From Agromyces allii (GTDB taxonomy: Bacteria; Actinomycetota; Actinomycetes; Actinomycetales; Microbacteriaceae): a DNA stretch of 64,000 nt. The notes under the pieces were generated by a model, which saw only the letters and a program-made list of their open reading frames with translations, did not search any database and was not told where the DNA came from. Position numbers and translations under genes: made by a program. Location: assembly GCF_009749385.1 (NCBI RefSeq), contig NZ_WBIN01000013.1, forward strand, positions 1-64,000, in the 5' to 3' direction. This document shows, in pieces, positions 1 through 64,000 of the stretch (the first letter of the stretch is position 1; every line of letters begins with the position of its first letter).

Positions 1-1
1 G

Positions 2-1093
2 CCGCCGACGCCCCCGCAGCCGTACGGCGCCGCGCCGACCCCGCCGCCCGCCGCGCCCGCCGCAGCGCCCGCGCCCTACGGCAGCGCGCCGTACGGCGCC
101 GCACCTCAGGCATACGCGCCGCCCGCGGCATCCGTGGGTCAGAAGTCGTTCATCGCCACGTGGCTGTTCGCCTGGCTCCTCGGATTCTGGGGCGTCGACC
201 GCTTCTACCTCGGCAAGGTCGGCACGGGTATCGCGAAGCTCCTCACGCTCGGCGGACTCGGCGTGTGGGTGCTGGTCGACCTGATCCTCGTGCTCACCGG
301 TGCCCAGCGCGACATCCGCGGCCAGCGCCTCGAGGGCTACGACCAGCACAAGAAGGTCGCCTGGATCGTCACCGGCGCGGTCATCGCCCTCGGCCTCGTG
401 ATCAACATCATCAGCGGCGCGACGGCGGGGGCACGCCTGGCATCGGATGCCGCAGACGCGCCGACTGCGGTCGTCGCAGAGGCGGATGCCGCAGCCGACG
501 CCGAGACGGCTGAAGCCGAGGCGCCGGCCGAGCCCGTCGAGACGGCGCAGACGTGGGCCGATGAGGCATTCGGCACCTTCGCTCCCGTCACGCAGACGGG
601 CGCGGGCGACACGCTGATCACGCTGCCCGCCACGGCCGGCATCGTCACCGCCACCCACGACGGATCGGCGAACTTCGCGATCAGCGTGCTCGACTCCGCC
701 AACGGCTCGACCGGCGAGCTGCCCGTCAACACGATCGGCGCGTACTCGGGCACGACGGCCTACGGGTTCACCTCCTACTCGGATCCCGCCACCCTGCAGG
801 TCACGGCCGACGGCAACTGGTCGATCACGATCTCGCCCGTCTCGTCGGCGCCGATGCTCGCCTCGTCGGGCACCGGCGACGCGGTGTTCCTCTACGACGG
901 TGGGGCCGCGGGCCTGACCGCGACCCATTCCGGTTCGGCGAACTTCGTCATCATCGAGGAGACCGCCGACGCCTTCAGCATGGGCCTGCTCGTCAACGAG
1001 ATCGGTGCCTACTCGGGCACCGTGCCGCTGAGCGCCGGCCCGTCGGCGATCTCGGTGCAAGCCGACGGCTCGTGGACGCTGGCGGTGGGCTGA
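2..1093 (+). CDS. TM2-domain membrane protein, 5' end outside window
   Basis: The reading frame is open to the left window edge, so the N-terminus is missing. The visible part starts with about 44 residues rich in Pro, Ala, Tyr and Gly (repeated PYGAAP/PYGSAP-like units), typical of the cytoplasmic tail before an actinobacterial TM2 domain. The TM2 domain follows: two hydrophobic helices around a short loop with [11 protein letters not shown] third hydrophobic segment and an Ala/Glu-rich linker lead to a C-terminal region with two repeats built around [10 protein letters not shown] / [10 protein letters not shown] and NEIGAYSGT, probably beta-rich and extracytoplasmic. It overlaps the next gene by ATGA. 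TM2 proteins have no agreed enzymatic role. The function here is unknown, but the domain call is firm. Confidence 0.85.
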
Positions 1094-1464
1094 TGGAGAC
1101 CGCACCCATCCTCGCCTGGACCCTGCAGACCGAGATCCCCGTGCCCGCCGACGTGCAGAGCCTGCTCGTCGAGGGCGAGCAGGCCGTCGCGTCGTTCAAG
1201 ACGTTCCGCGATTCCGCGACGTTCACCACGAAGCGCCTCATCGTGCGCGACGCGCAGGGCCTCACCGGCAAGAAGGTCGAGATCACCTCGCTGCCCTACA
1301 GCTCGATCCACATGTGGTCGAGCGAGAACGCCGGCGGCGTGCTCGACCGCGACGCCGAGATCGAGCTCTGGACGAAGGCCGGGCACATCAAGGTGAAGCT
1401 CAAGCGGGGCGCCGACATCCGCCGCATCGACAGCCTGCTCGCGTGGGCGGTGCTGCAGCACTGA
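1093..1464 (+). CDS. PH domain-containing protein (bPH_1 type)
   Basis: This 123-residue protein begins METAPILAW. Its core is a single bacterial pleckstrin-homology fold: LLVEGEQAVASFKTFRD, then TTKRLIVRD, then ITSLPYSSIH, then an amphipathic C-terminal helix. No signal peptide or membrane helix is seen. The ATG overlaps the stop of the TM2 gene (ATGA), so the two are probably translationally coupled and may act together at the membrane. An alternative GTG start seven codons upstream has no better ribosome site. Its biochemical role is unknown. Confidence 0.85.
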   Translation: METAPILAWTLQTEIPVPADVQSLLVEGEQAVASFKTFRDSATFTTKRLIVRDAQGLTGKKVEITSLPYSSIHMWSSENAGGVLDRDAEIELWTKAGHIKVKLKRGADIRRIDSLLAWAVLQH

Positions 1465-1566
1465 CGCTTCTCGCGGCACGATCACGGCCGTCGCGCGCGC
1501 TCGCGCGGCGGCCGTTCGTGCCGCCGCACCGAAAGCGGCGGGCGCCGCGCCTCAGGCAGTGCTGAA

Positions 1567-1590
1567 GAGCGGATGCCGCGGCATCCGCTC
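1567..1590. terminator. Palindrome between convergent genes, possible bidirectional terminator
   Basis: A 24-bp perfect palindrome centred on GGATGCCGCGGCATCC lies between the ends of the PH gene (+) and the DUF1761 gene (-). It can form a GC-rich hairpin on either strand, but no T-tract follows. Its core is the word that is over-represented throughout the window, so a non-terminator role is possible. Confidence 0.4.
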
Positions 1591-1596
1591 TCAGGC

Positions 1597-2028
1597 TCAG
1601 ACCGTGCCGGCCGGGGGCCAGACGCCGATGATGATGCCCATGATCACGAGGGTCACGAGCTCGTGCGCGATGTTGAGCACGGTGAGCGACGACGGGCGGC
1701 CCTCGAAGGCGTCGTGGGTGATGAACCGCGCAGCCGTGAAGCCCGCCCACAGGATCACCGCCGTGAACAGCGCCGCCGCGAGGTATCCGCCGCCGTAGAA
1801 GTGCCAGGCGATTGTAGAGGCGCCCGCGAGCACCCACGCCGTGACGAAGCTCACGAGCACCGTCACGATGATCGCGCCCACGGCGCTCGCGCCCGGGCGG
1901 TCCATGTCGACGTTCGCGAGCTTCGCCCACCGGGTGCCGAACACCTTCGGGGTGTACCAGATCGATCCGACGACCATGCTCGACGCCGTCGCCAGCAGCA
2001 CCGCCCAGTAGTTGATCTCGGGAACCAT
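1597..2028 (-). CDS. DUF1761 domain-containing membrane protein
   Basis: The 143-residue product starts MVPEINYWAVLLATA. It has four hydrophobic helices with the family's early GSIWYTPKVFG signature (tryptophan/tyrosine then a short loop and WAKLANV), and ends in GIIIGVWPPAGTV. This matches DUF1761 integral membrane proteins in length and pattern. The chosen ATG lies 11 codons inside the longest frame and is preceded by GGCGAGGAGGCGGAC, a good ribosome site. The gene stands alone and converges with the PH gene. Function is unknown. Confidence 0.8.
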   Translation of the reverse strand: MVPEINYWAVLLATASSMVVGSIWYTPKVFGTRWAKLANVDMDRPGASAVGAIIVTVLVSFVTAWVLAGASTIAWHFYGGGYLAAALFTAVILWAGFTAARFITHDAFEGRPSSLTVLNIAHELVTLVIMGIIIGVWPPAGTV

Positions 2029-2181
2029 GTCCGCCTCCTCGCCGCGGCCGGGGCCGCGCATCGCCGCACTCCAGCGTGCGGTCGCTGCGCGCGAGCGTAC
2101 TCCCGCAGCGATGCGGCCGGTATGCAGCGCGCCGGATGCCGCGGGCCAGACGGATGTAGCGGGGCGGCGTCGCCGGGCTGG

Positions 2182-3144
2182 TCAGGCCCACGACACGTCG
2201 CGAGGCCGCGATCGGGCGCGGGCCTGCGCTGTCCGGAGTGCGGCGAGATCGCGTCGGGCCAGGTCGAGGGATTCGCTCGCGAGCGCGGCGACGCGCCTGG
2301 CCATCGCGAGCACCCGGTCTCCGTTGCGCTGGTCTGACGCCGTCAGCGTGCTAGCCACCGAGGTGCCGAGGCAGTGGCCGAGATCGATACGAGTCCGCTC
2401 GGCCTCGGCCAGGCGCGTCAGGGCCTCGTCGCCGATGCATCCCGGGTGGGTGGTGACCATGTCTCGGGCGACACCGAGGGTGCGGTCCGCGTCCTGGACC
2501 GCGTGCTGCAGGAGGTTCGCGGGCGACCTCGTGCGCGTTGCGCGCGCGTGGCGGTCGCCGGCCGCGGTCGTCGCGGCATCCAGCGCCGATCGCGCTGCGC
2601 GCGGTCGGTTCAGGTGAGCTTGCGCATCAGCACGGGTTTTGGCGCTGGCGTCGGCACCGGCGTCGACCGGCGGCAGGATGGCGAGCAGGTCGACCGGGTC
2701 ACGAGCGGTCAAGATGCCAGCGCGCTCGCGCGCGACATCCGCTCGGATCTCCACGACGACCACCCCGGCCCGCCGCGCCCGCGCGACCCGGTCGGCGAGG
2801 GTCGAGGTCAGCGCGCCGAGCACGTGCTCGGCCCATTCGCACAGCCGCAGGATGAGCTCGTAGCGCGCCCGCACCTCGCCGGGCGTGCCGGGCATCGCAT
2901 CGTGGTTGAGCCGGTTCAGCCGGAACGCGTCGATCAGGTGCCTACGCACCGCGGCGATCACCGCGGCCGCTGCGTCGGTCGACTCGGCACCCAGCTCGGC
3001 CTCGGCGAAGTCGAGCTCTTCGGATGCTGCGCGGACGCCCTCGTCGGCGGCGAGCAGGGCGGAAGCAGCCCGCTTCGCCAGCTCGGCGTCATGGGCTTGG
3101 AGTTCTTGCGCATCGTGCTTGCGCCTGACCAAGAACCCGGCCAT
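2182..3144 (-). CDS. Coiled-coil protein, paralogue of the gene at 3267-4613
   Basis: The 320-residue soluble, Ala/Arg/Glu-rich helical protein opens with MAGFLVRRKHDAQELQAHD. Its first ~120 residues and its last ~90 (motif LAEAERTRIDLGHCLGT) align by eye with the 448-residue neighbour. The middle is shorter, so it looks like a condensed duplicate. No signal peptide, membrane helix or catalytic motif is visible. The start codon sits six bases after a TAGGAT box (3151-3156, complement), so the transcript is probably leaderless. The sequence type resembles the cytoplasmic coiled-coil half of actinobacterial TPM-domain proteins (recalled resemblance). Function is unknown. Confidence 0.7.
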   Translation of the reverse strand: MAGFLVRRKHDAQELQAHDAELAKRAASALLAADEGVRAASEELDFAEAELGAESTDAAAAVIAAVRRHLIDAFRLNRLNHDAMPGTPGEVRARYELILRLCEWAEHVLGALTSTLADRVARARRAGVVVVEIRADVARERAGILTARDPVDLLAILPPVDAGADASAKTRADAQAHLNRPRAARSALDAATTAAGDRHARATRTRSPANLLQHAVQDADRTLGVARDMVTTHPGCIGDEALTRLAEAERTRIDLGHCLGTSVASTLTASDQRNGDRVLAMARRVAALASESLDLARRDLAALRTAQARARSRPRDVSWA

Positions 3145-3266
3145 GCGTCGATCCTAGGTTCGTCGCCGCGCGGGCGCCAAGGATCCTTCTGCCGCCACGG
3201 GGCCTGTGAGCTTCCGAACGGCGCGCCCCAGCATCCGCTCGCTCAGGCAGGTCACGTCAGGTCGGC

Positions 3267-4613
3267 TCAGTCGAACATGCCGTCGAGCACGCTGCCGATG
3301 ACGAGACCGCCGAGGATGCCGCCCATGAGGTCGCTGCCGCCGCCGCGGCGACCGCCGCCGTACCCGCCGCCCCACTGGTCGGGGCCCTGCTGCGGACGCG
3401 AGGAGTTGATGTCGCGTTGCGCGAGCTGCAGGGCTTCGCCCGCGAGGTAGGCGGCGCGGCGCGCCATGGTCATGGCCTGCTCACGGTGGTCTTCATCGAT
3501 GACGCTGAGGGTGGCCGCGGGCGCGCCGAGGAAGTGGTCGAGGTCGATGCGCACGCGCTCGGCCTCGGCGAGGCGGGTGCGGGCGTCGGCGCCGATCCAT
3601 CCGCGGTGGCCTGCGATCACGTCGCGGGCGACGGCGAACTGGCGGTCGGCGTCGTCGATGGCGTGGTGCACGTGCTCGAGCGGCGGGATCGGGCGGGCCG
3701 CGCGCTCACGGGCGGCGGCGATGGCGGCATCCAGCCCCGAGTTCGCCTCGCGCAGGCGATCGAGGTGCGAGAACGGGTCGGCGTTGACGCCGGCGGCGGG
3801 CAGCGCCGCGAGGGCCGCCTGCAGGTTCGTGAGCGCGGTCGCGACACCGGGCGAGCGCGGCTCCTTGAGCGCGACGACGACGTCGCCGCGGGAGTCCTCG
3901 ATGATCGCCGCGAGCGTGGACTCCGCCCGCAGCGCCTCGACCTCGAACGTCTCGACCGCGTCGAGCAGGGTCGCAGCCCGTCGTACGGACTCCGTCGAGG
4001 CCTCGAGGGCGAGGTTCGCCTGCTCGCGCTGCCCGGCCTCGCGGCGGCGCTCGGCCACGCCGGCACCGTGCTCGGCGAATCCGAGCAGCTGGTCGGCCTC
4101 GGCCGGGTTCGACTCGACCTGGGTCAGCGCCTCGGGCGCGTATCGCGCAGCGAGTCGGGCGATGGTGTCGCGGGCGTGGGGGATGCGCGTGCGGAGGCGC
4201 GCGGCATCCGCTCGCACACCGGCGATGATCTCGGGGGCCCGACGCGCCTTCGCGATGCGGTCTGCGAGCGCGGCCGTCTGCTCGTCGAGCAGGTCTTCGG
4301 CCCACTCGCTCAGCTGCACGATGCGCGCGTTGCGGGTGCGCAACTCTTCGGCGGTGTCGGGGATCTCGTCGAAGTTCAACTGGTTCAGCCGGAACGCCTC
4401 GCCCAGGTGCTGCTTCACCGATTCGAGCGCCGCACCCAACTGGGCCGTCGCGTCGTGCCCGAGCTCGGCCTCGGCGAAGAGCAGCTCGTCGGTCGTGACG
4501 CGCACGCGCTCATCGGCCGCGACCAACGCCGTGCCCGCCCGCTGCGCCAGCACCGCGTCTTGGGCTTGCAGTTCGAGCGCGTCACGTTTGCGTTTGCCCC
4601 AGAATCCGGCCAT
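3267..4613 (-). CDS. Coiled-coil protein resembling C-terminal half of TPM-domain proteins
   Basis: The 448-residue protein begins MAGFWGKRKRDALELQ and is almost entirely predicted helix (heptad-rich Ala, Glu, Arg). It ends in a Gly-rich stretch (GGGYGGGRRGGG) and a short hydrophobic tail, LMGGILGGLVIGSVLDGMF. I recall this layout from the cytoplasmic half of actinobacterial TPM (PF04536) proteins, but the TPM domain, signal peptide and membrane anchor are absent. The start was moved 28 codons inside the longest frame because the ATG lies seven bases after a TAGGAT box (4621-4626, complement), a leaderless promoter like that of its paralogue downstream. Function is unknown; a scaffold or membrane-associated role is possible. 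Confidence 0.7.
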   Translation of the reverse strand: MAGFWGKRKRDALELQAQDAVLAQRAGTALVAADERVRVTTDELLFAEAELGHDATAQLGAALESVKQHLGEAFRLNQLNFDEIPDTAEELRTRNARIVQLSEWAEDLLDEQTAALADRIAKARRAPEIIAGVRADAARLRTRIPHARDTIARLAARYAPEALTQVESNPAEADQLLGFAEHGAGVAERRREAGQREQANLALEASTESVRRAATLLDAVETFEVEALRAESTLAAIIEDSRGDVVVALKEPRSPGVATALTNLQAALAALPAAGVNADPFSHLDRLREANSGLDAAIAAARERAARPIPPLEHVHHAIDDADRQFAVARDVIAGHRGWIGADARTRLAEAERVRIDLDHFLGAPAATLSVIDEDHREQAMTMARRAAYLAGEALQLAQRDINSSRPQQGPDQWGGGYGGGRRGGGSDLMGGILGGLVIGSVLDGMFD

Positions 4614-4817
4614 AGGTTCGATCCTAGGGGCGGCGATGTGAGCGCGCTGAAGGGCGGGACCCAGGGCGGGCGGCCGCGTGCGCAGCCTCGGTGCCACGCA
4701 CCGTTCCCACCCCCGTTCTGGGGACGGAATTCGGCGGCCCGCCGACGTCGGACACGAAAGACTTGCGAGGGTCGCTCAGCGCAGGCGAGGACCGCGGGCG
4801 AGTCGACGAGGAAGAAC

Positions 4818-5195
4818 ATGAACCAGGCACCGAATCACCACCAGCCGTTCACGAGCCCGCACGTGTCGCAGGCTCCGCAGACCACGCCCACGTTCACCGT
4901 CGCGCCCACGGCTGTGCCGACGCCCGCGCCGTCCCCCGCGAACACTCGCGTCTCGTCGAACACCCGCATTCCGACGCCTCCGGCACTGATCGCACTGTTC
5001 GTGCTCTCGGCCATTCCGGGTCTCGTCGGCGCGACCTTCGCCGTCGTCGGGCTGGTCAACGATCGCGACGTGCTCCTTCTCTCGATCGGCGCGAACCTCG
5101 TGCTCACCACGCTCGGGTTGTACTTCCTCCTCGTGCTTCCGCTCGTGGCGATCATCCAGGCGATCCACCAGACGATCACGTTCCGTCGGAACTGA
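4818..5195 (+). CDS. Small proline-rich membrane protein
   Basis: The 125-residue product has a ~50-residue hydrophilic N-terminus rich in Pro, Thr and Ala (VAPTAVPTPAPSPA). It is followed by two hydrophobic helices, roughly residues 54-80 and 86-115, and a short basic end (TITFRRN). The ATG follows GACGAGGAAGAAC, a clear ribosome site; the long upstream frame is antisense to the coiled-coil gene and was discarded. The gene is transcribed away from that gene. I do not recognise the family. Confidence 0.65.
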   Translation: MNQAPNHHQPFTSPHVSQAPQTTPTFTVAPTAVPTPAPSPANTRVSSNTRIPTPPALIALFVLSAIPGLVGATFAVVGLVNDRDVLLLSIGANLVLTTLGLYFLLVLPLVAIIQAIHQTITFRRN

Positions 5196-5348
5196 TCTCG
5201 GCACGGCTGCATTCGCCACGCAGCGTTCGCGAGCCCCGGCTTCGCCTGACTCGGCACACTCCAACTGGGGATGCCGCAGCGCGTCGCGGATTCGTAGCGT
5301 CGAAGTCATCCGGTCGACGTCGTCCGGGCTACCCGAAGCCGAGGAACC

Positions 5349-6155
5349 GTGACCGAACCCTCCCCCGCCGCAGCGGTCTCGCTGTCGGATCGCCCGGCCG
5401 CGGCATCCGTCATCGCCGAATGCCTGCGCGAACAGGCGACCGCACCGCCGCGCTCACCCCTGGCTCGTGTGTTCGGGCGCACTCCGCTCTCGAGCGAGTC
5501 GCAGGCGTGGTACCTCGGCGCGATCGGCGAGCTCGAAGTCGCCCGACGGCTCGAGCGGCTGGGCACGTCGTGGCGCGTGCTGCATGCCGTGCCGGTCGGG
5601 CGCGGCTCGAGCGACATCGACCACGTGGTCATCGGTCCGTCGGGCGTCTTCACGCTCAACACGAAGCACCATGAGGGCAAGCAGGTCTGGGTCGGATCGA
5701 AGCGCCTGCTCGTGAACGGGCAGCGCACCGATCACCTGCGCAACGCCGAGTACGAGGCGAACCGGGCCGCGCAGCGGCTGTCCCGGGCGACCGGAATGCC
5801 GGTGGCGGTCGCGCCCGTGATCGTGGTCGTGGCGGCCCGGCGCATCACCATCCGCGAGCAGCCGGCGAAGGTGCTCGTCGTCACGGAGTCGCAGCTCGTC
5901 GGCCGGTTGGTGAAGCGCCCGGTCGCCTTCGCCGAGTCCGACCTCGATGCGATCACGGATGCCGCGAGCCGCCCCGCGACCTGGCACGACGCCCCCGACC
6001 TCGAACCCGTCGACCTCGCCGCATTCGAGGCGTTGCGCGGCGAGGTCGCGCAGGCTCGACGTCGCCGCCGGATGTGGGCCGCGGCGCTGCTGCTCGGGCT
6101 CATCGCCGCTTCGTTCGTCCCGTTGGCGGTGCTGCTCGGCAGTCTCGGCAACTGA
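5349..6155 (+). CDS. NERD domain-containing protein
   Basis: The 268-residue product contains a nuclease-related (NERD) domain at about residues 55-165. Signature segments are GAIGELEVARRLERLG, then GSSDIDHVVIGPSGVFTLNTK, where the Asp and Lys positions match the restriction-endonuclease-like core. A C-terminal hydrophobic helix (about residues 240-262) would anchor it in the membrane. The GTG start is preceded by GAGGAACC. It is monocistronic and convergent with the sigma-factor gene 14 bp away. NERD proteins are suspected DNA-processing factors, but the actual substrate is unknown. Confidence 0.85.
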   Translation: MTEPSPAAAVSLSDRPAAASVIAECLREQATAPPRSPLARVFGRTPLSSESQAWYLGAIGELEVARRLERLGTSWRVLHAVPVGRGSSDIDHVVIGPSGVFTLNTKHHEGKQVWVGSKRLLVNGQRTDHLRNAEYEANRAAQRLSRATGMPVAVAPVIVVVAARRITIREQPAKVLVVTESQLVGRLVKRPVAFAESDLDAITDAASRPATWHDAPDLEPVDLAAFEALRGEVAQARRRRRMWAAALLLGLIAASFVPLAVLLGSLGN

Positions 6156-6169
6156 GCAGCCCGCGGCGC

Positions 6170-7495
6170 TCAGGCTTGCGTCCGCAACACGGAGGCGCGA
6201 CGGGCGAACAAGTACTCGCGCACGGCGTCGTCATCGGCGAGCGCGGCGGCCCGCTCGAACGCGTCGGATGCCTCGGCCGCGCGCCCGGCGCGGGCGAGCA
6301 GGTCGGCGCGGGTCGCCCACCACGGCTGGAAGCGCTCGGTCTCGGGCGACGCGGCGGGCAGGGCAGCGAGGCCGGCGTCCGCACCGTCGAGGCGGCCGAG
6401 TACTGCGGCGAGCGCGACCTTCGCGCCGAGGCTCGGGGCGACGGCGTCGAGCGCGAGGTAGAGAGTGCGGAGCGCCGCCCAGTCCGTGACACCCGTGCGG
6501 CGGCGGCCGCAGTGCACGGCCTGGATCGCGGCCTCGAGCTGGAATCGGCCCGGCGGTCGCCCCGGTGCGGAGGCTCGGCGCAGGTACTCCTCGCCCTCGG
6601 CGATCAGCGCGGCATCCCACGCCGTCGGGTCCTGCTCGTCGAGCGGCACGTACTCCCGGGGCTCGGCTGCCGTGCCGTGGCGCGCGAGCGACAGCGTCAC
6701 GAGCGATGCGAGCGCCCAGGCTTCGGTCTCGTTCTCGAGGAGCGAAGCGAGCGTCACCGCGAGGTACCGCGCCTCGCCGGCCATCGAGTCGGGCGAATCG
6801 GGCGAATCGACCGGGCCGCCGGGCGCCGCACGCCGCGCGATGGCGAGACATCCGTAGACCGCCTCGAGCACGGCGGGCAGGCGCTCGGGCATCGCTCGGC
6901 GATCGGGCACCTCGAAGGCGATGCGCGCGTCACGGATGCGGCGCTTCGCCCGCACGAGCCGCTGCGCCATGGTCGCCGGCGGCACCGCGAAGGCCGTCGC
7001 GATCTGCGCGGCCTCGAAGCCGAGCACGACCTGCAGCATGAGAGGCGTGCGCACGGCGGGGTCGATCGCCGGGTGCGCGCACACGAACAGCAGCTCGAGC
7101 CGCTTGTCGCCGATCGCGAACGGGTCGAGATCGGCCAGCGGGTCGACGGATGCCGCAGCCGGCGCATCAGCGAGCCCGTCGCCGTCGTCGGCGCCCGGCA
7201 TCGCGCGCGGCGTCTCGAGCGGCGTCGTGAAGCGGCGCTCCCCCGACTTCCACGCGTCGCGCTGACGGTTGCGGGCCACGGTCAACAGCCACCCCTCCGG
7301 ATTGTCGGGCACGCCGCCGCGCGGCCAGGCCCTGAGCGCCTGCTCGAACGCGCCCGCGAGCGCATCCTCTGCGAGCGCGAGATCCCCGGTCGACGACGCG
7401 AGCAACGCGATCAACCGGCCGTACGACGCACGAGCGGCCAGCTCGACGGATGCCGAAGCGGATGCCGCGGCCGCGCGTGCGTCGTCAGGGCTCAC
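6170..7495 (-). CDS. RNA polymerase sigma factor, ECF42 type
   Basis: The 441-residue protein has an N-terminal sigma-70 region 2 (ASYGRLIALLASSTGDLALAE, then NPEGWLLTVARNRQRD) and a region 4 HTH at about residues 150-215 (LGFEAAQIATAFAVPPATM). A ~220-residue C-terminal helical (DUF6596/TPR-like) extension follows, which is the architecture of group ECF42. The GTG start overlaps the stop of the upstream YCII gene as GTGA, which fixes the start and implies coupling. ECF42 factors have no anti-sigma partner and are normally encoded beside DGPF/YCII proteins, exactly as here. The C-terminal domain is thought to control activity; target genes cannot be read from the window. Confidence 0.9.
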   Translation of the reverse strand: MSPDDARAAAASASASVELAARASYGRLIALLASSTGDLALAEDALAGAFEQALRAWPRGGVPDNPEGWLLTVARNRQRDAWKSGERRFTTPLETPRAMPGADDGDGLADAPAAASVDPLADLDPFAIGDKRLELLFVCAHPAIDPAVRTPLMLQVVLGFEAAQIATAFAVPPATMAQRLVRAKRRIRDARIAFEVPDRRAMPERLPAVLEAVYGCLAIARRAAPGGPVDSPDSPDSMAGEARYLAVTLASLLENETEAWALASLVTLSLARHGTAAEPREYVPLDEQDPTAWDAALIAEGEEYLRRASAPGRPPGRFQLEAAIQAVHCGRRRTGVTDWAALRTLYLALDAVAPSLGAKVALAAVLGRLDGADAGLAALPAASPETERFQPWWATRADLLARAGRAAEASDAFERAAALADDDAVREYLFARRASVLRTQA

Positions 7496-7881
7496 GCGTT
7501 GGCGTTCCACACGCCGTCGACCGTGTGGACGGCGCCCGGGCGCACCTCGACGCCGCCCGCGCCGTAGTCCATCGAGGGTGCCTGCTTGGCCCACTCGATC
7601 GCGGTATCGAGATCGGGCACGTCGATCACGAACGTGCCGCCGAGCTGGTCCTTGGTGTCGGCGAACGGGCCGTCCTGCACCCGCACCGGCGCGCCGCCGC
7701 CCTCGCTGCGCAACGTCGTCGTGTTCGACGACGGTTGCAGCACCTCGGCCGCGATCAGCACGCCCGCGGAATGCAGCGTCGCCGCGTAGCTCGTGAAGGC
7801 CTCCTGGCCCTGCTCGAGCGCCTCGGGGCCGAGCTCGTCAGCGCTCATCTCGGGATAGTGCAACAGCAGCGTGTACCGCAT
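7492..7881 (-). CDS. YCII-related (DGPF) protein, ECF42 partner
   Basis: The 129-residue protein begins MRYTLLLHYPEMSADEL and carries the DGPF-type signature VQDGPFADTKDQLGG, followed by FVIDVPDLDTAIEWA. This is the small ferredoxin-like YCII fold found next to ECF41/ECF42 sigma genes. It is the first gene of a two-gene operon and overlaps the sigma gene by four bases. The ribosome site GGAGGAACAG precedes the ATG. It may be the regulated partner of the sigma factor, but its biochemical function is not known. Confidence 0.9.
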   Translation of the reverse strand: MRYTLLLHYPEMSADELGPEALEQGQEAFTSYAATLHSAGVLIAAEVLQPSSNTTTLRSEGGGAPVRVQDGPFADTKDQLGGTFVIDVPDLDTAIEWAKQAPSMDYGAGGVEVRPGAVHTVDGVWNANA

Positions 7882-8131
7882 CTGTTCCTCCTTCGGCCCG
7901 ATCCAGCGACAGGGTACTCGCGCACCGCTCGCGCCGCCCGGGCTCGTTCTCGTACTCCTCGATCGGAGTGGGTCGGATGTCGGCCCTCACCCTGATGACG
8001 ACCGAACCCGGGGTCGATCGACAGCTCGATCGCGTCCGTTCCTGCTCTCACGGGCCTTTGCGTGATCCGCGCGGGATCGAACGGGTGCCGGTCGCGGCGA
8101 ACGCACGTGGTGTGATGCGCGTCATGGCCTG

Positions 8132-8167
8132 TGCCAGTTGCGCCTCAACGATGAGGCGGAACTGGCA
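8132..8167. repeat. Palindromic intergenic repeat, copy 1
   Basis: The arms TGCCAGTTGCGCCTCA and TGAGGCGGAACTGGCA form an imperfect palindrome with a short CGA centre. It lies in the 360-bp gene-free stretch 7882-8241, downstream of the ADP-ribosylglycohydrolase gene. I see nothing else convincing in that stretch. Three further copies lie at 12523-12566, 17469-17504 and 19880-19917. All are downstream of gene ends, so an RNA hairpin acting as terminator or stabiliser is plausible. Confidence 0.85.
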
Positions 8168-8241
8168 TAGCCGCTTCGCAGCGGACTCAACCGCGCCCGA
8201 AGACACGCCCGCGGTCGAGACGCCCGCCTTCGGGCGCGCAG

Positions 8242-9222
8242 TCAGCGCTGCTGATCGGGGCTCCCCCGGCGCACGGCGAGCAGGGCGAGCTGCTCGAGGT
8301 CGTCGGCGCGGAGGCCCGGCCAGCCGTGCAGCTCGCGGCGCCAGGGCGCGGGCACGGCCGAGGCGCCGTGGGCCGCGCCGGCGAGGGAGCCCGCGATGGC
8401 CGCGACCGTGTCGGTGTCGTTGCCGCAGCGCACGGCGCGCTCGAGCGTCAGCTGGAGGCCCTCGCCTGCGAGCCGCGCATGGTGGATCGCCGACCAGGCG
8501 GCCTGAAGGGCGGCGACGACCCATCCGTTCGATCCGGGGATGTCGCGTGGAGCCGTGCGCTCGGCGACGTCGACGAAGGCGTGCCAGCGGTCGCGGCGCT
8601 CCGCGGGCAGGGCGCCGATCGGCGCGCGGAGGTCGAGCTCGCCCGTGCGGATCGCGTGGCGGATCGCGAGCGACCAGATGACGCAGCCGTCACCGGCATC
8701 CACCTCGTGATGGGTCAGCTCGCTGATGCGGCGGGCCGTGTCGGCGAGCGCGAGCTCCTGGCCGTCGGCGAGGAAGGCGAGCGCGACCGGCCCCGTTCGC
8801 ATGAGCGAGCCGTTGCCGGCCGAGCGTCCGGTGCGCTCGTGGACGGCGAGGGCGGCGGCGCGGGCCGCGTGTTCGGACACCGAGTCGGAGAGCAGCGCCA
8901 GCACCTGGCGGGTCTGGATTCCGACGTCCTTCGCGTCGACCGCCCAGCCCTGCCACTCGGCGACGATCCGGCCGCGCGTCGCGGCATCCGTCAGCGCCTC
9001 GCCGCGGGCGACGGCCTGCAGGATCGGCACGGCCATGCTCGTGTCGTCGGTCCACTCGCCGAGGTTCCACGGGCCGCCGGCGGTGAAGCGCACGGGCACG
9101 TCGTCTGGCAGCGAGGGCTTGAACTCGTAGGGGGCACCGAGGGCGTCGCCAGCGGCCGAGCCGAGGATGGCGCCGACGGCGCGGTCGGTGAAGGAGGCGG
9201 ACGGGTTCGGGGTGGGGGTCAT
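8242..9222 (-). CDS. ADP-ribosylglycohydrolase family protein
   Basis: The 326-residue protein has the DraG/ARH signatures for two metal ions. GSAAGDALGAPYEF is near residue 21, WTDDTSM near residue 57 (the T-D-D metal ligands), GNGSLMR near residue 135, and GNDTDTVAAIAG near residue 260. The family removes ADP-ribose from proteins or small molecules. The ATG overlaps the stop of nadR (ATGA), with an AAGGAG site inside the nadR end, so it is the third gene of pnuC-nadR-this gene. Free ADP-ribose is an effector of NrtR proteins in characterised systems, so this enzyme may feed back on the divergent nrtR gene; that link is inference. The longer upstream frame is nadR antiphase and was rejected. 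Confidence 0.9.
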   Translation of the reverse strand: MTPTPNPSASFTDRAVGAILGSAAGDALGAPYEFKPSLPDDVPVRFTAGGPWNLGEWTDDTSMAVPILQAVARGEALTDAATRGRIVAEWQGWAVDAKDVGIQTRQVLALLSDSVSEHAARAAALAVHERTGRSAGNGSLMRTGPVALAFLADGQELALADTARRISELTHHEVDAGDGCVIWSLAIRHAIRTGELDLRAPIGALPAERRDRWHAFVDVAERTAPRDIPGSNGWVVAALQAAWSAIHHARLAGEGLQLTLERAVRCGNDTDTVAAIAGSLAGAAHGASAVPAPWRRELHGWPGLRADDLEQLALLAVRRGSPDQQR

Positions 9223-10430
9223 TGCAGGGCTCCTTGGTCTCGAGACGCTTCGCTCCTCGACCGGCGGGTTGGGCTTCGCTCCTCGACCGGCGCGGCGGCG
9301 CCAACGGCGGCGGCGGCGGCGGCGAGCACCGTGCGGTCGGCCCACGGCGCCTGGCCGAAGGCGGTGTTGCGGCGCCAGAGCTCGTCGATCAGGCGCGTCG
9401 CGTAGCGCAGGCGCTCGTCGTGCGGTCCGCGCAGCAGCACCCACGAGTGGCCACGGCGCGTGAGCTCCTCGACGAACCACGAGGTCATCGCGGCGCGCAC
9501 GTGCTCGCCGTCGCGCCAGCCGTCCTGCTCGAAGGGCACGCCGACGTGGTCGGTCACGAGGTACACGTCGCGGCTCGGCAGGTCATCGGCGCCGGCCCGG
9601 TGCGTCTCGGGCGACGTCGACCCGAGGTAGCGCCGCTCCCAGAGCTCGGTCGCCAGGGCATCGGTGTCGGCGATCACGAGTGGCGAGGCGAGCGCGGCCT
9701 CGTTCTCGAGGGCGGTCTGACGGGCGGCGATCTCGGCGAAGTGCTCGGGCAGCCAGACGAGGTCGTCCATCGGCACGTCGTGCCCGGCGGCCGCGACGGC
9801 GCAGGCGTGCAGGTCGTACGTGAACTGGCGCCCGAACTCCTCGACCTGCGGCATCCGCTCGAAACCCTGCGCCCGATAGTGCCCGACGAGCGCGCGCGAC
9901 AGCGTGGTCGAGCCGGTCGACTCGGCGCCCACGACGATGACGCGCGTCGCCAGATCGAGCCGAGCGGATGCCGCGACCTGCCCCCACTGCCCGGCGAGAT
10001 CGCCTCGGATCATCGTGCCGCTCACCGTCACCGCCTCGCGCGACGTGTCGAAGACCCGGTGACGGGCACCGAGCCGCGCGGCGAACTCGTCGCCGTAGTG
10101 CTCCGAGCTGAACACCGCGGTCACGGGCGGCGCGCCGGCCGCGGCGAGCGCGGCGACGGTCGACGCGACGTGCGCCTCCCATGCGATGGCGGTGTCGTAC
10201 TCGACGGGCGCATCCGAGCGGATGCCGAGCACGGCGACGTTGCCGAGCCCCGCCGTCTCGGCGGCGACCCAGCGCTGCCGGTCGGCGAGCGACATCGTCT
10301 CGAACGTGCTGCCCATGACGAGCACCGTGATGCGATCCGCGTGCTGCGCGGCGTACCGGATGAGCGCCAGGTGCCCCGCGTGCAGCGGATAGAACTTGCC
10401 GATGATGAGGCCGTGCGGCTCGCGGGTCAT
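9219..10430 (-). CDS. nadR: NadR-type NMN adenylyltransferase / ribosylnicotinamide kinase
   Basis: The 403-residue protein starts MTREPHGLIIGKFYPLHAGH. The GKFYPLHAGH segment (residues 11-20) is the nucleotidyltransferase HxGH motif for NAD formation from NMN. A P-loop kinase domain follows from about residue 165, expected to phosphorylate nicotinamide riboside. Its Walker A reads GAESTGSTT (168-176), so the usual Lys is Ser. No N-terminal HTH is present, unlike enterobacterial NadR; regulation is presumably by NrtR. The last ~25 residues are Arg/Ser-rich and encoded by a GGTCTCGAGACG repeat. It overlaps pnuC and the downstream hydrolase by ATGA. Cytoplasmic, NAD salvage. Confidence 0.9.
   Translation of the reverse strand: MTREPHGLIIGKFYPLHAGHLALIRYAAQHADRITVLVMGSTFETMSLADRQRWVAAETAGLGNVAVLGIRSDAPVEYDTAIAWEAHVASTVAALAAAGAPPVTAVFSSEHYGDEFAARLGARHRVFDTSREAVTVSGTMIRGDLAGQWGQVAASARLDLATRVIVVGAESTGSTTLSRALVGHYRAQGFERMPQVEEFGRQFTYDLHACAVAAAGHDVPMDDLVWLPEHFAEIAARQTALENEAALASPLVIADTDALATELWERRYLGSTSPETHRAGADDLPSRDVYLVTDHVGVPFEQDGWRDGEHVRAAMTSWFVEELTRRGHSWVLLRGPHDERLRYATRLIDELWRRNTAFGQAPWADRTVLAAAAAAVGAAAPVEERSPTRRSRSEASRDQGALQ
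9236..9291. repeat. GGTCTCGA-type dispersed repeat within the 3' end of nadR
   Basis: The unit reads GGTCTCGAGACGCTTCGCTC followed by CTCGACCGGCGGG, and a second partial unit (GCTTCGCTCCTCGACCGGCG) follows at 9272. A related unit sits at 10463-10513. Both units lie at the 3' ends of minus-strand genes and are translated as basic C-terminal tails. I recall this word family as a common Microbacteriaceae dispersed repeat. Confidence 0.7.
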
Positions 10431-11149
10431 GCGCGGGCCCCCGTTTCGGCGTGGGGAACGCTGGTCTCGAGACGCTCTGCTCCTCGATCGGTGGGGTCGG
10501 CCTCATCGAGACCGGCGCGGTACTCGCGCGTCCACCGCGCGAGCCCGTAGACGCAGAGCGCGAGGAACCCCGTGTAGAGGAGCGCCGTGAGCCAGAGCCC
10601 CTTGACCAGGTACAGCGGGATCGACACGAGGTCGACGGCGATCCAGACGTACCACTGCTCGAGCAGCTTCTTCGCCTGTCCCCACGTCGCGAACAGCGAG
10701 AACGCGAGGATGAACGCGTCGGGCCACGGCACCTGCGAGTTCGTCTCGGCGGCGAGCAGGTAGCCGACGCCGATGGTCGCGACCAGGGCGATGAGGCTGC
10801 CGACGACGAGCTCTCGCCGCGTTGCGCGCCTGATCGGCAGTGCGGATGCCGCGGCATCCGTCACCCCGTCGGCGACCCGGCGGCGCCGCGACCACTGCAC
10901 CCACCCGTAGACGCCGAGCACGCCGAACGCGACCTGCAGCGCGGCATCGGCATAGAGCCCGACGCCGGCGAACAGCAGCAGGAACGCGAGGTTGTTCGCG
11001 AGGCCGAGCGGCCAGTTCAGGATGCTGCCGCGAGCGACGGCCCACACGCAGAGGGCGCCCGTGAGGAACCCGACGGCCTCGACGACCGACACCGGCTGAC
11101 CGGCGATCGAGAAGAGCTGCGATTGCAGCAGTGCGGTGAGGGCATCCAT
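10427..11149 (-). CDS. pnuC: PnuC-family nicotinamide riboside/mononucleotide transporter
   Basis: The 240-residue integral membrane protein has about seven helices and the PnuC signatures NWPLGLANNLAFLLLF (about residues 45-60) and VYGWVQW (about 80-86), plus a late EQWYVWIAVDLVSIPLYLVKG. These residues line the nicotinamide riboside binding site in the family. It is the first gene of the NAD-salvage operon and is divergent from nrtR. The ribosome site GGAGACGGCC precedes the ATG. Imported nicotinamide riboside would be trapped by the NadR kinase encoded next. The last ~20 residues (DPTDRGAERLETS...) come from a dispersed repeat and are probably not part of the core fold. Confidence 0.92.
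   Translation of the reverse strand: MDALTALLQSQLFSIAGQPVSVVEAVGFLTGALCVWAVARGSILNWPLGLANNLAFLLLFAGVGLYADAALQVAFGVLGVYGWVQWSRRRRVADGVTDAAASALPIRRATRRELVVGSLIALVATIGVGYLLAAETNSQVPWPDAFILAFSLFATWGQAKKLLEQWYVWIAVDLVSIPLYLVKGLWLTALLYTGFLALCVYGLARWTREYRAGLDEADPTDRGAERLETSVPHAETGARA
10463..10513. repeat. GGTCTCGA-type dispersed repeat with inverted ends, 3' end of pnuC
   Basis: The unit starts GGTCTCGAGACGCTCTGCTC and ends CTCATCGAGACC, so its termini (GGTCTCGA / TCGAGACC) are inverted repeats. It overlaps the last codons of pnuC on the complement. It is related to the unit at 9236-9291 and may once have been a small mobile or hairpin element. Confidence 0.7.
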
Positions 11150-11190
11150 GGCCGTCTCCTTCGGCTCGACGTGCTTCGATTCTGCATTCT

Positions 11191-11259
11191 CGAGAATTAG
11201 CGCAAATCTGCGCGAATCTCCCTTGTTGACAGTTTGCGCAGATCTGCTTGAATTGTCAA
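11191..11259. promoter_or_regulatory. Divergent pnuC/nrtR control region with two GCARATCTGC boxes
   Basis: Two short palindromic boxes, GCAAATCTGC at 11202-11211 and GCAGATCTGC at 11238-11247, lie 36 bp apart between the divergent genes. A TTGACA (11226-11231) with 17-bp spacing to TGAATT (11249-11254) can drive nrtR. A TAATTC (11199-11194, complement) is a candidate -10 for pnuC. Both boxes overlap these promoter elements, as expected for a repressor. Assigning them to NrtR is inference. Confidence 0.6.
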
Positions 11260-11898
11260 GTGGCGAAGCGCGACTCGCAGGGCAAGGCCCTCTCGGACTA
11301 CCCGCGGCCCTCGGTCGCGGTCGACACGGCCGTGCTCACGGTACCCGCGGGCGGGCCGCTCAGCGTCGTCGCCGTCACGGGCGACGGCGACCTGCGGCTG
11401 CCCGGAACGTTCCTGCACGAGGGCGAGACCCTCGCCGACGCGGTCGGTCGCTCGCTCGTCGAGAAGGCCGGCATCACCGGCATCCACCCCGTGCAGCTGC
11501 ACGTGTTCGACGCGCCCGATCGCGACGACCGCGGCTGGGTGCTCTCGGTCGCCCATCTCGCACCGGTGCGGATGTCGCAGCTCGCCGACCGCGCCCGCAC
11601 CGAGCTCGTGCCGGTCGCCGAGCTGCCGCCGATGCCGTTCGACCACGCCGAGATCGTCGCCCTCGCCGTCGCGGAGCTGCGCGCGCGGCACGCCGAGCAC
11701 CCCGACCCGTTCGGCCTGCTGCCCGAGCCGACCTTCACGATCCGCGAGCTGCACGAGCTGCACGAGGCCGTCGCGGGGCACGCGCTGCCGCGCGACACGT
11801 TCCGACGGCTCATGGAACCGCAGCTCGTGCCGACCGGATCGCTCGCCCGGGGCACAGTGGGCAAGCCCGCTCGCGAGTTCATCCGCGGCGGCGCGTGA
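11260..11898 (+). CDS. nrtR: NrtR-family Nudix-related transcriptional regulator of NAD metabolism
   Basis: The 212-residue protein has an N-terminal Nudix-like domain (about 15-140) and a C-terminal winged-helix region (TFTIRELHELHEAVAG, then DTFRRLMEPQLVPTG), the two-domain layout of NrtR. Its Nudix box is degenerate: GETLADAVGRSLVEKAGI, where REL.EE would be canonical. This fits a ligand-binding rather than hydrolytic role. In the characterised family ADP-ribose releases the repressor from DNA. I chose the GTG at 11260 because it starts about five bases after a -10 element; a TTG four codons upstream is the alternative. It is divergent from pnuC and likely represses the pnuC-nadR operon. 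Confidence 0.85.
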   Translation: MAKRDSQGKALSDYPRPSVAVDTAVLTVPAGGPLSVVAVTGDGDLRLPGTFLHEGETLADAVGRSLVEKAGITGIHPVQLHVFDAPDRDDRGWVLSVAHLAPVRMSQLADRARTELVPVAELPPMPFDHAEIVALAVAELRARHAEHPDPFGLLPEPTFTIRELHELHEAVAGHALPRDTFRRLMEPQLVPTGSLARGTVGKPAREFIRGGA

Positions 11899-11953
11899 GT
11901 ACCTGCGAGCGTCGCCGCCGAGCGGTCAGCGCCACACGGTCAGCGCCGACCGG

Positions 11954-12433
11954 TCAGCGCCGAGCGGCAGCGATGGCCTCGAAGACGGGCATCTCGAGTT
12001 TCGTCATCTGCAGCATCGCGGCGAAGAGCTCCTGCGTCAACGCGGCATCGGAGGTCGCCATGAGCTCGGTGAATCCCCGCGGGATCAGCTGCCACGAGAG
12101 TCCGTAACGGTCGGTGAGCCAGCCGCACTGACTCGGTTCGCCGCCGTCGGCGAGGAGGGCGCTCCAGAGGCGGTCGACCTCGGCCTGGTCGTCGACCTCG
12201 AGCTTGATCGAGACGACGGGCGTGAGCGCGACCTCAGGACCACCAGAGATCAGCTGGAACCTCGCGCCAGCGACCGTGAAGTCGACGGCGAGCGGCTCGC
12301 CCGCCCGCTCGGAGTCGGCCGGCCAGCGGCCGACGTTCAGCACGGCGGAGTCGGGCACGAGGGAGGTGTAGAACTCGGCCATCTCGTCGAGCGGCCCCTC
12401 GACGAGCAGGCAGGTCATGACGGTCGTGGGCAT
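11954..12433 (-). CDS. VOC family protein (PhnB/glyoxalase-like)
   Basis: The 159-residue protein starts MPTTVMTCLLVEGPLDEMAEFY and contains the PhnB-like pattern LISGGPEVALTPVVSIKLEVDD, later GGEPSQCGWLTDRYGLSWQLIP. The fold is two beta-alpha-beta-beta-beta modules of the vicinal oxygen chelate family, similar to proteins once called 3-demethylubiquinone methyltransferases. The ATG is preceded by AAGGAG; the very long upstream frame is out of phase with rtcB and was discarded. No metal-ligand set is obvious. Its substrate is unknown. Confidence 0.85.
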   Translation of the reverse strand: MPTTVMTCLLVEGPLDEMAEFYTSLVPDSAVLNVGRWPADSERAGEPLAVDFTVAGARFQLISGGPEVALTPVVSIKLEVDDQAEVDRLWSALLADGGEPSQCGWLTDRYGLSWQLIPRGFTELMATSDAALTQELFAAMLQMTKLEMPVFEAIAAARR

Positions 12434-12522
12434 GAGGGCTCCTTCGCTTGCGGTGCCTCGACCGTACTGCCGACCGATGACGCCCGAAAGGCGCTGCTCG
12501 ACACCACTGGTGGCGCGCGGCG

Positions 12523-12566
12523 GCAATGCCAGTTCCGCCTCACTGATGAGGCGGAACTGGCATTGC
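12523..12566. repeat. Palindromic intergenic repeat, copy 2
   Basis: The symmetric arms extend to 44 bp here, with GCAATGCCAGTTCCGCCTCA on one side and its complement on the other around a short centre. It sits between the end of rtcB and the start of the VOC gene, in the 248-bp gap 12434-12681. It has the same core as the copies at 8132, 17469 and 19880. Confidence 0.85.
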
Positions 12567-12681
12567 GGAATCGTGCAGGTCGCGCGAGCGAGAGCGCTGC
12601 CGCGACCCGCACGTTCCCCCGAGCGCGCGAGCCGCGGCATCCGCCCCTGGACTGCCCTGACCGCAAGGCACCGCCGAAGCG

Positions 12682-13848
12682 CTAGTCGCCCTTCACGTTC
12701 ACGATCTGGCGCAGCGTGTGCCGCACCGCGATCAGGGACGCGGCGTCGGCCATGACCCGGTCGATCGGCTTGTAGGCCTGCGGGATCTCGTCGAGGAACG
12801 CGTCGGTGTCCCTGAACTCGATGCCGACCATGGCCGCACGCAGCTGCTCGTGCGTGAAGGTCTTCCGCGCGGCAGTACGCGAGTACTCCCGCCCGGCGCC
12901 GTGCGGCGACGAGTTCAGCGACATCGGGTTGCCGAGGCCCTCGACGACGTACGACGCGGTGCCCATCGACCCGGGCACGAGGCCGAGCCGACCGACATCC
13001 GCCCGGATGGCGCCCTTGCGCGACACCCAGACGCGCTTGCCGAAGTGCTCCTCGCTCTCGGTGAAGTTGTGGTGGCAGTTGATGCGCGCCCGCTCCTCGA
13101 CGGGCGCACCCACCCACTCCGACACCTGCCGGATCACGCGGTCCATCATCTCCTCGCGGTTCAGCAGGGCGAAGTGCTGCGCCCACCGCAGCTCGGCGAT
13201 GTACCGCGTGAACTCCTTCGTGCCCTCGACGAGGTAGGCGAGGTCGGGGTCGGGCAGGTCGATCCACCACTGCTTCGCGAGCCGCCTGGCGACTCCGATG
13301 TGATGCTGGGCGATCTTGTTGCCCACGCCCCGGCTGCCCGAGTGCAGGAACAGCCACACCCGGTCGGCCTCGTCGAGCGACACCTCGATGAAGTGGTTGC
13401 CGCTGCCAAGCGTGCCGAGCTGCTCGCGCCAGTTGCCCGCGTAGCTCGCCGGGTCGAACCCCTTCGCCTCGGCGAGGGCCTCGAGCTCGGCGATCCGCGG
13501 CGCGGCGGTCGCGACGACCTTGCGGTTGTACCGCCCGGCCGAGAGCGGGACGGCGCGCTCGATCTGCTCCCGCACCTCCCGCCGGTAGGCGGGCAGGTCG
13601 GCTGCCGTGAACTGGGTCTGCACGGCGATCATGCCGCAGCCGATGTCGACGCCGACGGCCGCGGGAATGATCGCCCCGAGCGTCGGGATGACCGACCCGA
13701 CGGTCGCGCCGAGGCCCAGGTGGGCGTCGGGCATGAGCGCGAGGTGCGGGTAGATGAACGGCATGGTCGACGACGTGCGGGCCTGCTCGACGGTCTTCTC
13801 GTCGATCAGGCTCGCCCACGAGACGAGCCGGTCGGAGTACTTCTCCAT
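12682..13848 (-). CDS. rtcB: RtcB family RNA-splicing ligase
   Basis: The 388-residue protein carries the RtcB set: PDAHLGLGATVGSVIP (40-55), GVDIGCGM (66-73) with the Mn-binding Asp and Cys, LGSGNHFIEV, HSGSRGVG, INCHHNF, and HGAGREYSR containing the guanylylated His. RtcB joins 2',3'-cyclic phosphate or 3'-phosphate RNA to 5'-OH RNA using GTP and Mn2+. The start used (MEKYSDRL) follows AAGGAAAGGACC; the longer frame would add 33 residues unlike the family. A 38-codon ORF lies ~130 bp upstream on the same strand and may be in the same transcript. No archease or RtcR is present, as is usual in actinobacteria. Confidence 0.95.
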   Translation of the reverse strand: MEKYSDRLVSWASLIDEKTVEQARTSSTMPFIYPHLALMPDAHLGLGATVGSVIPTLGAIIPAAVGVDIGCGMIAVQTQFTAADLPAYRREVREQIERAVPLSAGRYNRKVVATAAPRIAELEALAEAKGFDPASYAGNWREQLGTLGSGNHFIEVSLDEADRVWLFLHSGSRGVGNKIAQHHIGVARRLAKQWWIDLPDPDLAYLVEGTKEFTRYIAELRWAQHFALLNREEMMDRVIRQVSEWVGAPVEERARINCHHNFTESEEHFGKRVWVSRKGAIRADVGRLGLVPGSMGTASYVVEGLGNPMSLNSSPHGAGREYSRTAARKTFTHEQLRAAMVGIEFRDTDAFLDEIPQAYKPIDRVMADAASLIAVRHTLRQIVNVKGD

Positions 13849-13978
13849 GGTCCTTTCCTTGTCTGTTGCGTTCTTGCGTCGATCCGAGGGCCCGAGGGCT
13901 CTCGTCGCGCGCGCAGACAAGAAGACACCCCGGGCCTCGAGCGGCACGGGGTGACGGAGAACGGCGGGTGCCGCGGCG

Positions 13979-14095
13979 TCAGGGTGCCGGCTCGAGAGCC
14001 TGGTCGAGTTCGCGATTCAGATCGCGCATGGTGCGCGGGTCGTACGCGGGCTCGACGAAGGCGGGCTCGCTCAGGCGCTGCAGCTGCGTGCTCAT
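13979..14095 (-). CDS. Small ORF upstream of rtcB, 38 residues
   Basis: This ORF encodes a 38-residue acidic peptide starting MSTQLQRLSEPAFVEPAYDP and ending NRELDQALEPAP. It has a strong ribosome site (GGAAGGAAGGTCGGCC before ATG) and codon choice like its neighbours. A TAGTGT box at 14150-14155 (complement) could be its -10. It is probably the first cistron of the rtcB transcript. I recognise no domain. It could be a real small protein or a leader ORF; conservation would decide. Confidence 0.55.
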   Translation of the reverse strand: MSTQLQRLSEPAFVEPAYDPRTMRDLNRELDQALEPAP

Positions 14096-14251
14096 GGCCG
14101 ACCTTCCTTCCAGGCTCCGGGGATGCCGCGCGGACTGCGCAGCCTTCAGACACTAGTGGGGTGGATGCCGCGGGGTCAACGGATTTCTCACGGACGGCGC
14201 CGCGTCGGGCCGACGCCGAGCCGCGGCATCCGCTCACCCCGCGGTATCCGG

Positions 14252-14716
14252 TCAGTAGACCTCGACGCGGTCCTCGCGCTCGTCGAGCACCCAGAGGTGC
14301 GACGCGACCGCGCGGTACAGCCGATGCGGGGCCGCACCGGTGACACTTCCCTCGGCCCACGGTCGCAGGCCGGATGCCTCGCAGCCGGCGTTGTAGACCG
14401 CGAGCGCGTCGTCGACCGCATCCTCGGGAACCGGCGCGGCGAGCGCCTCGGCGAAGACCGCCGTCGCCTCGCCGACGGGCGTGGTCGAGTCGAACACGGT
14501 GATCGCGACCTGGGCGCGCGCGGCGATGTTCTCGGAGTGCCGGCGCGCCGGGCGCGACACCCAGACGAACTCGCGCAGGTCGCGCACGGCGAACCAGACG
14601 GGCGTCGCCCACGGACGACCCGCGGCGTCGGCGGTCGCGAGGGTCAGGTAGGCGTTCGCGTCGAGGATCCGGCGGGCGGTGGTCGCCGCGGGCGACGACG
14701 TTGCATCGGTGGCCAT
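14252..14716 (-). CDS. Pyridoxamine 5'-phosphate oxidase family protein
   Basis: The 154-residue protein has the split-barrel FMN-binding pattern: ILDANAYLTLATADAAGRPW, then TPVWFAVRDLREFVWVSRPARRHSENI, then AITVFDSTTP. These correspond to the strand pairs and the Arg/His/Ser segment of PPOX-type flavoproteins or F420-binding relatives. Length fits a single split-barrel domain. It is monocistronic and divergent from the DUF1254 gene. The substrate cannot be inferred; such proteins reduce or bind flavins, haem or F420-dependent substrates. Confidence 0.85.
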   Translation of the reverse strand: MATDATSSPAATTARRILDANAYLTLATADAAGRPWATPVWFAVRDLREFVWVSRPARRHSENIAARAQVAITVFDSTTPVGEATAVFAEALAAPVPEDAVDDALAVYNAGCEASGLRPWAEGSVTGAAPHRLYRAVASHLWVLDEREDRVEVY

Positions 14717-14818
14717 GACTCATGGCTATCAGACGCGGTCGCGAGCGCCTCGGGCCCGACCGGCGCGGCGGCAATAGGCTGATCCTCGCTACCGTTCACG
14801 ATCCGGGGGGAACCACCG

Positions 14819-15763
14819 ATGGCAGAGCACGTCGACGTCGACAACTTCGCACACGCCGAGACGAGCCGCATGTTCGCAGCGCTCGCCGCGAGCGCCGGAG
14901 GCGTCGGCCGCTGGAAGCACTACCGCGAACCGACGCCGCTCGACCAGCAGCCCGTGATCCGGCAGAACCGCGACACGCTCTACAGCACGTACCTGCTCGA
15001 CGCATCGGCCGGCGCGACGCTCACGATCCCCGATGCGGGAGACCGCTACCTGTCGGTCATGGTCGTCAACCAGGGCCACTTCATTCCGATCGTGCTGCAC
15101 GAGGCGGGCGAGCACCGCCTGCACGCCGACGACCTCGGCTCGCGGTACGTCCTGCTCGCGGCGCGCGTGCTCGTCGATCCCGTCGACGAGGCGGATGTCG
15201 CCGCAGCCAACGCCGTGCAGGACGGATTCGCCGTCGAGACGGGCGCTTCCGAGCCGTTCGTGCTGCCCGACTACGACACCGCGAGCTTCGACGAGACGCG
15301 CACCGCGCTGCTCACGCTCGCACGCGGCATCGGCGGCTTCGCGCACGCCTTCGGCGCGGCCGACGAGGTCGAGCCCGTGCGCCATCTCCTCGGCACGGCC
15401 GCGGGCTGGGGCGGGCTGCCCGAGTCCGAGGCGTTCTACGCGAACGTCGAGCCCGGCCTGCCCGTCGGCGCCTACTCGCTCACGGTGGGCGACGTGCCGA
15501 CCGACGCGTTCTGGTCGGTGTCGCTCTACAACGCCGACGGCTACTTCGAGGAGGTCGACGGCGGCCTGGTCAGCGTCAACAGCGTCACCGCCGACCGCAA
15601 CGACGACGGCACCGTCACGATCAACTTCGGCGGACCCGACGACGGCCGCCCGAACCGACTCGGCCTCGCCGAGGGCTGGAACTACCTCGTGCGCTACTAC
15701 CGCCCCCGGCCCGAGGTCGTCGACGGCAGCTGGACGTTCCCGGCGGTCGCGCCGATCGTGTAG
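14819..15763 (+). CDS. DUF1254/DUF1214 domain-containing protein
   Basis: The 314-residue protein begins with an N-terminal DUF1254-like half (NFAHAETSRMFAAL, QPVIRQNRDTLYSTYLLDAS, ATLTIPDAGDRYLSVMVVNQ) and ends in a DUF1214-like beta-rich half (DAFWSVSLYNADGYF, VNSVTADRNDDGTVTINF, NYLVRYYRP). No signal peptide is visible, unlike many family members, so it is probably cytoplasmic. The ATG follows GGGGGGAACCACC. TAGGCT at about 14774 may be the -10. It sits alone. Function is unknown for the family. Confidence 0.85.
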   Translation: MAEHVDVDNFAHAETSRMFAALAASAGGVGRWKHYREPTPLDQQPVIRQNRDTLYSTYLLDASAGATLTIPDAGDRYLSVMVVNQGHFIPIVLHEAGEHRLHADDLGSRYVLLAARVLVDPVDEADVAAANAVQDGFAVETGASEPFVLPDYDTASFDETRTALLTLARGIGGFAHAFGAADEVEPVRHLLGTAAGWGGLPESEAFYANVEPGLPVGAYSLTVGDVPTDAFWSVSLYNADGYFEEVDGGLVSVNSVTADRNDDGTVTINFGGPDDGRPNRLGLAEGWNYLVRYYRPRPEVVDGSWTFPAVAPIV

Positions 15764-15814
15764 GCCGCCTCGCCGGGATCGCGGGCGTGCGACCGCGCCG
15801 CTAGGGTGAGCCGC

Positions 15815-17440
15815 ATGTCGGATGCCGCGGGCGGGCACGCACCGACGCGACCGTCGGGCGAGGCGCCGGTGCGCGGCATCCGACCTGCCCTGCCCGATGC
15901 TCCGGCCCGCATCGCGCGGCTCGCGCCCCTCGCGCGCGGACCCGTCTTCGGCGCCATGGCCGCGCTCGCGGTGCTGCTGGCGACGACGAGCCAGTGGTAC
16001 GGGTTCCACCGCGACGAGCTGTACTTCCGCATGCTCGACCCGGCGTGGGGGTACGTCGACCAGCCGCCGTTCACGCCGTGGCTGGCACGCACGATCACGT
16101 CGGTCGTCGACGAACCGTGGGCGCTGCGGATCCCGGCGATCCTCGCGGCGGCCGCGGCGGTGCTCGTGCTCGCCCTCGTCGCGCGCGAGGCCGGCGGCGG
16201 CAGGCGGGCGCAGGCGGTCGCGGCGTGGGCGGCGGCATCCGCCTCGTTCCCGATGGTGTTCGGGCATGTGCTGCTCACCGCCTCGTTCGACCTGCTCGTG
16301 TGGCCGCTCGTCGCGCTGTTCGCGATGCGGGCGCTGCTGCGCGAGGGTCGCGATGGCGCGGGCGGCGGCACTGCGGGGCGCTGGTGGCTCGCCGTCGGGC
16401 TCGTCACCGGACTCGCGACGTACAACAAGCTGCTCGTGCTGCTGCTCGTCGCGGGCATCGCTCTCGGGCTGCTCGTGGTCGGGCCGTGGCGCGTGCTGCG
16501 CTCGGGGTGGCTCTGGGCGGGCGTCGGCATCGCCGTCGTGATCGCCCTGCCGAACCTCGTGTTCCAGGTCGCGAACGACCTGCCGCAGCTGCGCATGGGA
16601 GCTGCACTGGCCGAGGACACCGACGGTGCGGGGCGGCTGCTGACCCTGCCGTTCCTGCTGCTGCTCGCGGGCCCGCCGCTCGTGCCGATCTGGATCGCCG
16701 GGCTCGTCGGGCTGTTCCGCCGACCGGCGTGGCGTCCGATCCGAGTGTTCGCCGTGGCGTTCGCAGTCGTGGTGCTCGCGACGATCGTGGGCGGCGCGCA
16801 GCCGTACTATCCGCTGGGCATGATCGAGGTGCTGCTCGCCCTCGGTGCCGTGCCGACGGCCGAGTGGATGCGCACGCGCGGCCGCAGCGCGCTCGTCTGG
16901 GCGGGCATCGCCCTGAACGCCGTGGTCTCGGCGCTCATCGCCCTGCCGCTGCTGCCGCTCGCGCTCGTGGGGGCGAGCCCCTTCGCCGCGATGAACCAGA
17001 CCGTCGGCGACACGATCGGCTGGCCGACGTACGTCGCGCAGGTCGCGGCGGTCGTCGACGACGTGCGCGACGGCGACGCAGCCGGGAGCGCAGGCGCCGC
17101 TGCGAACGCCGATGCGCCCGTCGTCATCACGTCGAACTACGGCGAGGCCGGCGCGCTCGCGCGATACGGCGCCGACCACGGGCTCGACCCCGACGCCGTG
17201 TACAGCGGGCACAACGCGCTCTGGTTCCAGGCGAGGCCCTCGGATGCCGCGACCGAGGTCGTCTTCGTCGGCGAACTGTACCGCCGCGTCACCGGTGACT
17301 TCGCGTCGTGCACGACCGAGGCGCACCTCGACAACGGACTCGACGTCGACAACGAGGAGCAGGGCGTGCCGATCACGCACTGCACCGGCCGCATCACCGG
17401 ATGGGACGAGCTCTGGCCGAGGCTCGCACACCTCAGCTGA
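15815..17440 (+). CDS. GT39/ArnT-like polyprenol-dependent glycosyltransferase
   Basis: The 541-residue membrane protein has about ten helices after a basic N-terminus. It carries the PMT/ArnT signature YGFHRDELYFRMLDPAWGY with the first-loop acidic catalytic pair, then VDQPPFTPWLAR. A C-terminal extracytoplasmic domain includes ITSNYGEAGALARYG and SGHNALWFQ. Such enzymes transfer a sugar from polyprenyl phosphate to lipid or protein outside the membrane; the acceptor is unknown. The ATG lies seven bases after TAGGGT (15802-15807), so translation is probably leaderless; a GTG three codons earlier falls inside that spacing. It is convergent with the DUF2207 gene. Confidence 0.85.
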   Translation: MSDAAGGHAPTRPSGEAPVRGIRPALPDAPARIARLAPLARGPVFGAMAALAVLLATTSQWYGFHRDELYFRMLDPAWGYVDQPPFTPWLARTITSVVDEPWALRIPAILAAAAAVLVLALVAREAGGGRRAQAVAAWAAASASFPMVFGHVLLTASFDLLVWPLVALFAMRALLREGRDGAGGGTAGRWWLAVGLVTGLATYNKLLVLLLVAGIALGLLVVGPWRVLRSGWLWAGVGIAVVIALPNLVFQVANDLPQLRMGAALAEDTDGAGRLLTLPFLLLLAGPPLVPIWIAGLVGLFRRPAWRPIRVFAVAFAVVVLATIVGGAQPYYPLGMIEVLLALGAVPTAEWMRTRGRSALVWAGIALNAVVSALIALPLLPLALVGASPFAAMNQTVGDTIGWPTYVAQVAAVVDDVRDGDAAGSAGAAANADAPVVITSNYGEAGALARYGADHGLDPDAVYSGHNALWFQARPSDAATEVVFVGELYRRVTGDFASCTTEAHLDNGLDVDNEEQGVPITHCTGRITGWDELWPRLAHLS

Positions 17441-17468
17441 CGCGAGCCGCGGCATCCGCACGGTCGTA

Positions 17469-17504
17469 TGCCAGTTGCGCCTCATCGTTGAGGCGGAACT
17501 GGCA
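17469..17504. repeat. Palindromic intergenic repeat, copy 3
   Basis: The arms TGCCAGTTGCGCCTCA and TGAGGCGGAACTGGCA flank a TCGT centre. It lies 28 bp after the glycosyltransferase stop, between convergent genes, a terminator-like position. It carries the same one-base arm mismatch (TTG/GAA) as copy 1, while copies 2 and 4 are fully paired there. Confidence 0.85.
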
Positions 17505-17628
17505 GAGCGTCTGCGAAAGCATCTCCACGACCAGGTCGAGCCGCAGCGGACCGCACGTCTGCGGCCCGAGCGGCCGAGGGACGCGAATCAGTGCGACCGA
17601 GGTTCGCGAACCGCGCGGCCGGCACGGC

Positions 17629-18804
17629 TCAGTTGCCGCCACCCCCGTCGCCGCCGCCGAAGCCGCCGCCGTCGAACCCGCCGCCACCGCCGTCGAAGCC
17701 CCCGTAGCCGCCGCCTCCGTCGAACCCGCCCCCGTCGGCTCCCCCGCCGCCGAACATGCCGGGTTCCCCGCCCGCGAGGTAGCCGCCGCCGAATCCCTTC
17801 GTGTCCTGCATGAGCGGCAGGCCGAAGCGCGAGTCCTCGCCACGTGCGAGGAATCCGCCGCCGATGCGGATCGGCTGCGACAGCTCGGCGACCACGATCG
17901 CGAGGCAGGCCGCGAACCGGTCGACCGAGAACGGCCTCGCCGTGCGATACCACTCGAGCTGGCGCCCACTGGCTTCGACCGTCCGGCCGAACGCGGTGAT
18001 GACGGAGGTCTCGTCGAACAGCACCGCCCACGGCAGGAGCTCCTCGGCCGGCGTCCTCGCCTCGCCGAGATCGGCGCGCCAGGCGTTCGAGCGCTCCCGC
18101 AGCGCGAGCCCGGCGGCGTTCAGCGGAATGAACCTGGGCAGCGCGGCGCGCACCGCGAGCGCGAGCACCGCGATGCCGATCGCGCTCCAGGCGAGCGACC
18201 GGGACGGGTCGTCGGGCAGGGCGAGCGCGAGCAGGCCGAAGACCACCGCGGCGATGCCTGCGATGCTCGTCGTGCGGAACCGCAGACTCGGGCGCGGCTC
18301 GCGATAGGTCGCCGCCGCCGCGTCGAAGCGTGCCCGCGTCACCGAGCGGAGCAGTCCGTTGCGCGGCAGCACGTGATCGACGTCGACCACCGCACCCGGG
18401 TGCAACCGGGTCGTGCCGCCGACGCGGCTCTCGTCGAACACGGCGAGCAGCAGGCCGTCGGCGATGTCGGAGTCGCCCGCCGAGACCCCCGCGACCCGTG
18501 GATCGCCGGCGATGAGCCCGAGACGGATGCTGCGGGCGCCGTCGGCGTCGGTCTCGCGCTCGTCGCGGATCACGAGCATGCCGTCGGTGGCGAGCTGCAC
18601 GACGGCCGCCGCGAACCACCGCTGCGCCGCCTCGCCTGAGACGAACGCGACGGCGCCGAGTCCGGCAGAGAGCGGATCGGTCGTCGCGAACACGTCGCCG
18701 TCGGGCCGGCGCAGCCACGCCACCGCGAGCGACCCCACGGCGATCGCGGCGGCCAGTGCGCACGTGATCGCCAGCAGCGGCAGCGCGATGGAGGCGAATC
18801 CCAT
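17629..18804 (-). CDS. DUF2207-like membrane protein with glycine-rich tail
   Basis: The 391-residue protein starts with a hydrophobic helix (GFASIALPLLAITCALAAA) and a cytoplasmic region (AAVVQLATDGMLVIRDERE). Two more helices follow near residues 185-230, then LNAAGLALRERSNAWRADLG and EELLPWAVLFDE, the hallmarks of the C-terminal half of DUF2207 proteins. The last ~45 residues are a GGG(Y/F)DGG-type low-complexity tail ending GGGGN. The N-terminal extracytoplasmic DUF2207 domain is missing, so this is a short form. A TACCCT box six bases before the ATG (18811-18816, complement) suggests leaderless expression. Function is unknown. Confidence 0.75.
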   Translation of the reverse strand: MGFASIALPLLAITCALAAAIAVGSLAVAWLRRPDGDVFATTDPLSAGLGAVAFVSGEAAQRWFAAAVVQLATDGMLVIRDERETDADGARSIRLGLIAGDPRVAGVSAGDSDIADGLLLAVFDESRVGGTTRLHPGAVVDVDHVLPRNGLLRSVTRARFDAAAATYREPRPSLRFRTTSIAGIAAVVFGLLALALPDDPSRSLAWSAIGIAVLALAVRAALPRFIPLNAAGLALRERSNAWRADLGEARTPAEELLPWAVLFDETSVITAFGRTVEASGRQLEWYRTARPFSVDRFAACLAIVVAELSQPIRIGGGFLARGEDSRFGLPLMQDTKGFGGGYLAGGEPGMFGGGGADGGGFDGGGGYGGFDGGGGGFDGGGFGGGDGGGGN

Positions 18805-18965
18805 GGCGGCAGGGTACTCCCGCGGCGGGCCGCGGCGACACCGGGAGAAGACGGAGTGCGCGCGGCCGGTTCCGAGACGGTGCTTGCGCACGTCCGCGAT
18901 CGACCGGGCCGCAGTTCGGCGCGCCGCGGCATCCGCCCCTCTAGGCTCAGCGCAGGAGGTTCACG

Positions 18966-19790
18966 ATGACCAAGCGGATGCCGAAGAAGCTGTACGAACG
19001 CGAGCTGAAGGACCTGCAGGCGAAGCTCGTCGACATGCAGGCATGGGTGCAGGAGTCAGGCGCCCGCATCGTCGTGATCTTCGAGGGGCGGGATGCCGCG
19101 GGCAAGGGCTCCACGATCAAGCGCGTCTCCGAGTACCTCAACCCGCGCGTCACGCGCATCGTCGCACTGCCGACGCCGAGCGTGCGCGACAAGACGCGCT
19201 GGTACTTCCAGCGCTACGTGCCGCACCTGCCTGCCGCGGGCGAGATCGTGCTCATGGACCGGTCCTGGTACAACCGGGCGGGCGTCGAGCGCGTCATGGG
19301 CTACTGCACCAACGAGGAGTACCACCGGTTCCTGCATCAGGCGCCGATCTTCGAGCGCATGCTCGTCGAAGACGGCATCATCCTGCTGAAGTACTGGTTC
19401 AGCGTCTCCGACGTCGTGCAGGAGGAGCGGTTCCGCTCGCGCCTCGAAGACCCCATGCGGCGCTGGAAGCTCAGCCCCAACGACGTGGTCTCGATCACGA
19501 AGTGGGAGGACTACTCCCGCGCGAAGGACGCGATGTTCGCGAACACGGACATCTCGGAGGCCCCCTGGTACGAGATCGAGAGCGACGACAAGCGGCGCTC
19601 GCGCGTCAACATGATCGCCCACCTGCTCTCGAAGATCCCGTACCAGCCGGTCGAGCGCGAGGAGATCGTGATCCCGCCGCGGCCGCCGGCCGGGGGCTAC
19701 GAGCGCCCGCCCCGCGAGTGGGCCAACCTCGTGCCCGACCACGCGGCCGAGGTCATCGAGCGGGCGGCGGCGGCTTCGGCCGACGACTGA
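18966..19790 (+). CDS. ppk2: Polyphosphate kinase 2 family protein
   Basis: The 274-residue protein has the PPK2 Walker A GRDAAGKG (41-48), the Walker B/lid region VLMDRSWYNRAGVERVMG (96-113), and YWFSVSDVVQEERF, with the single-domain length of class I enzymes. PPK2 transfers phosphate between polyphosphate and nucleoside diphosphates, usually making GTP or ATP. The ribosome site GCAGGAGGTTCACG is close to ideal, and TAGGCT about 25 bp upstream is a likely -10. The gene is monocistronic and followed by the palindromic repeat at 19880. Confidence 0.95.
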   Translation: MTKRMPKKLYERELKDLQAKLVDMQAWVQESGARIVVIFEGRDAAGKGSTIKRVSEYLNPRVTRIVALPTPSVRDKTRWYFQRYVPHLPAAGEIVLMDRSWYNRAGVERVMGYCTNEEYHRFLHQAPIFERMLVEDGIILLKYWFSVSDVVQEERFRSRLEDPMRRWKLSPNDVVSITKWEDYSRAKDAMFANTDISEAPWYEIESDDKRRSRVNMIAHLLSKIPYQPVEREEIVIPPRPPAGGYERPPREWANLVPDHAAEVIERAAAASADD

Positions 19791-19879
19791 CGCGCTGCGC
19801 CGGGCCGCACCGCACCGCGCCGAGCAGCACCGCACCGCACCGCATGCAGTGGGCGCCGGCGGCAGGGTTCGCACGTCGT

Positions 19880-19917
19880 ATGCCAGTTCCGCCTCAACGT
19901 TGAGGCGGAACTGGCAT
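19880..19917. repeat. Palindromic intergenic repeat, copy 4 (perfect palindrome)
   Basis: This copy is a perfect 38-bp palindrome with arms ATGCCAGTTCCGCCTCAAC and complement. It lies about 90 bp after ppk2 in the 265-bp gap before tRNA-Gly. The repeat is the main structure in that gap, together with an imperfect run of GCACCGCACCGC units just upstream (19806-19845). Confidence 0.88.
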
Positions 19918-20055
19918 TTGCGGGTCGGAGCAATCGGCCGCGTCCCGCACGATGCCGCCGTTGCGGAAGCCGACGCGACCGGGCGGGCATCCTAGCTGTC
20001 AACGACGCACCTCTCTCTGGGGTATGGTCGTACAGCACGCAGAAATGCAGGCAGT

Positions 20056-20127
20056 GCGGATGTGGCGCAGTGGTAGCGCATCACCTTGCCAAGGTGAGGG
20101 TCGCGAGTTCGAATCTCGTCATCCGCT
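20056..20127 (+). tRNA. tRNA-Gly (anticodon GCC)
   Basis: A 72-base cloverleaf begins GCGGATGTGGCGCAGTGGTA and ends with the complementary acceptor CATCCGC plus discriminator T. The anticodon stem-loop TCACC-TTGCCAA-GGTGA gives anticodon GCC at 20088-20090. The T loop GAGTTCGAATCTC is canonical. CCA is not encoded (TCAG follows). TATGGT at 20023-20028 is a likely -10 about 28 bases upstream. No integrase or attachment repeat was seen next to it. Confidence 0.97.
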
Positions 20128-20153
20128 CAGAACACGAGAAATTCAGAACACGA

Positions 20154-20192
20154 GAAGGCGGGCTCCCGGTCGGGGGCCCGCCTTCGTCGTTC
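20154..20192 (+). terminator. Terminator after tRNA-Gly
   Basis: A hairpin GAAGGCGGGC ... GCCCGCCTTC (10-bp stem, GC-rich loop) is followed by a short GTCGTT. Before it lie two 13-bp direct repeats (CAGAACACGAGAA at 20128 and 20144). Confidence 0.75.
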
Positions 20193-20236
20193 CCGGCCTC
20201 GCCCGGCCCGCCCGCAGGCGTTCCCGACCCGCCCGG

Positions 20237-20620
20237 TCAACTCGCCGCGGCATCCGCCTCGACGGGCACGATGTCGCCTGCATGCACCGCCACCCACTGC
20301 ACGAGCGGCAGCATGTGCTGCATGAGCTCGCGGCCGAGGTCGGTGAGCGCGTACTCGACGCGCGGCGGCACCTCGGGGTACGACGTGCGCGAGACGAGGC
20401 CGTCGGCCTCGAGCGTGCGCAGCGTCGAGGCGAGCATCTTCTCGCTGATGCCCTGCACCTCGCGGCGCAGCTCGCCCCAGCGTTGCGTGCCGTCGGTGAG
20501 CGCGAGCAGCACGAGCACGCCCCACTTGCTCATGATGTGATCGAGGACGACCCGGGTGGGGCAGCCCTCGGTGAAGACTTCTCCGGACGAACGCCGGATC
20601 TCCGCAAGACTTACCGTCAT
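20237..20620 (-). CDS. qorR: HxlR (DUF24) family redox regulator, QorR-like
   Basis: The 127-residue winged-helix protein has the DUF24 pattern GCPTRVVLDHIMSKWGVLVL, then LRREVQGISEKMLASTLRTL, then RVEYALTDLGREL. The single Cys20 in the EGCP motif is at the position of the redox-sensing Cys of corynebacterial QorR. It is divergent from a quinone-reductase-like gene, the same arrangement as qorR-qor2. TAAGCT lies six bases before the ATG (20627-20632, complement), so expression is probably leaderless. It likely represses both itself and the neighbour until its Cys is oxidised; that is inference from the family. Confidence 0.85.
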   Translation of the reverse strand: MTVSLAEIRRSSGEVFTEGCPTRVVLDHIMSKWGVLVLLALTDGTQRWGELRREVQGISEKMLASTLRTLEADGLVSRTSYPEVPPRVEYALTDLGRELMQHMLPLVQWVAVHAGDIVPVEADAAAS

Positions 20621-20700
20621 GTGGGTAGCTTACTTCAAAGTGGGTACCCTCCAGCGGGAATGCATCGGCCGCGACATCCGGTTGTCCCCCATGTACCCAA
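20621..20700. promoter_or_regulatory. qorR/qor2 intergenic operator region
   Basis: GTGGGTA occurs at 20621-20627 and 20640-20646 (19-bp period), and the inverted form TGTACCCA occurs near 20692-20699. The first copy lies between the qorR -10 and its start codon. These repeats are good candidates for HxlR-type binding sites. Confidence 0.5.
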
Positions 20701-20719
20701 TCGGAAGGAACCGCACCTC

Positions 20720-21598
20720 ATGACCATCCTCGTCACCGCCGCCTCGGGCCAGCTCGGCCGCCTCACCGTCGACGCCCTCCTCGCCCGCGGCGCAGAGCCG
20801 TCGAGCATCGTCGCCGGTGCGCGCGACACCTCCAAGCTCGCGGATGTCGCGGCGCGCGGCGTGCGCACGGTCGAGCTCGACTACAGCAAGCCCGACACGA
20901 TCACGGCCGCCCTCGAGGGCGTCGACACCGTGCTGCTCATCTCGGGCTCCGAGCTCGGCCAGCGCGTCGCGCAGCACCGCAACGTGGTCGACGCCGCGAA
21001 GGCCGCCGGCGTGGCCAAGCTCGTCTACACGAGCGCGCCCAAGGCCGCCACCGCCGACTACCCGCTCGCCCCCGAGCACGCCGGAACCGAGGCCGTCATC
21101 GCCGAGTCGGGCGTGCCCGCGGTGATCCTGCGCAACAACTGGTACATCGAGAACTACGCGGCGGATGTCGCGCGCGCCGCCGAGTCGGGCGTGGTCGCCT
21201 CCTCGTCGGGCGACGGCTCGATCGTCGGCGCGACGCGCGCCGACCTCGCCGATGCCGCAGCCGTCGTGCTGCTCGAGGACGGCCACCTGGGCGAGGTCTA
21301 CGAGCTCTCCGGCGACCGGGCGTTCACCTACGCGGACCTCGCGGTCGCGGCATCCGAGATCCTGGGCCGCGAGGTGGCGTTCACGCCGCTGACGACCGCC
21401 GAGCACGTGGCCGCCCTCGAGGGCGCCGGGCTGCCCGCCGACATCGCCGGCTTCGTCGCGGGCATCGACGCCGGCATCGCGAGCGGCGTGCTCGACGTGC
21501 CCGCCGGCGGCATCTCGCGCCTCACCGGCCGCCCGACGACCTCGCTCGTCGACGGCCTGCGCGCCGCACTCGCCGAGCAGGCGCCGGCCGCCGCGTAA
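20720..21598 (+). CDS. qor2: NmrA-like NAD(P)H-quinone oxidoreductase (QorB/Qor2 type)
   Basis: The 292-residue protein starts MTILVTAASGQLGRLTVDAL, a Rossmann GxxGxxG nucleotide-binding motif. It continues KLVYTSAPKA and LRNNWYIENY, which are characteristic of YtfG/QorB proteins of the atypical SDR/NmrA group. It should reduce quinones with NAD(P)H in the cytoplasm. AAGGAA precedes the ATG. Its divergent HxlR neighbour is the expected regulator. A strong hairpin terminator follows. Confidence 0.88.
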   Translation: MTILVTAASGQLGRLTVDALLARGAEPSSIVAGARDTSKLADVAARGVRTVELDYSKPDTITAALEGVDTVLLISGSELGQRVAQHRNVVDAAKAAGVAKLVYTSAPKAATADYPLAPEHAGTEAVIAESGVPAVILRNNWYIENYAADVARAAESGVVASSSGDGSIVGATRADLADAAAVVLLEDGHLGEVYELSGDRAFTYADLAVAASEILGREVAFTPLTTAEHVAALEGAGLPADIAGFVAGIDAGIASGVLDVPAGGISRLTGRPTTSLVDGLRAALAEQAPAAA

Positions 21599-21613
21599 GG
21601 CCGTCGCACCGAT

Positions 21614-21649
21614 CGGATGCCGCGGGCGCTCGTGCGCCCGCGGCATCCG
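21614..21649 (+). terminator. Terminator after qor2
   Basis: A 15-bp perfect stem, CGGATGCCGCGGGCG and its complement, encloses a 6-base CTCGTG loop starting 15 bp after the stop codon. No T-tract follows, as is common in this GC-rich DNA. Confidence 0.75.
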
Positions 21650-21813
21650 TCGTCTGCGGGTCGAATGCGGCCGAGTGCGTGCGCGCGAACCGCCGATGAG
21701 CGGTGATTCGCTGCACGCGCCGCGCGTATCGTGCGAGGTCCGCACAACCCCTTGTTCCACCCCTTCGCCGAGTGGGAGGCTCTCGATCATCACGCTCGAT
21801 GTGAAGGAGAACC

Positions 21814-23580
21814 ATGCGTAGATTCCGCACCATCGCAGTAACATCCGCATTCGCGCTCGCCCTGACGGCCCTGGCCGCCGCACCGGCGAGCGCGTTCACG
21901 ACCGCCGTCGGCGACGAGACGGGCGAACAGGAGTTCGTCGTGCTCTTCACCGCCGGCACCTCGTCGGCCGCCGCGAAGGCCGCCGTCGTCGCCGCAGGCG
22001 GCACGATCGTCACCGAGAACACCGACGTCGGGGTCGCAACGGTGCGCACCACCGACTCCGACTTCGAGGCGCAGGCCCTCGCGCAGGGCGCCATCGAGGG
22101 CACCGCGCAGAACCGCGTCATCGCCGACGTGCCCGACGACGCCGTCAGCGGCGAGCAGGCGAAGAAGCTCGACGCCGCCGAGGCCGAGGTGCGCCAGAAC
22201 GGCGGCAAGACGCCCGCCGGCACCGCTGCGAAGAAGGGCAACGGCAAGACGCTCACCGCCGAGCCGCTCGCCTCGCTCCAGTGGGACATGCAGCAGATCG
22301 GCGCCACCGTCGACGGCTCGTACAAGGTCGAACCCGGCAACAAGAAGGTGCTCGTCGGCATCCTCGACACCGGCGTCGACGGCACCCACCCCGACATCGC
22401 CCCGAACTTCGACAACGCGAAGAGCCGCAACTTCACGGTCGACATCCCGTTCGACGCGAACGGCGACGTCATCGACGGCCCCTGCGAAGACGAGGCCGAC
22501 GGCTCGTGCAACGACGCCGCGAACGTCGACGAAGACGGACACGGCACGCACGTCGCCTCGACGATCGGCTCGCCGATCAACGGCATCGGCATCGCCGGCG
22601 TCGCGCCGAACGTGACGCTCGTGAACCTGCGCGCCGGACAGGACTCGGGCTACTTCTTCCTGCAGCCCTCGATCGACGCCCTCACCTACGCGGGCAAGAT
22701 CGGCGTCGACGTGGTCAACATGAGCTACTACGTCGACCCGTGGCTGTTCAACTGCGCGAGCCACCCGGCCGACTCCCCCGAAGACCAGCAGGAGCAGCAG
22801 ACGATCGTGAAGGCCATGCAGCGTGCGCTCGACTTCGCGCGCAACCGCGGCGTGACGCTGGTCTCTGCGGCGGGCAACGGCGCGACCGACTACACGAAGG
22901 TCATCAGCGACGTGGGCAGCCCCGACTTCGCCGACGTGCCCGGTGAGGTCGCGTACACGCGCGACCTGCTCGACCCCGCGACCTGCACGTCGATGCCCAG
23001 CGAGGGCAAGGGCGTCATCTCGGTGAGCAGCACCGGCGTCTCGAAGCGCAAGGCGTACTACTCCGACTACGGCAACGGCTACATCGATGTCGCGGCCCCC
23101 GGCGGCGACGTCTACGACACCCCGACGAACACGCGCGACATCAGCAAGGCGATCCTCGCCGCCTACCCGAAGTCGCTCGCCCTCGAGTCCGGCGCGATCG
23201 ACGAGGCCGGCAACGTGCTGGTGGCCGGCGTCGTGAAGAGCTGCGACGCGGCGGGCACCACCTGCGGGTACTACCAGTACCTCCAGGGCACGTCGATGGC
23301 CTCGCCGCACGCGACGGGCGTCGCCGCGCTCATCGTGAGCAAGTACGGCATCCCCGACGTGATCCGGGGCGGCAAGTACCTGCCCCCGGCCATCGTCGAC
23401 GCGCGCCTGCGCCAGACGGCCGTCGACACGGCGTGCCCGACCCCGGCGGCGTTCACCTACACGCGCATCACGCCGGCCGGCGCGACGCTCACCGCGACCC
23501 ACACCTGCGAGGGCAACCTGAAGCAGAACGGGTTCTACGGCAACGGCATCGTCAACGCGCTGAAGGCGGTGGGCAAGTAG
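21814..23580 (+). CDS. Secreted S8 family serine peptidase (subtilase)
   Basis: The 588-residue preprotein has a signal peptide (basic start, hydrophobic core, cleavage after APASA near residue 27). An inhibitor-like propeptide region (about 38-105) and a linker follow. The catalytic domain has Asp185 (ILDTGVDG), His243 (DGHGTHVAS), Asn355 (SAAGNG) and Ser494 (GTSMASPHATG). Several Cys pairs suggest extracellular disulfides. It is monocistronic with a good AAGGAGAACC site and is followed by a strong terminator. It probably degrades proteins outside the cell; substrate preference is unknown. Confidence 0.95.
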   Translation: MRRFRTIAVTSAFALALTALAAAPASAFTTAVGDETGEQEFVVLFTAGTSSAAAKAAVVAAGGTIVTENTDVGVATVRTTDSDFEAQALAQGAIEGTAQNRVIADVPDDAVSGEQAKKLDAAEAEVRQNGGKTPAGTAAKKGNGKTLTAEPLASLQWDMQQIGATVDGSYKVEPGNKKVLVGILDTGVDGTHPDIAPNFDNAKSRNFTVDIPFDANGDVIDGPCEDEADGSCNDAANVDEDGHGTHVASTIGSPINGIGIAGVAPNVTLVNLRAGQDSGYFFLQPSIDALTYAGKIGVDVVNMSYYVDPWLFNCASHPADSPEDQQEQQTIVKAMQRALDFARNRGVTLVSAAGNGATDYTKVISDVGSPDFADVPGEVAYTRDLLDPATCTSMPSEGKGVISVSSTGVSKRKAYYSDYGNGYIDVAAPGGDVYDTPTNTRDISKAILAAYPKSLALESGAIDEAGNVLVAGVVKSCDAAGTTCGYYQYLQGTSMASPHATGVAALIVSKYGIPDVIRGGKYLPPAIVDARLRQTAVDTACPTPAAFTYTRITPAGATLTATHTCEGNLKQNGFYGNGIVNALKAVGK

Positions 23581-23642
23581 CCGCGGGCGGTCGCTGACCG
23601 CGACACCTCAGCACGACTGCACGACAGCACGACAGCACCGGC

Positions 23643-23670
23643 GGGGCCGGCCTCTTGGGAGGTCGGCCCC
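23643..23670. terminator. Bidirectional terminator between subtilase and lipoprotein genes
   Basis: The hairpin GGGGCCGGCCTC-TTGG-GAGGTCGGCCCC has a 12-bp stem and a 4-base loop. It sits between two convergent genes. Confidence 0.8.
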
Positions 23671-23701
23671 GTCTCGTGTGCGGCGAGCCCTCGGCATCCG
23701 C

Positions 23702-24160
<459 letters not shown>

Positions 24161-24334
24161 GATCCTCACTCCCTCGTGACGGTCGAGCGGCGGCCGTCGA
24201 ACACTGCACACGGTAGGCATCGGGTCAAGTCGCGACATGACGAGGACCGCCCATCTTCGGCCGCCCGTGCGAGGACCCGGCATGGGCAATTCGGGTCATC
24301 GACCACCACCGGGGCCGGGGCTATCGTGGAGGGC

Positions 24335-27295
24335 ATGCGGGACTGGTCCGCTCCGGCGTTGCCGCCGAGCTGGACGGCGGCCGGCGTCTCACCGTTCGTG
24401 GCGCGACGCGAGCAACGGAGCGCCCTCGACGCGGCCTACGCGGGCGTCGAGTCGGGCGAAGGTCGAACCGTGTTCATCAGCGGCGAACCCGGAACCGGCA
24501 AGTCGAGGCTGCTGAGCACGGCCTGCGCCGAGCTGCACGAGCGCGGCGCCGTGGTGCTCACGGGCGCGTGCATCCAGGAGCTCGGGCGCCCGCTCGAGCC
24601 CTTCGACCAGCCGCTGATGCAGCTGCTCGCCGCGATCGACGGCCACGAGCTCCTCAGGGAGGCCTTCGCCCCCGACGACGAGCGCCGCGACGCCCCGCCC
24701 ATCGCCCAGGATCGACTGTTCGACGCCGTCGCCGAACTGCTCGCCGAGGCATCCGTCGACCGACCGATCGTGCTCGCGCTCGACGACGTGCACTGGGCCG
24801 GCGAGGACGCCGTGCGGCTGCTCGAGCTGCTCGTCGCCGCCATCGCGAGGGCCAGGGTGCTCGTGCTCGTGGCCCTTCGGCCGAGCCCGCCCGACCGGTC
24901 CGACGCCCTCTCGGGACTGATCATGCGGCTCACGCACCTCGCGCGCGTGGACCGCCTCGAGCTCGCGCCCTTCTCGCGCCGCGAACTCGTCGAGTACATC
25001 GGGGCGCGTGCGGACCTCGCGCCGTCGCGCGCCCAGGCGGTCGCCCACGCGCTGTTCGACCTCACCGGGGGCAACCCGTTCCTCGTGCGTGCCACGTGGC
25101 GGCAGGTCGTCGCCGCCATGGGCGACGAGCACGCGAGGGTCGAGATGCCCGAGTCCGCGTACGAGCTGCTGCAGCCGCGGCTCGCCCTGCTCGCCCCGCA
25201 CGAACTCGACGTGCTGAAGGTCGCCGCACTGCTCGGCGTCGAGGTCGACCTGACCGAGCTGCTCGCGATGGGCGCATCCTCGCCCGACGACGCGCTCGTC
25301 GCGATCGACGGGATCCTCGGCGCAGGCCTCCTCGAACCGCCGCCGGGCGACACCGGCCCGTACCGGTTCCCGCACGCGATCGCCCGCCAGGCGATCCTCG
25401 ACCTGATCCCGCCGTCGACCGCGATGCGGCTGCACGCCCACATCGCCGATACCCTCGAGAGCCGGTTCCCGTCGGCCCCGCGGCTCGTGCAGCGACTCGC
25501 GCACCACTACAGCGCCGCCCGGGCGCTCGGCTACGGCGACCGCGCGGCGACGTTCCTCATCCGGTCGGCCGAGTCCGCCGAGCGCAGGCTCGCCCACGAT
25601 GAAGCGGGTCGACTCTACGACCGCGCAGCCGAGGTCACGCCGCTGGCCGACGAACGCGACCGGCTGCGCGGGCGCGCAGCCCGCAGCTGGGCGCTCGCCT
25701 CGGACTTCGCGATGGCGCGAGCCGAGCAGGAGAAGCGCATGGACACCGCCGATCCGCGCACCCGGGTGCGCGCCGCGATCGGGTTCGAGGACGCCTCGTG
25801 GCGCCCGGGCCGCGAGGGCGCGCGCGCCGCGGAGTTGCTGAACTCCGCGATCGGCGGCATCCCGGCCGACCCCCGCGACGCCCTGTACGTGCACGCGCTC
25901 GCGAGCCTCGGTCGTGCCAGGGCCTTCACGGGCGAGCTCGAGCGCGGCCGCGATCTCGTCGATCGGGCGGTCGCCCTCGCCCGCGAGCTCGACGACGACC
26001 TCACCCTGGCGGCCGCGCTCCGAGCGCAGATCTCGTTCTTCCAATGGCCGCAGGGCGCCCGCGACCGCATCGGGCAGGCGCGCGAGCTCGAACGCCTGAC
26101 CGCGGGCATCGACGAGGACTGGGGCGGGCTCTGCAGCATCGTGCGGAGCCTCTCGTCGTACGTCATCGGCGACCGGCCGGGCATGCGCGACGCCGCGCAC
26201 GGGCTCGCCGAGGCATCCGAACGGTGGGGCGCGTACTGGCGGTACTGGATCGTCTGCGCGCGGTTCGGCGAGGCGTTCGTCGACGGCCGCCTCTCGGACG
26301 CCGCCGCCCACCTGAACCGCATGGGCGCCCTCGAGAACTCGTTCCGCTCCGACTTCACGTCGGGAGCGGGCGCGACGCAGACCTTCCTGCTCCGGCGCGA
26401 GTCGGGCCGACTCGGCACCGTCGCGCGGCTCATCACGGGCGACGAGGACCCCGCGACGCACTGGGCCCCCGGCCTGCTCGCCCTGTACCTCGAGTTCGGC
26501 ATGACCGAGCCCGCCCGTCGCACCCTGCACGGGCTGCTCGAGCACGACGGCCCTCGCCTGCACGTGTCGGGCGAGTGGCCGAGCCGTCTGGCCCTCATGG
26601 CCGAGGCCGCGGCCAAGCTGCGAGATGCGGATGCCGCGGCAGCACTCCGCCCCATGTTCGCCGAGTTCGCGGGCGGCAACCTCGTGAGCGGGTTCTACAT
26701 CGCCATGTTCGGTGCGGCCGACCGGTACGTCGGGGAGCTCGACGCGGTCTGCGGGGACGCGGATCCGACCCCGGCCCTCGAGCGGGCGATCGAGTTGTGC
26801 GAGCAGACCGAGGCGCCGCTGCACCTCGTGTACGCCCTCGCCTCGGCGTCGGCGTCGCAGGGGGCCAGTGGCGACCTGCCCGCCGCGCGGGAATCCGCGG
26901 CGCGCGCCCGCGCGATCGCCGGGCCGCTCGGACTCCGGCGGGCGCTCGACGGCCTGCCCGAAGGCCTCGGCTCGGACGGGCTGCCGGGCGCGCCCGTGCG
27001 GACGGACGGGGCGGACGGGACGGGCGGGGTGAACGGGTCGACGCCGGAACCGTCAGACGCGTCGGCGACTCCGGGGCGCCCGGCCGCGGCATCCGAAGCC
27101 CCCGACGGGCTCACCGCGCGCGAACTCGAGGTGCTGCGCCTGCTCGCCGACGGGCTCAGCAACCGCGAGATCGCGACCGAGCTCGTGATCAGCGACCACA
27201 CCGCCGCCAACCACGTGCGGAGCATCCTCATGAAGGTCGGCGCACCGAACCGCACGCGCGCGGCGCGCTACGCCCGCGACCACGGCATCGCGTGA
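24335..27295 (+). CDS. LAL-type LuxR transcriptional regulator with AAA ATPase domain
   Basis: The 986-residue protein has a Walker A GEPGTGKS (50-57), Walker B IVLALDDVHWAG (144-155), a long TPR-like helical middle and a C-terminal LuxR HTH (about 926-986: LTARELEVLRLLADGLSNREIA). This is the large ATP-binding LuxR (LAL) architecture. The ATG is seven bases after TATCGT (24322-24327), so the message is probably leaderless; the much longer open frame upstream is antisense to the lipoprotein gene. It is divergent from the lipoprotein gene and 18 bp from the convergent DUF4242 gene. Inducer and targets are unknown. Confidence 0.9.
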   Translation: MRDWSAPALPPSWTAAGVSPFVARREQRSALDAAYAGVESGEGRTVFISGEPGTGKSRLLSTACAELHERGAVVLTGACIQELGRPLEPFDQPLMQLLAAIDGHELLREAFAPDDERRDAPPIAQDRLFDAVAELLAEASVDRPIVLALDDVHWAGEDAVRLLELLVAAIARARVLVLVALRPSPPDRSDALSGLIMRLTHLARVDRLELAPFSRRELVEYIGARADLAPSRAQAVAHALFDLTGGNPFLVRATWRQVVAAMGDEHARVEMPESAYELLQPRLALLAPHELDVLKVAALLGVEVDLTELLAMGASSPDDALVAIDGILGAGLLEPPPGDTGPYRFPHAIARQAILDLIPPSTAMRLHAHIADTLESRFPSAPRLVQRLAHHYSAARALGYGDRAATFLIRSAESAERRLAHDEAGRLYDRAAEVTPLADERDRLRGRAARSWALASDFAMARAEQEKRMDTADPRTRVRAAIGFEDASWRPGREGARAAELLNSAIGGIPADPRDALYVHALASLGRARAFTGELERGRDLVDRAVALARELDDDLTLAAALRAQISFFQWPQGARDRIGQARELERLTAGIDEDWGGLCSIVRSLSSYVIGDRPGMRDAAHGLAEASERWGAYWRYWIVCARFGEAFVDGRLSDAAAHLNRMGALENSFRSDFTSGAGATQTFLLRRESGRLGTVARLITGDEDPATHWAPGLLALYLEFGMTEPARRTLHGLLEHDGPRLHVSGEWPSRLALMAEAAAKLRDADAAAALRPMFAEFAGGNLVSGFYIAMFGAADRYVGELDAVCGDADPTPALERAIELCEQTEAPLHLVYALASASASQGASGDLPAARESAARARAIAGPLGLRRALDGLPEGLGSDGLPGAPVRTDGADGTGGVNGSTPEPSDASATPGRPAAASEAPDGLTARELEVLRLLADGLSNREIATELVISDHTAANHVRSILMKVGAPNRTRAARYARDHGIA

Positions 27296-27313
27296 AGCGG
27301 GCGCCGGCCGCGC

Positions 27314-27586
27314 TCATTCGACCGCGGCGAACGCCCCGCTCGGCAGCACGCGCCCGTCGACCTCGGTGATGACGTCGTGCGGCATGCCCGCACGATCGGC
27401 GGCGGCGATGATCGCCTCGATCGACGGCGCCTCGTAGACGCAGTAGCTCTTGCGGCGGTCGACCGAGAGGAACGAATAGAGCCAGCGCACGTCCTCGTCG
27501 TCGTTGATGAGGTTGATCTCGTCGGCCGACTCGAGCGGCACGAGCACGTCTTCGGCGTAGTTGCGTTCGATGATGTAGTACGGCAT
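27314..27586 (-). CDS. DUF4242 domain-containing protein
   Basis: The 90-residue protein begins MPYYIIERNYAEDV and contains RWLYSFLSVDRRKSYCVYEAP and IIAAADRAGMPHDVITEVDG, the typical short DUF4242 (SCO4226-like) pattern. The start was chosen at the ATG after GGGGGAGGGGTC rather than a site 37 codons upstream that overlaps the MOSC promoter. SCO4226 of Streptomyces binds nickel, but the His ligands are not certain here. It is cytoplasmic and monocistronic. Confidence 0.85.
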   Translation of the reverse strand: MPYYIIERNYAEDVLVPLESADEINLINDDEDVRWLYSFLSVDRRKSYCVYEAPSIEAIIAAADRAGMPHDVITEVDGRVLPSGAFAAVE

Positions 27587-27686
27587 GACCCCTCCCCCGC
27601 GGGCTACGGCAGAGGGTACGCCTGTACGACGGATGCCGCCGCCTCCGTCGGCCTTCCGTCCACCTCCGGGCGGGTAGCGTGTTCGC

Positions 27687-28490
27687 ATGCAGCTCACCCG
27701 CGTTCGTCTCTACCCCGTGAAGTCGCTCGGCGGCCTCGACGTGCGATCCGCACGCGTCGAGCCCTGGGGACTCGCGACCGACCGTCGCTGGGCCGTCGTC
27801 GACGACACGGGCCGCACGGTCACCGCACGCGAACGCAACCAGATGCTGGGCCTCACGGCCGAACCGCTGGCCGACGGCGGGGTGCTGCTCGGCGGTGCGA
27901 CCTCCGACCCGCTCCGCATCGACGTGCCGACGCAGGCGGCGCCGGTCGCCGTGGGCGTCTCCCGTCAGGGCACGGCCCTCCCCGCCGGTGCCGAGGCAGA
28001 TGACTGGCTGAGCGAGCGCATCGGGCAGTCGGTGCGACTCGTGTGGCAGCCCGACCCGACCGTGCGGCCCGTGAGCGCCGAGCACGGCGGACTCGAGGGC
28101 GATCACATGTCGCTCGCCGACGCCGCTCCCCTGCTGCTCACGACCGAGGCCTCGCTCGCTGCGCTCAACGCGTGGACCGACGAGGGCACGCCCGAACTCG
28201 ACATGCTGCGGTTCCGGCCGAACCTCATCGTCGACGGCGACGCTGACGCGCCGTTCGCCGAAGACGACTGGGGCTTCGTCACCATCGGCGACGTTCGCTT
28301 CCGCAACGCCGGCGGATGCGACCGCTGCATGATGACCGGCATCGACCCGGTCACGCTGCAGCGCGGGTTCGAACCGATCCGCACGCTCTCGAAGCACCGC
28401 CGCCGTGACGGCAAGACCTGGTTCGGCGTGCTGCTCGTGCCGCAGAACCTCGGCGAGCTCGCCGTCGGCGACGCCGTGACGGTCGACTGA
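27687..28490 (+). CDS. MOSC domain-containing protein
   Basis: The 267-residue protein has an N-terminal beta-barrel domain (MQLTRVRLYPVKSLGGLD, ATDRRWAVVDDTG) and a C-terminal MOSC domain (LDMLRFRPNLIVDGD, then CDRCMMTGIDPVTLQRG with the conserved Cys). This is the mARC/YcbX-like arrangement, which binds molybdenum cofactor and reduces N-hydroxylated compounds. The ATG is six bases after TAGCGT (27675-27680), a leaderless promoter. No reductase partner gene is adjacent. Confidence 0.9.
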   Translation: MQLTRVRLYPVKSLGGLDVRSARVEPWGLATDRRWAVVDDTGRTVTARERNQMLGLTAEPLADGGVLLGGATSDPLRIDVPTQAAPVAVGVSRQGTALPAGAEADDWLSERIGQSVRLVWQPDPTVRPVSAEHGGLEGDHMSLADAAPLLLTTEASLAALNAWTDEGTPELDMLRFRPNLIVDGDADAPFAEDDWGFVTIGDVRFRNAGGCDRCMMTGIDPVTLQRGFEPIRTLSKHRRRDGKTWFGVLLVPQNLGELAVGDAVTVD

Positions 28491-28508
28491 CGCCGGCGCG
28501 GGTCGGGC

Positions 28509-29204
28509 TCAGCGCGTGCCGAGCAGCTCGGCGCGGTTCTTCTCGTAGGAGCGGCGACCGAACGCGCGCCAGATCACGCGCACGGGTGCGGGCAGGTTGC
28601 GCCGCATCCAGTCGTCGCCGCCGTCGGGCTGGGCCGCCAGGATCGAGCCGAGCATGACGAACGTCTTGCCCTTGGGCGTCGCGGCCCGGCCGTGCTCGCC
28701 GAACCACTCGATCTCCTTCTGGGTGAAGGTGTGCTCCATGACGGGCACGATGTTCGCCTCCTCGTCCGGCAGGTGCACGTCGAGCGCCTCGTTCACCCCC
28801 TCGATCGCGGACAGCACGGATGCCGCATCCGCACGTGACCCGCTCGCACGCCAGGCGGGCAGCGCGGCGTCGAGCGCCGTCAGGTGCACGAGCAACTGCG
28901 CGTGATGCTCCTTCATCCGGGAGACGTGCAGCGTGCATCCGGGGGCACGCTGCTCGAGGCGATCCCACAGCATCGCGTCTTCGCCCTCGTGGTGGGCGTG
29001 CAGGCTCGTCGACAGCATCGCGAGGTGGTCGCCGACGGCGTCGGCGTGCGCGGCGTCGGCCTCGGCGACGCCGGTCACGAGCGCAGCGCCCTCGCCGAAC
29101 CCGACCTTGAACAGGCGGTGGATCTCGGCCATGCCGCGGGCGTCGCAGGTCTTGCCGCCTGGCGCCGGCGCATCACCGCTCGAGGGAAGGGCTGCAGCGG
29201 ACAC
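28509..29204 (-). CDS. Hemerythrin domain-containing protein
   Basis: The 231-residue protein has a hemerythrin/HHE four-helix core with iron-ligand-like residues in HLAMLSTSLHAHHEGEDAMLW, then RMKEHHAQLLVHL, then HLPDEEANIVPVMEHTF. The C-terminus (EIEWFGEHG, GSILAAQPDGG, RRNLPAPVRVIWRAFGRRSY) is typical of actinobacterial members. It starts at a GTG after CGGAGCGAAC. It may bind O2 or NO, or act in oxidative stress. It is monocistronic. Confidence 0.85.
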   Translation of the reverse strand: MSAAALPSSGDAPAPGGKTCDARGMAEIHRLFKVGFGEGAALVTGVAEADAAHADAVGDHLAMLSTSLHAHHEGEDAMLWDRLEQRAPGCTLHVSRMKEHHAQLLVHLTALDAALPAWRASGSRADAASVLSAIEGVNEALDVHLPDEEANIVPVMEHTFTQKEIEWFGEHGRAATPKGKTFVMLGSILAAQPDGGDDWMRRNLPAPVRVIWRAFGRRSYEKNRAELLGTR

Positions 29205-29303
29205 GTTCGCTCCGATCGACGATGAACAGGCGATCGGAGGCTACTCCGACCCGCCGCCGGGCGGCAAGGGAGCCGCGAGCGCCCGCCCGCGGCATCCGCC
29301 TGC

Positions 29304-29855
29304 TCAGTGCTCGACGTCGTAGACGGCCTTGATGATGCCGTTGTCGTAGACGGCCTGGTCGACGAGCTTCAGCGTGCCCGTCGCGTTGCCGTCGAAGAGG
29401 CGCTTGCCCGTGCCGAGCGTGACCGGGAAGATCAGCAGGTGGTAGCGGTCGACGAGGCCGGCCGCCGCGAGCGACTGCCCGAGCTTCGCACTGCCGTGCA
29501 CGATGATCGGCCCGCCCTCGCCGTTGCGCAGCTCGGCGACCTCGTCGAGCGAGCGCAGCACATGCGAGTTGTTCCACTCGGGGTCGGCGAGCGTCGACGA
29601 GACGACGTACTTCGGCATCGCGTTGTACTCGGCGAACTCGTCCATGGTCGGCCAGATCGGCGCGAACTCGTCGTAGCTCTGCCGCCCCAGCAGCATCGCG
29701 GATGCCTCGAGCTGCTCGGTTCCCTTCAGCTCGTACGCCTCGACGACGAAGGGCACCTCCTTGAAGGTCCAGCCCGCGCGCGGGTGGTCGCCGCCGCCCG
29801 GGGAGTCCATGACGCCGTCGAGGCTGACGAACGCGGTGATGATGATGGGACGCAT
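29304..29855 (-). CDS. Dihydrofolate reductase family protein (RibD C-terminal-like)
   Basis: The 183-residue protein starts MRPIIITAFVSLDGVMDSPG and contains LLGRQSYDEFAPIWP, PKYVVSSTL, and GPIIVHGSAKLGQSLAAAGLVD. These are the Rossmann-like NADP-binding segments of the RibD C-terminal/DHFR-like group (YyaP type). The longer frame adds 19 residues without a ribosome site. Its substrate is unknown; it is not a housekeeping DHFR. Confidence 0.88.
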   Translation of the reverse strand: MRPIIITAFVSLDGVMDSPGGGDHPRAGWTFKEVPFVVEAYELKGTEQLEASAMLLGRQSYDEFAPIWPTMDEFAEYNAMPKYVVSSTLADPEWNNSHVLRSLDEVAELRNGEGGPIIVHGSAKLGQSLAAAGLVDRYHLLIFPVTLGTGKRLFDGNATGTLKLVDQAVYDNGIIKAVYDVEH

Positions 29856-29999
29856 GGGCTGCTCGCTTCCGGTCGAGGGTCGTTCTGGGTGAGACGCGAC
29901 ATCCGCTCTCATTCAAGCGTCGAACGGGCGCGGGCGGAATCGACATCCGCTCGCGCCCGTTTCGGCGTTGCTGTGCTGTGCTGTGTGCGCGTCGACCGC

Positions 30000-30764
30000 T
30001 CAGCTGAACTTGCGACGGTAGATCGCGATCGCCCAGATGTAGGCCGCCACGAGGATGCCGACGAGCCAGGCGAGCGCGACCCAGAGGTCGCCGCCCACGG
30101 GCTGCCCCGCGAACAGCGCTCGCAGCGAGTCGACGATCGAGGTCACCGGCTGGTTCTCGGCGAACCACGCGACCGGCGCCGGCATGGAGTCGGTCGGCAC
30201 GAACGCCGAGCTGATGAACGGCAGGAAGATGAGCGGGTAGCTGAACGCGCTCGCCCCGTCGACCGTCTTCGCCGAGAGTCCGGCGACCACGGCGAGCCAC
30301 GTCAGGGCCAGCGTGAACAGGGCCAGGATGCCGGCCACCGCGAGCCAGGCTCCCACGCTCGCGCCGGTGCGGAAGCCCATGAGCAGCGCGACGCCGATGA
30401 CGATCGCCACCGAGACGAGGTTCGCGATGACCGACGTGAACACATGCGCCCAGAGCACGCTCGACCTCGCGATCGGCATGGACTGGAAGCGCTCGAAGAT
30501 GCCGCCCTGCAGGTCGAGGAACAGCCGGTACGAGGTGTACGCGATGCCCGACGCGATCGTGATCAGCAGGATGCCCGGGAGCATGTAGTTGATGTACGAC
30601 TCGTCGGACCCGGTGTTGATGGCCCCGCCGAGCACGTAGACGAAGAGCAGCATGAGCGCGATCGGGGTGACCGCGGTCGTGATGATCGTGTCGGGGCTGC
30701 GGAGGATGTGCGTCAGCGAGCGGCCCGTGAGCACACGGGTGTCGCCGAGGACGTGGGTGGTCAT
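30000..30764 (-). CDS. ABC-2 type transporter permease
   Basis: The 254-residue protein has six hydrophobic helices and the ABC-2 features TGRSLTHILRSPDTIITTAVTP near the N-terminus, then FERFQSMPIARSSVLWAHV. It resembles DrrB-type drug or antibiotic export permeases. The ATG overlaps the stop of the ATPase gene (ATGA). It is the fourth gene of a PadR-controlled operon and would form the membrane channel of the exporter. Confidence 0.92.
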   Translation of the reverse strand: MTTHVLGDTRVLTGRSLTHILRSPDTIITTAVTPIALMLLFVYVLGGAINTGSDESYINYMLPGILLITIASGIAYTSYRLFLDLQGGIFERFQSMPIARSSVLWAHVFTSVIANLVSVAIVIGVALLMGFRTGASVGAWLAVAGILALFTLALTWLAVVAGLSAKTVDGASAFSYPLIFLPFISSAFVPTDSMPAPVAWFAENQPVTSIVDSLRALFAGQPVGGDLWVALAWLVGILVAAYIWAIAIYRRKFS

Positions 30765-31594
30765 GATGAGGCCTTTCCGGTGTCGGAGGTGGTGCCGGAC
30801 GCGGAGGTGGTGCCGGACGCGGATGCCGCGCCGGCGCCGACCAGGGTGAGGAAGACGTCCTCGAGGGAGGGCTGCTTCTCGACGTACTCGACCTTCGCGG
30901 CCGGCAGGAGCTGCTTGAGCTCGGCGAGGGTGCCGTTCTGGATGATGCGGCCCTCGTGCAGGATCGCGATGCGGTCGGCCAACTGCTCGGCCTCGTCGAG
31001 GTACTGCGTGGTGAGCAGCACGGTCGTGCCGCCCTTCGCGAGCTGCTTGACGGTCTCCCAGACCTCGATGCGCGCCTGCGGGTCGAGACCCGTGGTCGGC
31101 TCGTCGAGGAAGATGATCGACGGCTCGCCGATGAGGCTCATCGCGATGTCGAGCCGGCGACGCATGCCGCCCGAGTAGGTCGCCGCCCTGCGGCCGCCCG
31201 CCTCGGTGAGCGAGAACCGCGCGAGCAGGTCGTCGGCGATGGCGCCCGGGTTCTTCAGGTGCCGGAGCTTGGCGACGAGCACGAGGTTCTCGCGCCCGCT
31301 CAGCACCTCGTCGACCGCGGCGAACTGCCCGGTGAGGCTGATCGACTCGCGCACGTCGCCCGGCTCGGCCGAGACGTCGAAGCCCTGCACCGTCGCGGAA
31401 CCGGCGTCGGCCTTCAGCAGCGTCGACAGGATGCGCACGAGCGTCGTCTTGCCGGCTCCGTTCGAGCCGAGCAGCGCGAAGATGCTGCCCGCCTTCACGT
31501 CGAAGTCGACGCCCTTCAGCACCTGGAGGTCCTTGAAGGACTTCTCGATGCCCTGCACCCGGATCGCGGGTGCGGGCTGGGTTGCGGTGGTCAT
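30761..31594 (-). CDS. ABC transporter ATP-binding protein (DrrA-like)
   Basis: The 277-residue protein has Walker A GSNGAGKT (43-50), signature YSGGMRRRLD (140-149) and Walker B IIFLDEPTTGLD (160-171), with a C-terminal extension typical of DrrA-like export ATPases. The last ~25 residues repeat ASASGTTSASGTTSDTG, low-complexity sequence. It overlaps the DUF1048 gene and the permease gene by ATGA at both ends. It energises export of an unknown hydrophobic compound. Confidence 0.93.
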   Translation of the reverse strand: MTTATQPAPAIRVQGIEKSFKDLQVLKGVDFDVKAGSIFALLGSNGAGKTTLVRILSTLLKADAGSATVQGFDVSAEPGDVRESISLTGQFAAVDEVLSGRENLVLVAKLRHLKNPGAIADDLLARFSLTEAGGRRAATYSGGMRRRLDIAMSLIGEPSIIFLDEPTTGLDPQARIEVWETVKQLAKGGTTVLLTTQYLDEAEQLADRIAILHEGRIIQNGTLAELKQLLPAAKVEYVEKQPSLEDVFLTLVGAGAASASGTTSASGTTSDTGKASS

Positions 31595-31980
31595 CGGTCT
31601 TCCTTCCCTTCGGCCTCTTCGAGGCCCTCGATCGTCTTGGTGAGGCGGTTGCGCTCCTTGTCGACCCAGCGCTTGCCCACGTAGGCCTCGCTGAAAGCCT
31701 CGGCGAACGCGACCGAGTCGTCGCCGACGATCGCGCTGACGGGCGTCTCGTCGACCGCGGCACGCTCCCACAGGTCGGCGAAGTCGCCGAGCATGGTCAT
31801 CATGACCGCGGGGTCGCCGTCGGTGATGCCGCCCTGGTACATGAAGTACCGCTCGAACGCGTTCGCGGCCGTGCGATACGGCTCGGGCAGCGCCGCGATG
31901 CGGGCCTTGTACTGCCGGTACTGCTTCTTCTGCTCGAGCGAGCCGGTGAGGGCTTCGATCCACTTCGCGGTCATGGTCAT
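31591..31980 (-). CDS. DUF1048 family protein
   Basis: The 129-residue protein is helical and contains EALTGSLEQKKQYRQYKARI, LPEPYRTAANAFERYFMYQ, and DLWERAAVDETPV, the known pattern of DUF1048 proteins encoded between PadR regulators and ABC exporters. It overlaps both neighbours by ATGA. It has no catalytic motif and may be an accessory factor of the exporter. An internal ATG two codons in is an alternative start. Confidence 0.88.
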   Translation of the reverse strand: MTMTAKWIEALTGSLEQKKQYRQYKARIAALPEPYRTAANAFERYFMYQGGITDGDPAVMMTMLGDFADLWERAAVDETPVSAIVGDDSVAFAEAFSEAYVGKRWVDKERNRLTKTIEGLEEAEGKEDR

Positions 31981-32348
31981 GCTCCTTCTGCTTCGTCGGT
32001 GTCGTGCGTGTCGTGCGTCGGTCGGATATCGCGGTGGAGCTGTTCGATGCGTTCGGCGAGGAAGCTCCAGGTCCTCCAGAACTCGTCGAGGTACTCGCCG
32101 CCGGTCGCGTTCAACGCGTAGACCTTGCGCGGCGGGCCCTTCTCGGACGGGACCTTCTCGACGTCGACGAGGCCGCGCTGCTCGATGCGGACCAGCAGGG
32201 CGTAGATCGTGCCCTCGGCGATGTCGGAGAAGCCCTGGTCGCGGAGCCGGGCGGTGATCTCGTACCCGTATGCCGGCTGCCTGGCCAGGATCGCGAGGAC
32301 GATGCCCTCGAGCGTGCCCTTCAGCATCTCGGTCGTCTGCTTGCCCAT
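31977..32348 (-). CDS. PadR family transcriptional regulator
   Basis: The 123-residue winged-helix protein starts MGKQTTEMLKGTLEGIVLAIL and has ARQPAYGYEITARLRDQGF and AEGTIYALLVRIEQRGLVD, classic PadR. It is the first gene of the operon. A 12-bp palindrome lies inside its promoter spacer, so it is probably autoregulated and derepressed by the exporter's substrate. AGAAGGAGGATTCC precedes the ATG, a near-perfect ribosome site. Confidence 0.93.
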   Translation of the reverse strand: MGKQTTEMLKGTLEGIVLAILARQPAYGYEITARLRDQGFSDIAEGTIYALLVRIEQRGLVDVEKVPSEKGPPRKVYALNATGGEYLDEFWRTWSFLAERIEQLHRDIRPTHDTHDTDEAEGA

Positions 32349-32407
32349 GGAATCCTCCTTCTTCTACTCGGTTGCTTCTGGTACTCGGTGTTGCTGACTA
32401 CTGGTAC

Positions 32408-32437
32408 ATAGTAAGCATGAGTACCGGTACTTAGCAA
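32408..32437 (-). promoter_or_regulatory. padR operon promoter with PadR operator
   Basis: On the complement, TTGCTA (32437-32432) and TACTAT (32413-32408) are 18 bp apart. The perfect palindrome AGTACCGGTACT (32420-32431) fills the spacer. A related half, TACTGGTA, lies just downstream at about 32399-32406. Repressor binding here would block RNA polymerase. Confidence 0.75.
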
Positions 32438-32540
32438 GACCGAATACTGAAGAATTCTGGATGCCGATGGCAGGGCGCGCTCGTCGCGCGACGTCGTGCG
32501 AGCAGCGCGGTGCAGGCAGGCGGACAGCCGCCGGCCTCGT

Positions 32541-32601
32541 CACGGGTGTTCGACGGATCCGGCGCCCGCGCGAAGGGTCCCCGAAGCGCCGAACACCCGT
32601 G
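32541..32601. repeat. 61-bp inverted-repeat element, copy A
   Basis: The element has perfect 12-bp inverted ends, CACGGGTGTTCG and CGAACACCCGTG, around a 37-bp interior. A second element of exactly the same length and ends is at 49533-49593, with the interior partly conserved. It lies in the 248-bp gap between the padR promoter and the HD-domain gene. The rest of the gap (32605-32675) is purine-rich (GGGAGAGGGG-like) with no gene. Confidence 0.8.
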
Positions 32602-32679
32602 GCGCGCCTCAGCCGGGGCGCGGGAAGGGGAGGTTCGGGAGCGGGGAGAGGGGAGAGGTGAGGGAAGGAGGGGCGCGGG

Positions 32680-34011
32680 TCAGGCGAGGGCGGCGCGCGC
32701 CTTGGCGTACTTCTCGGCGAGGCGGGCCTGGGTCTCGTGGTCGAGCTTGCGCAGGCGCCAGGGCGCGGAGTTGTCGGCGATGTCGGCGAGCTTGACGTTG
32801 CGCGCCACCGCGTTGGTGCGGATGCGCGCGTAGTACTCGGCCGCGGAGACATCGGGCGTGCGCGTGAGCAGCTGCACGGCGTCGATGATCTCGTGCTCGA
32901 CGCCCGCCTCGCGAAGCCGCTCAGCGGTGAGGTCGGTGTCCTCGAGCACGTCGTGCAGCCACGCCACGGCGACCTCGGCCGGCTGCGCGATCGGGTCGAA
33001 GGTCTCGGCCACGCGCGCGGGGTGGTCGATGTACTCGGCGCCGAGCTTGTCGGTCTGGCCGCGGTGCGCCACGAACGCGATGCCCTGCGCGAGCCCGATC
33101 TGCAGTGCGGCCGCGTTCGCGCCTGGTGCCACCGGGCGAGCGGATGCCGGCGTCGGTGCGGCGGCGCCTGCCGTCGGCGTGTGCGCCGGAGCGGCAGAGG
33201 CGGGCGCGATCGGCGTGACGGGCGCGATCGGCGCGGCCGGAACCGCACGCGCCGGGGCCGGAGCGGGAGCGGACCCCGCGACCACCGCCTCGAACTGCTC
33301 GAAGGTCCAGTCGGCGTCGGATTCCATCGTCATGTCCACGTCTTTCGTGCTGCGTGCAGGGAGGTCGGCGGCTGCCGGCTCGGGAGTGTCTCGGGGGTCG
33401 TCGGTGCCGAACCCGGCGACGAGCGCGATGCGCTCATCGGGCTCGGCCCGCTCATCGGGCTCGGCGGGCCCGGCCTCGACGCGCGCCGCCGGCGCGACCG
33501 GCGTGATCGGGGCCGTCGCGCGAAGCGGGAACACCGGGCCGGTGGAACGGAGGGGCGCCACGGGTCCGGTGGATCGGAGCGGCGCCACTGGCCCGGTCGC
33601 ACCGACGGGTCCGGTCGCTCCCGCCGACTCGCGCTCGTCGAGCAGCTCGGTCCAGGCGGGGTCCTCGAGCGGATCGTGTCCGGCGACGGGCCGCACGAAC
33701 CCGAGCTCGGCCTCGAGCTCGGCCATCTCGTCGGCGTCGAGTTCGTGCATCGACCGGATCTCGCTCGTGCGCCGCACAGCGACGTAGCGCTCGGAGACCT
33801 CGGTCATGAGCGCGCCCGTGTCGGTCGCGAAGAACCGCGGGCCGGCATCGCCGGCGACCTCGACGATGGTCTCCTCGTACTCGCCGCCGGGTTCGAGCGA
33901 GCACACGTGATAGCGGAATCGCCCGTCGTCGGACGCTCGCCGAGGGGTCGCCGCTGACGCGCGTGCGGCCGCACGACGACCGGGGGGCGGGTCGTCAACG
34001 GATGTCGTCAC
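32680..34011 (-). CDS. HD-domain (RelA/SpoT hydrolase-like) protein with long N-terminal extension
   Basis: The 443-residue protein ends in a stand-alone HD hydrolase domain (about 302-443). It has HRGQTDKLGAEYIDHPARVA, then LHDVLEDT (the HD pair), then VKLADIADN, as in (p)ppGpp hydrolases; no synthetase domain follows. The first ~130 residues form a separate acidic domain (RYHVCSLEPGGEYEETIVEV, HELDADEMAELEAELGF). A linker of GATGPV and LRSTGPV repeats and a Pro/Ala-rich stretch join them. The GTG start follows CCAGGAGCCCGA, and TAGAAT at 34069-34064 is a strong -10. An internal ATG at residue ~229 could yield an HD-only form. Substrate is not proven. Confidence 0.75.
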   Translation of the reverse strand: MTTSVDDPPPGRRAAARASAATPRRASDDGRFRYHVCSLEPGGEYEETIVEVAGDAGPRFFATDTGALMTEVSERYVAVRRTSEIRSMHELDADEMAELEAELGFVRPVAGHDPLEDPAWTELLDERESAGATGPVGATGPVAPLRSTGPVAPLRSTGPVFPLRATAPITPVAPAARVEAGPAEPDERAEPDERIALVAGFGTDDPRDTPEPAAADLPARSTKDVDMTMESDADWTFEQFEAVVAGSAPAPAPARAVPAAPIAPVTPIAPASAAPAHTPTAGAAAPTPASARPVAPGANAAALQIGLAQGIAFVAHRGQTDKLGAEYIDHPARVAETFDPIAQPAEVAVAWLHDVLEDTDLTAERLREAGVEHEIIDAVQLLTRTPDVSAAEYYARIRTNAVARNVKLADIADNSAPWRLRKLDHETQARLAEKYAKARAALA

Positions 34012-34114
34012 TCGGGCTCCTGGCCGTCGGGGGTCGGTTGGGGCGGCGCCGAAGCGCAGTCCGATTCTACGAGAGGGGCGCCGCCGCGGCATCCCCCGCG
34101 CCGATCGGACCGTG

Positions 34115-34176
34115 TTCAGCCCACGGCAGCACTGCCCAGGGCAGCACTGCTCACGGCAGCACTGCCCACGGCGGAA
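34115..34176 (+). promoter_or_regulatory. Four tandem PopR-like boxes upstream of clpP
   Basis: Half-sites GGCAG (or GGCGG in the last) start at 34125, 34140, 34155 and 34170, an exact 15-bp period. Each is preceded after three bases by AGCC/CTGCC-type halves: TTCAGCC-CAC-GGCAG, CTGCC-CAG-GGCAG, CTGCT-CAC-GGCAG, CTGCC-CAC-GGCGGAA. This matches the recalled PopR box of Streptomyces (TTCTGCC-N3-GGCAGAA). It lies 40-100 bp before clpP and also upstream of the divergent HD gene. Confidence 0.7.
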
Positions 34177-34215
34177 ACGCCGGCACGCGACATCCGCTCG
34201 GCGCACTCTGGAGGC

Positions 34216-34899
34216 ATGAGCGAAGACACCCAGGCCCCACTGCATCCGATCGATGCGGACCTCTCGACCCAGCTGTTCCGCCAGCGCGTCATCGTGCTCG
34301 GCAGCGAACTCGACCAGAACCTCGGCAATCGGCTCACGAGCCAGCTGCTGCTGCTCTCGGCCGAGGACCCCGACCGCGACATCGCGTTCTGGATCAACTC
34401 GCCCGGCGGCTCGGTGACCGCCATGCTCGCGATCATGGACGTCATGAAGGCGATCCCGAACGACGTCGCCACGGTCGCGATAGGCATGGCGGCGAGCGCC
34501 GGCCAGTTCCTGCTCTCGTCCGGGACGCCCGGCAAGCGCGTGGCCCTGCCGCACGCACGCATCCTCATGCACCAGGGGTCGGCCGGCATCGGCGGCACCG
34601 CGGTCGACGTCGAGCTGCAGGCCGACGACCTGCGGCAGACGCGCGACACCATGCTGGGCCTCCTCGCCGAGCACACCGGGCAGCCGCTCGAGCGCATCAC
34701 CGAGGACTCGCTGCGCGACCGCTGGGTGAGCGCCGACGAGGCCGTCGCCTACGGGTTCATCGACCGGGTCGTGCACGACGCGATCGACATCTACCCCGGT
34801 GCGCGCGGGCGCCTGCACGGTCCCGGTTTCCGGTCGGATGCCACGAGCCACCCGCTCGCAGACCCCGCCGCCGCGGCCAGGCAGGGGGCGCTCGCATGA
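34216..34899 (+). CDS. clpP: ATP-dependent Clp protease proteolytic subunit
   Basis: The 227-residue ClpP has the active-site Ser in GMAASAGQFLL (about residue 95), His in ILMHQG (about 117) and Asp in EDSLRDRW. The INSPGGSVTAM segment forms the oxyanion hairpin. It assembles as a barrel with Clp ATPases to degrade proteins in the cytoplasm. CTCTGGAGGC precedes the ATG. It overlaps the next clpP-like gene by ATGA, so the pair is co-translated. It has a ~25-residue C-terminal extension. Regulation by the PopR-like protein encoded downstream is likely. Confidence 0.95.
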   Translation: MSEDTQAPLHPIDADLSTQLFRQRVIVLGSELDQNLGNRLTSQLLLLSAEDPDRDIAFWINSPGGSVTAMLAIMDVMKAIPNDVATVAIGMAASAGQFLLSSGTPGKRVALPHARILMHQGSAGIGGTAVDVELQADDLRQTRDTMLGLLAEHTGQPLERITEDSLRDRWVSADEAVAYGFIDRVVHDAIDIYPGARGRLHGPGFRSDATSHPLADPAAAARQGALA

Positions 34900-35510
34900 G
34901 CGGCTACACGATCCCGTACGTGACCGAACGGCGCGGCAACGTCGAGCGCACGGTCGACGTGTACAGCAGCCTGCTCGCCGAGCGGATCATCACCCTCGGC
35001 ACCGAGATCGACGACGGCGTGGCCAACGTGCTCATCGCCCAGCTGCTGCACCTCGAGGCCGACAGCCAGGAGGCGCCCGTGCACCTCTACCTCAACTCCC
35101 CCGGCGGATCGCCGCAGGCCGCGCTCGCGGTGTACGACACCATGCAGCACATCCGGCCGGCGGTCGCGACGACGTGCGTGGGGCAGGTCGGCGGCCCCGT
35201 CGCCATGCTGCTCGCTGGCGGAGCGCCCGGCATGCGGGGCATCCTGCGCCACGGGCGCGCGGTGCTGCACCAGCCGTCGACGCAGGGGCGCGGCTCCATC
35301 CCCGACCTCATCATCCACGCCGACGAGGTGCTGCGCGTTCGCGGCGAGCTCGAGGCCGTGCTCGCGCACGACACCGGGCGCACGCGCGAACAGGTGCGCC
35401 ACGACACCGATCGGGAGCTGATCCTGGATGCCGCGGCCGCCGTCGAGTACGGGCTCGCCGACCGGGTGGTCGCGGTGCAGCGGCCCGGCGCACCGGCGCT
35501 CGAGGGCTAG
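34896..35510 (+). CDS. ClpP-like subunit lacking the catalytic Ser (ClpR-like)
   Basis: The 204-residue protein aligns through the whole ClpP fold (YLNSPGGSPQAALAVYDTM, VLHQPSTQGRG, RDTDREL-like HDTDRELIL). The segment around the nucleophile is CVGQVGGPVAMLLAGG, where GQAASMGAFLL is expected, so Ser is Gly and the next two positions also differ. The His and Asp are kept. It should be inactive alone but could form a mixed barrel with the preceding ClpP, as ClpR does in cyanobacteria and plastids. Its TAG stop shares bases with the TAG of the convergent regulator gene. Confidence 0.9.
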   Translation: MSGYTIPYVTERRGNVERTVDVYSSLLAERIITLGTEIDDGVANVLIAQLLHLEADSQEAPVHLYLNSPGGSPQAALAVYDTMQHIRPAVATTCVGQVGGPVAMLLAGGAPGMRGILRHGRAVLHQPSTQGRGSIPDLIIHADEVLRVRGELEAVLAHDTGRTREQVRHDTDRELILDAAAAVEYGLADRVVAVQRPGAPALEG

Positions 35511-35926
35511 GCGACGAGGGCGACGTCGTGGATCGAGCCCGCGACCGGAGCCGACGTCTCGTGATGCGCCGGCCACCCACCACGCGCGGTGAGGTCGAGC
35601 ACGACGAGCGGGCGCGGCGACGTCTGCGCCTCCCGGCCCGTGAGCTCGGCGGCGACCCCGGCGGCGACGTCGAGCAGGGTGAGCCCCAGCGCCTCGGTCA
35701 CGGCGGCCAGGATCTCGCTCGAGGGCTCCTTGCGGCCGCGTTCGATCTCGGAGAGGTACTGCGTCGAGACGTCGGCGTCGCGTGCGACATCGGCCAGGAT
35801 GCGTTCCTGGGCGAGGCGTTCTCGCCGGAGGAAGGCGCCGAGCGCCTCGCGCCAGAGCGGGGTGCGCTCGCGTTCGGCGCCGCGCCGCGGCATCCGCTCG
35901 GTCTCCTGCAGCCGGATCGCGTCCAT
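35507..35926 (-). CDS. XRE-family regulator of clp genes, PopR/ClgR type
   Basis: The 139-residue protein has a near-consensus ClgR/PopR HTH (about 26-85: FLRRERLAQERILADVARDA, VSTQYLSEIERGRKEPSSEI, LGLTLLDV). It ends HDVALVA; PopR and ClgR carry C-terminal Ala-type tags that make them ClpP substrates, so a feedback loop is plausible. TAGCCT lies six bases before the ATG (35933-35938, complement), so it is leaderless. It is convergent with the clpP pair, as popR is near clpP3-clpP4 in Streptomyces (recalled). The PopR-like boxes at 34115-34176 are the likely target. Confidence 0.85.
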   Translation of the reverse strand: MDAIRLQETERMPRRGAERERTPLWREALGAFLRRERLAQERILADVARDADVSTQYLSEIERGRKEPSSEILAAVTEALGLTLLDVAAGVAAELTGREAQTSPRPLVVLDLTARGGWPAHHETSAPVAGSIHDVALVA

Positions 35927-36017
35927 GTCGCGAGGCTACCCAGCCGGTGGGCGGATGTCTCGCGCATCCGCTCAGGGCAGAATCCGGCGCGTGCCGGCGA
36001 ACCGCTAGGCTCGCGGG

Positions 36018-36095
36018 CAGTGACACGGGGTGCCGCGATCCGCGGCTGAGATCACACCCGTCGAACCTGATCTAGTTCGGACTAGCGAAGGGATG
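36018..36095 (+). promoter_or_regulatory. TPP riboswitch (THI element)
   Basis: The conserved blocks appear in order: ACACGGGGTGCC, GGCTGAGA, ACACCCGTCGAACCTGATCT, AGTTCGGACTAGCGAAGGGA. GACA near the start pairs with TGTC at the end (P1). TAGGCT at 36006-36011 is the -10. The AAGGGA of the aptamer's 3' end also serves as Shine-Dalgarno for the ATG at 36101, so control of translation start is likely and no terminator hairpin fits between. Confidence 0.96.
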
Positions 36096-36100
36096 TCGCG

Positions 36101-37540
36101 ATGAGCGATCGCGCGTACGTCGACCCTGCCCACCCGCCGGCGCTGCCCGCCACTGACCATGAGGCGCTGGGCCGGAGCCTGCCGCCCGGACCGCCACCGG
36201 GCGACGGCTCGTCACCGCCCGGCCGCGCTCGCCGAGCCGTCGCCGCGGCCTCGATCGGCACGGCGCTCGAGTGGTACGACTTCTTCCTCTACGGCACGGC
36301 TGCGGCGCTCGTGTTCCCTGCGCTGTTCTTCCCCGACGAGGATCCGCTGACGGGCGTGCTGCTCTCGTTCGCGGTCTACGCGACCGGGTTCCTGGCGCGC
36401 CCGCTCGGCGGGCTCGTCGCCGGACATCTCGGCGACCGGTACGGCCGGCGCACCACGCTGCTCGGCACGCTGCTCGTCATGGGCATCGCCACGACCCTCA
36501 TCGGACTGCTGCCCACCCACGCGCAGGTCGGCGCGCTCGCACCCGCGCTGCTGGTGCTGCTCCGCCTCGCGCAGGGCGCCGCGACCGGTGGCGAGTGGGG
36601 CGGCGCCGTGCTGCTCGCGATCGAGAGCTCACCCGCGCGCGCCGGTGCGCGCGGCGGCCTCGTGCAGAGCGCGCTGTACGTCGGCCTGATCCTCGGCAAC
36701 CTCGCGTTCGTCGTGCTCGTGGGCGCCCTCGACGAGCAGCAGCTGCTCGCGTGGGGGTGGCGGATCCCGTTCCTCGCGAGCATCGTGCTCGTCGGGGTCG
36801 GCGTCCACCTGCGGCGCCGCGTCGACGAGTCGCCGGAGTTCACGGCGCTCCTCGAGCGGCGTCGTGCGTCGCGTCATCCGCTCCGGGAGGTGCTCCGTCG
36901 TCCGCGCAACGTGGTCGCCGTGTTCCTGGTGCGTGCCGGGCAGAACACGACCTTCTACCTCGTGTCGGTGTTCTGCCTCGGCTACGCCGCGAGCCTCGGC
37001 GTCGAGCGTTGGGTCACGCTCACGGCGCTGCTCGTGGGCGCCGGCATCGCGGTCGTCGCGTGCCCGATCTGGGGCCGCCTCGGCGAGCGCATCCTGCCGG
37101 CGCGACTGACGATCGCCGCACTCGGCGGCCTCGCCGTGATCGCCGTGCCCGTCTTCGTGGCCCTCGAGTCGGGTTCGGCCGCGCTCGTCATCGGCGTGGT
37201 CGCGCTGACGATCGGCGTGGTCAACGCGGCCGCCGACGGCGTGCAGCCGATGTGGTTCGCCTCGCTCTTCGACGCGAGGGTGCGCTACTCGGGTGTCACG
37301 ATCGGACGCGAGGCGGGTGCGATCGTCGGCGGCGGGCTCTCGCCGCTGCTCGCCGCGTGGCTCGTCGCCACCGCGGGGCACTGGTGGCCGGTCGCCGCCA
37401 TGATGGTCGTCGCGGCGGCACTCGGCATGGTCGGCGCAGTGCTCGCCCGCGACGAACCTGGAGCGACCGTGGACAGCGCTACTCGACCGGCGCCGGCTCG
37501 GGTGGACCCACGGCGACGGGATCGCGGCGACGGCGCGTGA
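36101..37540 (+). CDS. MHS-family MFS transporter under TPP riboswitch control
   Basis: The 479-residue, 12-helix protein has the metabolite:H+ symporter signatures SIGTALEWYDFFLYGTAAAL (near residue 51), GHLGDRYGRRTTLLG, and LRLAQGAATGGEWGGAVLL, then GWRIPFLASI. The N-terminal ~40 residues are Pro/Gly-rich and unstructured. The TPP riboswitch directly before it argues for uptake of thiamine or a precursor (HMP, thiazole) rather than the organic acids usual for MHS proteins. Its end overlaps the convergent EamA gene by 62 bp. The substrate is inferred from regulation only. Confidence 0.9.
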   Translation: MSDRAYVDPAHPPALPATDHEALGRSLPPGPPPGDGSSPPGRARRAVAAASIGTALEWYDFFLYGTAAALVFPALFFPDEDPLTGVLLSFAVYATGFLARPLGGLVAGHLGDRYGRRTTLLGTLLVMGIATTLIGLLPTHAQVGALAPALLVLLRLAQGAATGGEWGGAVLLAIESSPARAGARGGLVQSALYVGLILGNLAFVVLVGALDEQQLLAWGWRIPFLASIVLVGVGVHLRRRVDESPEFTALLERRRASRHPLREVLRRPRNVVAVFLVRAGQNTTFYLVSVFCLGYAASLGVERWVTLTALLVGAGIAVVACPIWGRLGERILPARLTIAALGGLAVIAVPVFVALESGSAALVIGVVALTIGVVNAAADGVQPMWFASLFDARVRYSGVTIGREAGAIVGGGLSPLLAAWLVATAGHWWPVAAMMVVAAALGMVGAVLARDEPGATVDSATRPAPARVDPRRRDRGDGA

Positions 37541-38399
37541 CGAGGTACGAGCCGGCGAGCACGAGCACGAAGCCGACGACGGTCCAGACGGTGATGCGCT
37601 CGCCGAGCACGAGCACCCCGGCGACGATCGCGACGGCCGGGTTCACGTAGGTGATCGTGGTCGCCTTCACGGGGCCGATCTCGCCGATGAGCGCGACCAT
37701 GAGGATGAACGCGAGCGCGCTGCACACGACCGCGAGCACGATGATCGAGACCACCACGGGCGTCGAGGGCCAGGCGGTCGGCCAGGCCGAGGTCGCGAAC
37801 ACGACCGGCACGTAGATGACGGCCGCCACGGCCAGCGAGACGGCGACCACGCCGATGCCGGGCAGGTCGGGCATCCACCGGGAGAGGATCGCCGGGCCCA
37901 GGGCGTAGCCGACGACCACGACGGCCATCTCAGCGACGGCGCCGAGATCGGAGCCGGCGACGTCGAGCCCGACGAGGGCCGCGACGCCGAGCATGCCGAC
38001 GGCGATGCCGAGCCAGTTCGAGCCGCTGAGACGCTCGGGGCGCCCCATGGCGAACGCGATCGCGACGCCCGCGAGCGGCACGGCGGCCAGCAGCAGGCCG
38101 GCGGTCGAGCTCGGCAGCTGCTGCTCGGCGGAGCTGAGGAAGTACCAGGGCAGCACGATCTCGACGATCGTGTACGCGAGCATCGGCTTCCAGCGGCGCA
38201 CGACGGCGACGACCTCGCGACGGAAGAACGCGAGCGGCAGCAGCAGCACGGCGGCCAGCCCGGATCGGCCGAGCACCACCATGGCGGGCTCGAGCTCGCT
38301 CACCGCGATCTTGATGAAGAGATAGGGGATGCCCCACGCGATGCCGAGCGCGGCGAACAGCAGAACCCCTCGACGCGTCACCGCGCCAGTCTGGCGCAT
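37479..38399 (-). CDS. EamA/DMT family transporter
   Basis: The 306-residue membrane protein has ten helices in two EamA repeats: GIAWGIPYLFIKIAVSELEP, LPSSTAGLLLAAVPLAGVAI and later YVNPAVAIVAGVLVLGERIT. This is the drug/metabolite transporter superfamily, usually exporting metabolites or amino acids. The start is uncertain; the ATG at 38399 or a GTG six codons on are both possible, with no clear ribosome site. Its 3' end overlaps the MHS gene antisense, and the tail ends GPPEPAPVE. Confidence 0.88.
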   Translation of the reverse strand: MRQTGAVTRRGVLLFAALGIAWGIPYLFIKIAVSELEPAMVVLGRSGLAAVLLLPLAFFRREVVAVVRRWKPMLAYTIVEIVLPWYFLSSAEQQLPSSTAGLLLAAVPLAGVAIAFAMGRPERLSGSNWLGIAVGMLGVAALVGLDVAGSDLGAVAEMAVVVVGYALGPAILSRWMPDLPGIGVVAVSLAVAAVIYVPVVFATSAWPTAWPSTPVVVSIIVLAVVCSALAFILMVALIGEIGPVKATTITYVNPAVAIVAGVLVLGERITVWTVVGFVLVLAGSYLVTRRRRDPVAVGPPEPAPVE

Positions 38400-38436
38400 G
38401 CCGCCGACATCGTCACCCGGTGCCGACGACGCGGAA

Positions 38437-38469
38437 GGGCCCTCCACCGGCCATGCCGGTGAAGGGCCC
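38437..38469 (-). terminator. Terminator after gap
   Basis: A 15-bp stem with one mismatch (GGGCCCTCCACCGGC / GCCGGTGAAGGGCCC) and a 3-base loop lies 15 bp beyond the gap stop codon. Confidence 0.8.
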
Positions 38470-38484
38470 CCCGATCCGCCGAGG

Positions 38485-39480
38485 TCAGGCGGCGAGCAGC
38501 TGCAGCGAGTCGATCACGCGGTTCGAGAAGCCCCACTCGTTGTCGTACCAGGCGACGACCTTGATGTGCTTGCCGTCGACGCGGGTGAGCTCCGAGTCGA
38601 AGATCGACGAGTGCGGGTTGCCGACGATGTCGCTCGACACGAGCGCCTCGTCGGAGTACTCGAGCACGCCGGCGAGGGGGCCGTCGGCCGCGGCCTTGTA
38701 GGCGGCGAGCACCTCGTCGCGGGTGACGTCCTTCGCGACGGTCGCGTTGAGCTCGACGATCGAGCCCACGGGGATCGGCACGCGCATGGCGTCGCCGCTG
38801 AGCTTGCCGTCGAGGTTCGGCAGCACGAGGCCGATGGCCTTCGCGGCACCGGTCGAGCTCGGCACGATGTTCTCGGCGGCGGCGCGGGCGCGACGCGGGT
38901 CGGAGTGCGGGGCGTCCTGCAGGTTCTGGTCCTGCGTGTACGCGTGCACGGTCGTCATGAAGCCGTGCTCGATGCCGGCGAGGTCGTCGAGGACCTTCGC
39001 GAGCGGGGCGAGCGCGTTCGTCGTGCACGACGCGTTCGAGACGATGACGTCGGTCTCGGGGTTGTACGCCTCGGTGTTCACGCCGTAGACGAGCGTGGCG
39101 TCGGCGCCGCTGGCCGGGGCCGAGACGAGCACCTTCTTGGCGCCCGCGGCGATGTGGGCCTTCGCGGCCTCGGCGTCGGTGAAGCGGCCGGTCGACTCGA
39201 GCACGAGCTCGACGCCGAGCTCGCCCCAGGGGAGCTTCGCGGGGTCGCGCTCGGCGAGCACCTTCACGCGGCGGCCGTCGATGACGAGCACGTCGCCGTC
39301 GACCTCGACGGTGCCGCGGAAGCGGCCGCCCGCCGTGTCGTACTTGAGCAGACGCGCGAGCTCGGCCGGGGAGGTGAGGTCGTTGACGGCGACGAGCTCG
39401 AGGTCGGCGTCGCGCTCGATGAGTGCGCGGACGACGTTGCGTCCGATGCGGCCGAATCCGTTGATCGCGATGCGGGTCAT
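38485..39480 (-). CDS. gap: Type I glyceraldehyde-3-phosphate dehydrogenase
   Basis: The 331-residue enzyme has the NAD-binding INGFGRIGRN (7-16), catalytic Cys152 in SNASCTTNALAPL, His in TTVHAYTQDQ, and YDNEWGFSNRV near the end. It oxidises glyceraldehyde 3-phosphate to 1,3-bisphosphoglycerate in glycolysis. No pgk or tpiA is adjacent, so it may be an additional gap copy or a separated one. It lies 27 bp behind the MFS gene on the same strand, with its own GAAAGGACC site, so some read-through from the MerR-controlled promoter is possible. Confidence 0.97.
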   Translation of the reverse strand: MTRIAINGFGRIGRNVVRALIERDADLELVAVNDLTSPAELARLLKYDTAGGRFRGTVEVDGDVLVIDGRRVKVLAERDPAKLPWGELGVELVLESTGRFTDAEAAKAHIAAGAKKVLVSAPASGADATLVYGVNTEAYNPETDVIVSNASCTTNALAPLAKVLDDLAGIEHGFMTTVHAYTQDQNLQDAPHSDPRRARAAAENIVPSSTGAAKAIGLVLPNLDGKLSGDAMRVPIPVGSIVELNATVAKDVTRDEVLAAYKAAADGPLAGVLEYSDEALVSSDIVGNPHSSIFDSELTRVDGKHIKVVAWYDNEWGFSNRVIDSLQLLAA

Positions 39481-39507
39481 GCGTGGGGTCCTTTCGTGGG
39501 GTACCCC

Positions 39508-40845
39508 TCAACCATGCGCGCGATCACCCTCCGGCAACAGTGGCCCGAAAGACGCGTCCCGAAAGGATCTCGCCACGATGAGCAGTCCGATCACGGATGC
39601 CGCGACGACCGTCGCCCCGAAGGCGGGCAGGGGTGCGGTTCCCGCGCCGCCGACGATGCCCGCCGCGATCCCGGCGCCGACGGCGATGCCGAGGTTGAAC
39701 ACCACCGGGATCAGCGCGCCCGCCAGGTCGCGGTGGGCGGCGCCCGCGAGCTGCAGGATCATCGTCTGCGCGAGGGGCGGAACAGCCCCCGACGCGACGC
39801 CCCACACCACGACCACCACGATGCCGACCGCGGGGCTCGTGCCGACGAGCGCCAGCGCGCCGAGGGCGAGCCCCGTCGCGACGGCCGCCACGACGAGCGC
39901 CCGGGCGGTTCGGGCGCCGAACCGCCCCGCGAGCACGACGCCGCCGGCCGAGGCGAGGCCGAACACGAGCAGCATCGTGCCGACGCCGCCCGGCAGCGGG
40001 GCCGCGGCCTCCGCGAGCATCCGGGTGATGAACGTGTAGACGCCGTAGTGCCCCACCAGCAGCAGGCCCACGAGGGCGACCACGGCGAGCATCGGGCGGA
40101 TGCCGCGCGCCCGGCCTGCCTGCGCGGTCGGCTGCGGCGCGGCATCCGTCGCCCCACCCGTGCCCGTGCTCGCGGGGTGCGTGACGGGCCGCGCGGATCG
40201 CCGCACGACGACCCGCACGGCGATCGCCGAGGCCAGTGCCGCGACCGCGAGCCCCGCGAACGTCGCCCGCCAGCCGACGCCCTGTGCGACGAGGCTCGCG
40301 ATCGGGGTGCCGATGACCATGCCGAGCGTCGCACCGCCGAGCACGATCGCGACGCCGCGCGCCAGGTCGCGTTCGTCGACGAGGTCGGCCGTGAGCGCGT
40401 TCGTCGTCGCCCAGAGCAGGCCGACGGCGAGCGCCCCGGCGACGCGACCGGCCACGACGAGCTCGTAGGTCGGCGCGAACGCGGTCGAGGCCGCCGCGAG
40501 CGCGAGGCCGACGAGGCTCCAGATCACGACCGTCCGCCGGTCGATGCGGCGCACGAGCCGCACGAGCGGCAGGCTCCCGACGACGACCACGCCCGCCCAG
40601 ATGGAGACGAGCAGGCCCGTCTGCGCCTCGGAGACCCCCAGTCCTGCGGACATCTGCGGCAGCACCGCCGTCGGCAGCATCTCGGCGGTGACCATGACGA
40701 AGGTCGCGGCCCCGAGCACGATCAGCGCCGGCCAGGGCAGGGCGGATGTCGGTGCGCGGCCGGTGCCGGAGCGGGTCGACGCGGTCGTGGCGGTCGTGGC
40801 GGTGGTCGTTCCCGAGGTGCTTCGGGCGGTCGTGGCGTCGTCCAT
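39508..40845 (-). CDS. MFS exporter (DHA1, AraJ/SotB-like)
   Basis: The 445-residue protein has 12 helices after a Thr/Ser/Ala-rich N-terminus (~30 residues). Family segments are FVMVTAEMLPTAVLPQMSAG, LVRRIDRRTVVIWSL (motif A-like) and GRVAGALAVGLLWATTN. It resembles drug or sugar efflux pumps of the AraJ/Cmx group. The ATG lies six bases after TAGCGT, so translation is leaderless. A MerR-type operator in a 20-bp promoter spacer and the divergent MerR gene indicate inducible efflux of a toxic compound. Confidence 0.9.
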   Translation of the reverse strand: MDDATTARSTSGTTTATTATTASTRSGTGRAPTSALPWPALIVLGAATFVMVTAEMLPTAVLPQMSAGLGVSEAQTGLLVSIWAGVVVVGSLPLVRLVRRIDRRTVVIWSLVGLALAAASTAFAPTYELVVAGRVAGALAVGLLWATTNALTADLVDERDLARGVAIVLGGATLGMVIGTPIASLVAQGVGWRATFAGLAVAALASAIAVRVVVRRSARPVTHPASTGTGGATDAAPQPTAQAGRARGIRPMLAVVALVGLLLVGHYGVYTFITRMLAEAAAPLPGGVGTMLLVFGLASAGGVVLAGRFGARTARALVVAAVATGLALGALALVGTSPAVGIVVVVVWGVASGAVPPLAQTMILQLAGAAHRDLAGALIPVVFNLGIAVGAGIAAGIVGGAGTAPLPAFGATVVAASVIGLLIVARSFRDASFGPLLPEGDRAHG

Positions 40846-40851
40846 GCTTCG

Positions 40852-40883
40852 ACGCTAAACTTTGACATCAATGTCAAGGTCAA
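40852..40883 (-). promoter_or_regulatory. MerR-type promoter of the MFS exporter
   Basis: On the complement, TTGACC (40883-40878) and TAGCGT (40857-40852) are separated by 20 bp, too long for normal sigma recognition. The spacer holds the palindrome TTGACATCAATGTCAA (40862-40877). This overlong, palindromic spacer is the hallmark of promoters that MerR proteins activate by DNA untwisting. Confidence 0.85.
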
Positions 40884-40913
40884 GGGGCCCGACAGACGAA
40901 TCCGGAGGACCGC

Positions 40914-41321
40914 ATGCGCATCGGCGAAGTCGCCCGACAGGCCGGCGTCTCGACGCGGCTCGTACGGTACTACGAGCAGCAGGACCTGCTCGCCGCGACC
41001 CGGGGCTCGAACGGATACCGCGAGTACGACGAGGACGACGTGGCGCGCGTGCAGCACATCGCGAGCCTCGTGCAGTCCGGCATCGCGACCAAGCTCGTGA
41101 AGGAGCTGCTCGAACTCGAGGACGCCGCCGCCGAAGCCCGACCGAGCTGCCCCCGGGCGGTCGCCGACATGCTCGCGACCGAGCTCGTCGGCATCGAGGA
41201 GCGCATCGCCTGCCTCAGCCGCAGTCGCGACACGATCCGCGACTACCTCGCCCGCACCGAGCACGCGGCGGTGCTGTCGGAGCATGCTCACGACCTCGGG
41301 GCACGCTCGCCGGTCGAGTAG
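40914..41321 (+). CDS. MerR family transcriptional regulator
   Basis: The 135-residue protein starts MRIGEVARQAGVSTRLVRYY, the MerR winged-helix, then GSNGYREYDEDDVARVQHIA and a coiled-coil dimerisation helix. Cys79 (RPSC) and a Cys near 102 (RIACLS) are present, but not the four-Cys cluster of SoxR or the metal-binding spacing of MerR/CueR, so the inducer is unclear. AATCCGGAGGACCGC gives a strong ribosome site. It is divergent from the MFS exporter and probably activates it. Confidence 0.92.
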   Translation: MRIGEVARQAGVSTRLVRYYEQQDLLAATRGSNGYREYDEDDVARVQHIASLVQSGIATKLVKELLELEDAAAEARPSCPRAVADMLATELVGIEERIACLSRSRDTIRDYLARTEHAAVLSEHAHDLGARSPVE

Positions 41322-41363
41322 TCGCGACGCGCGCGGGTCGGGAGGCGGAGCGCGCGGAACCTG

Positions 41364-41390
41364 AGGTGCCCCCAATGCGGGGGCCATCCT
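41364..41390 (+). terminator. Possible terminator after merR
   Basis: GCCCCC-AATGC-GGGGGC forms a short all-GC stem with partially paired flanks. It is 43 bp after the merR stop. No T-tract follows. Confidence 0.35.
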
Positions 41391-41493
41391 CCGTTTCGTC
41401 GACCGTTCAGCCGCTGCCTCTCCGTAGGCTCACGGGATACCCGCGCCGAGACTGGCGTCTCTGCGCGCCCGAACCCTACGTGTAAGGAACCCG

Positions 41494-42948
41494 ATGAAGC
41501 GCACCATTCCCGCGCTGGTCGTCGCCGTGCTCGGCGCAGGCCTCGCCCTCGCCGGCACCGTCGCCCCGGCATCCGCCGCGACGCCGACCACCGCGAACTC
41601 CGTCGTCGCCAGCTGCGACGCACTGACCGTCGACCTCTCCGGCTACGCCGTCGAGCCCGGCGCCGACGCCGTGTACCAGACCGTCGAGGTCTCCCCCGCC
41701 GTCGCCGAGGTCAGCCACACCGACTACGTCTACAAGCCGCTGTTCGGCAAGGTCGAGCACGTCTCGCACAAGGACGCCGGCAAGGTGCTGGTCTACGACT
41801 GGACGCTCTACTACTTCACGGGCGAGACCCGCACGCACGTCGAGGTCGCTGCACAGGACGCGGTCACCAAGGAGGAACTGGTCTCGGCCGCGATCCCCGC
41901 CGACGCGGAGCCGAACACCGTCACCGTCACGGTCGACGGCGAGCCCGTCGCCGTGGAGACGTTCGGCGCGGCCTACACGCTCACCGACTTCCCGCTCCTC
42001 AAGGGCGAGGCGGGCACCGAGGCCTACGGCACGCACACCTACTCGGTGAGCGTCACCGCCTACCAGGGCTTCGGCACCGAGCCCGTCACGAGCGTCGTCG
42101 ACTCGGGGTCGACCGAGTGCGCGACCGGTGACTTCGCCGCCGTCGCCACGATCGACACCGTCACGACCTGCGGCACCGCAGTCGTCACGCTCACCAACGC
42201 CGAGCTCCTCGCCTCGAAGATCAACGGCACGTACTCGGCCATCGTCTCGGTCGACGGCAAGCCGACCGACTTCCTCGCGGTCTTCGAGAACTCGCCCGTC
42301 AAGGTCGAGCACGCCTTCGCCAAGGACTCCGGCGCCCACGTCATCGGGGTCCGTACGGGCCCCGCGCACGGCGACACGCTGCTCGCGCAGACCACCGTCC
42401 TGACCGACTGCATCGTGAAGCCGACCGACCCGGTCGACCCGGTCGACCCGGCACTCGACCCCAAGGTCGCGATCACCGGCTCGCTGACCCCCGGCGGCTC
42501 CATCACCGTCACCGGCACCGGCTTCGCCGCCGACACAGAGTACGAGGTCGAACTGCACTCGACCCCGCAGTCGATCGCCTCGGTCACGTCGGGTTCCGAC
42601 GGTTCGTTCTCGGGCACGGGCTCGATCGACTCCGACACCCCGACCGGCGACCACGAGATCGTCGTGACCGACGGCGAGGGAAGCTACCGGTTCCCGGTGA
42701 CCATCACCGCTGCGTCGACCGAGACGCCGACCGACGACGGTGACGACGACGGCACCGACTCGGGCACCGACAACGGCACCGGCACGAGCACCCCGGCAGG
42801 CACCGGCACGACCGCGGCGACCGGCACGAAGGCCGGCCTCGCCTCGACCGGCTTCGACACCATGCCGCTCGCGGCACTCGCCGCCGCACTGCTCACGCTC
42901 GCGGGCATCGCGTTCGGCGCCCGCCGCGCGATCCGCGTCAAGGGCTGA
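41494..42948 (+). CDS. Cell-wall-anchored surface protein with LAxTG sorting signal
   Basis: The 484-residue preprotein has a signal peptide (cleavage after APASA near 28). Two Cys-containing beta-rich modules (about 40-310) follow, then an Ig-like stalk (about 325-405: ITGSLTPGGSITVTGTGF) and a Thr/Asp/Gly-rich spacer. The end is LASTG, a hydrophobic helix and RRAIRVKG. LAxTG signals are cut by class E sortases of high-GC actinobacteria. AAGGAACCCG precedes the ATG, and TAGGCT at 41425-41430 is a likely -10 with a ~55-base leader. No sortase gene is nearby. The ligand or role is unknown. Confidence 0.88.
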   Translation: MKRTIPALVVAVLGAGLALAGTVAPASAATPTTANSVVASCDALTVDLSGYAVEPGADAVYQTVEVSPAVAEVSHTDYVYKPLFGKVEHVSHKDAGKVLVYDWTLYYFTGETRTHVEVAAQDAVTKEELVSAAIPADAEPNTVTVTVDGEPVAVETFGAAYTLTDFPLLKGEAGTEAYGTHTYSVSVTAYQGFGTEPVTSVVDSGSTECATGDFAAVATIDTVTTCGTAVVTLTNAELLASKINGTYSAIVSVDGKPTDFLAVFENSPVKVEHAFAKDSGAHVIGVRTGPAHGDTLLAQTTVLTDCIVKPTDPVDPVDPALDPKVAITGSLTPGGSITVTGTGFAADTEYEVELHSTPQSIASVTSGSDGSFSGTGSIDSDTPTGDHEIVVTDGEGSYRFPVTITAASTETPTDDGDDDGTDSGTDNGTGTSTPAGTGTTAATGTKAGLASTGFDTMPLAALAAALLTLAGIAFGARRAIRVKG

Positions 42949-42978
42949 CGCCTGAACGCCGACGCATAGCGCACGCAC

Positions 42979-43015
42979 GAACGGGCGCCCGGTGGATTCC
43001 ACCGGGCGCCCGTTC
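42979..43015. terminator. Strong bidirectional terminator between convergent genes
   Basis: An 18-bp perfect inverted repeat, GAACGGGCGCCCGGTGGA and complement, is separated by one base. It lies between the LAxTG gene (+) and the GH127 gene (-). Confidence 0.85.
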
Positions 43016-43042
43016 CGTTCGTGGTGGTCCGTGGCGCCGCGC

Positions 43043-44995
43043 CTAGAGCGCCGGGATCCAGACGCGCATGGTCGACGGACCTCGCTCGGCCCACGCGTGG
43101 TACGGCACGAGCGGCACGTCGGCCGCGGCATCCGTTCGCGCATCGACGAGGCGCACGAGCACGCGGGCGTCATCCGCCGACGCCACGTCGATCGGCTCGA
43201 CTGCCGGGTCGACCCGCAGATCGGCGAAGTCGGATGCCGCGAGCGGCGTCCCGGCGAGGTCGACCGACTCGAGCGCGAACACCTCGGGGCCGCGCTCGAC
43301 CACGAGGCATCCGCGAACCGCATCGACCCGGGAGTCGGGCGCGACGAACCGCGGAGCCATCGGCAGCGCGAGCTCGACCTCGTCGCCCGCCGCGAACGCC
43401 CGCGCGATCGAGACCGTGCCGGGCGCGGCCGCCCGCTCTTCGGAGGGTGACCCGTCGGCGGGGCGCAGGGTCAGGGTCGCGCCCTCGGCCCACGCCGGCA
43501 CGCGGAGCGACAGCTGCCACGGTTCGGCCGAGTCCGCCAGCAGGCGCACCACGATCGACCCCGATCGCGGGTACGACGTCTCGACCTCGAAGGCGACCTC
43601 GCGGCCATCGGCCAGCACGGTGCGCACGACCGACGGCGCGTACTGGTGCAGCTGCACGCCCGCGGCATCCGCCGTCGCGAGGTAGCCGGCGAGGCTCGCG
43701 AACGTGCGCGCCGTGTTCGGCGGGCAGCACGACACGTCGAACCAGGGCGCCCGCAGCGACGAGTGCGCGCGTGGCGACACGACATCGGGATCGGCGGGCG
43801 CGCCCGGCACCCGCTGGTGCAGCGTGTTCGCGTAGTAGAAGGCCGTGCCCGCGGCATCCGGAGACGTCTCGATCACGTTGAAGAGCGTGCGCTCGATGAG
43901 GTCGGCGTGGCGCGCCCCGCCGTTCGCGAGCAGCAGCCGCCAGCTGAACATGACCGAGGCCACGCCCGCGCACGTCTCGGAGTAGGCGCGATCGCTCGGC
44001 AGCTCCCAGTCCTCGCCGAACGCCTCGTCCTGGTGGTGCGAGCCCTGCCCGCCCGTGACGTAGGTGCGGCGCTCGCGCGTGCGCTCCCACTGCCGGTCGA
44101 GCGCCCCGAACAGCTCGCGGTCGCCCGACTCGACGGCGACGTCGGTCGCGCCGGCCGCCAGGTAGTTCGCGCGCACCGAGTGCCCGCGCAGGGCCTCGGC
44201 GTCGCGCACGGCCACGTCGTCCTGGTAGTACGACCGGCCCCACTCGATGTCGGCGAGCGTTCCGCGCCCGTGCCGCTCGACGAAGAGGCGCGCCTGCTCG
44301 AGGTAGCGCGGCTCCCCCAGCGCGCGACCCAGCTCGGCCAGGCCGACCTCGATCTCGGCATGCCCGCAGATGCGCTCGTCGCCGCCCTCGCCGAAGACCT
44401 CGCACACGAGGTCGGCCGCGCGACGCGCGACCTCGACGAGTCCGTCGTCGGCATCGGGACGCGTGCGCACTCGGGCGACCGCCGCCTGGAACAGGTGGCC
44501 GAGGCAGTACAGCTCGTGGCCCCACTCGAGGTCGGTCCACCGCGGCTCCTGGCCCGGTCGGCCGAACCGCGTGTTGAGGTAGCCGTCGGGCTCCTGCGCG
44601 GCGGCGACCCTGGCGACGATCGCGTGCAGGCGGGCCTCGAGGCGGGCGACGGATGCCGCGGCATCCGCCACCGCCTGGAGGCGACCGATCTCCCACGAGA
44701 CCGCCTCGAGGTACTTGTACACCTCGGAGTCGCTGAACTCGCGCCCGCGGCGCCCATCGGGCAGCCCGCCCGAGACCGCGAGGTCGAAGTTGCCGAGCCA
44801 TCCCTCGCGCTCGAGCCAGCGCTCGATGTGGTCGAGCGTCGCCGAGCCGTTCACGCGCTGGCGTTCGGCCCAGAGTCCGCCCGTGATGCGCACCTCGTCG
44901 AGGCCGAGCGGGCGCAGTGCACCCGTCGTCGGCGAGACGGGCACGGCGTGGGTCGTGGTCGCGGTGGTGGTCGTGGGCGCTGAAGTCATGGTCAT
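43043..44995 (-). CDS. GH127 beta-L-arabinofuranosidase
   Basis: The 650-residue enzyme has the GH127 zinc/thiolate site: Glu340 and Cys342 (YSETCAG) and Cys423-Cys424 (VSCCPPNTAR), matching Glu338, Cys340, Cys417 and Cys418 of HypBA1. Glu324 (DEAFGED) is at the acid/base position. In this family the first Cys of the CC pair is the nucleophile. There is no signal peptide, so it acts on imported arabino-oligosaccharides. The ATG overlaps the permease stop (ATGA); it is last in the operon SBP-permease-permease-GH127. The first ~20 residues are a Thr-rich tail. Confidence 0.93.
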   Translation of the reverse strand: MTMTSAPTTTTATTTHAVPVSPTTGALRPLGLDEVRITGGLWAERQRVNGSATLDHIERWLEREGWLGNFDLAVSGGLPDGRRGREFSDSEVYKYLEAVSWEIGRLQAVADAAASVARLEARLHAIVARVAAAQEPDGYLNTRFGRPGQEPRWTDLEWGHELYCLGHLFQAAVARVRTRPDADDGLVEVARRAADLVCEVFGEGGDERICGHAEIEVGLAELGRALGEPRYLEQARLFVERHGRGTLADIEWGRSYYQDDVAVRDAEALRGHSVRANYLAAGATDVAVESGDRELFGALDRQWERTRERRTYVTGGQGSHHQDEAFGEDWELPSDRAYSETCAGVASVMFSWRLLLANGGARHADLIERTLFNVIETSPDAAGTAFYYANTLHQRVPGAPADPDVVSPRAHSSLRAPWFDVSCCPPNTARTFASLAGYLATADAAGVQLHQYAPSVVRTVLADGREVAFEVETSYPRSGSIVVRLLADSAEPWQLSLRVPAWAEGATLTLRPADGSPSEERAAAPGTVSIARAFAAGDEVELALPMAPRFVAPDSRVDAVRGCLVVERGPEVFALESVDLAGTPLAASDFADLRVDPAVEPIDVASADDARVLVRLVDARTDAAADVPLVPYHAWAERGPSTMRVWIPAL

Positions 44996-45954
44996 CCCTT
45001 GAAGGCGCCCGACATGAAGCCGCGCACGTAGTGACGTTGGAGAATGAGGAAGAGCAGGATGCACGGCAGTGCGAGCACGACCACGCCGGCCTCGGTGGCG
45101 CCGTAGTCGACGACGCCCTGCACCTGGCCGCGAAGGTTCGAGATCGCGAGCGGCAGCGTCATGCGGTTCGAGTCGTTGATGAGGATCAGCGGGGCCATGA
45201 AGTCGTTCCACGCCGCGAGGAACGCGAACAGGCCGACCGTGATGAGCCCGGGCTTCACCGCGGGAACGAGCACCTTCCAGAGCACGGTCCAGGCGGAGCA
45301 TCCGTCGACCATGGCGGCCTCGTCGAGCTCGCGCGGAACCGACTCGAACGAGATGCGCATCATGAACATCGAGAACGGCAGCTGGAACATCGTGAGCACG
45401 AGCGCGACGCCGACGAGCGAGTTCGACAGGCCCACCGAGTTCAGCAGCACGTACAGCGGGATGAGCAGGGTCGCGTACGGCACCATCAGGATCGCGAGCG
45501 TCGAGAGGAAGAGCAGGTCCTTGCCCGGAAAGCTGAAGCGCGCGAACGCGTAGCCGCCGAGGAGCGACACCGTGAGCGTCAGCAGCACGGTCAGCAGCGA
45601 CACGAACGTCGAGTTCAGCAGGTAGACCCAGATGCCCGCCTGGTAGTTCGCGAGCGTGACGTAGTTGCCGAAGCCCCAGCCGTCGGTCTGGTTCGTGCCC
45701 GCGAGCGGGGAGACCGACGAGATCGCGGTCCAGATGAGCGGGTAGAGGAAGAGCAGCGCGAGTCCGGCGGTGAGCACCCAGTAGGGGGTGCGCAGGGCGA
45801 TGCCGGCGAACGTGGTCGGCGGTCGGCGGCGGCCCGTCGCGCCAGATGCCCCCTTCGCCACGCGGTGGTTCGGCGCGGTCAGCGCGATCGTCGAGTCGGT
45901 GGGCGGCACGCCCGCGAGCGGATCGCGCGAATGGCGCGGCATGGTCGTCGACAT
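44992..45954 (-). CDS. Carbohydrate ABC transporter permease (MalG-type), module A
   Basis: The 320-residue protein has six membrane helices after a ~55-residue cytoplasmic N-terminus and carries the EAA loop ELDEAAMVDGCSAWTVLWKV for contact with the ATPase. It pairs with the MalF-type permease upstream; the stop of that gene and this ATG share one base (TGATG). The last residues VRGFMSGAFKG are typical of MalG-type CUT1 permeases. No ATPase gene is in the module. Confidence 0.93.
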   Translation of the reverse strand: MSTTMPRHSRDPLAGVPPTDSTIALTAPNHRVAKGASGATGRRRPPTTFAGIALRTPYWVLTAGLALLFLYPLIWTAISSVSPLAGTNQTDGWGFGNYVTLANYQAGIWVYLLNSTFVSLLTVLLTLTVSLLGGYAFARFSFPGKDLLFLSTLAILMVPYATLLIPLYVLLNSVGLSNSLVGVALVLTMFQLPFSMFMMRISFESVPRELDEAAMVDGCSAWTVLWKVLVPAVKPGLITVGLFAFLAAWNDFMAPLILINDSNRMTLPLAISNLRGQVQGVVDYGATEAGVVVLALPCILLFLILQRHYVRGFMSGAFKG

Positions 45955-46895
45955 CAGTCTTCCGCCTTCTTCCCGAATGCGCGGATCTGCGCGATGTTGA
46001 TCACGACGAGCGCGAGGAGCACGATCACCGACAGGGCGCCGGCGACGCCGAGGTCGTTCTGGCCCTGGAACGCGATGCCGTAGATGAGCTGCACGACCGT
46101 GATGGTCGAGTTGTCGGGCCCGCCCTTGGTGAGGATGTAGAACTGCTCGAACGCGAGCAGCGAACCCGTGACGCAGAGCACGGTCGTGAGCGCGAGCGTG
46201 GGCCGGAGCAGTGGGATCGTCACGCTGCGGAAGGTCTGCCAGCGCGACGCGCCGTCGATGCGCGCGGCCTCGTAGACGTCGTCGGGGATGCCCTGGAGGC
46301 CCACGAGCATGAGCAGCATGTAGAAGCCCGCGTACCGCCACACGATGAGGAAGATCGTCGACCACAGCGCTCCGTCGGGCGTGCCGAGGAACGTGAACCC
46401 CCACGCCTTCATGAGGCCGGCGAACGGGCCGGCGATCGGCGAGTAGATCACGTAGAAGAGCAGCGACGCGGATGCCAGGCCCAGGGCGCTCGGCACCAGG
46501 AAGGAGGTGCGCAGCAGCCCCTTCCAGCGCGTCGACTCCTGCACGAGCATGGCGAGTCCGAGGCTCAGCGCGAGCAGGATCACCGTCGTGAGCACGGTGT
46601 ACTTCAGCGTGAACCAGACCGAGTCGAGGAAGAACCGGTTGTCGATCGCGTCGACGTAGTTCTGCGGCAGGTTGAAGCCCTGGTTGCCGCCGAGCAGCGG
46701 CCAGTCGCTCGCCGACATCTGCAGCACGAGCGCGAGCGGCAGGCCGAACAGCAGCAGCACGAACAGCGCGGTCGGCAGCGCGAACAGCCAGCCGGTGAGG
46801 GCGTTGCGCCGGCCGCGGCGGGTGCGCGCGGGTCGCGACGGTCTCGACCCCGATCGCTGCGGGGCGGATGCCGCGGCGGGAAGCGTTGCGGTCAT
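45954..46895 (-). CDS. Carbohydrate ABC transporter permease (MalF-type), module A
   Basis: The 313-residue protein has six helices and the EAA motif DDVYEAARIDGASRWQTFRS. The N-terminal ~30 residues are basic and Ser/Pro-rich. The ATG follows GAAAGGCTCACC, 83 bp after the binding-protein stop, with a large hairpin in that spacer. It forms the channel with the MalG-type partner for an arabinose-containing oligosaccharide. Confidence 0.93.
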   Translation of the reverse strand: MTATLPAAASAPQRSGSRPSRPARTRRGRRNALTGWLFALPTALFVLLLFGLPLALVLQMSASDWPLLGGNQGFNLPQNYVDAIDNRFFLDSVWFTLKYTVLTTVILLALSLGLAMLVQESTRWKGLLRTSFLVPSALGLASASLLFYVIYSPIAGPFAGLMKAWGFTFLGTPDGALWSTIFLIVWRYAGFYMLLMLVGLQGIPDDVYEAARIDGASRWQTFRSVTIPLLRPTLALTTVLCVTGSLLAFEQFYILTKGGPDNSTITVVQLIYGIAFQGQNDLGVAGALSVIVLLALVVINIAQIRAFGKKAED

Positions 46896-46914
46896 GGTGA
46901 GCCTTTCGGGGTGG

Positions 46915-46951
46915 CAGGCCGGCGCGCGTCGTGGTGGCGCGCGCCGGCCTG
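46915..46951 (-). terminator. Intercistronic hairpin between SBP and permease genes, module A
   Basis: A 14-bp perfect stem (CAGGCCGGCGCGCG and complement) with a 9-base loop lies between the binding-protein stop and the first permease start. Such hairpins commonly protect the upstream message or attenuate downstream genes. Confidence 0.75.
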
Positions 46952-46978
46952 CGGAGGGAGCCGGTGCCGTCCGGGCGC

Positions 46979-48274
46979 CTACTGGCTGAGGACGGCGGTG
47001 ATCTCGTCGTTGTCGGCGTCGATGGAGTCGGCGTCGCCGAGCACGGCGTTGCGGACCATCGTCAGCCACGGGCTGTTCGGCGCGTTGAACGCCTGCTGGA
47101 AGTTGATCGCGACCGGGGTGTCGCCCTGGCCGGCGACCTCGTTGATCGTGATCAGGCGCGGGTCCTTCTGCGAGTACTCGTTGTCGGCGAGGTCGGAGCG
47201 GGAGACCACGTCGTTGTCCTTCGCGAGCACGCCGACCTGGGCGTCTTCACTCATCATCCAGCTGAGGAAGTTCCACGCCTGCGCGGCCTTCTTCGAGTCC
47301 TTCGAGACGCCGATGCCGTCACCGCCGACGAACGTCGACGCGCCGCCCTCGGGGCCGACGAGGCCCGAGACGCCGACGTCGAACGGGGTCGAGCTGAGCA
47401 GCGTGGCCGGGTACGGCATGATGCCGACCTTGCCCTCGGTGAACGCGGCGGTCCAGGTGGGGCCGGCCTCGTCCTTCGAGGAGGGCAGGACGGCACCCGA
47501 GTCCCAGAGGTCCTTCCATGTGGAGTAGATCTCCTTCGACGTGTCGCTCGCGAGCAGCGACTCGGTGCCGTCGTCGGAGAGCACCTCCTGGCCGTCGGCC
47601 CAGCTGCTCGGGAACCACGTGAAGACGAGGCATCCGCCGCAGTTGAGGCCCGTGGCCGTGCCGTACGTGTCGGGCTTGTTCAGGCCCTGGATGGCCTTGG
47701 CCCACTCGGCGAACTCCTCGAGGTTCGCCGGACCGGCTTCGGCGTCGAGGCCGGCCTCGGTCGCGAGGTCCTTGTTCCAGAAGAGCATCGACAGGTCGAG
47801 CACGAACGGCAGCACGTACTCCTTGTCGTCGAGCGTGCCGGCCGAGAGGTGGCCCTTGTTGATGTCGTCCTTGAAGTCGAAGCCGTCGATGTTCGCCGTG
47901 ATGTCCTGGAAGAGGCCCTGCTTCACCCAGTTCGGCACGTAGACGATGTCGGCCGCGAACAGGTCGGGCAGGCCGTTCGAGCCGGCTGCTGCGCCGACCT
48001 TCGCGACGTAGTCGTCGTTCGGCACCACCGTGAGCTCGACCTGGTTCTCGTGGCTCTCGTTGTACGCGTCGACGAGCAGGTTGGCCTGCTTCTCGAGCGG
48101 CGCGCGCGTCCAGAGGGTCAGGGTCGTGCCGTCGTCGACGCCTTCGACGCCTGCGTCGGCGAGGCTCGACTCCGGGTCGCTGCTGCCCGTGGAGCAGGCG
48201 GCCAGCCCGATCGTGAGGGCGCCGGCGGCGAGCAGGGCCGCAGCCCGCGTCATCCGGCGATTGCGTGATGTCAT
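46979..48274 (-). CDS. Extracellular sugar-binding lipoprotein, module A
   Basis: The 431-residue protein has a lipoprotein signal with lipobox LAAC (Cys27) followed by the two-lobe solute-binding fold (TLTLWTRAPLEKQANLLVDA, LPFVLDLSMLFWNKDLA, GKVGIMPYPATLL). This is CUT1 family 1. CAAGGAGAACACGG precedes the ATG. It is first in the operon with two permeases and the GH127 gene, so its ligand is probably an arabinofuranosyl oligosaccharide (inference). Confidence 0.93.
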   Translation of the reverse strand: MTSRNRRMTRAAALLAAGALTIGLAACSTGSSDPESSLADAGVEGVDDGTTLTLWTRAPLEKQANLLVDAYNESHENQVELTVVPNDDYVAKVGAAAGSNGLPDLFAADIVYVPNWVKQGLFQDITANIDGFDFKDDINKGHLSAGTLDDKEYVLPFVLDLSMLFWNKDLATEAGLDAEAGPANLEEFAEWAKAIQGLNKPDTYGTATGLNCGGCLVFTWFPSSWADGQEVLSDDGTESLLASDTSKEIYSTWKDLWDSGAVLPSSKDEAGPTWTAAFTEGKVGIMPYPATLLSSTPFDVGVSGLVGPEGGASTFVGGDGIGVSKDSKKAAQAWNFLSWMMSEDAQVGVLAKDNDVVSRSDLADNEYSQKDPRLITINEVAGQGDTPVAINFQQAFNAPNSPWLTMVRNAVLGDADSIDADNDEITAVLSQ

Positions 48275-48352
48275 CCGTGTTCTCCTTGCTCGTCCTTGAG
48301 CGGGCGCGATGCGCCCGGAATGTCAGGTGCTGGTGCTGGCTTTCCGAAACTT

Positions 48353-48399
48353 CCGAAAGGCCTTTCGGCACGCTACAGTGTGAATCTCCCGGCCGTCAA
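48353..48399 (-). promoter_or_regulatory. Promoter and LacI operator, module A
   Basis: On the complement, TTGACG (48399-48394) and TAGCGT (48375-48370) are 18 bp apart. The perfect palindrome CCGAAAGGCCTTTCGG (48353-48368) covers the expected start of transcription. A further half-site TTTCCGAAA lies at 48341-48349. The divergent LacI gene is the probable regulator. Confidence 0.85.
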
Positions 48400-48449
48400 G
48401 AGCGATGACCGGTAGCGTTTCAGTCGAAGTCGAGCGCATGGAGGCGGAC

Positions 48450-49478
48450 ATGGCGAGAAGCGGCACGGGCGGGTCGAAGGCGGCGACGCTGAACGACGTC
48501 GCGCGCATGGCCGGCGTCTCGCTCGCCACGGCCTCGAAGGCCATCAACGGCCGCGACCAGGTCGCCCCGGCCACACGCCAACGCGTCATCGAGGCCGCCG
48601 AACAGCTCTCGTTCACGCCCAACTCGCTCGCCCGCAGCCTCATCGCCGGGCGCACCGGCACCGTGGGCCTGCTCACGAGCGACCTCGAGGGCCGCTTCGT
48701 GATCCCGATCCTCATGGGGGCGGAAGACGCGTTCGGCGCCGGGCAGATCAACGTGTTCCTCTGCGACGCGCGCGGCGACACGATCCGCGAGCAGCACCAC
48801 CTCAAGGCCCTGCTCAACCGCCGCGTCGACGGCATCATCGTCGTCGGCCGGCAGACCGACCCGCGTCCCTCGCTCGGCCAGGGGCTGCCGGTTCCCGTGG
48901 TCTACGCCTACGCCCCGTCGGACGACCCGAGCGACGTCTCGGTCACGCCCGACAACGTCGCGGGCGGGCGCCTCGCGGTCGAGCACCTGCTCAGCACCGG
49001 CCGCCGCCGCATCGCCCACATCACGGGCGACCCCGAGTACGCCGCCGCTCAGGATCGCACGATCGGCGTGCGCGCCGCCCTCGCCGAAGCCGGGCTCGAC
49101 CTCGTCGGCGACGTCATGATGTCGAGCTGGAGCGAGCACTGGGGGCGGGCCGCCGCGGGCATGCTGCTCGACCAGCACCCCGACGTCGACGGCATCGTCG
49201 CCGGCTCCGACCAGATCGCCCGGGGCGTCATCGACACCCTCCGCGACCTCGGCAAGCGCGTGCCCGAAGACGTGGCCGTCATCGGCTACGACAACTGGGA
49301 GGTGCTGGCGCTCAACTCGCGCCCCGAGCTCACGAGCATCGACGCCAACCTGCAGCAGCTCGGCCGCACGGCCGCCATGCGCATCTTCGACGCCATCGAC
49401 GACGGCGAGCCCGACCCCGGCGTGCACCACCTGCCCGTGCGGCTCGTCATCCGCGGGTCGACGATCGAGCGTCGCTGA
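48450..49478 (+). CDS. LacI family regulator, module A
   Basis: The 342-residue protein has the LacI headpiece (TLNDVARMAGVSLATASKAI) and the periplasmic-binding-like core (FVIPILMGAEDAFG, GIVAGSDQIARGVIDTL, VIGYDNWEVLAL). The start chosen follows GGAGGCGGAC; an earlier in-frame ATG at 48438 is possible. TAGCGT at 48413-48418 may be its -10. It is divergent from the module A transport operon and probably represses it until an arabino-oligosaccharide or arabinose derivative binds. Confidence 0.9.
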   Translation: MARSGTGGSKAATLNDVARMAGVSLATASKAINGRDQVAPATRQRVIEAAEQLSFTPNSLARSLIAGRTGTVGLLTSDLEGRFVIPILMGAEDAFGAGQINVFLCDARGDTIREQHHLKALLNRRVDGIIVVGRQTDPRPSLGQGLPVPVVYAYAPSDDPSDVSVTPDNVAGGRLAVEHLLSTGRRRIAHITGDPEYAAAQDRTIGVRAALAEAGLDLVGDVMMSSWSEHWGRAAAGMLLDQHPDVDGIVAGSDQIARGVIDTLRDLGKRVPEDVAVIGYDNWEVLALNSRPELTSIDANLQQLGRTAAMRIFDAIDDGEPDPGVHHLPVRLVIRGSTIERR

Positions 49479-49532
49479 GCGAGAGACGCCATGCCCGCCC
49501 GACCGCGCTCGCGCCTTCGCCGCGGCCCGCGC

Positions 49533-49593
49533 CACGGGTGTTCGGCGTATCGGGCACGGATTCTTCGAGCCCCGGATGCGGCGAACACCCGTG
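49533..49593. repeat. 61-bp inverted-repeat element, copy B
   Basis: It has the same 12-bp inverted ends as the element at 32541-32601 (CACGGGTGTTCG / CGAACACCCGTG), the same 37-bp interior length, and local identity near both ends of the interior. It lies between two convergent lacI genes, a position suited to a terminator or small-RNA hairpin. Confidence 0.8.
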
Positions 49594-49640
49594 ATGCGAC
49601 GCAGGCGGCACCCCGCGCGGCGTCTCGCAGCGCGTCGACC

Positions 49641-50657
49641 TCAGGCCGAGCGTCGCACGACGAGCGAGCTGTCGGTGAAGATCTCGCGCGGCGGATCGGT
49701 GCGTCCGTTGACGCGGGCGGCGAGCAGGTCGACCGCCATCTTCGCGATCTGCTCGGTGCCGGGCTCGATCGTCGTGAGCGGCGGGAACGCGTACTGCGCC
49801 GCCGGCACGTTGTCGAAGCCGACGACCGCGATCTCGTCGGGCACGCGCACGCCGTTCATGGCCGCGGCGTGCAGGGCGCCGATGGCGAGCGTGTCATTGA
49901 AGCAGAACACCGCATCGGGTCGCTCGTCGAGCCGCAGCAGGTGCGTCATCGCCACGGCGCCGTCGCGCAGGTGCCATTCCTCGGCGACCACGATGCGCTC
50001 GGGCGGCGTCGGCAGGCCCGCCTCCTGCATCGCCTGCAGGTAGCCCTGCAGACGGAGCGACGCGGCGCTGATCGTGCTGACGCCGGGGTTCGAGCCGATC
50101 GCCGCGATGCGGGTGCGGCCGCGACCGATCAGGTACTGCGTCGCCAGGCGCGCGGCATCCGTGTTCGCCATTGCGACGTGGTCGACCGGACCGTTGAAGA
50201 TGCGATCGCCCAGGATCACGAGGCGGTCGTTGCCCGTGAGGTGCTTCTCGTCGCCCGGGCCGAGCGCGTGCGGCTGGAAGATGAGCCCGTCGGAGTGCTG
50301 GCGGCGGGCACCCGAGAGGATGTCGAGCTCGGTCTCGCGGCGGGCGCCCGTCTGCTGGATCACGACCGACCACCCGTGCCGCTCGGACTCGACGATCACG
50401 CGTCGCGCGAGCTCGTTGAAGTAGTCGATGCCGAGGTCGGGGATCGCGAGGGTGATCGACCCGGTGCGGCCGGTCTTCAGGCCCCGGGCCGAGGTGTTCA
50501 TGCGGTAGCCGAGTTGGTCGACCGCGCGCAGCACCCGGTCGCGCGTCTCGGGGCGCACCGACGGATGGTTCGAGAGCACGTTCGAGACCGTGCGCGCCGT
50601 GACGCCGGCGAGCGCCCCGACATCCGCCATGGTCACGTTCGCGGACTTGCCGGTCAC
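49641..50657 (-). CDS. LacI family regulator, module B
   Basis: The 338-residue protein has the headpiece TMADVGALAGVTARTVSNVL and the effector core (IDYFNELARRVIVESERHGW, FCFNDTLAIGALHAAAMNGV, VVGFDNVPAAQYAFPPLTTI). The GTG start lies only four bases after the GH51 stop, so it is the second gene of a GH51-lacI operon and is autoregulated through the operator at 52282-52297. It probably also controls the divergent transport operon through 52429-52442. Confidence 0.92.
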   Translation of the reverse strand: MTGKSANVTMADVGALAGVTARTVSNVLSNHPSVRPETRDRVLRAVDQLGYRMNTSARGLKTGRTGSITLAIPDLGIDYFNELARRVIVESERHGWSVVIQQTGARRETELDILSGARRQHSDGLIFQPHALGPGDEKHLTGNDRLVILGDRIFNGPVDHVAMANTDAARLATQYLIGRGRTRIAAIGSNPGVSTISAASLRLQGYLQAMQEAGLPTPPERIVVAEEWHLRDGAVAMTHLLRLDERPDAVFCFNDTLAIGALHAAAMNGVRVPDEIAVVGFDNVPAAQYAFPPLTTIEPGTEQIAKMAVDLLAARVNGRTDPPREIFTDSSLVVRRSA

Positions 50658-50661
50658 TCGC

Positions 50662-52272
50662 CTACCCCCGCGCCGATCGCCGGACCATCCGGATACTGGC
50701 CCATGATACGGAAGGCAGCTCGACCACGAGGCGGTCGCCCACGAGTCGCGCCGGCAGCGTTCGGGGCACGACGCGCAGCGGGTCGGCCGCGGTGTTCGTC
50801 GCGAGCGGGTCGGGGTGCCAGATGAGCTCCGAGCGCGTGATCTCCGCGGCGTCGAGGCCAGCGAGGTCGACCTCGACGTGCACCGACCCCTCGGTGCCCC
50901 GATGACCGAGGTAGACCGCGATCGCGTGGCCGTCGGGGCTCAGCGTCACGGTGGTCACGACGGCCTGAGCGGATGCCGCGTGGCCGGCGTCCGCGACGGC
51001 GCTCGAGCGCAGCACGGTGTGACCTGCGCTCCGTGCGACCGCCGCGAAGGGGTGGAACGTCGTCTGCCGCCAGGCGCCGTCGGGCTCGGCGCGGATCGGC
51101 CCGATGACGTTCACGAGCTGCGCCATGGCCGCGATGGAGACGACGTCGGCGTGGTTCAGGATGCTCTGGAGCAGGGTTCCGACCACCACGGCGTCGGCCA
51201 GCGTGTACTCCTCCTCGAGGATGCGCGGGGCGATCTCGAAGCGGCGATCGGGCTTCTGCTCGTCGTAGGCGGTGTAGTTCCACACGTTCCACTCGTCGAG
51301 GCTGATGCGCACGTCGCGCTCGCTGCGGGTGACGGCCTTGACGTGCTGGATGGTCGCGGCGATCTGCTCGAGGAACCGGTCGAGCACGAGCGAGGAGTCG
51401 AGGAACGTCGCGAGGTCGCCGTCGTTGTAGAAGTAGATGTGGCACGAGAGGTAGTCCACGAGGTCGATGGTGCGTTCGAGCACCGTCGCCTCCCACGTGC
51501 CGAACGTGGACATCTGGGCGTTCGAGCTGCCGACTGCCACGAGCTCGAGGTCGTCGTCGAACATGCGCATGGCCGACGCCGTGACCGCGGCGAGCTCGCC
51601 GTACGCTTCGGCCGATCGGGCGCCGAGCTGCCACGGTCCGTCGAGTTCGTTGCCGAGGCACCAGAGACGCACGTCGTGCGGATCGGGCGACCCGTTGCGC
51701 ACGCGCTCGTCGGAGAGCGCGGTGCCCGAGGGGTGGTTCGCGTACTCGAGCAGCTGCAGGGCGTCGCGCACGGTGCCGAGTCCGAGGTTGAGGGCCAGCA
51801 TGGGCTCGACGTCGGCGGCCCGGCACCACGCGATGAACTCGTCGGTGCCGAACGCGTTCGTCTCGACGCTCTTCCAGGCGAGGTCGAGGCGGCGCGGGCG
51901 TTCGGCGGCCGGCCCGATGCCGTCGCGCCAGTCGTAGCCCGACACGAAGTTGCCGCCCGGGTAGCGCACGACGGTCACGCCGAGTTCGCGCACGAGGTCG
52001 AGCACGTCGTCGCGGAACCCCTCGGGGGTCGCGGTCGGATGCCCCGGGTCGAAGACGCCGCCGTAGACACCGCGACCGAGGTGCTCGACGAACGAGCCGA
52101 ACAGGCGCGGATCGGCGCGGCCGATCTCCGCCCCGACCGAGACGGTCACAGCAGCGGGAGCTTCGGGGCCCGGGTTCGCGCGGCTCGCGCCGGCCACCGC
52201 ACCGGCACCCTCGCCCTGGCTCTGGCCCTCGCTCGGGAGCGCCGTCTGGCGCTGACGTCGTCGGTCTTGCAC
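50662..52272 (-). CDS. abfA: GH51 alpha-L-arabinofuranosidase
   Basis: The 536-residue enzyme has the GH51 acid/base Glu209 (CLGNELDGPWQ) and nucleophile Glu327 (SLDEWNVWN), with DPRLFGSFVEHLGRGVYGG near the N-terminus and a C-terminal beta-sandwich. There is no signal peptide, so it removes arabinofuranose from imported oligosaccharides in the cytoplasm. The GTG start follows GGAGATCAC and adds a ~40-residue Gly/Ala/Gln-rich leader absent from most relatives; an internal start near residue 42 is possible. It shares an operon with the LacI gene. Confidence 0.95.
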   Translation of the reverse strand: MQDRRRQRQTALPSEGQSQGEGAGAVAGASRANPGPEAPAAVTVSVGAEIGRADPRLFGSFVEHLGRGVYGGVFDPGHPTATPEGFRDDVLDLVRELGVTVVRYPGGNFVSGYDWRDGIGPAAERPRRLDLAWKSVETNAFGTDEFIAWCRAADVEPMLALNLGLGTVRDALQLLEYANHPSGTALSDERVRNGSPDPHDVRLWCLGNELDGPWQLGARSAEAYGELAAVTASAMRMFDDDLELVAVGSSNAQMSTFGTWEATVLERTIDLVDYLSCHIYFYNDGDLATFLDSSLVLDRFLEQIAATIQHVKAVTRSERDVRISLDEWNVWNYTAYDEQKPDRRFEIAPRILEEEYTLADAVVVGTLLQSILNHADVVSIAAMAQLVNVIGPIRAEPDGAWRQTTFHPFAAVARSAGHTVLRSSAVADAGHAASAQAVVTTVTLSPDGHAIAVYLGHRGTEGSVHVEVDLAGLDAAEITRSELIWHPDPLATNTAADPLRVVPRTLPARLVGDRLVVELPSVSWASIRMVRRSARG

Positions 52273-52281
52273 GTGATCTCC

Positions 52282-52334
52282 ATTTCATCGGTGAAATTAC
52301 CGGCACGCTATGCCTTCGGTGCAGGGTTCGTCAA
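52282..52334 (-). promoter_or_regulatory. GH51 operon promoter and LacI operator, module B
   Basis: On the complement, TTGACG (52334-52329) and TAGCGT (52310-52305) are 18 bp apart, the same elements as in module A. The inverted repeat ATTTCATCGGTGAAAT (52282-52297) starts just downstream at the expected transcription start. Confidence 0.85.
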
Positions 52335-52372
52335 CCCAAGGGGCCTGGAGCCGGTATCGGCGCAATTGCCTG

Positions 52373-52442
52373 TTGACGCGAGGCCGACCCTTTGCCATGA
52401 TCCATTCTGGGCACCGCGGTCATCTTTGTTTCATCGATGAAA
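52373..52442 (+). promoter_or_regulatory. Module B transport operon promoter and LacI operator
   Basis: TTGACG (52373-52378) and CATGAT (52396-52401) are 17 bp apart. The perfect palindrome TTTCATCGATGAAA (52429-52442) lies about 20 bases past the predicted start, where a repressor would block elongation. It shares its half-site with the operator at 52282. Confidence 0.82.
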
Positions 52443-52489
52443 TGCCACGAACCCAACACATCCCTGAATCCCCAGAGAGGCGAACCGCA

Positions 52490-53734
52490 ATGAAGCTGAA
52501 TCGTCGACGGGCGGGCCTCGGCCTGGCCGCCACCGTGGGGGCCGCAGCCCTCCTCCTCACCGCATGCTCGACCGGCGAAGCCGACTCGGGCAAGACCACC
52601 CTCACCGTCTGGCACTACTACAACGTCGACGGCCAGGTCGAAGGGCTCGAGAAGCTCGCCGACTCCTTCGAGGCCGACCACCCCGACGTGGACGTCGAGT
52701 TCGCCTACGTGCCGGTCGACCAGTTCACGACCAAGGCGGTGACCGCGGCGGGCGCCGGCACCGGGCCCGACGTGCTCATCTTCGGGGCATCCGGAACCTA
52801 CTCGCTCGCCGAAGCCGGCGCGATCGAGCCGATGACCGACTGGTGGGACGGCTACGCCGACAAGGACCAGTTCCCCGAGGGCGTGATGCAGCGCGTCGAC
52901 GGCGAGCTCTACGGCGTACAGGGCTACGTCAACCTGCTCGGCCTCTGGTACAACCAGGACATGCTCGACGAGCTCGGCGCCGAGGTGCCGACCACGACCG
53001 AGGAGATGGAGGCGGTCATGGCCAAGGCCGCCGCGGCCGGCCATCAGGGCGTCACGCTCACCGGCAAGCCCGGTCTCGAGAGCCAGTGGCAGGGCTTCCC
53101 GTGGTTCACCTCGCACGGCTTCTCGTACGGCGACCCGCAGGCCGCCCCGATGGCCGACACCTACACGATGCTGCAGGACTGGGTCGACCAGGGGTACCTC
53201 TCGCGCGAGGCCTCGACGTGGGATCAGACCATCCCGTTCCAGCAGTTCGCGGCCGGTGCCTCAGCGTTCGCGGTCAACGGCAACTGGCAGATCGCGGCCG
53301 CGAAGGAGGCCGCCTTCGAGTACGGCGTCGCCCCGCTGCCCATCACCGACGAGGGCGGCGTGCTGCTCGGCGGCGAGGTGCAGAACATCGGCGCGTTCTC
53401 GAAGCACCCCGACCTCGCGAAGGAGTTCCTCGAGCAGACCTTCTTCTCGGTCGACGGCGAGCTCTCGCTGCTCGACACGTTCGGCTCGATCCCGGCACGA
53501 GCGGATGCCGCGGGCGACGACGCCATCGGCAGCGACCCGATCCTCAGCGTGTTCGCCGACATCGTGCAGCAGCAGGGACGTCCGTCGCCGAGCCCCGAGG
53601 TGCCGTCGAAGAACGTCAACGCGGTCGAGACGCTCGTCGGCGACTACTGGAGCAAGGCCGTGGCCGGTGACGGCGAACCCGACCCGCTGGCCGACGACCT
53701 CATCTCGCAGCTCGACCCCCTCCTGAAGGGCTGA
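52490..53734 (+). CDS. Extracellular sugar-binding lipoprotein, module B
   Basis: The 414-residue protein has lipobox LTAC (Cys26) and the CUT1 binding-protein fold (TLTVWHYYNVDGQVEGLEKL, GPDVLIFGASGTYSLAEAG, AFAVNGNWQIAAAKEA). The start follows AGAGAGGCGAACCGCA; longer upstream frames would place the operator inside the gene. It leads an operon with two permeases. Its ligand is probably an arabinan or arabinoxylan oligosaccharide given the divergent GH51. Confidence 0.93.
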   Translation: MKLNRRRAGLGLAATVGAAALLLTACSTGEADSGKTTLTVWHYYNVDGQVEGLEKLADSFEADHPDVDVEFAYVPVDQFTTKAVTAAGAGTGPDVLIFGASGTYSLAEAGAIEPMTDWWDGYADKDQFPEGVMQRVDGELYGVQGYVNLLGLWYNQDMLDELGAEVPTTTEEMEAVMAKAAAAGHQGVTLTGKPGLESQWQGFPWFTSHGFSYGDPQAAPMADTYTMLQDWVDQGYLSREASTWDQTIPFQQFAAGASAFAVNGNWQIAAAKEAAFEYGVAPLPITDEGGVLLGGEVQNIGAFSKHPDLAKEFLEQTFFSVDGELSLLDTFGSIPARADAAGDDAIGSDPILSVFADIVQQQGRPSPSPEVPSKNVNAVETLVGDYWSKAVAGDGEPDPLADDLISQLDPLLKG

Positions 53735-53742
53735 TCGAGCGG

Positions 53743-54726
53743 ATGACGCAGGTGAGCCCGCTCCGAACCACCTCGAGTGGATCTCGCCCCGGCACCGCCG
53801 GGTCCCCGTCGGCCGCACCGCGGCCGGCGGGGACGCCCGTGCGCCGGCGGCCCGCGCGCCTCGGCGACCGACGAATCGCACTCGCGACCCCCGCCGTGGC
53901 CGTGCTGCTCGCCCTGGCCGTGTGGCCGCTCGTGCAGCTCGGCTCGATGAGCGTGCACGAGGTCACCTCGGCCACGCTCAACGGCGACTGGGCGTTCATC
54001 GGCGGCGCGAACTTCGCCGCGGTCTTCGCCCAGCCCGACTTCGGGCGGGTGGCGCTCAACACGCTCGCGTTCGTGACCGTCGTCACCGTGCTCGGCGTCG
54101 TCGGCGGCTTCGCCGCCGCGCTCTCGGTCGCCTCCTCGACCCGGGGCGGGTCGTTCCTGCTCGGCATGATGGTCTTCGTCTGGGCGCTGCCGCCCGTCGT
54201 CAACGGCTCGATCTGGAAGTTCCTCCTCGGCGATCGGGGCCTGCTCAACGAGATCGCGCGGGCCACCGGCCTCGCGCCCGACGGCGTCGGGTTCCTCTTC
54301 GACCCGCAGCTCGCGCTGTGGTCGGTCGCCCTCGTGAACGCCTGGGCCGTGATCCCGTTCAACGCGCTCATCTTCCGGGCTGCACTGCTCAGCGTCGACG
54401 AGCAGGTGCTCGAGGCCGCCGAGGTCGACGGAGCGGGCCCGTGGCAGAAGGTCCGCCACCTGCTCATCCCCCACTCGCGCCCGACGGCGACCGTGCTCAC
54501 GGTCCTCACGATCGTGTACGCCTTCCGCAGCTTCGACTTCATCTACGTGATGACGGCCGGCGGCCCGGGCACGGCGTCGACCACCATCCCCTACCTCGCC
54601 TACGTGGAGGCCTTCGTGAAACTCGACTACGGCTCCGGTGCGGCGACCGCGCTCATCGCCCTCGCCATCGTCATCGTGCTCGCGCTCGTCTACGCGCGCG
54701 ACGTGCGTCGGAACGAGGCGGAATGA
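53743..54726 (+). CDS. Carbohydrate ABC transporter permease (MalF-type), module B
   Basis: The 327-residue protein has a ~45-residue Pro/Arg-rich cytoplasmic N-terminus, six helices and the EAA loop VLEAAEVDGAGPWQKVRHLL. It starts 8 bp after the binding-protein stop and overlaps the next permease by ATGA, so all three are co-translated. Unlike modules A and C, no hairpin separates it from the binding protein. Confidence 0.93.
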   Translation: MTQVSPLRTTSSGSRPGTAGSPSAAPRPAGTPVRRRPARLGDRRIALATPAVAVLLALAVWPLVQLGSMSVHEVTSATLNGDWAFIGGANFAAVFAQPDFGRVALNTLAFVTVVTVLGVVGGFAAALSVASSTRGGSFLLGMMVFVWALPPVVNGSIWKFLLGDRGLLNEIARATGLAPDGVGFLFDPQLALWSVALVNAWAVIPFNALIFRAALLSVDEQVLEAAEVDGAGPWQKVRHLLIPHSRPTATVLTVLTIVYAFRSFDFIYVMTAGGPGTASTTIPYLAYVEAFVKLDYGSGAATALIALAIVIVLALVYARDVRRNEAE

Positions 54727-55592
54727 CCGCCACCGCCGCCCTCACGACGACCGGCGCCCGACGCCGGCACCCTCGCCGCCGCCGACGCGAGCCCGTCGCC
54801 TTCGGGTTCCGGCTCGTGCTGTACGTGCTCTACGCCGTGCCGCTGATCTGGATCGTGCTGACCTCGCTGAAGAGCCAGGGCGAGGTGCTCAGCTCGCAGG
54901 CGTCGATCCTCTTCACCCCGACGCTCGAGGCGTACGCCGAGGCGCTCGCCGACCCGGCGCTCGGGTCGTCGCTCCGCCAGTCCGTGATCATCAGCGGGGG
55001 CACGACGCTGCTCTGCCTCGCGCTCGCGGTGCCCGCCGCGTACGCGATCGCCCGCGTGCGCGCCGGCATCGCCATCGCCGCGCTCTCCGCGCTCGTGATC
55101 CTGCAGATGATCCCGCAGACCGCGAACCTCATCCCGCTGTTCTGGCTGCTCGGCCGGTTCGGGCTGCTCGACACCGACCTCGGCCTGATCCTGGCGGATG
55201 CCGCGCTGCTGCTGCCGTGGGCCATCCTGCTGCTCCGCCCGTTCTTCGCGGCCGTGCCCGTGTCGATCGAGGAGGCGAGCCGCATCGACGGCGCGGGAAC
55301 CCTGCGCGGGTTCGTCTCGGTCGCCCTGCCGCTCGCCCGCAACGGCGTGCTCACCGTGAGCGCGATCGTCTTCCTCGTGTCGTGGGGCGAGTTCCTCTAC
55401 GGCATCACGTTCATGCTCTCGCCCGACAACTACCCGATGAGCGCGCTCATCGCCGTGCAGGCCGGTGCGTACGGCGTCGACTGGCCGTCGATGATGGCCT
55501 TCGCCGTGATCTCGGCCGTGCCCGTGTTCATCGTCTACGTCTTCAGCTACCGGCTGCTGCGCACGGGCCTCACGATGGGCGCGGTGAAGTAG
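54723..55592 (+). CDS. Carbohydrate ABC transporter permease (MalG-type), module B
   Basis: The 289-residue protein has an Arg-rich N-terminus (RRRHPRRRRREP), six helices and the EAA loop IEEASRIDGAGTLRGFVSVA. It ends YRLLRTGLTMGAVK, the usual MalG-type end. It completes the module B importer; the ATPase is not encoded here. A strong hairpin follows within 5 bp of the stop. Confidence 0.93.
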   Translation: MTATAALTTTGARRRHPRRRRREPVAFGFRLVLYVLYAVPLIWIVLTSLKSQGEVLSSQASILFTPTLEAYAEALADPALGSSLRQSVIISGGTTLLCLALAVPAAYAIARVRAGIAIAALSALVILQMIPQTANLIPLFWLLGRFGLLDTDLGLILADAALLLPWAILLLRPFFAAVPVSIEEASRIDGAGTLRGFVSVALPLARNGVLTVSAIVFLVSWGEFLYGITFMLSPDNYPMSALIAVQAGAYGVDWPSMMAFAVISAVPVFIVYVFSYRLLRTGLTMGAVK

Positions 55593-55596
55593 GGCG

Positions 55597-55628
55597 CGCT
55601 CGCCGGGCGAGGAGTCGCCCGGCGAGCG
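55597..55628. terminator. Bidirectional terminator between modules B and C
   Basis: The hairpin CGCTCGCCGGGCGA-GGAG-TCGCCCGGCGAGCG has a 14-bp perfect stem and a 4-base loop. It lies between the convergent permease and GH31 genes. Confidence 0.88.
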
Positions 55629-55638
55629 GATGCGGCGA

Positions 55639-57906
55639 TCAGACGAAGGTCGCGCGCCAGCCGTCGCCCGGGTCGCCGTCGGCGACCACGACGGACTCCC
55701 CCGACACGGCGAACCGCGCCGAGCGGCCGTCGGGTGTCGTCACCGTCGCGCCCGAGGCATCCGTCGCCCCGGGGAACACGCGCAGCTCGAGCCCGTCGAA
55801 GTAGTCGGCGTCGGGCTTCGTCGTGTCGGCGCCGATCGGCAGCACGGCGCCCTCGCGCACGTACAGCGGCACGGTGTCGAAGCCGTGCACCTCGCGGCGC
55901 CACGAACCGGAGGAGGTGACGACCTCGCCCGTCCACCAGTTCGTCCAGCGGCCGGCGGGCAGGTAGAACTCCACCTCGCCGGACTCCGAGAACACGGGGG
56001 CCACGAGCAGCGACGAGCCGAGCATGTACTGCCGGTCGAGGTACGCGGTACCCGGATCGTCCGGGAACTCCAGCGCCATCGGGCGCATGACCGGCACGCC
56101 GCTCGCCGACGCGTCCAGGCCCTGCCGGTACAGGTACGGCATGAGCGAGAGCTTCAGCTTCGTGAAGATCCGCGTGACGTCGACGGCCTCCTCGTCGAAC
56201 GCCCACGGCACCCGGTACGACCCCGACCCGTGGAAGCGCGAGTGGGTGCCGAGCAGGCCGAAGGCGACCCAGCGCTTGAACACACCGGCATCCGGAGTGC
56301 CCTCGAAGCCGCCGATGTCGTGGCTCCAGAAGGCGAAGCCCGAGTACGCGAGCGAGAGGCCGCCGCGCAGGGTCTCGGCCATCGACTCGTACGTCGAGGT
56401 CGAGTCGCCGCCCCAGTGCACGGGCAGGCGCTGGCCGCCGGTCGTCGCCGAACGCGCGAACACCACGGCCTCGCCCTCGCCGCGCTCCTGCTCGAGCACC
56501 TCGAACACGGCCTCGTTGTAGAGCTGCGTGTAGCGGTTGTGCATGCGGTCGGGGGCCGACCCGTCGAAGTACTCGACCTCGAGCGGGATCCGCTCGCCGA
56601 AGTCGGTCTTGAAGCAGTCCACGCCCTGCGCGACGAGCGCGCGCAGGTGGTCCTGGTACCAGCGGGTCGCGTCGGGGTTCGTGAAGTCGACGAGGCCCAT
56701 GCCCGCCTGCCAGAGGTCCCACTGCCACACCGTGCCGTCTGGGCGCTTCACGAGGTAGCCGAGCTCTGCGGCCTCGGCGAACAGCTTCGAGCGCTGCCCG
56801 ATGTAGGGGTTCAGCCAGACGCAGACGCGCAGGCCCTTGCCGCGCAGGCGAGCGAGCATGCCCTCGGGGTCGGGGAACGTGCGCGGGTCCCACTCGAAGT
56901 CGGTCCAGTTGAACTCGCGCATCCAGAAGCAGTCGAAGTGGAACACGCTGACGGGCAGTTCGCGCGCGGCCATCTCGTCGACGAACCGGTTCACGGTCGC
57001 CTCGTCGTAGTCGGTCGTGAACGACGTCGAGAGCCAGAGGCCGTACGACCAGGCCGGAACCCGGGCGGGCTTGCCGACGAGCTCCGTGTAGCGCTCGAGC
57101 ACGCCGGCGGGGGTGCCGCCGTAGATCACGAAGTACTCGAGGCTCTCGCCCGGCACCGAGAACTGCACGCGCTCGACCGCCTCCGAGCCGATCTCGTACG
57201 ACACGTGCCCGGTGTCGTTCACGAGCACGCCGTAGCCGCGGTTGGTCAGGTAGAACGGCACGTTCTTGTAGGCCTGCTCCGACGAGGTGCCGCCGTCGGC
57301 GTTCCAGATGTCGACCGTCTGCCCGTTCTTCACGAGCGGCCCGAAGCGTTCGCCGAGGCCGTAGACGAGCTCGCCGACGCCGAGCGAGAGCTGCTGCAGC
57401 GTGTACGCGGATGCCGCGGCGCGCGCCGAGCCCTCGCGGGCGTTGCCGACGGGCACGCCGTCGAGCTGCGCGTCGGGCCGCACGCGCATGTTCGCGATCG
57501 ACTTGTCGCCGGCCGACACGATCGTGCGGCCGTCGACCTCGAACGCGAGCCCGAACGGCGCGCCGGGCGCCACGCGCACCGAGAGCCGTCCGGAGGTGAG
57601 CAGGCCGCCGGTCTCGTCGACCACGACCACGCCGTGGTCGCCCCGCGCGCCGACGAGGTCGAAGCCCTGCGGCCTCGGCCCGCCCGCGTGGTGCTCGACG
57701 CGCACGCCGATCACGTCGGGCAGCGGCGACGAGATCGTCACGGTCAACAGCGGGCGGTTCAGCGTGTCGCCGCGCTTGGCGACGACGCCGGTCGTGGCGA
57801 AGACCTGGAGGCGGTGCTCGCCGTCGGCCCAGATGTCGTACGCCTCCCGGCCGTACAACGGTTCGATGCCCGGCCTGATCTGCCAGAACCCGTCGGTGAA
57901 CTTCAT
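55639..57906 (-). CDS. yicI: GH31 alpha-xylosidase (YicI type)
   Basis: The 755-residue enzyme has catalytic nucleophile Asp435 (CFKTDFGERIP) and acid/base Asp501 (VHWGGDST), plus HFDCFWMREFNWTDFEWDP, which is nearly identical in pattern to E. coli YicI. It removes alpha-xylose from isoprimeverose and xyloglucan oligosaccharides in the cytoplasm. It lies 49 bp behind the module C permease and is the last gene of lacI-SBP-permease-permease-GH31. The length fits the family (~770 residues). Confidence 0.95.
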   Translation of the reverse strand: MKFTDGFWQIRPGIEPLYGREAYDIWADGEHRLQVFATTGVVAKRGDTLNRPLLTVTISSPLPDVIGVRVEHHAGGPRPQGFDLVGARGDHGVVVVDETGGLLTSGRLSVRVAPGAPFGLAFEVDGRTIVSAGDKSIANMRVRPDAQLDGVPVGNAREGSARAAASAYTLQQLSLGVGELVYGLGERFGPLVKNGQTVDIWNADGGTSSEQAYKNVPFYLTNRGYGVLVNDTGHVSYEIGSEAVERVQFSVPGESLEYFVIYGGTPAGVLERYTELVGKPARVPAWSYGLWLSTSFTTDYDEATVNRFVDEMAARELPVSVFHFDCFWMREFNWTDFEWDPRTFPDPEGMLARLRGKGLRVCVWLNPYIGQRSKLFAEAAELGYLVKRPDGTVWQWDLWQAGMGLVDFTNPDATRWYQDHLRALVAQGVDCFKTDFGERIPLEVEYFDGSAPDRMHNRYTQLYNEAVFEVLEQERGEGEAVVFARSATTGGQRLPVHWGGDSTSTYESMAETLRGGLSLAYSGFAFWSHDIGGFEGTPDAGVFKRWVAFGLLGTHSRFHGSGSYRVPWAFDEEAVDVTRIFTKLKLSLMPYLYRQGLDASASGVPVMRPMALEFPDDPGTAYLDRQYMLGSSLLVAPVFSESGEVEFYLPAGRWTNWWTGEVVTSSGSWRREVHGFDTVPLYVREGAVLPIGADTTKPDADYFDGLELRVFPGATDASGATVTTPDGRSARFAVSGESVVVADGDPGDGWRATFV

Positions 57907-57955
57907 GGGAGTGGGTGTTCCTTTCGCGCGGGCCGCAGCTGCGGCATCCGCTTCG

Positions 57956-58960
57956 TTACTTGACCGCGCCCGCGGTGATGCCGCGTGTGAGCGTGCGCTG
58001 GAAGATGAGGAAGAAGATCAGCGTCGGGATCACGCCGAGCAGTGCCGAGGCGCTCGTCGTCGTGACGTCCATGAGCCGATCGCCCTGCAGGGTCGTGATC
58101 GCCACCGGAACCGTCTGGTTGTCGTTGGAGATCAGGAACGTCAGCGGGATGAGGAACTCGTTCCACGTCCAGATGAAGAAGAAGATGAGCAGCACCGAGA
58201 GCGTGCCCTTGCTGATCGGCAGCACGACCTTGATCAGGGTGCGCAGCTTGCCGGCGCCGTCGAGCGCGGCCGCCTCGAGCACCTCCTTCGGGAACGTGCC
58301 GAACACGCTCGAGAGCAGGTACGTGCCGAACGCCGCCTGGATCACCGTGAAGATGATGATGATCGCGAGCTGCGTATCGTAGAGGCCCACCGCCTTGAAC
58401 ATGTAGTACAGCGGGTAGAGCAGCGCCTCCTGCGGAATGAGGTCCGCGAGCAGGAACAGCAGCAGGATCCACGTGCGGTACTTCACGCGCCCGATGCCGA
58501 GCGCGTAGGCGTTCAGCACCGAGAGGGCGACCGCGAGCACGGCGACCGAGCCCGAGATGATGAAGCTGTTCCAGAGCTTCTGCGGGAAGTCGACGCGGGT
58601 CCAGAAGTTCACGAGGCCGTCGAAGTAGAGCTCCTTCGGCAGCATGAGCGGGCCCGACGTGTTGTAGTCCTCCGGCGACTTGAACGAGTTGATCAGGATC
58701 AGGATGAACGGCACCGCGACGAGCAGGCCGAACAGGATCGCGAGCCCCAGCCAGACCCAGTCCTTCGCGGTCTTCTTCGACTGCGGCGAGCGGTCGCGCG
58801 GCGGCTTCGAGCGACGGATGCCGCGGCGCGAGCCTCGGTCGCGACCCGACTCGACCAGGTCGGCGCCGACGAGCGGCACCCCGCCGGCGCCGGAGGCCGA
58901 CAGCGGCGTGAGGGGCGCGGGCGCGGTGTTCCGCGTGGTGGTGGCTTCGGTGTACGACAT
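57956..58960 (-). CDS. Carbohydrate ABC transporter permease (MalG-type), module C
   Basis: The 334-residue protein has a ~65-residue basic cytoplasmic N-terminus, six helices and the EAA loop VLEAAALDGAGKLRTLIKVV. It ends LTRGITAGAVK. Its ATG shares a base with the stop of the preceding permease (TGATG). It forms the importer of module C for a xylose-containing oligosaccharide (inferred from the GH31 partner). Confidence 0.93.
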   Translation of the reverse strand: MSYTEATTTRNTAPAPLTPLSASGAGGVPLVGADLVESGRDRGSRRGIRRSKPPRDRSPQSKKTAKDWVWLGLAILFGLLVAVPFILILINSFKSPEDYNTSGPLMLPKELYFDGLVNFWTRVDFPQKLWNSFIISGSVAVLAVALSVLNAYALGIGRVKYRTWILLLFLLADLIPQEALLYPLYYMFKAVGLYDTQLAIIIIFTVIQAAFGTYLLSSVFGTFPKEVLEAAALDGAGKLRTLIKVVLPISKGTLSVLLIFFFIWTWNEFLIPLTFLISNDNQTVPVAITTLQGDRLMDVTTTSASALLGVIPTLIFFLIFQRTLTRGITAGAVK

Positions 58961-59922
58961 CAGCGCTCACCCTCCTGTCGTTCGACGCGGGCCTGCAGTC
59001 GGATGAACCCGATCGCGACGAGCACCACCACGACGGTCAGGGCCGTCGCGATCGTGGCGCCGTAGCCGACCTGCTGGCTCTGGAAGAACTGGATGTACGA
59101 GTAGTAGCTCGGCACGATGGTCGCCGTGCCGGGGCCGCCGCCGGTCAGGGCGTAGATGGGGCCGAAGACCTTGAGGGCGGCGATCGTGCAGGTCAGCGTC
59201 ACGACGAAGATCTCGGGGCGGATCGCCGACACCGTGATGTACCGGAACCGCTGGAACCAGCCGGCGCCGTCGAGCTCGGCGGCCTCGTAGAGCTCGGGGT
59301 CGACGCGCTGGAGGGCGGCCATGAAGATCACGACCGGGTAGCCGATCTGCACCCAGACCATGACGGCCATGATCGAGAGCATGGCCGTGTCGGGGCTGCC
59401 GAGCCAGTTGTGCTGGAGGGCGCCGAGACCGACGGTCTCGAGCACGGTGTTCAGCGCGCCGTTCTCGGGGCGGAGGATCCAGCCGATGACGATCGCGGCG
59501 ATGGCGACCGGGAGGATCTGCGGCAGGTAGTACGTGGCGCGCAGGAAGCTCGCGAGCCGCCCGCCGAACTTGCGGCCGATGACGTCGAAGAGCAGTGCCG
59601 CGAGCACCAGGCCGAGCAGCGTCGGGATGATCACCATGGCGACGATCATCGAGAGCGAGTTGCGGAACGACGCCCAGAACTTCTGGTCCTGGAACAGCTC
59701 GACCCAGTTCTCGAGGCCGATGAACTCGGGCGGGCGGACGCCCCGCCAGTCGGTGAAGCTGAGGTACACGTTCCAGACCAGCGGGATCAGGATGATGAAC
59801 GTGAACAGCAGCAGGCCCGGGATCAGGAAGAACCAGAACCCGCTGGATCGCACACCCGAGATGGCACTCATGCCGTCGGTGCGCCGCGACCCGCGAGGTC
59901 GCGTGGCGAGGGTGGAAACCAC
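58960..59922 (-). CDS. Carbohydrate ABC transporter permease (MalF-type), module C
   Basis: The 320-residue protein has six helices, an early FFLIPGLLLFTFIILIPLVW segment and the EAA loop LYEAAELDGAGWFQRFRYIT. The GTG start is preceded by GAAAGGAACCATC. It lies 145 bp after the binding-protein gene, a spacer holding two hairpins. Confidence 0.92.
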   Translation of the reverse strand: MVSTLATRPRGSRRTDGMSAISGVRSSGFWFFLIPGLLLFTFIILIPLVWNVYLSFTDWRGVRPPEFIGLENWVELFQDQKFWASFRNSLSMIVAMVIIPTLLGLVLAALLFDVIGRKFGGRLASFLRATYYLPQILPVAIAAIVIGWILRPENGALNTVLETVGLGALQHNWLGSPDTAMLSIMAVMVWVQIGYPVVIFMAALQRVDPELYEAAELDGAGWFQRFRYITVSAIRPEIFVVTLTCTIAALKVFGPIYALTGGGPGTATIVPSYYSYIQFFQSQQVGYGATIATALTVVVVLVAIGFIRLQARVERQEGER

Positions 59923-59971
59923 GATGGTTCCTTTCGGTGGAGAGCTCGGTGGGAGCTTTCGGTGGAGCGCG

Positions 59972-60051
59972 GGCCGAACCGTCAGCGGTTCGGCCGGTGC
60001 CTCCCGGTCGGCGGGCGTCGTGCGTCGTGTCCAGATCGGCGACGCCCGCCG
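59972..60051 (-). terminator. Two intercistronic hairpins between SBP and permease genes, module C
   Basis: Hairpin 1 (59972-59995) is GGCCGAACCG-TCAG-CGGTTCGGCC. Hairpin 2 (60009-60051) has a 12-bp stem CGGCGGGCGTCG / CGACGCCCGCCG with a 19-base loop. Both lie after the binding-protein stop and before the first permease, as in module A. Confidence 0.75.
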
Positions 60052-60067
60052 GTCGAGGGCGATCGGG

Positions 60068-61360
60068 TCAGCCGATGATGTCGGCGACGCCGTCCTCGTA
60101 GTCGGTGCCGAGCTGCTCGAGCGTCTGCTCGGGCGTCAGGGTGCCGTTCACGAGTTCCTGGAGGGCTCCGACGAGCTGGTCGTAGAAGTTCGGCGTGGGC
60201 CAGTCGGGGTAGAACGCGAGCCCGTCGGCAGCGACGACCTCGTTGAACTCGGTGATGAGCGCGGCGGACTTCTCGTCGGTGATGTCGGCGGGGTCGGCCG
60301 CGACCGGGATCGAGCCGTTGTTGCCGATGAGGGCCTGGATCTCGGGGCGCATCGTGATGTCGATGAACTCGTAGGCGAGGTCCTTGTTGGCGGCGTTCTC
60401 GGGCACGACCCAGATGTTGCCCGACGATCCGGGAACCAGCTGCGACTCGGGGAACGCGAAGGTGTCCCACTCGAAGGTCGTGGCCTCGTTGATCACGCGG
60501 CCGGCCCACCACGAGCCGGAGACCATCATCGGGTACTCGCCGCTCATGAAGCCGACGCCCATGTCCTCGGCCTTGAGGCCGGTGGAGTCCTGCGAGATCC
60601 AGCCGTTGTCGACGTACTCGACGATCTTGTCGGCCGCGTAGGTGAGCTCGGGGCCCTGCCAGTCGACGGGGTTCTCGTAGAGCTGGTAGTCGTTGACGAA
60701 CTGGCGGTCGGCCTTCGACAGGGCGAGCTGGTAGAAGAGCTGCCCGAGGGGGTACTCGGCGCCGGCCTGCGCGAGGGGCGTCGTGCCGTCCTTCGCGAAG
60801 GTGTCGAGGATGTCCTCGAACTCGGCGTAGGTCGTGGGTTCGGCGAGACCCTTCTCGTCGAAGGCGGTCTTGTTGTAGTAGACGGTGACGTACTCGCCGT
60901 AGTTCGGCACGCCGTACCAGGGGCCGGAGCCCATGATGCCCTCGTCGGAGTACTTCGCCGTGGTCTGCAGCGACGGGGCGAGCAGGTCGTCCCAGCCGTA
61001 CTCCTCGACCGCGTCGGTGATGTCGGCGAGCAGACCCTGGCTCGCGAGCAGTCCGGCGGTGGCGTTGCCCTTGGGCGACTCCATGACATCCGGTGCCTCG
61101 TTCGAGTTGAGCACCTGGCTGGCGGTCGAGCGGATCTGCTCGAAGCTCTTGTCCTCGTACTCGACGGTGGCGCCGGTCTCCTCCTCGAAGATCTCGATGG
61201 CCTTGTTCCAGGCAATGCCGACATCGCTGTCGGTGCCCTCGAAGTGCCAGAGCTTCAGGGTGTTCGGGTCGGACTCGCCGCCCGTCGAGCAGCCGGTGAG
61301 CAGTGCGGCCGTCGCGGCCAGTGCTGCGACGGCGCCGATGCCGCGCTTGGTGATTCCCAT
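60068..61360 (-). CDS. Extracellular sugar-binding lipoprotein, module C
   Basis: The 430-residue protein has lipobox LTGC (Cys24) and the CUT1 fold (LKLWHFEGTDSDVGIAWNKA, YGVPNYGEYVTVYYNKTAF, PMMVSGSWWAGRVINEATTF). GAGAGGAAACGCACC precedes the ATG; the longer frame runs through the lacI gene antiphase. The operator GTCGAAGCGCTTCGAC is 62 bp upstream. Expected ligand: a xyloglucan-type oligosaccharide, inferred from the GH31 gene. Confidence 0.93.
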   Translation of the reverse strand: MGITKRGIGAVAALAATAALLTGCSTGGESDPNTLKLWHFEGTDSDVGIAWNKAIEIFEEETGATVEYEDKSFEQIRSTASQVLNSNEAPDVMESPKGNATAGLLASQGLLADITDAVEEYGWDDLLAPSLQTTAKYSDEGIMGSGPWYGVPNYGEYVTVYYNKTAFDEKGLAEPTTYAEFEDILDTFAKDGTTPLAQAGAEYPLGQLFYQLALSKADRQFVNDYQLYENPVDWQGPELTYAADKIVEYVDNGWISQDSTGLKAEDMGVGFMSGEYPMMVSGSWWAGRVINEATTFEWDTFAFPESQLVPGSSGNIWVVPENAANKDLAYEFIDITMRPEIQALIGNNGSIPVAADPADITDEKSAALITEFNEVVAADGLAFYPDWPTPNFYDQLVGALQELVNGTLTPEQTLEQLGTDYEDGVADIIG

Positions 61361-61421
61361 GGTGCGTTTCCTCTCGTGGGTGCAGCTGGTGTGGGGTGGG
61401 GTGGTGCTCGTGCGAAGGACT

Positions 61422-61437
61422 GTCGAAGCGCTTCGAC
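61422..61437. promoter_or_regulatory. LacI operator, module C (before SBP gene)
   Basis: The perfect 16-bp palindrome GTCGAAGCGCTTCGAC lies between lacI and the binding-protein gene. Its 14-bp core recurs at 62565-62578 before lacI. I see no consensus -35/-10 pair next to it. Confidence 0.85.
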
Positions 61438-61494
61438 GATGCGCAGCGTTCGACTCGGTGATTCGGTTCGGTTGGATTTCGTGGAGCGGATGCC

Positions 61495-62517
61495 TCAGAG
61501 CCGGGGTCGTGCGACCGATCCGCGGTTCTCGGTGACGGGCGTGATGAGTTCGACGCCGAGGGCGTCGGCCCCGCGCACCTGGCGCAGGGCGGACTCGACC
61601 GCGATGCGGCACATCAGGTCGAGTGGCAGTGGGATGCAGTCGAGCGGGATGACGAGGTGCGACGTGTCGTAGCTCGCACACGCGGCGAAGAGCGACAGGT
61701 CGCGGGGCACGTCGAGTCCGCGTTCGCGGATGCGGCGCAGCACCGACTCGACGACCGGCTCGTTGCAATGGAAGATCACGGCGGTCATCTCGGGCGAGGC
61801 GTCGAGCAGCTCGTCGAAGGCCCGCTCGGCCGCGCCGCGCGCGAGCGTCGGCGAGACCACGGCGATGCGGATGCCGCGGGCGGCCGCCTCGGCCTCGAGG
61901 CCCAGGTTGAACCGCTGCACGAAGCCCGTGCCCCTGGCGAGGTAGGTCGGCGGGTGGCCGACGACGCCGATCGACCGGTGGCCGGCCTCGGCGAGCGTCG
62001 TGACGGCGAGCCGGCCCGCCAGCTCGAAGTCGAGGTCGACGCACGCGACGCCGTCGCCGCTGTGGCCGTCTTCGCCCGGGATGCCGATGAAGGCGGCGGG
62101 CAGCGCGGCCCGGCGCACGACGTCGACGCGCTCGTCGTGGTTCTTGACGCCCATGGCGACCACGCCGTCGACGAGCGACGAGGCCGCCACCCGGCGGATG
62201 CCCGACACGTCGTCGTCGGTGGCGAGCAGCAGCACGTCGTAGTCGTGCTTGCGCGCCGTGTCGACGACGGCGGTGACGAACCGCATGTGCGTCGGCAGGT
62301 GCCCGTCGGCATGGATCGGCGCCGAGAGGGCGAGGATGTTGGTGGTGGCGCCGGCGAGCATGCGGGCTCCGGCGTTGGGCTCGTAGTCGAGTTCGCGGAT
62401 CGCGGCCTCGATGCGGGTGCGGGTCGACGCGGTGATCGCGCGCTTGCCCGACAGGGCGTAGGAGACGGTCGAGATGGAGACGCCCGCAGCCTTGGCCACA
62501 TCACTGATCGTCACCAT
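61495..62517 (-). CDS. LacI family regulator, module C
   Basis: The 340-residue protein has the headpiece TISDVAKAAGVSISTVSYAL and the ligand core (MRFVTAVVDTARKHDYDVLL, VIFHCNEPVVESVLRRI). The start MVTISDV follows AAAGGGGGGTACCGGG; the longest frame adds 42 unlikely residues containing the operator. It lies directly upstream of and in the same direction as the module C transport genes, with the same operator before itself and before them, so it is probably autoregulated. Confidence 0.92.
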   Translation of the reverse strand: MVTISDVAKAAGVSISTVSYALSGKRAITASTRTRIEAAIRELDYEPNAGARMLAGATTNILALSAPIHADGHLPTHMRFVTAVVDTARKHDYDVLLLATDDDVSGIRRVAASSLVDGVVAMGVKNHDERVDVVRRAALPAAFIGIPGEDGHSGDGVACVDLDFELAGRLAVTTLAEAGHRSIGVVGHPPTYLARGTGFVQRFNLGLEAEAAARGIRIAVVSPTLARGAAERAFDELLDASPEMTAVIFHCNEPVVESVLRRIRERGLDVPRDLSLFAACASYDTSHLVIPLDCIPLPLDLMCRIAVESALRQVRGADALGVELITPVTENRGSVARPRL

Positions 62518-62564
62518 CCCGGTACCCCCCTTTGGACCCCTCGTGATCGTCGAAGCCGATGGAT

Positions 62565-62578
62565 TCGAAGCGCTTCGA
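62565..62578. promoter_or_regulatory. LacI operator, module C (before lacI)
   Basis: The 14-bp palindrome TCGAAGCGCTTCGA is identical to the core of the site at 61422-61437 and lies about 50 bp before the lacI start codon. Confidence 0.85.
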
Positions 62579-62668
62579 CGACGTGAGAGCGAGAGTACGT
62601 GACCGTACCCGTCGCGCGCAACCCTTTTGTTGGAATAGACCACAATTCGGTTTTCGCGCGACCGCGTC

Positions 62669-63637
62669 TCACTCCCGGAACGTGTGCCGGTACTCGATCG
62701 GCGACGTGCCGAGCACGCGGTGGAAGTGCAGGCGCAGGTTCGCGCCGGTGCCGAGTCCGACGCGCGCGGCGATCTGCTCGACGCCGAGGTCGGTGCGCTC
62801 GAGGAGTTCGCGCGCGAGGTCGATGCGGGCGCGCAGGATCCACTGCATGGGCGTGTACCCGGTGTCCTCGACGAAGCGTCGCGAGAACGTGCGCGTCGAC
62901 ACCTTCGCGTTGCGCGCGAGGTCGGCGAGCGTCAGCGGCTCCTCGATGCGCTCGATCGCCCAGTGCCGGGTCGCGGCGAACAGCTCGCCGAGGTCGTCGG
63001 GCAGCGCGCGCGGCACGTACTGCGCCTGGCCGCCGCTGCGGTACGGCGCGGCCACGAGCCGCCGGGCGACGTGGTTCGACAGCGCGACGCCGTGGTCGCG
63101 TCGTACGAGGTGCAGGCAGAGGTCGATGCCCGACGCGGCGCCGGCCGAGGTGAGCACGCGCCCCTCGTCGACGAACAGCACGTTCTCGTCGACCTGCACG
63201 AGCGGATGCCTCGCGGCGAGCGCCTTCGTGTAGTGCCAGTGCGTCGTGGCCCGGCGCCCGTCGAGCAGCCCGGTCGCCGCGAGGGCGAAGGCCCCCGTGG
63301 AGATGGCCGCGAGCCGCGCGCCCCGTTCGTGCGCAGCCCGGAGTGCGTCGACGACGATCGCGGGCGGCTCCTCGACATCGGGATGCCGGTAGCCCGGGAT
63401 GAAGATCGTCTCGGCCCATTCGAACGCCTCGAGCCCGTCGGCGACGTGGTACGAGAGCCCGTCACCGCCCGCGACCGGTCCGGGCGCGGCGCCGCAGACC
63501 CGCACCTCGTAGGGCATCGACGCGCGGGTCGTGAAGATCTGCGCCGGAATGCCGACGTCGAGCGGCTTGGCCCCCTCGAGCACGAGCACGGCAACGCGGT
63601 GCGCACGGGTGCTGCTGGCACGGTCGGCGGCGTTCAT
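62669..63637 (-). CDS. GlxA/FtrA-type AraC regulator with DJ-1/PfpI-like domain
   Basis: The 322-residue protein has an N-terminal DJ-1/PfpI-like class I glutamine amidotransferase domain (VAVLVLEGAKPLDVGIPAQIF to ~180) and a C-terminal AraC pair of HTHs (LTLADLARNAKVSTRTFSRR, then RTDLGVEQIAARVGLGTGAN). At the nucleophile elbow the sequence is AISTGAF, with Ser113 where Cys usually stands, so it is a sensor rather than an enzyme. It ends SPIEYRHTFRE. It is monocistronic, next to module C but not obviously part of it. The 297-bp stretch after its start (63638-63934) holds no gene that I can support. Confidence 0.92.
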   Translation of the reverse strand: MNAADRASSTRAHRVAVLVLEGAKPLDVGIPAQIFTTRASMPYEVRVCGAAPGPVAGGDGLSYHVADGLEAFEWAETIFIPGYRHPDVEEPPAIVVDALRAAHERGARLAAISTGAFALAATGLLDGRRATTHWHYTKALAARHPLVQVDENVLFVDEGRVLTSAGAASGIDLCLHLVRRDHGVALSNHVARRLVAAPYRSGGQAQYVPRALPDDLGELFAATRHWAIERIEEPLTLADLARNAKVSTRTFSRRFVEDTGYTPMQWILRARIDLARELLERTDLGVEQIAARVGLGTGANLRLHFHRVLGTSPIEYRHTFRE

Positions 63638-63934
63638 GGGGCCAGCCTGCCACCGCTCGCAACGTTCTCGCCACTCGCCGGCGACGCGACATCCGCCCGT
63701 CGCACGTCATCGCGAAGAGAGATGACGGACCCGCCGGGTCCGTGGAGGAACGGTCACGGTGCGGCCGAGCGCATTCGGAGGTCGTCCGGCGACGGGGCCG
63801 CCACCCGGCGGGTCGTTGCGAGCAAGCTAGCCCGAGGCGCGCGGAACCGCCAGCGTCCCGCCGGATCGGGCCCCGAACTGGGGGCGGCGACACCTGGCAA
63901 TGGCGACGTCCGCGACCGGGCTAGGCTGGCGGGC

Positions 63935-64000
63935 AGTGACACGGGGTGCCGCGCTCCCGCCCTCGCAGGGCGATCGCGGCTGAGAACACACCCGTCGAAC
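63935..64000 (+). promoter_or_regulatory. TPP riboswitch, 5' part (cut by window end)
   Basis: The blocks GACACGGGGTGCC, GGCTGAGA and ACACACCCGTCGAAC match the 36-kb riboswitch, with a longer P3 arm (GCTCCCGCCCTCGCAGGGCG). TAGGCT at 63922-63927 is the same -10 as before the first one. The 3' half and the controlled gene lie outside the window; a thiamine biosynthesis or uptake gene is expected. Confidence 0.95.

Follow-up and report, generated by a model that had tools for sequence, protein, structure and literature searches.

A tandem array of four PopR-type boxes, a candidate operator of a backup Clp system, upstream of a second clpP pair in Agromyces allii

Upstream of a second clpP pair in Agromyces allii lie four imperfect inverted repeats of the CTGCC-N3-GGCAG type, with starts exactly 15 bp apart (34115-34176 of the 64,000 nucleotides of contig NZ_WBIN01000013.1 that were analyzed, hereafter the window; Table 1). 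Judged by its letters, this array appears to be an enlarged form of the known PopR operator type, and we are fairly confident that it serves as a fourfold operator through which the linked PopR-type activator, self-activating and limited by its own degradation, would induce a backup ClpP when the housekeeping ClpP fails. In Streptomyces lividans, published work has PopR activating clpP3clpP4, a backup pair, and the housekeeping ClpP1P2 degrading PopR (excerpts of PMC9765437 and PMC12607617). The PopR operator of clpP3clpP4 (Viala, 2000, as cited in PMC9775585) is given in that paper as TCTGCC-3N-GGCGAATCTGCC-3N-GGCAGA, which on counting amounts to two boxes 15 bp apart (PMC9775585). PopR operators with tandem boxes 15 bp apart were thus already known, the published S. 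lividans site consisting of two boxes in this register; what the present analysis adds is a promoter layout common to many relatives and a larger number of boxes. Three- and four-box ladders and the one-box promoter of the regulator were not found described in the open-licence literature, and as the search was limited to such papers this is weak evidence of novelty.

Table 1. Features of the clpP locus, with positions counted from the first nucleotide of the window.
Feature	Position	Strand	Description
Box 1 (most distal)	34115..34131	+	TTCAGCC-CAC-GGCAGCA, TTCAGCCCACGGCAGCA; degenerate core score 9/10
Box 2	34130..34146	+	CACTGCC-CAG-GGCAGCA, CACTGCCCAGGGCAGCA; core score 10/10
Box 3	34145..34161	+	CACTGCT-CAC-GGCAGCA, CACTGCTCACGGCAGCA; core score 10/10
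Box 4 (proximal)	34160..34176	+	CACTGCC-CAC-GGCGGAA, CACTGCCCACGGCGGAA; core score 10/10; 27 bp to -10 element
Predicted -10 element of clpP pair	34204..34209	+	CACTCT; 6 nt before ATG; leaderless transcript predicted
clpPa	34216..34899	+	Pfam CLP_protease; Ser and His at catalytic columns, Asp 49 columns past His
clpPb	34896..35510	+	Pfam CLP_protease; ClpP-like, Gly replaces catalytic Ser
PopR-type XRE regulator	35507..35926	-	139 aa; XRE-type helix-turn-helix; C-terminus ...HDVALVA
Predicted -10 element of regulator gene	35933..35938	-	TAGCCT; 6 nt before ATG
Single box of regulator gene	35966..35982	-	TTCTGCCCTGAGCGGAT; 27 bp from its -10 element

Counted over ten core letters per box, with box classes that were defined once relatives had been inspected, the four boxes sum to 37 of 40. 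The best four-box sum at a period of 15 bp was 28 in 200 dinucleotide shuffles of the 64-kb window, and the real window reached no more than 27 at every other period from 12 to 21 bp, which makes a chance origin unlikely. The first-pass annotation, made from the sequence alone, had proposed four tandem PopR-like boxes of exact 15-bp period before a clpP pair, and this reading has held, for the array and its register as well as for the PopR type of boxes and regulator. That annotation did not include the single box upstream of the regulator gene (35966-35982).

The genes behind the array are likewise as first read: both belong to the clpP family by their Pfam CLP_protease matches, and the regulator gene is convergent with them and ends in HDVALVA. 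The two clpP genes overlap in ATGA, and clpPb meets the convergent regulator gene tail to tail, their stop codons overlapping in a CTAG palindrome (35507-35510). There are four CLP_protease genes in the genome, forming two pairs, so the pair of the window is a second one besides the housekeeping clpP1P2. Among 99 loci of this kind, the first ClpP subunit has the catalytic Ser in 98, with a gap in one, while the corresponding column of the second subunit holds G in 47 (including all 34 Agromyces), S in 32, W in 17, and A in 3, and is thus without Ser in 67 of the 99. The column 49 positions past His, a spacing that we take to be that of the catalytic Asp in Escherichia coli ClpP, is occupied by D in the first ClpP of the window and by E in the second. 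With Gly in the Ser column, clpPb of the window looks like a non-catalytic, ClpR-like partner. Mixed ClpP/ClpR cores are half-active, and given the number of loci in which the second subunit lacks the catalytic Ser, the backup core is probably half-active in many species. Near the pair, the reading frame at 32680-33957 on the reverse strand carries degenerate repeats of the STGPVAPLR type followed by a stretch that, by eye from the translation, resembles an HD-type hydrolase; the stretch submitted to Pfam gave no match at an E-value of 0.001.

The same unit of regulator, clpP pair and two-box operator is found on a 927-kb plasmid of Streptomyces fungicidicus (L139, 3917-5579), in the gene order of the window, with the clpP pair convergent with the helix-turn-helix gene and the boxes 15 bp apart. 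An nAnnnT hexamer (GATGGT) follows at 28 bp and the annotated start codon lies 89 nt past the proximal box; upstream of the regulator no box scores above 8, and the one that reaches this score does not keep the spacing. By eye, the catalytic Ser missing from clpPb of the window is kept in the second ClpP of S. fungicidicus, where the His position seems to be Gly. This plasmid was one of five records found in a plasmid search with the regulator. Among the three that were examined, two lie beside a clpP pair; the third (L138) does not and was left unused. In the other locus beside a pair, from Embleya, the best two boxes at 15 bp score 8 and 10, i.e., one good and one weaker box. The window thus shares with the S. 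lividans PopR system, as excerpted, tandem boxes of the TCTGCC-3N-GGC.. type at 15 bp, a regulator paralogous to ClgR, and a second clpP pair apart from clpP1P2. It differs in having four boxes instead of two before the pair and a regulator ending in LVA instead of AA, and is further set apart by the start codon close behind the -10 element and by one good box at the promoter of the regulator.

ClgR, the housekeeping Clp regulator, has to be considered as an alternative occupant of the boxes, with the linked protein serving another role. PopR and ClgR are paralogues with similar sites: both belong to the same helix-turn-helix family (the solved ClgR chains 3f51 and 5woq match the regulator at 1.4e-13 and 1.1e-12), and the geometry of their boxes is alike. 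The genome moreover encodes one other relative of the regulator within an E-value of 0.001, and the two share 49% identity over 68 residues. This protein is more ClgR-like and adjoins CinA- and PgsA-like frames, named from their translations, a neighborhood that we take to be typical of clgR. The linked regulator itself reaches 72.6 bits against the NCBIfam ClgR model (NF041677), below the cut-off of 170, and is an XRE-type ClgR paralogue distinct from the ClgR of the genome. The half-sites also differ, being GCGAAC for ClgR and GGCAG in the window. The ClgR regulon includes clpP1, clpC, and lon, and its motif is GTTCGC-5N-GCG (PMC9775585, in excerpt). Two exact sites of this motif are located upstream of the housekeeping clpP1, whereas neither GTTCGC nor GCGAAC occurs in 34000-34216, so that the two clpP pairs appear to have different operators, that of the window being of the PopR type. 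Together with the observation that the linked regulator tracks the clpP pair across genomes, often with such a box at its own gene (see below), this renders binding of the array by ClgR highly improbable, and we retain the linked PopR-type protein as the candidate regulator.

The conservation of the array was assessed in relatives, the nearest named ones of the locus being Agromyces. A second pair is present in 31 of 37 genomes of the genus, A. allii included; 30 loci from same-genus genomes were used (G002 was left out), and 80 of 477 confirmed named loci were added. Exclusion of ten repeat loci, of L062 (too little upstream DNA), and of L106 (whose clpPa match is a fragment at a contig end) left 98 distinct promoters under 20 labels, namely 18 genera and two metagenome-assembled genomes named only to order. 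At 15 bp, 88 of these 98 promoters attain 18 or more of the 20 points possible for two boxes; at the other periods tried, eleven between 11 and 22 bp, the number attaining it ranges from 0 to 14 of the 98. The ten failures belong to Gordonia (three), Agilicoccus, Antrihabitans, Haloactinopolyspora, Phytoactinopolyspora, Rhodococcus, Rhodococcoides, and Flexivirga; several of them retain a single strict palindrome, a hint that two half-sites spaced by N3 make up the unit. Box 3 of the window is the distal half of this conserved two-box core. The expectation that relatives would carry the array before their clpP pairs is therefore borne out for the two-box core (88/98) but not for the four-box form, which most relatives lack.

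Counting an extra box at a score of at least 9 of 10 (at 8, one five-box array would appear), the 34 Agromyces promoters have two boxes in 20 cases, three in 6, and four in 8, and the 54 other tandem promoters have two in 48, three in 6, and four in none. The extra boxes lie upstream of the two-box core, at -15 in 20 and at -30 in 9 of the 88 promoters; at control offsets an extra box occurs at an average of 0.09%, a figure that still includes L106, while the zero count at the +30 offset follows by construction and carries no evidential weight. Close relatives may differ, as L002 has four boxes and L003, with a clpPb 91% identical, has two. Four boxes are evidently not needed, given that 20 of the 34 Agromyces, and likewise L003, manage with two.

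These counts also give some room to a simpler reading, in which only the two proximal boxes work and the distal two are leftovers of tandem duplication within a 15-bp repeat prone to slippage, drifting without function. Just two boxes are present in 68 of the 88 tandem promoters, and on the best ClpP-protein tree (42 loci, both ClpPs) the three box-number states require at least 10 changes and the four-box state, taken by itself, requires 4 (4-5 over bootstrap trees), with states that are nonetheless clustered (equally few changes in 1 of 200 shuffles). Among Agromyces arrays with at least three boxes (14 in number), similarity between 15-base units is higher within an array than for units dealt at random across these arrays (0.52 vs. 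0.45; 0 of 5000 permutations), which points to tandem duplication and would be the mark of a recent one. Against drift, the units hold exact register, the majority of distal cores are intact in the eight four-box arrays (partly by selection, a box being required to score 9/10), and the differences between the window and the L002 array fall, by eye, mainly at linker, spacer, and R/Y positions. We regard a lack of function in the distal boxes as possible, yet clearly less probable than a working fourfold operator.

The promoters of the clpP pairs share a second fixed element. An nAnnnT hexamer follows the proximal box at 27 or 28 bp in 85 of the 88 tandem promoters, and in 73 it stands at 27 (33 promoters) or 28 bp (40) with a start codon 5-7 nt further on, and at 25, 26, 29, or 30 bp in none. 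When instead the 6 nt to the start codon are fixed and the distance to the box is left free, 27 or 28 bp accounts for 69 matches and all other distances for 4. Twelve of the other 15 tandem promoters have nAnnnT at 27 or 28 bp without a near start codon, compared with 1.8% at a control position. The distance from box to -10 element is the same with two, three, or four boxes. From the position of CACTCT and the usual -10-to-start distance, the transcript in the window would begin at the ATG. Leaderless starts are not universal among these promoters: 15 of the 88 have no near start codon, and in S. fungicidicus the annotated one lies 89 nt past the proximal box; such promoters would have a leader instead. 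A GGAAAC at 34174-34179 was considered as the -35 element of an ECF sigma factor and rejected, the other Agromyces having mostly GGCGGCATCC or similar there.

This layout bears on two further explanations. The inverted half-sites could pair in a transcript and act as leader hairpins in attenuation rather than as DNA boxes; the -10 element at a fixed distance downstream would, however, place the transcript start past the array, and Rfam at gathering scores detected in 33500-36600 only a TPP riboswitch at 36016-36110, so we give this explanation almost no credence. Repression, with occupied boxes near the promoter blocking the polymerase and loss of the regulator inducing the pair, also appears very unlikely. 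XRE proteins are often repressors, and the position of the boxes relative to the promoter is predicted from sequence; yet the proximal box lies upstream of the would-be -35 element, and the clpP -10 element next to the start codon never begins with T (of 73 promoters, 66 have C there, 4 have G, and 3 have A), as expected with dependence on an activator. PopR is, besides, described as an activator of clpP3clpP4 in S. lividans (PMC9765437, in excerpt). We therefore keep to activation by the linked regulator.

The regulator was located in 95 of the 99 loci, in all 95 convergent and downstream of the clpPb start; it was not found in L014, L015, L030, and L069, and a search of the genome of L014 gave a match 1.6 kb further on. 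In 71 of the 95, the regulator gene is preceded by a box, a hexamer of the TAnnnT type at 27-29 bp, and a start codon 6-8 nt on, an arrangement found in 0-2 of 95 with seven other gap windows and missing in the remaining 24 of 95 (the counts of 95 and 71 do not depend on the excluded L106 upstream region). The first base of the hexamer is T in all 71. None of the 71 has a second box 15 bp upstream, and one has a second box 15 bp downstream. Matched to the 14 letters of TTCTGCC-N3-GGCAGAA, which we take to be the Streptomyces PopR box and which is close to the published site, the 71 regulator boxes average 10.9 and the proximal clpP boxes 9.9, the latter over a set of 66 loci that predates the exclusion of L106. 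As regards the C-terminus, for which the first-pass annotation had pointed to an Ala-rich end, the 95 linked regulators end in AA in 82 cases, in VA in 8 (among them the LVA of the window), and otherwise in 5. Two C-terminal alanines are considered the likely recognition site for degradation of PopR (PMC9775585, in excerpt). In the window, the TPP riboswitch (Rfam RF00059, 71 bits) precedes an MFS transporter gene (36101-37540) that is divergent from the regulator, and the box of the regulator lies, by eye, also upstream of a possible -10 element (TAGGCT) of this riboswitch/MFS unit.

Pair and regulator also occur together across genomes. In a sample of 60, a second pair, called at a clpPb identity of at least 54%, is present in 36, and in 34 of these a regulator match with E <=1.4e-15 lies within about 2 kb; for the two others (G014 and G027) the assembly consists of 840 and 810 contigs, respectively. 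Two of the 24 genomes without the pair contain a regulator match about as strong (G023, 3.3e-16; G057, 2.3e-15), and the association is thus strong but not perfect.

From this anatomy we propose the following mechanism. Dimers of the regulator would bind side by side to the boxes spaced by 15 bp, and the dimer on the proximal box, centered 48 bp upstream of the start codon that is also the predicted transcript start, would recruit RNA polymerase to the weak CAnnnT -10 element and so switch on the clpP pair. The regulator gene, whose promoter is laid out alike but with a single box and with the better -10 element of the two (TAnnnT), probably activates itself. In the normal state the housekeeping Clp protease would remove the regulator by way of its LVA end; when that protease has failed or is overloaded, the regulator would accumulate and the backup pair would be made. 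The earlier suggestion of a loop, with ClpP destroying its own activator, oversimplifies the matter: in Streptomyces it is the housekeeping ClpP1P2 that destroys PopR, and the pair driven by PopR is the backup (PMC9765437, in excerpt). The circuit would thus be a switch that senses failure rather than a loop that limits itself. Extra distal boxes would lower the level of regulator needed and steepen the response, if neighbors bind cooperatively, and such cooperativity is plausible. In a nearest-neighbor lattice with a cooperativity of 100, going from two boxes to four lowers c50/K from 0.10 to 0.033 and steepens the slope from 1.8 to 2.6; without cooperativity, the extra boxes leave occupancy of the proximal box unchanged. 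The gain per added box shrinks in this model, which is in keeping with ladders that end at four.

More tentatively, PopR systems may share a general design, with one box and a good -10 element at the regulator for self-activation, and a ladder of two to four boxes at 15 bp with a poor -10 element at the backup protease, often a half-active mixed core. Changes of ladder length in 15-bp steps might then be an evolvable dial for the level of regulator, and hence the degree of Clp failure, at which the backup is triggered. If ladder length does set the threshold, the two-, three-, and four-box Agromyces would constitute a natural dose-response series for the sensing of failure of the main Clp. Such a switch would bear on the survival of actinobacteria exposed to acyldepsipeptides, of which Clp is a target (PMC9765437, in excerpt). 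The common spacing rules should make the operator findable from sequence in many actinobacteria.

Further targets in the A. allii genome were sought with a sequence-only model (R1) of both kinds of promoter, built from 51 of 59 sites, its training sequences including both promoters of the window locus. With 150 of 21630 first-look candidates scored, 94 places had E-values up to 10; among the 20 of them that were examined (L117-L136), the only full-length matches are the two promoters of the window locus, and at this coverage a third target may well exist elsewhere. L133 is the box of the regulator read in the opposite direction. For the other 17 places, the match coincides with one of the three best boxes of the locus only in L120 and L130, each with a score of 9. 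Elsewhere in the genome, L131 has a box that scores 10 (CTCCGCCGAGAGCAGCA) around position 1411, at a distance of about 90 bp from a weak match to the model; none of the boxes displayed for that locus forms a tandem with it.
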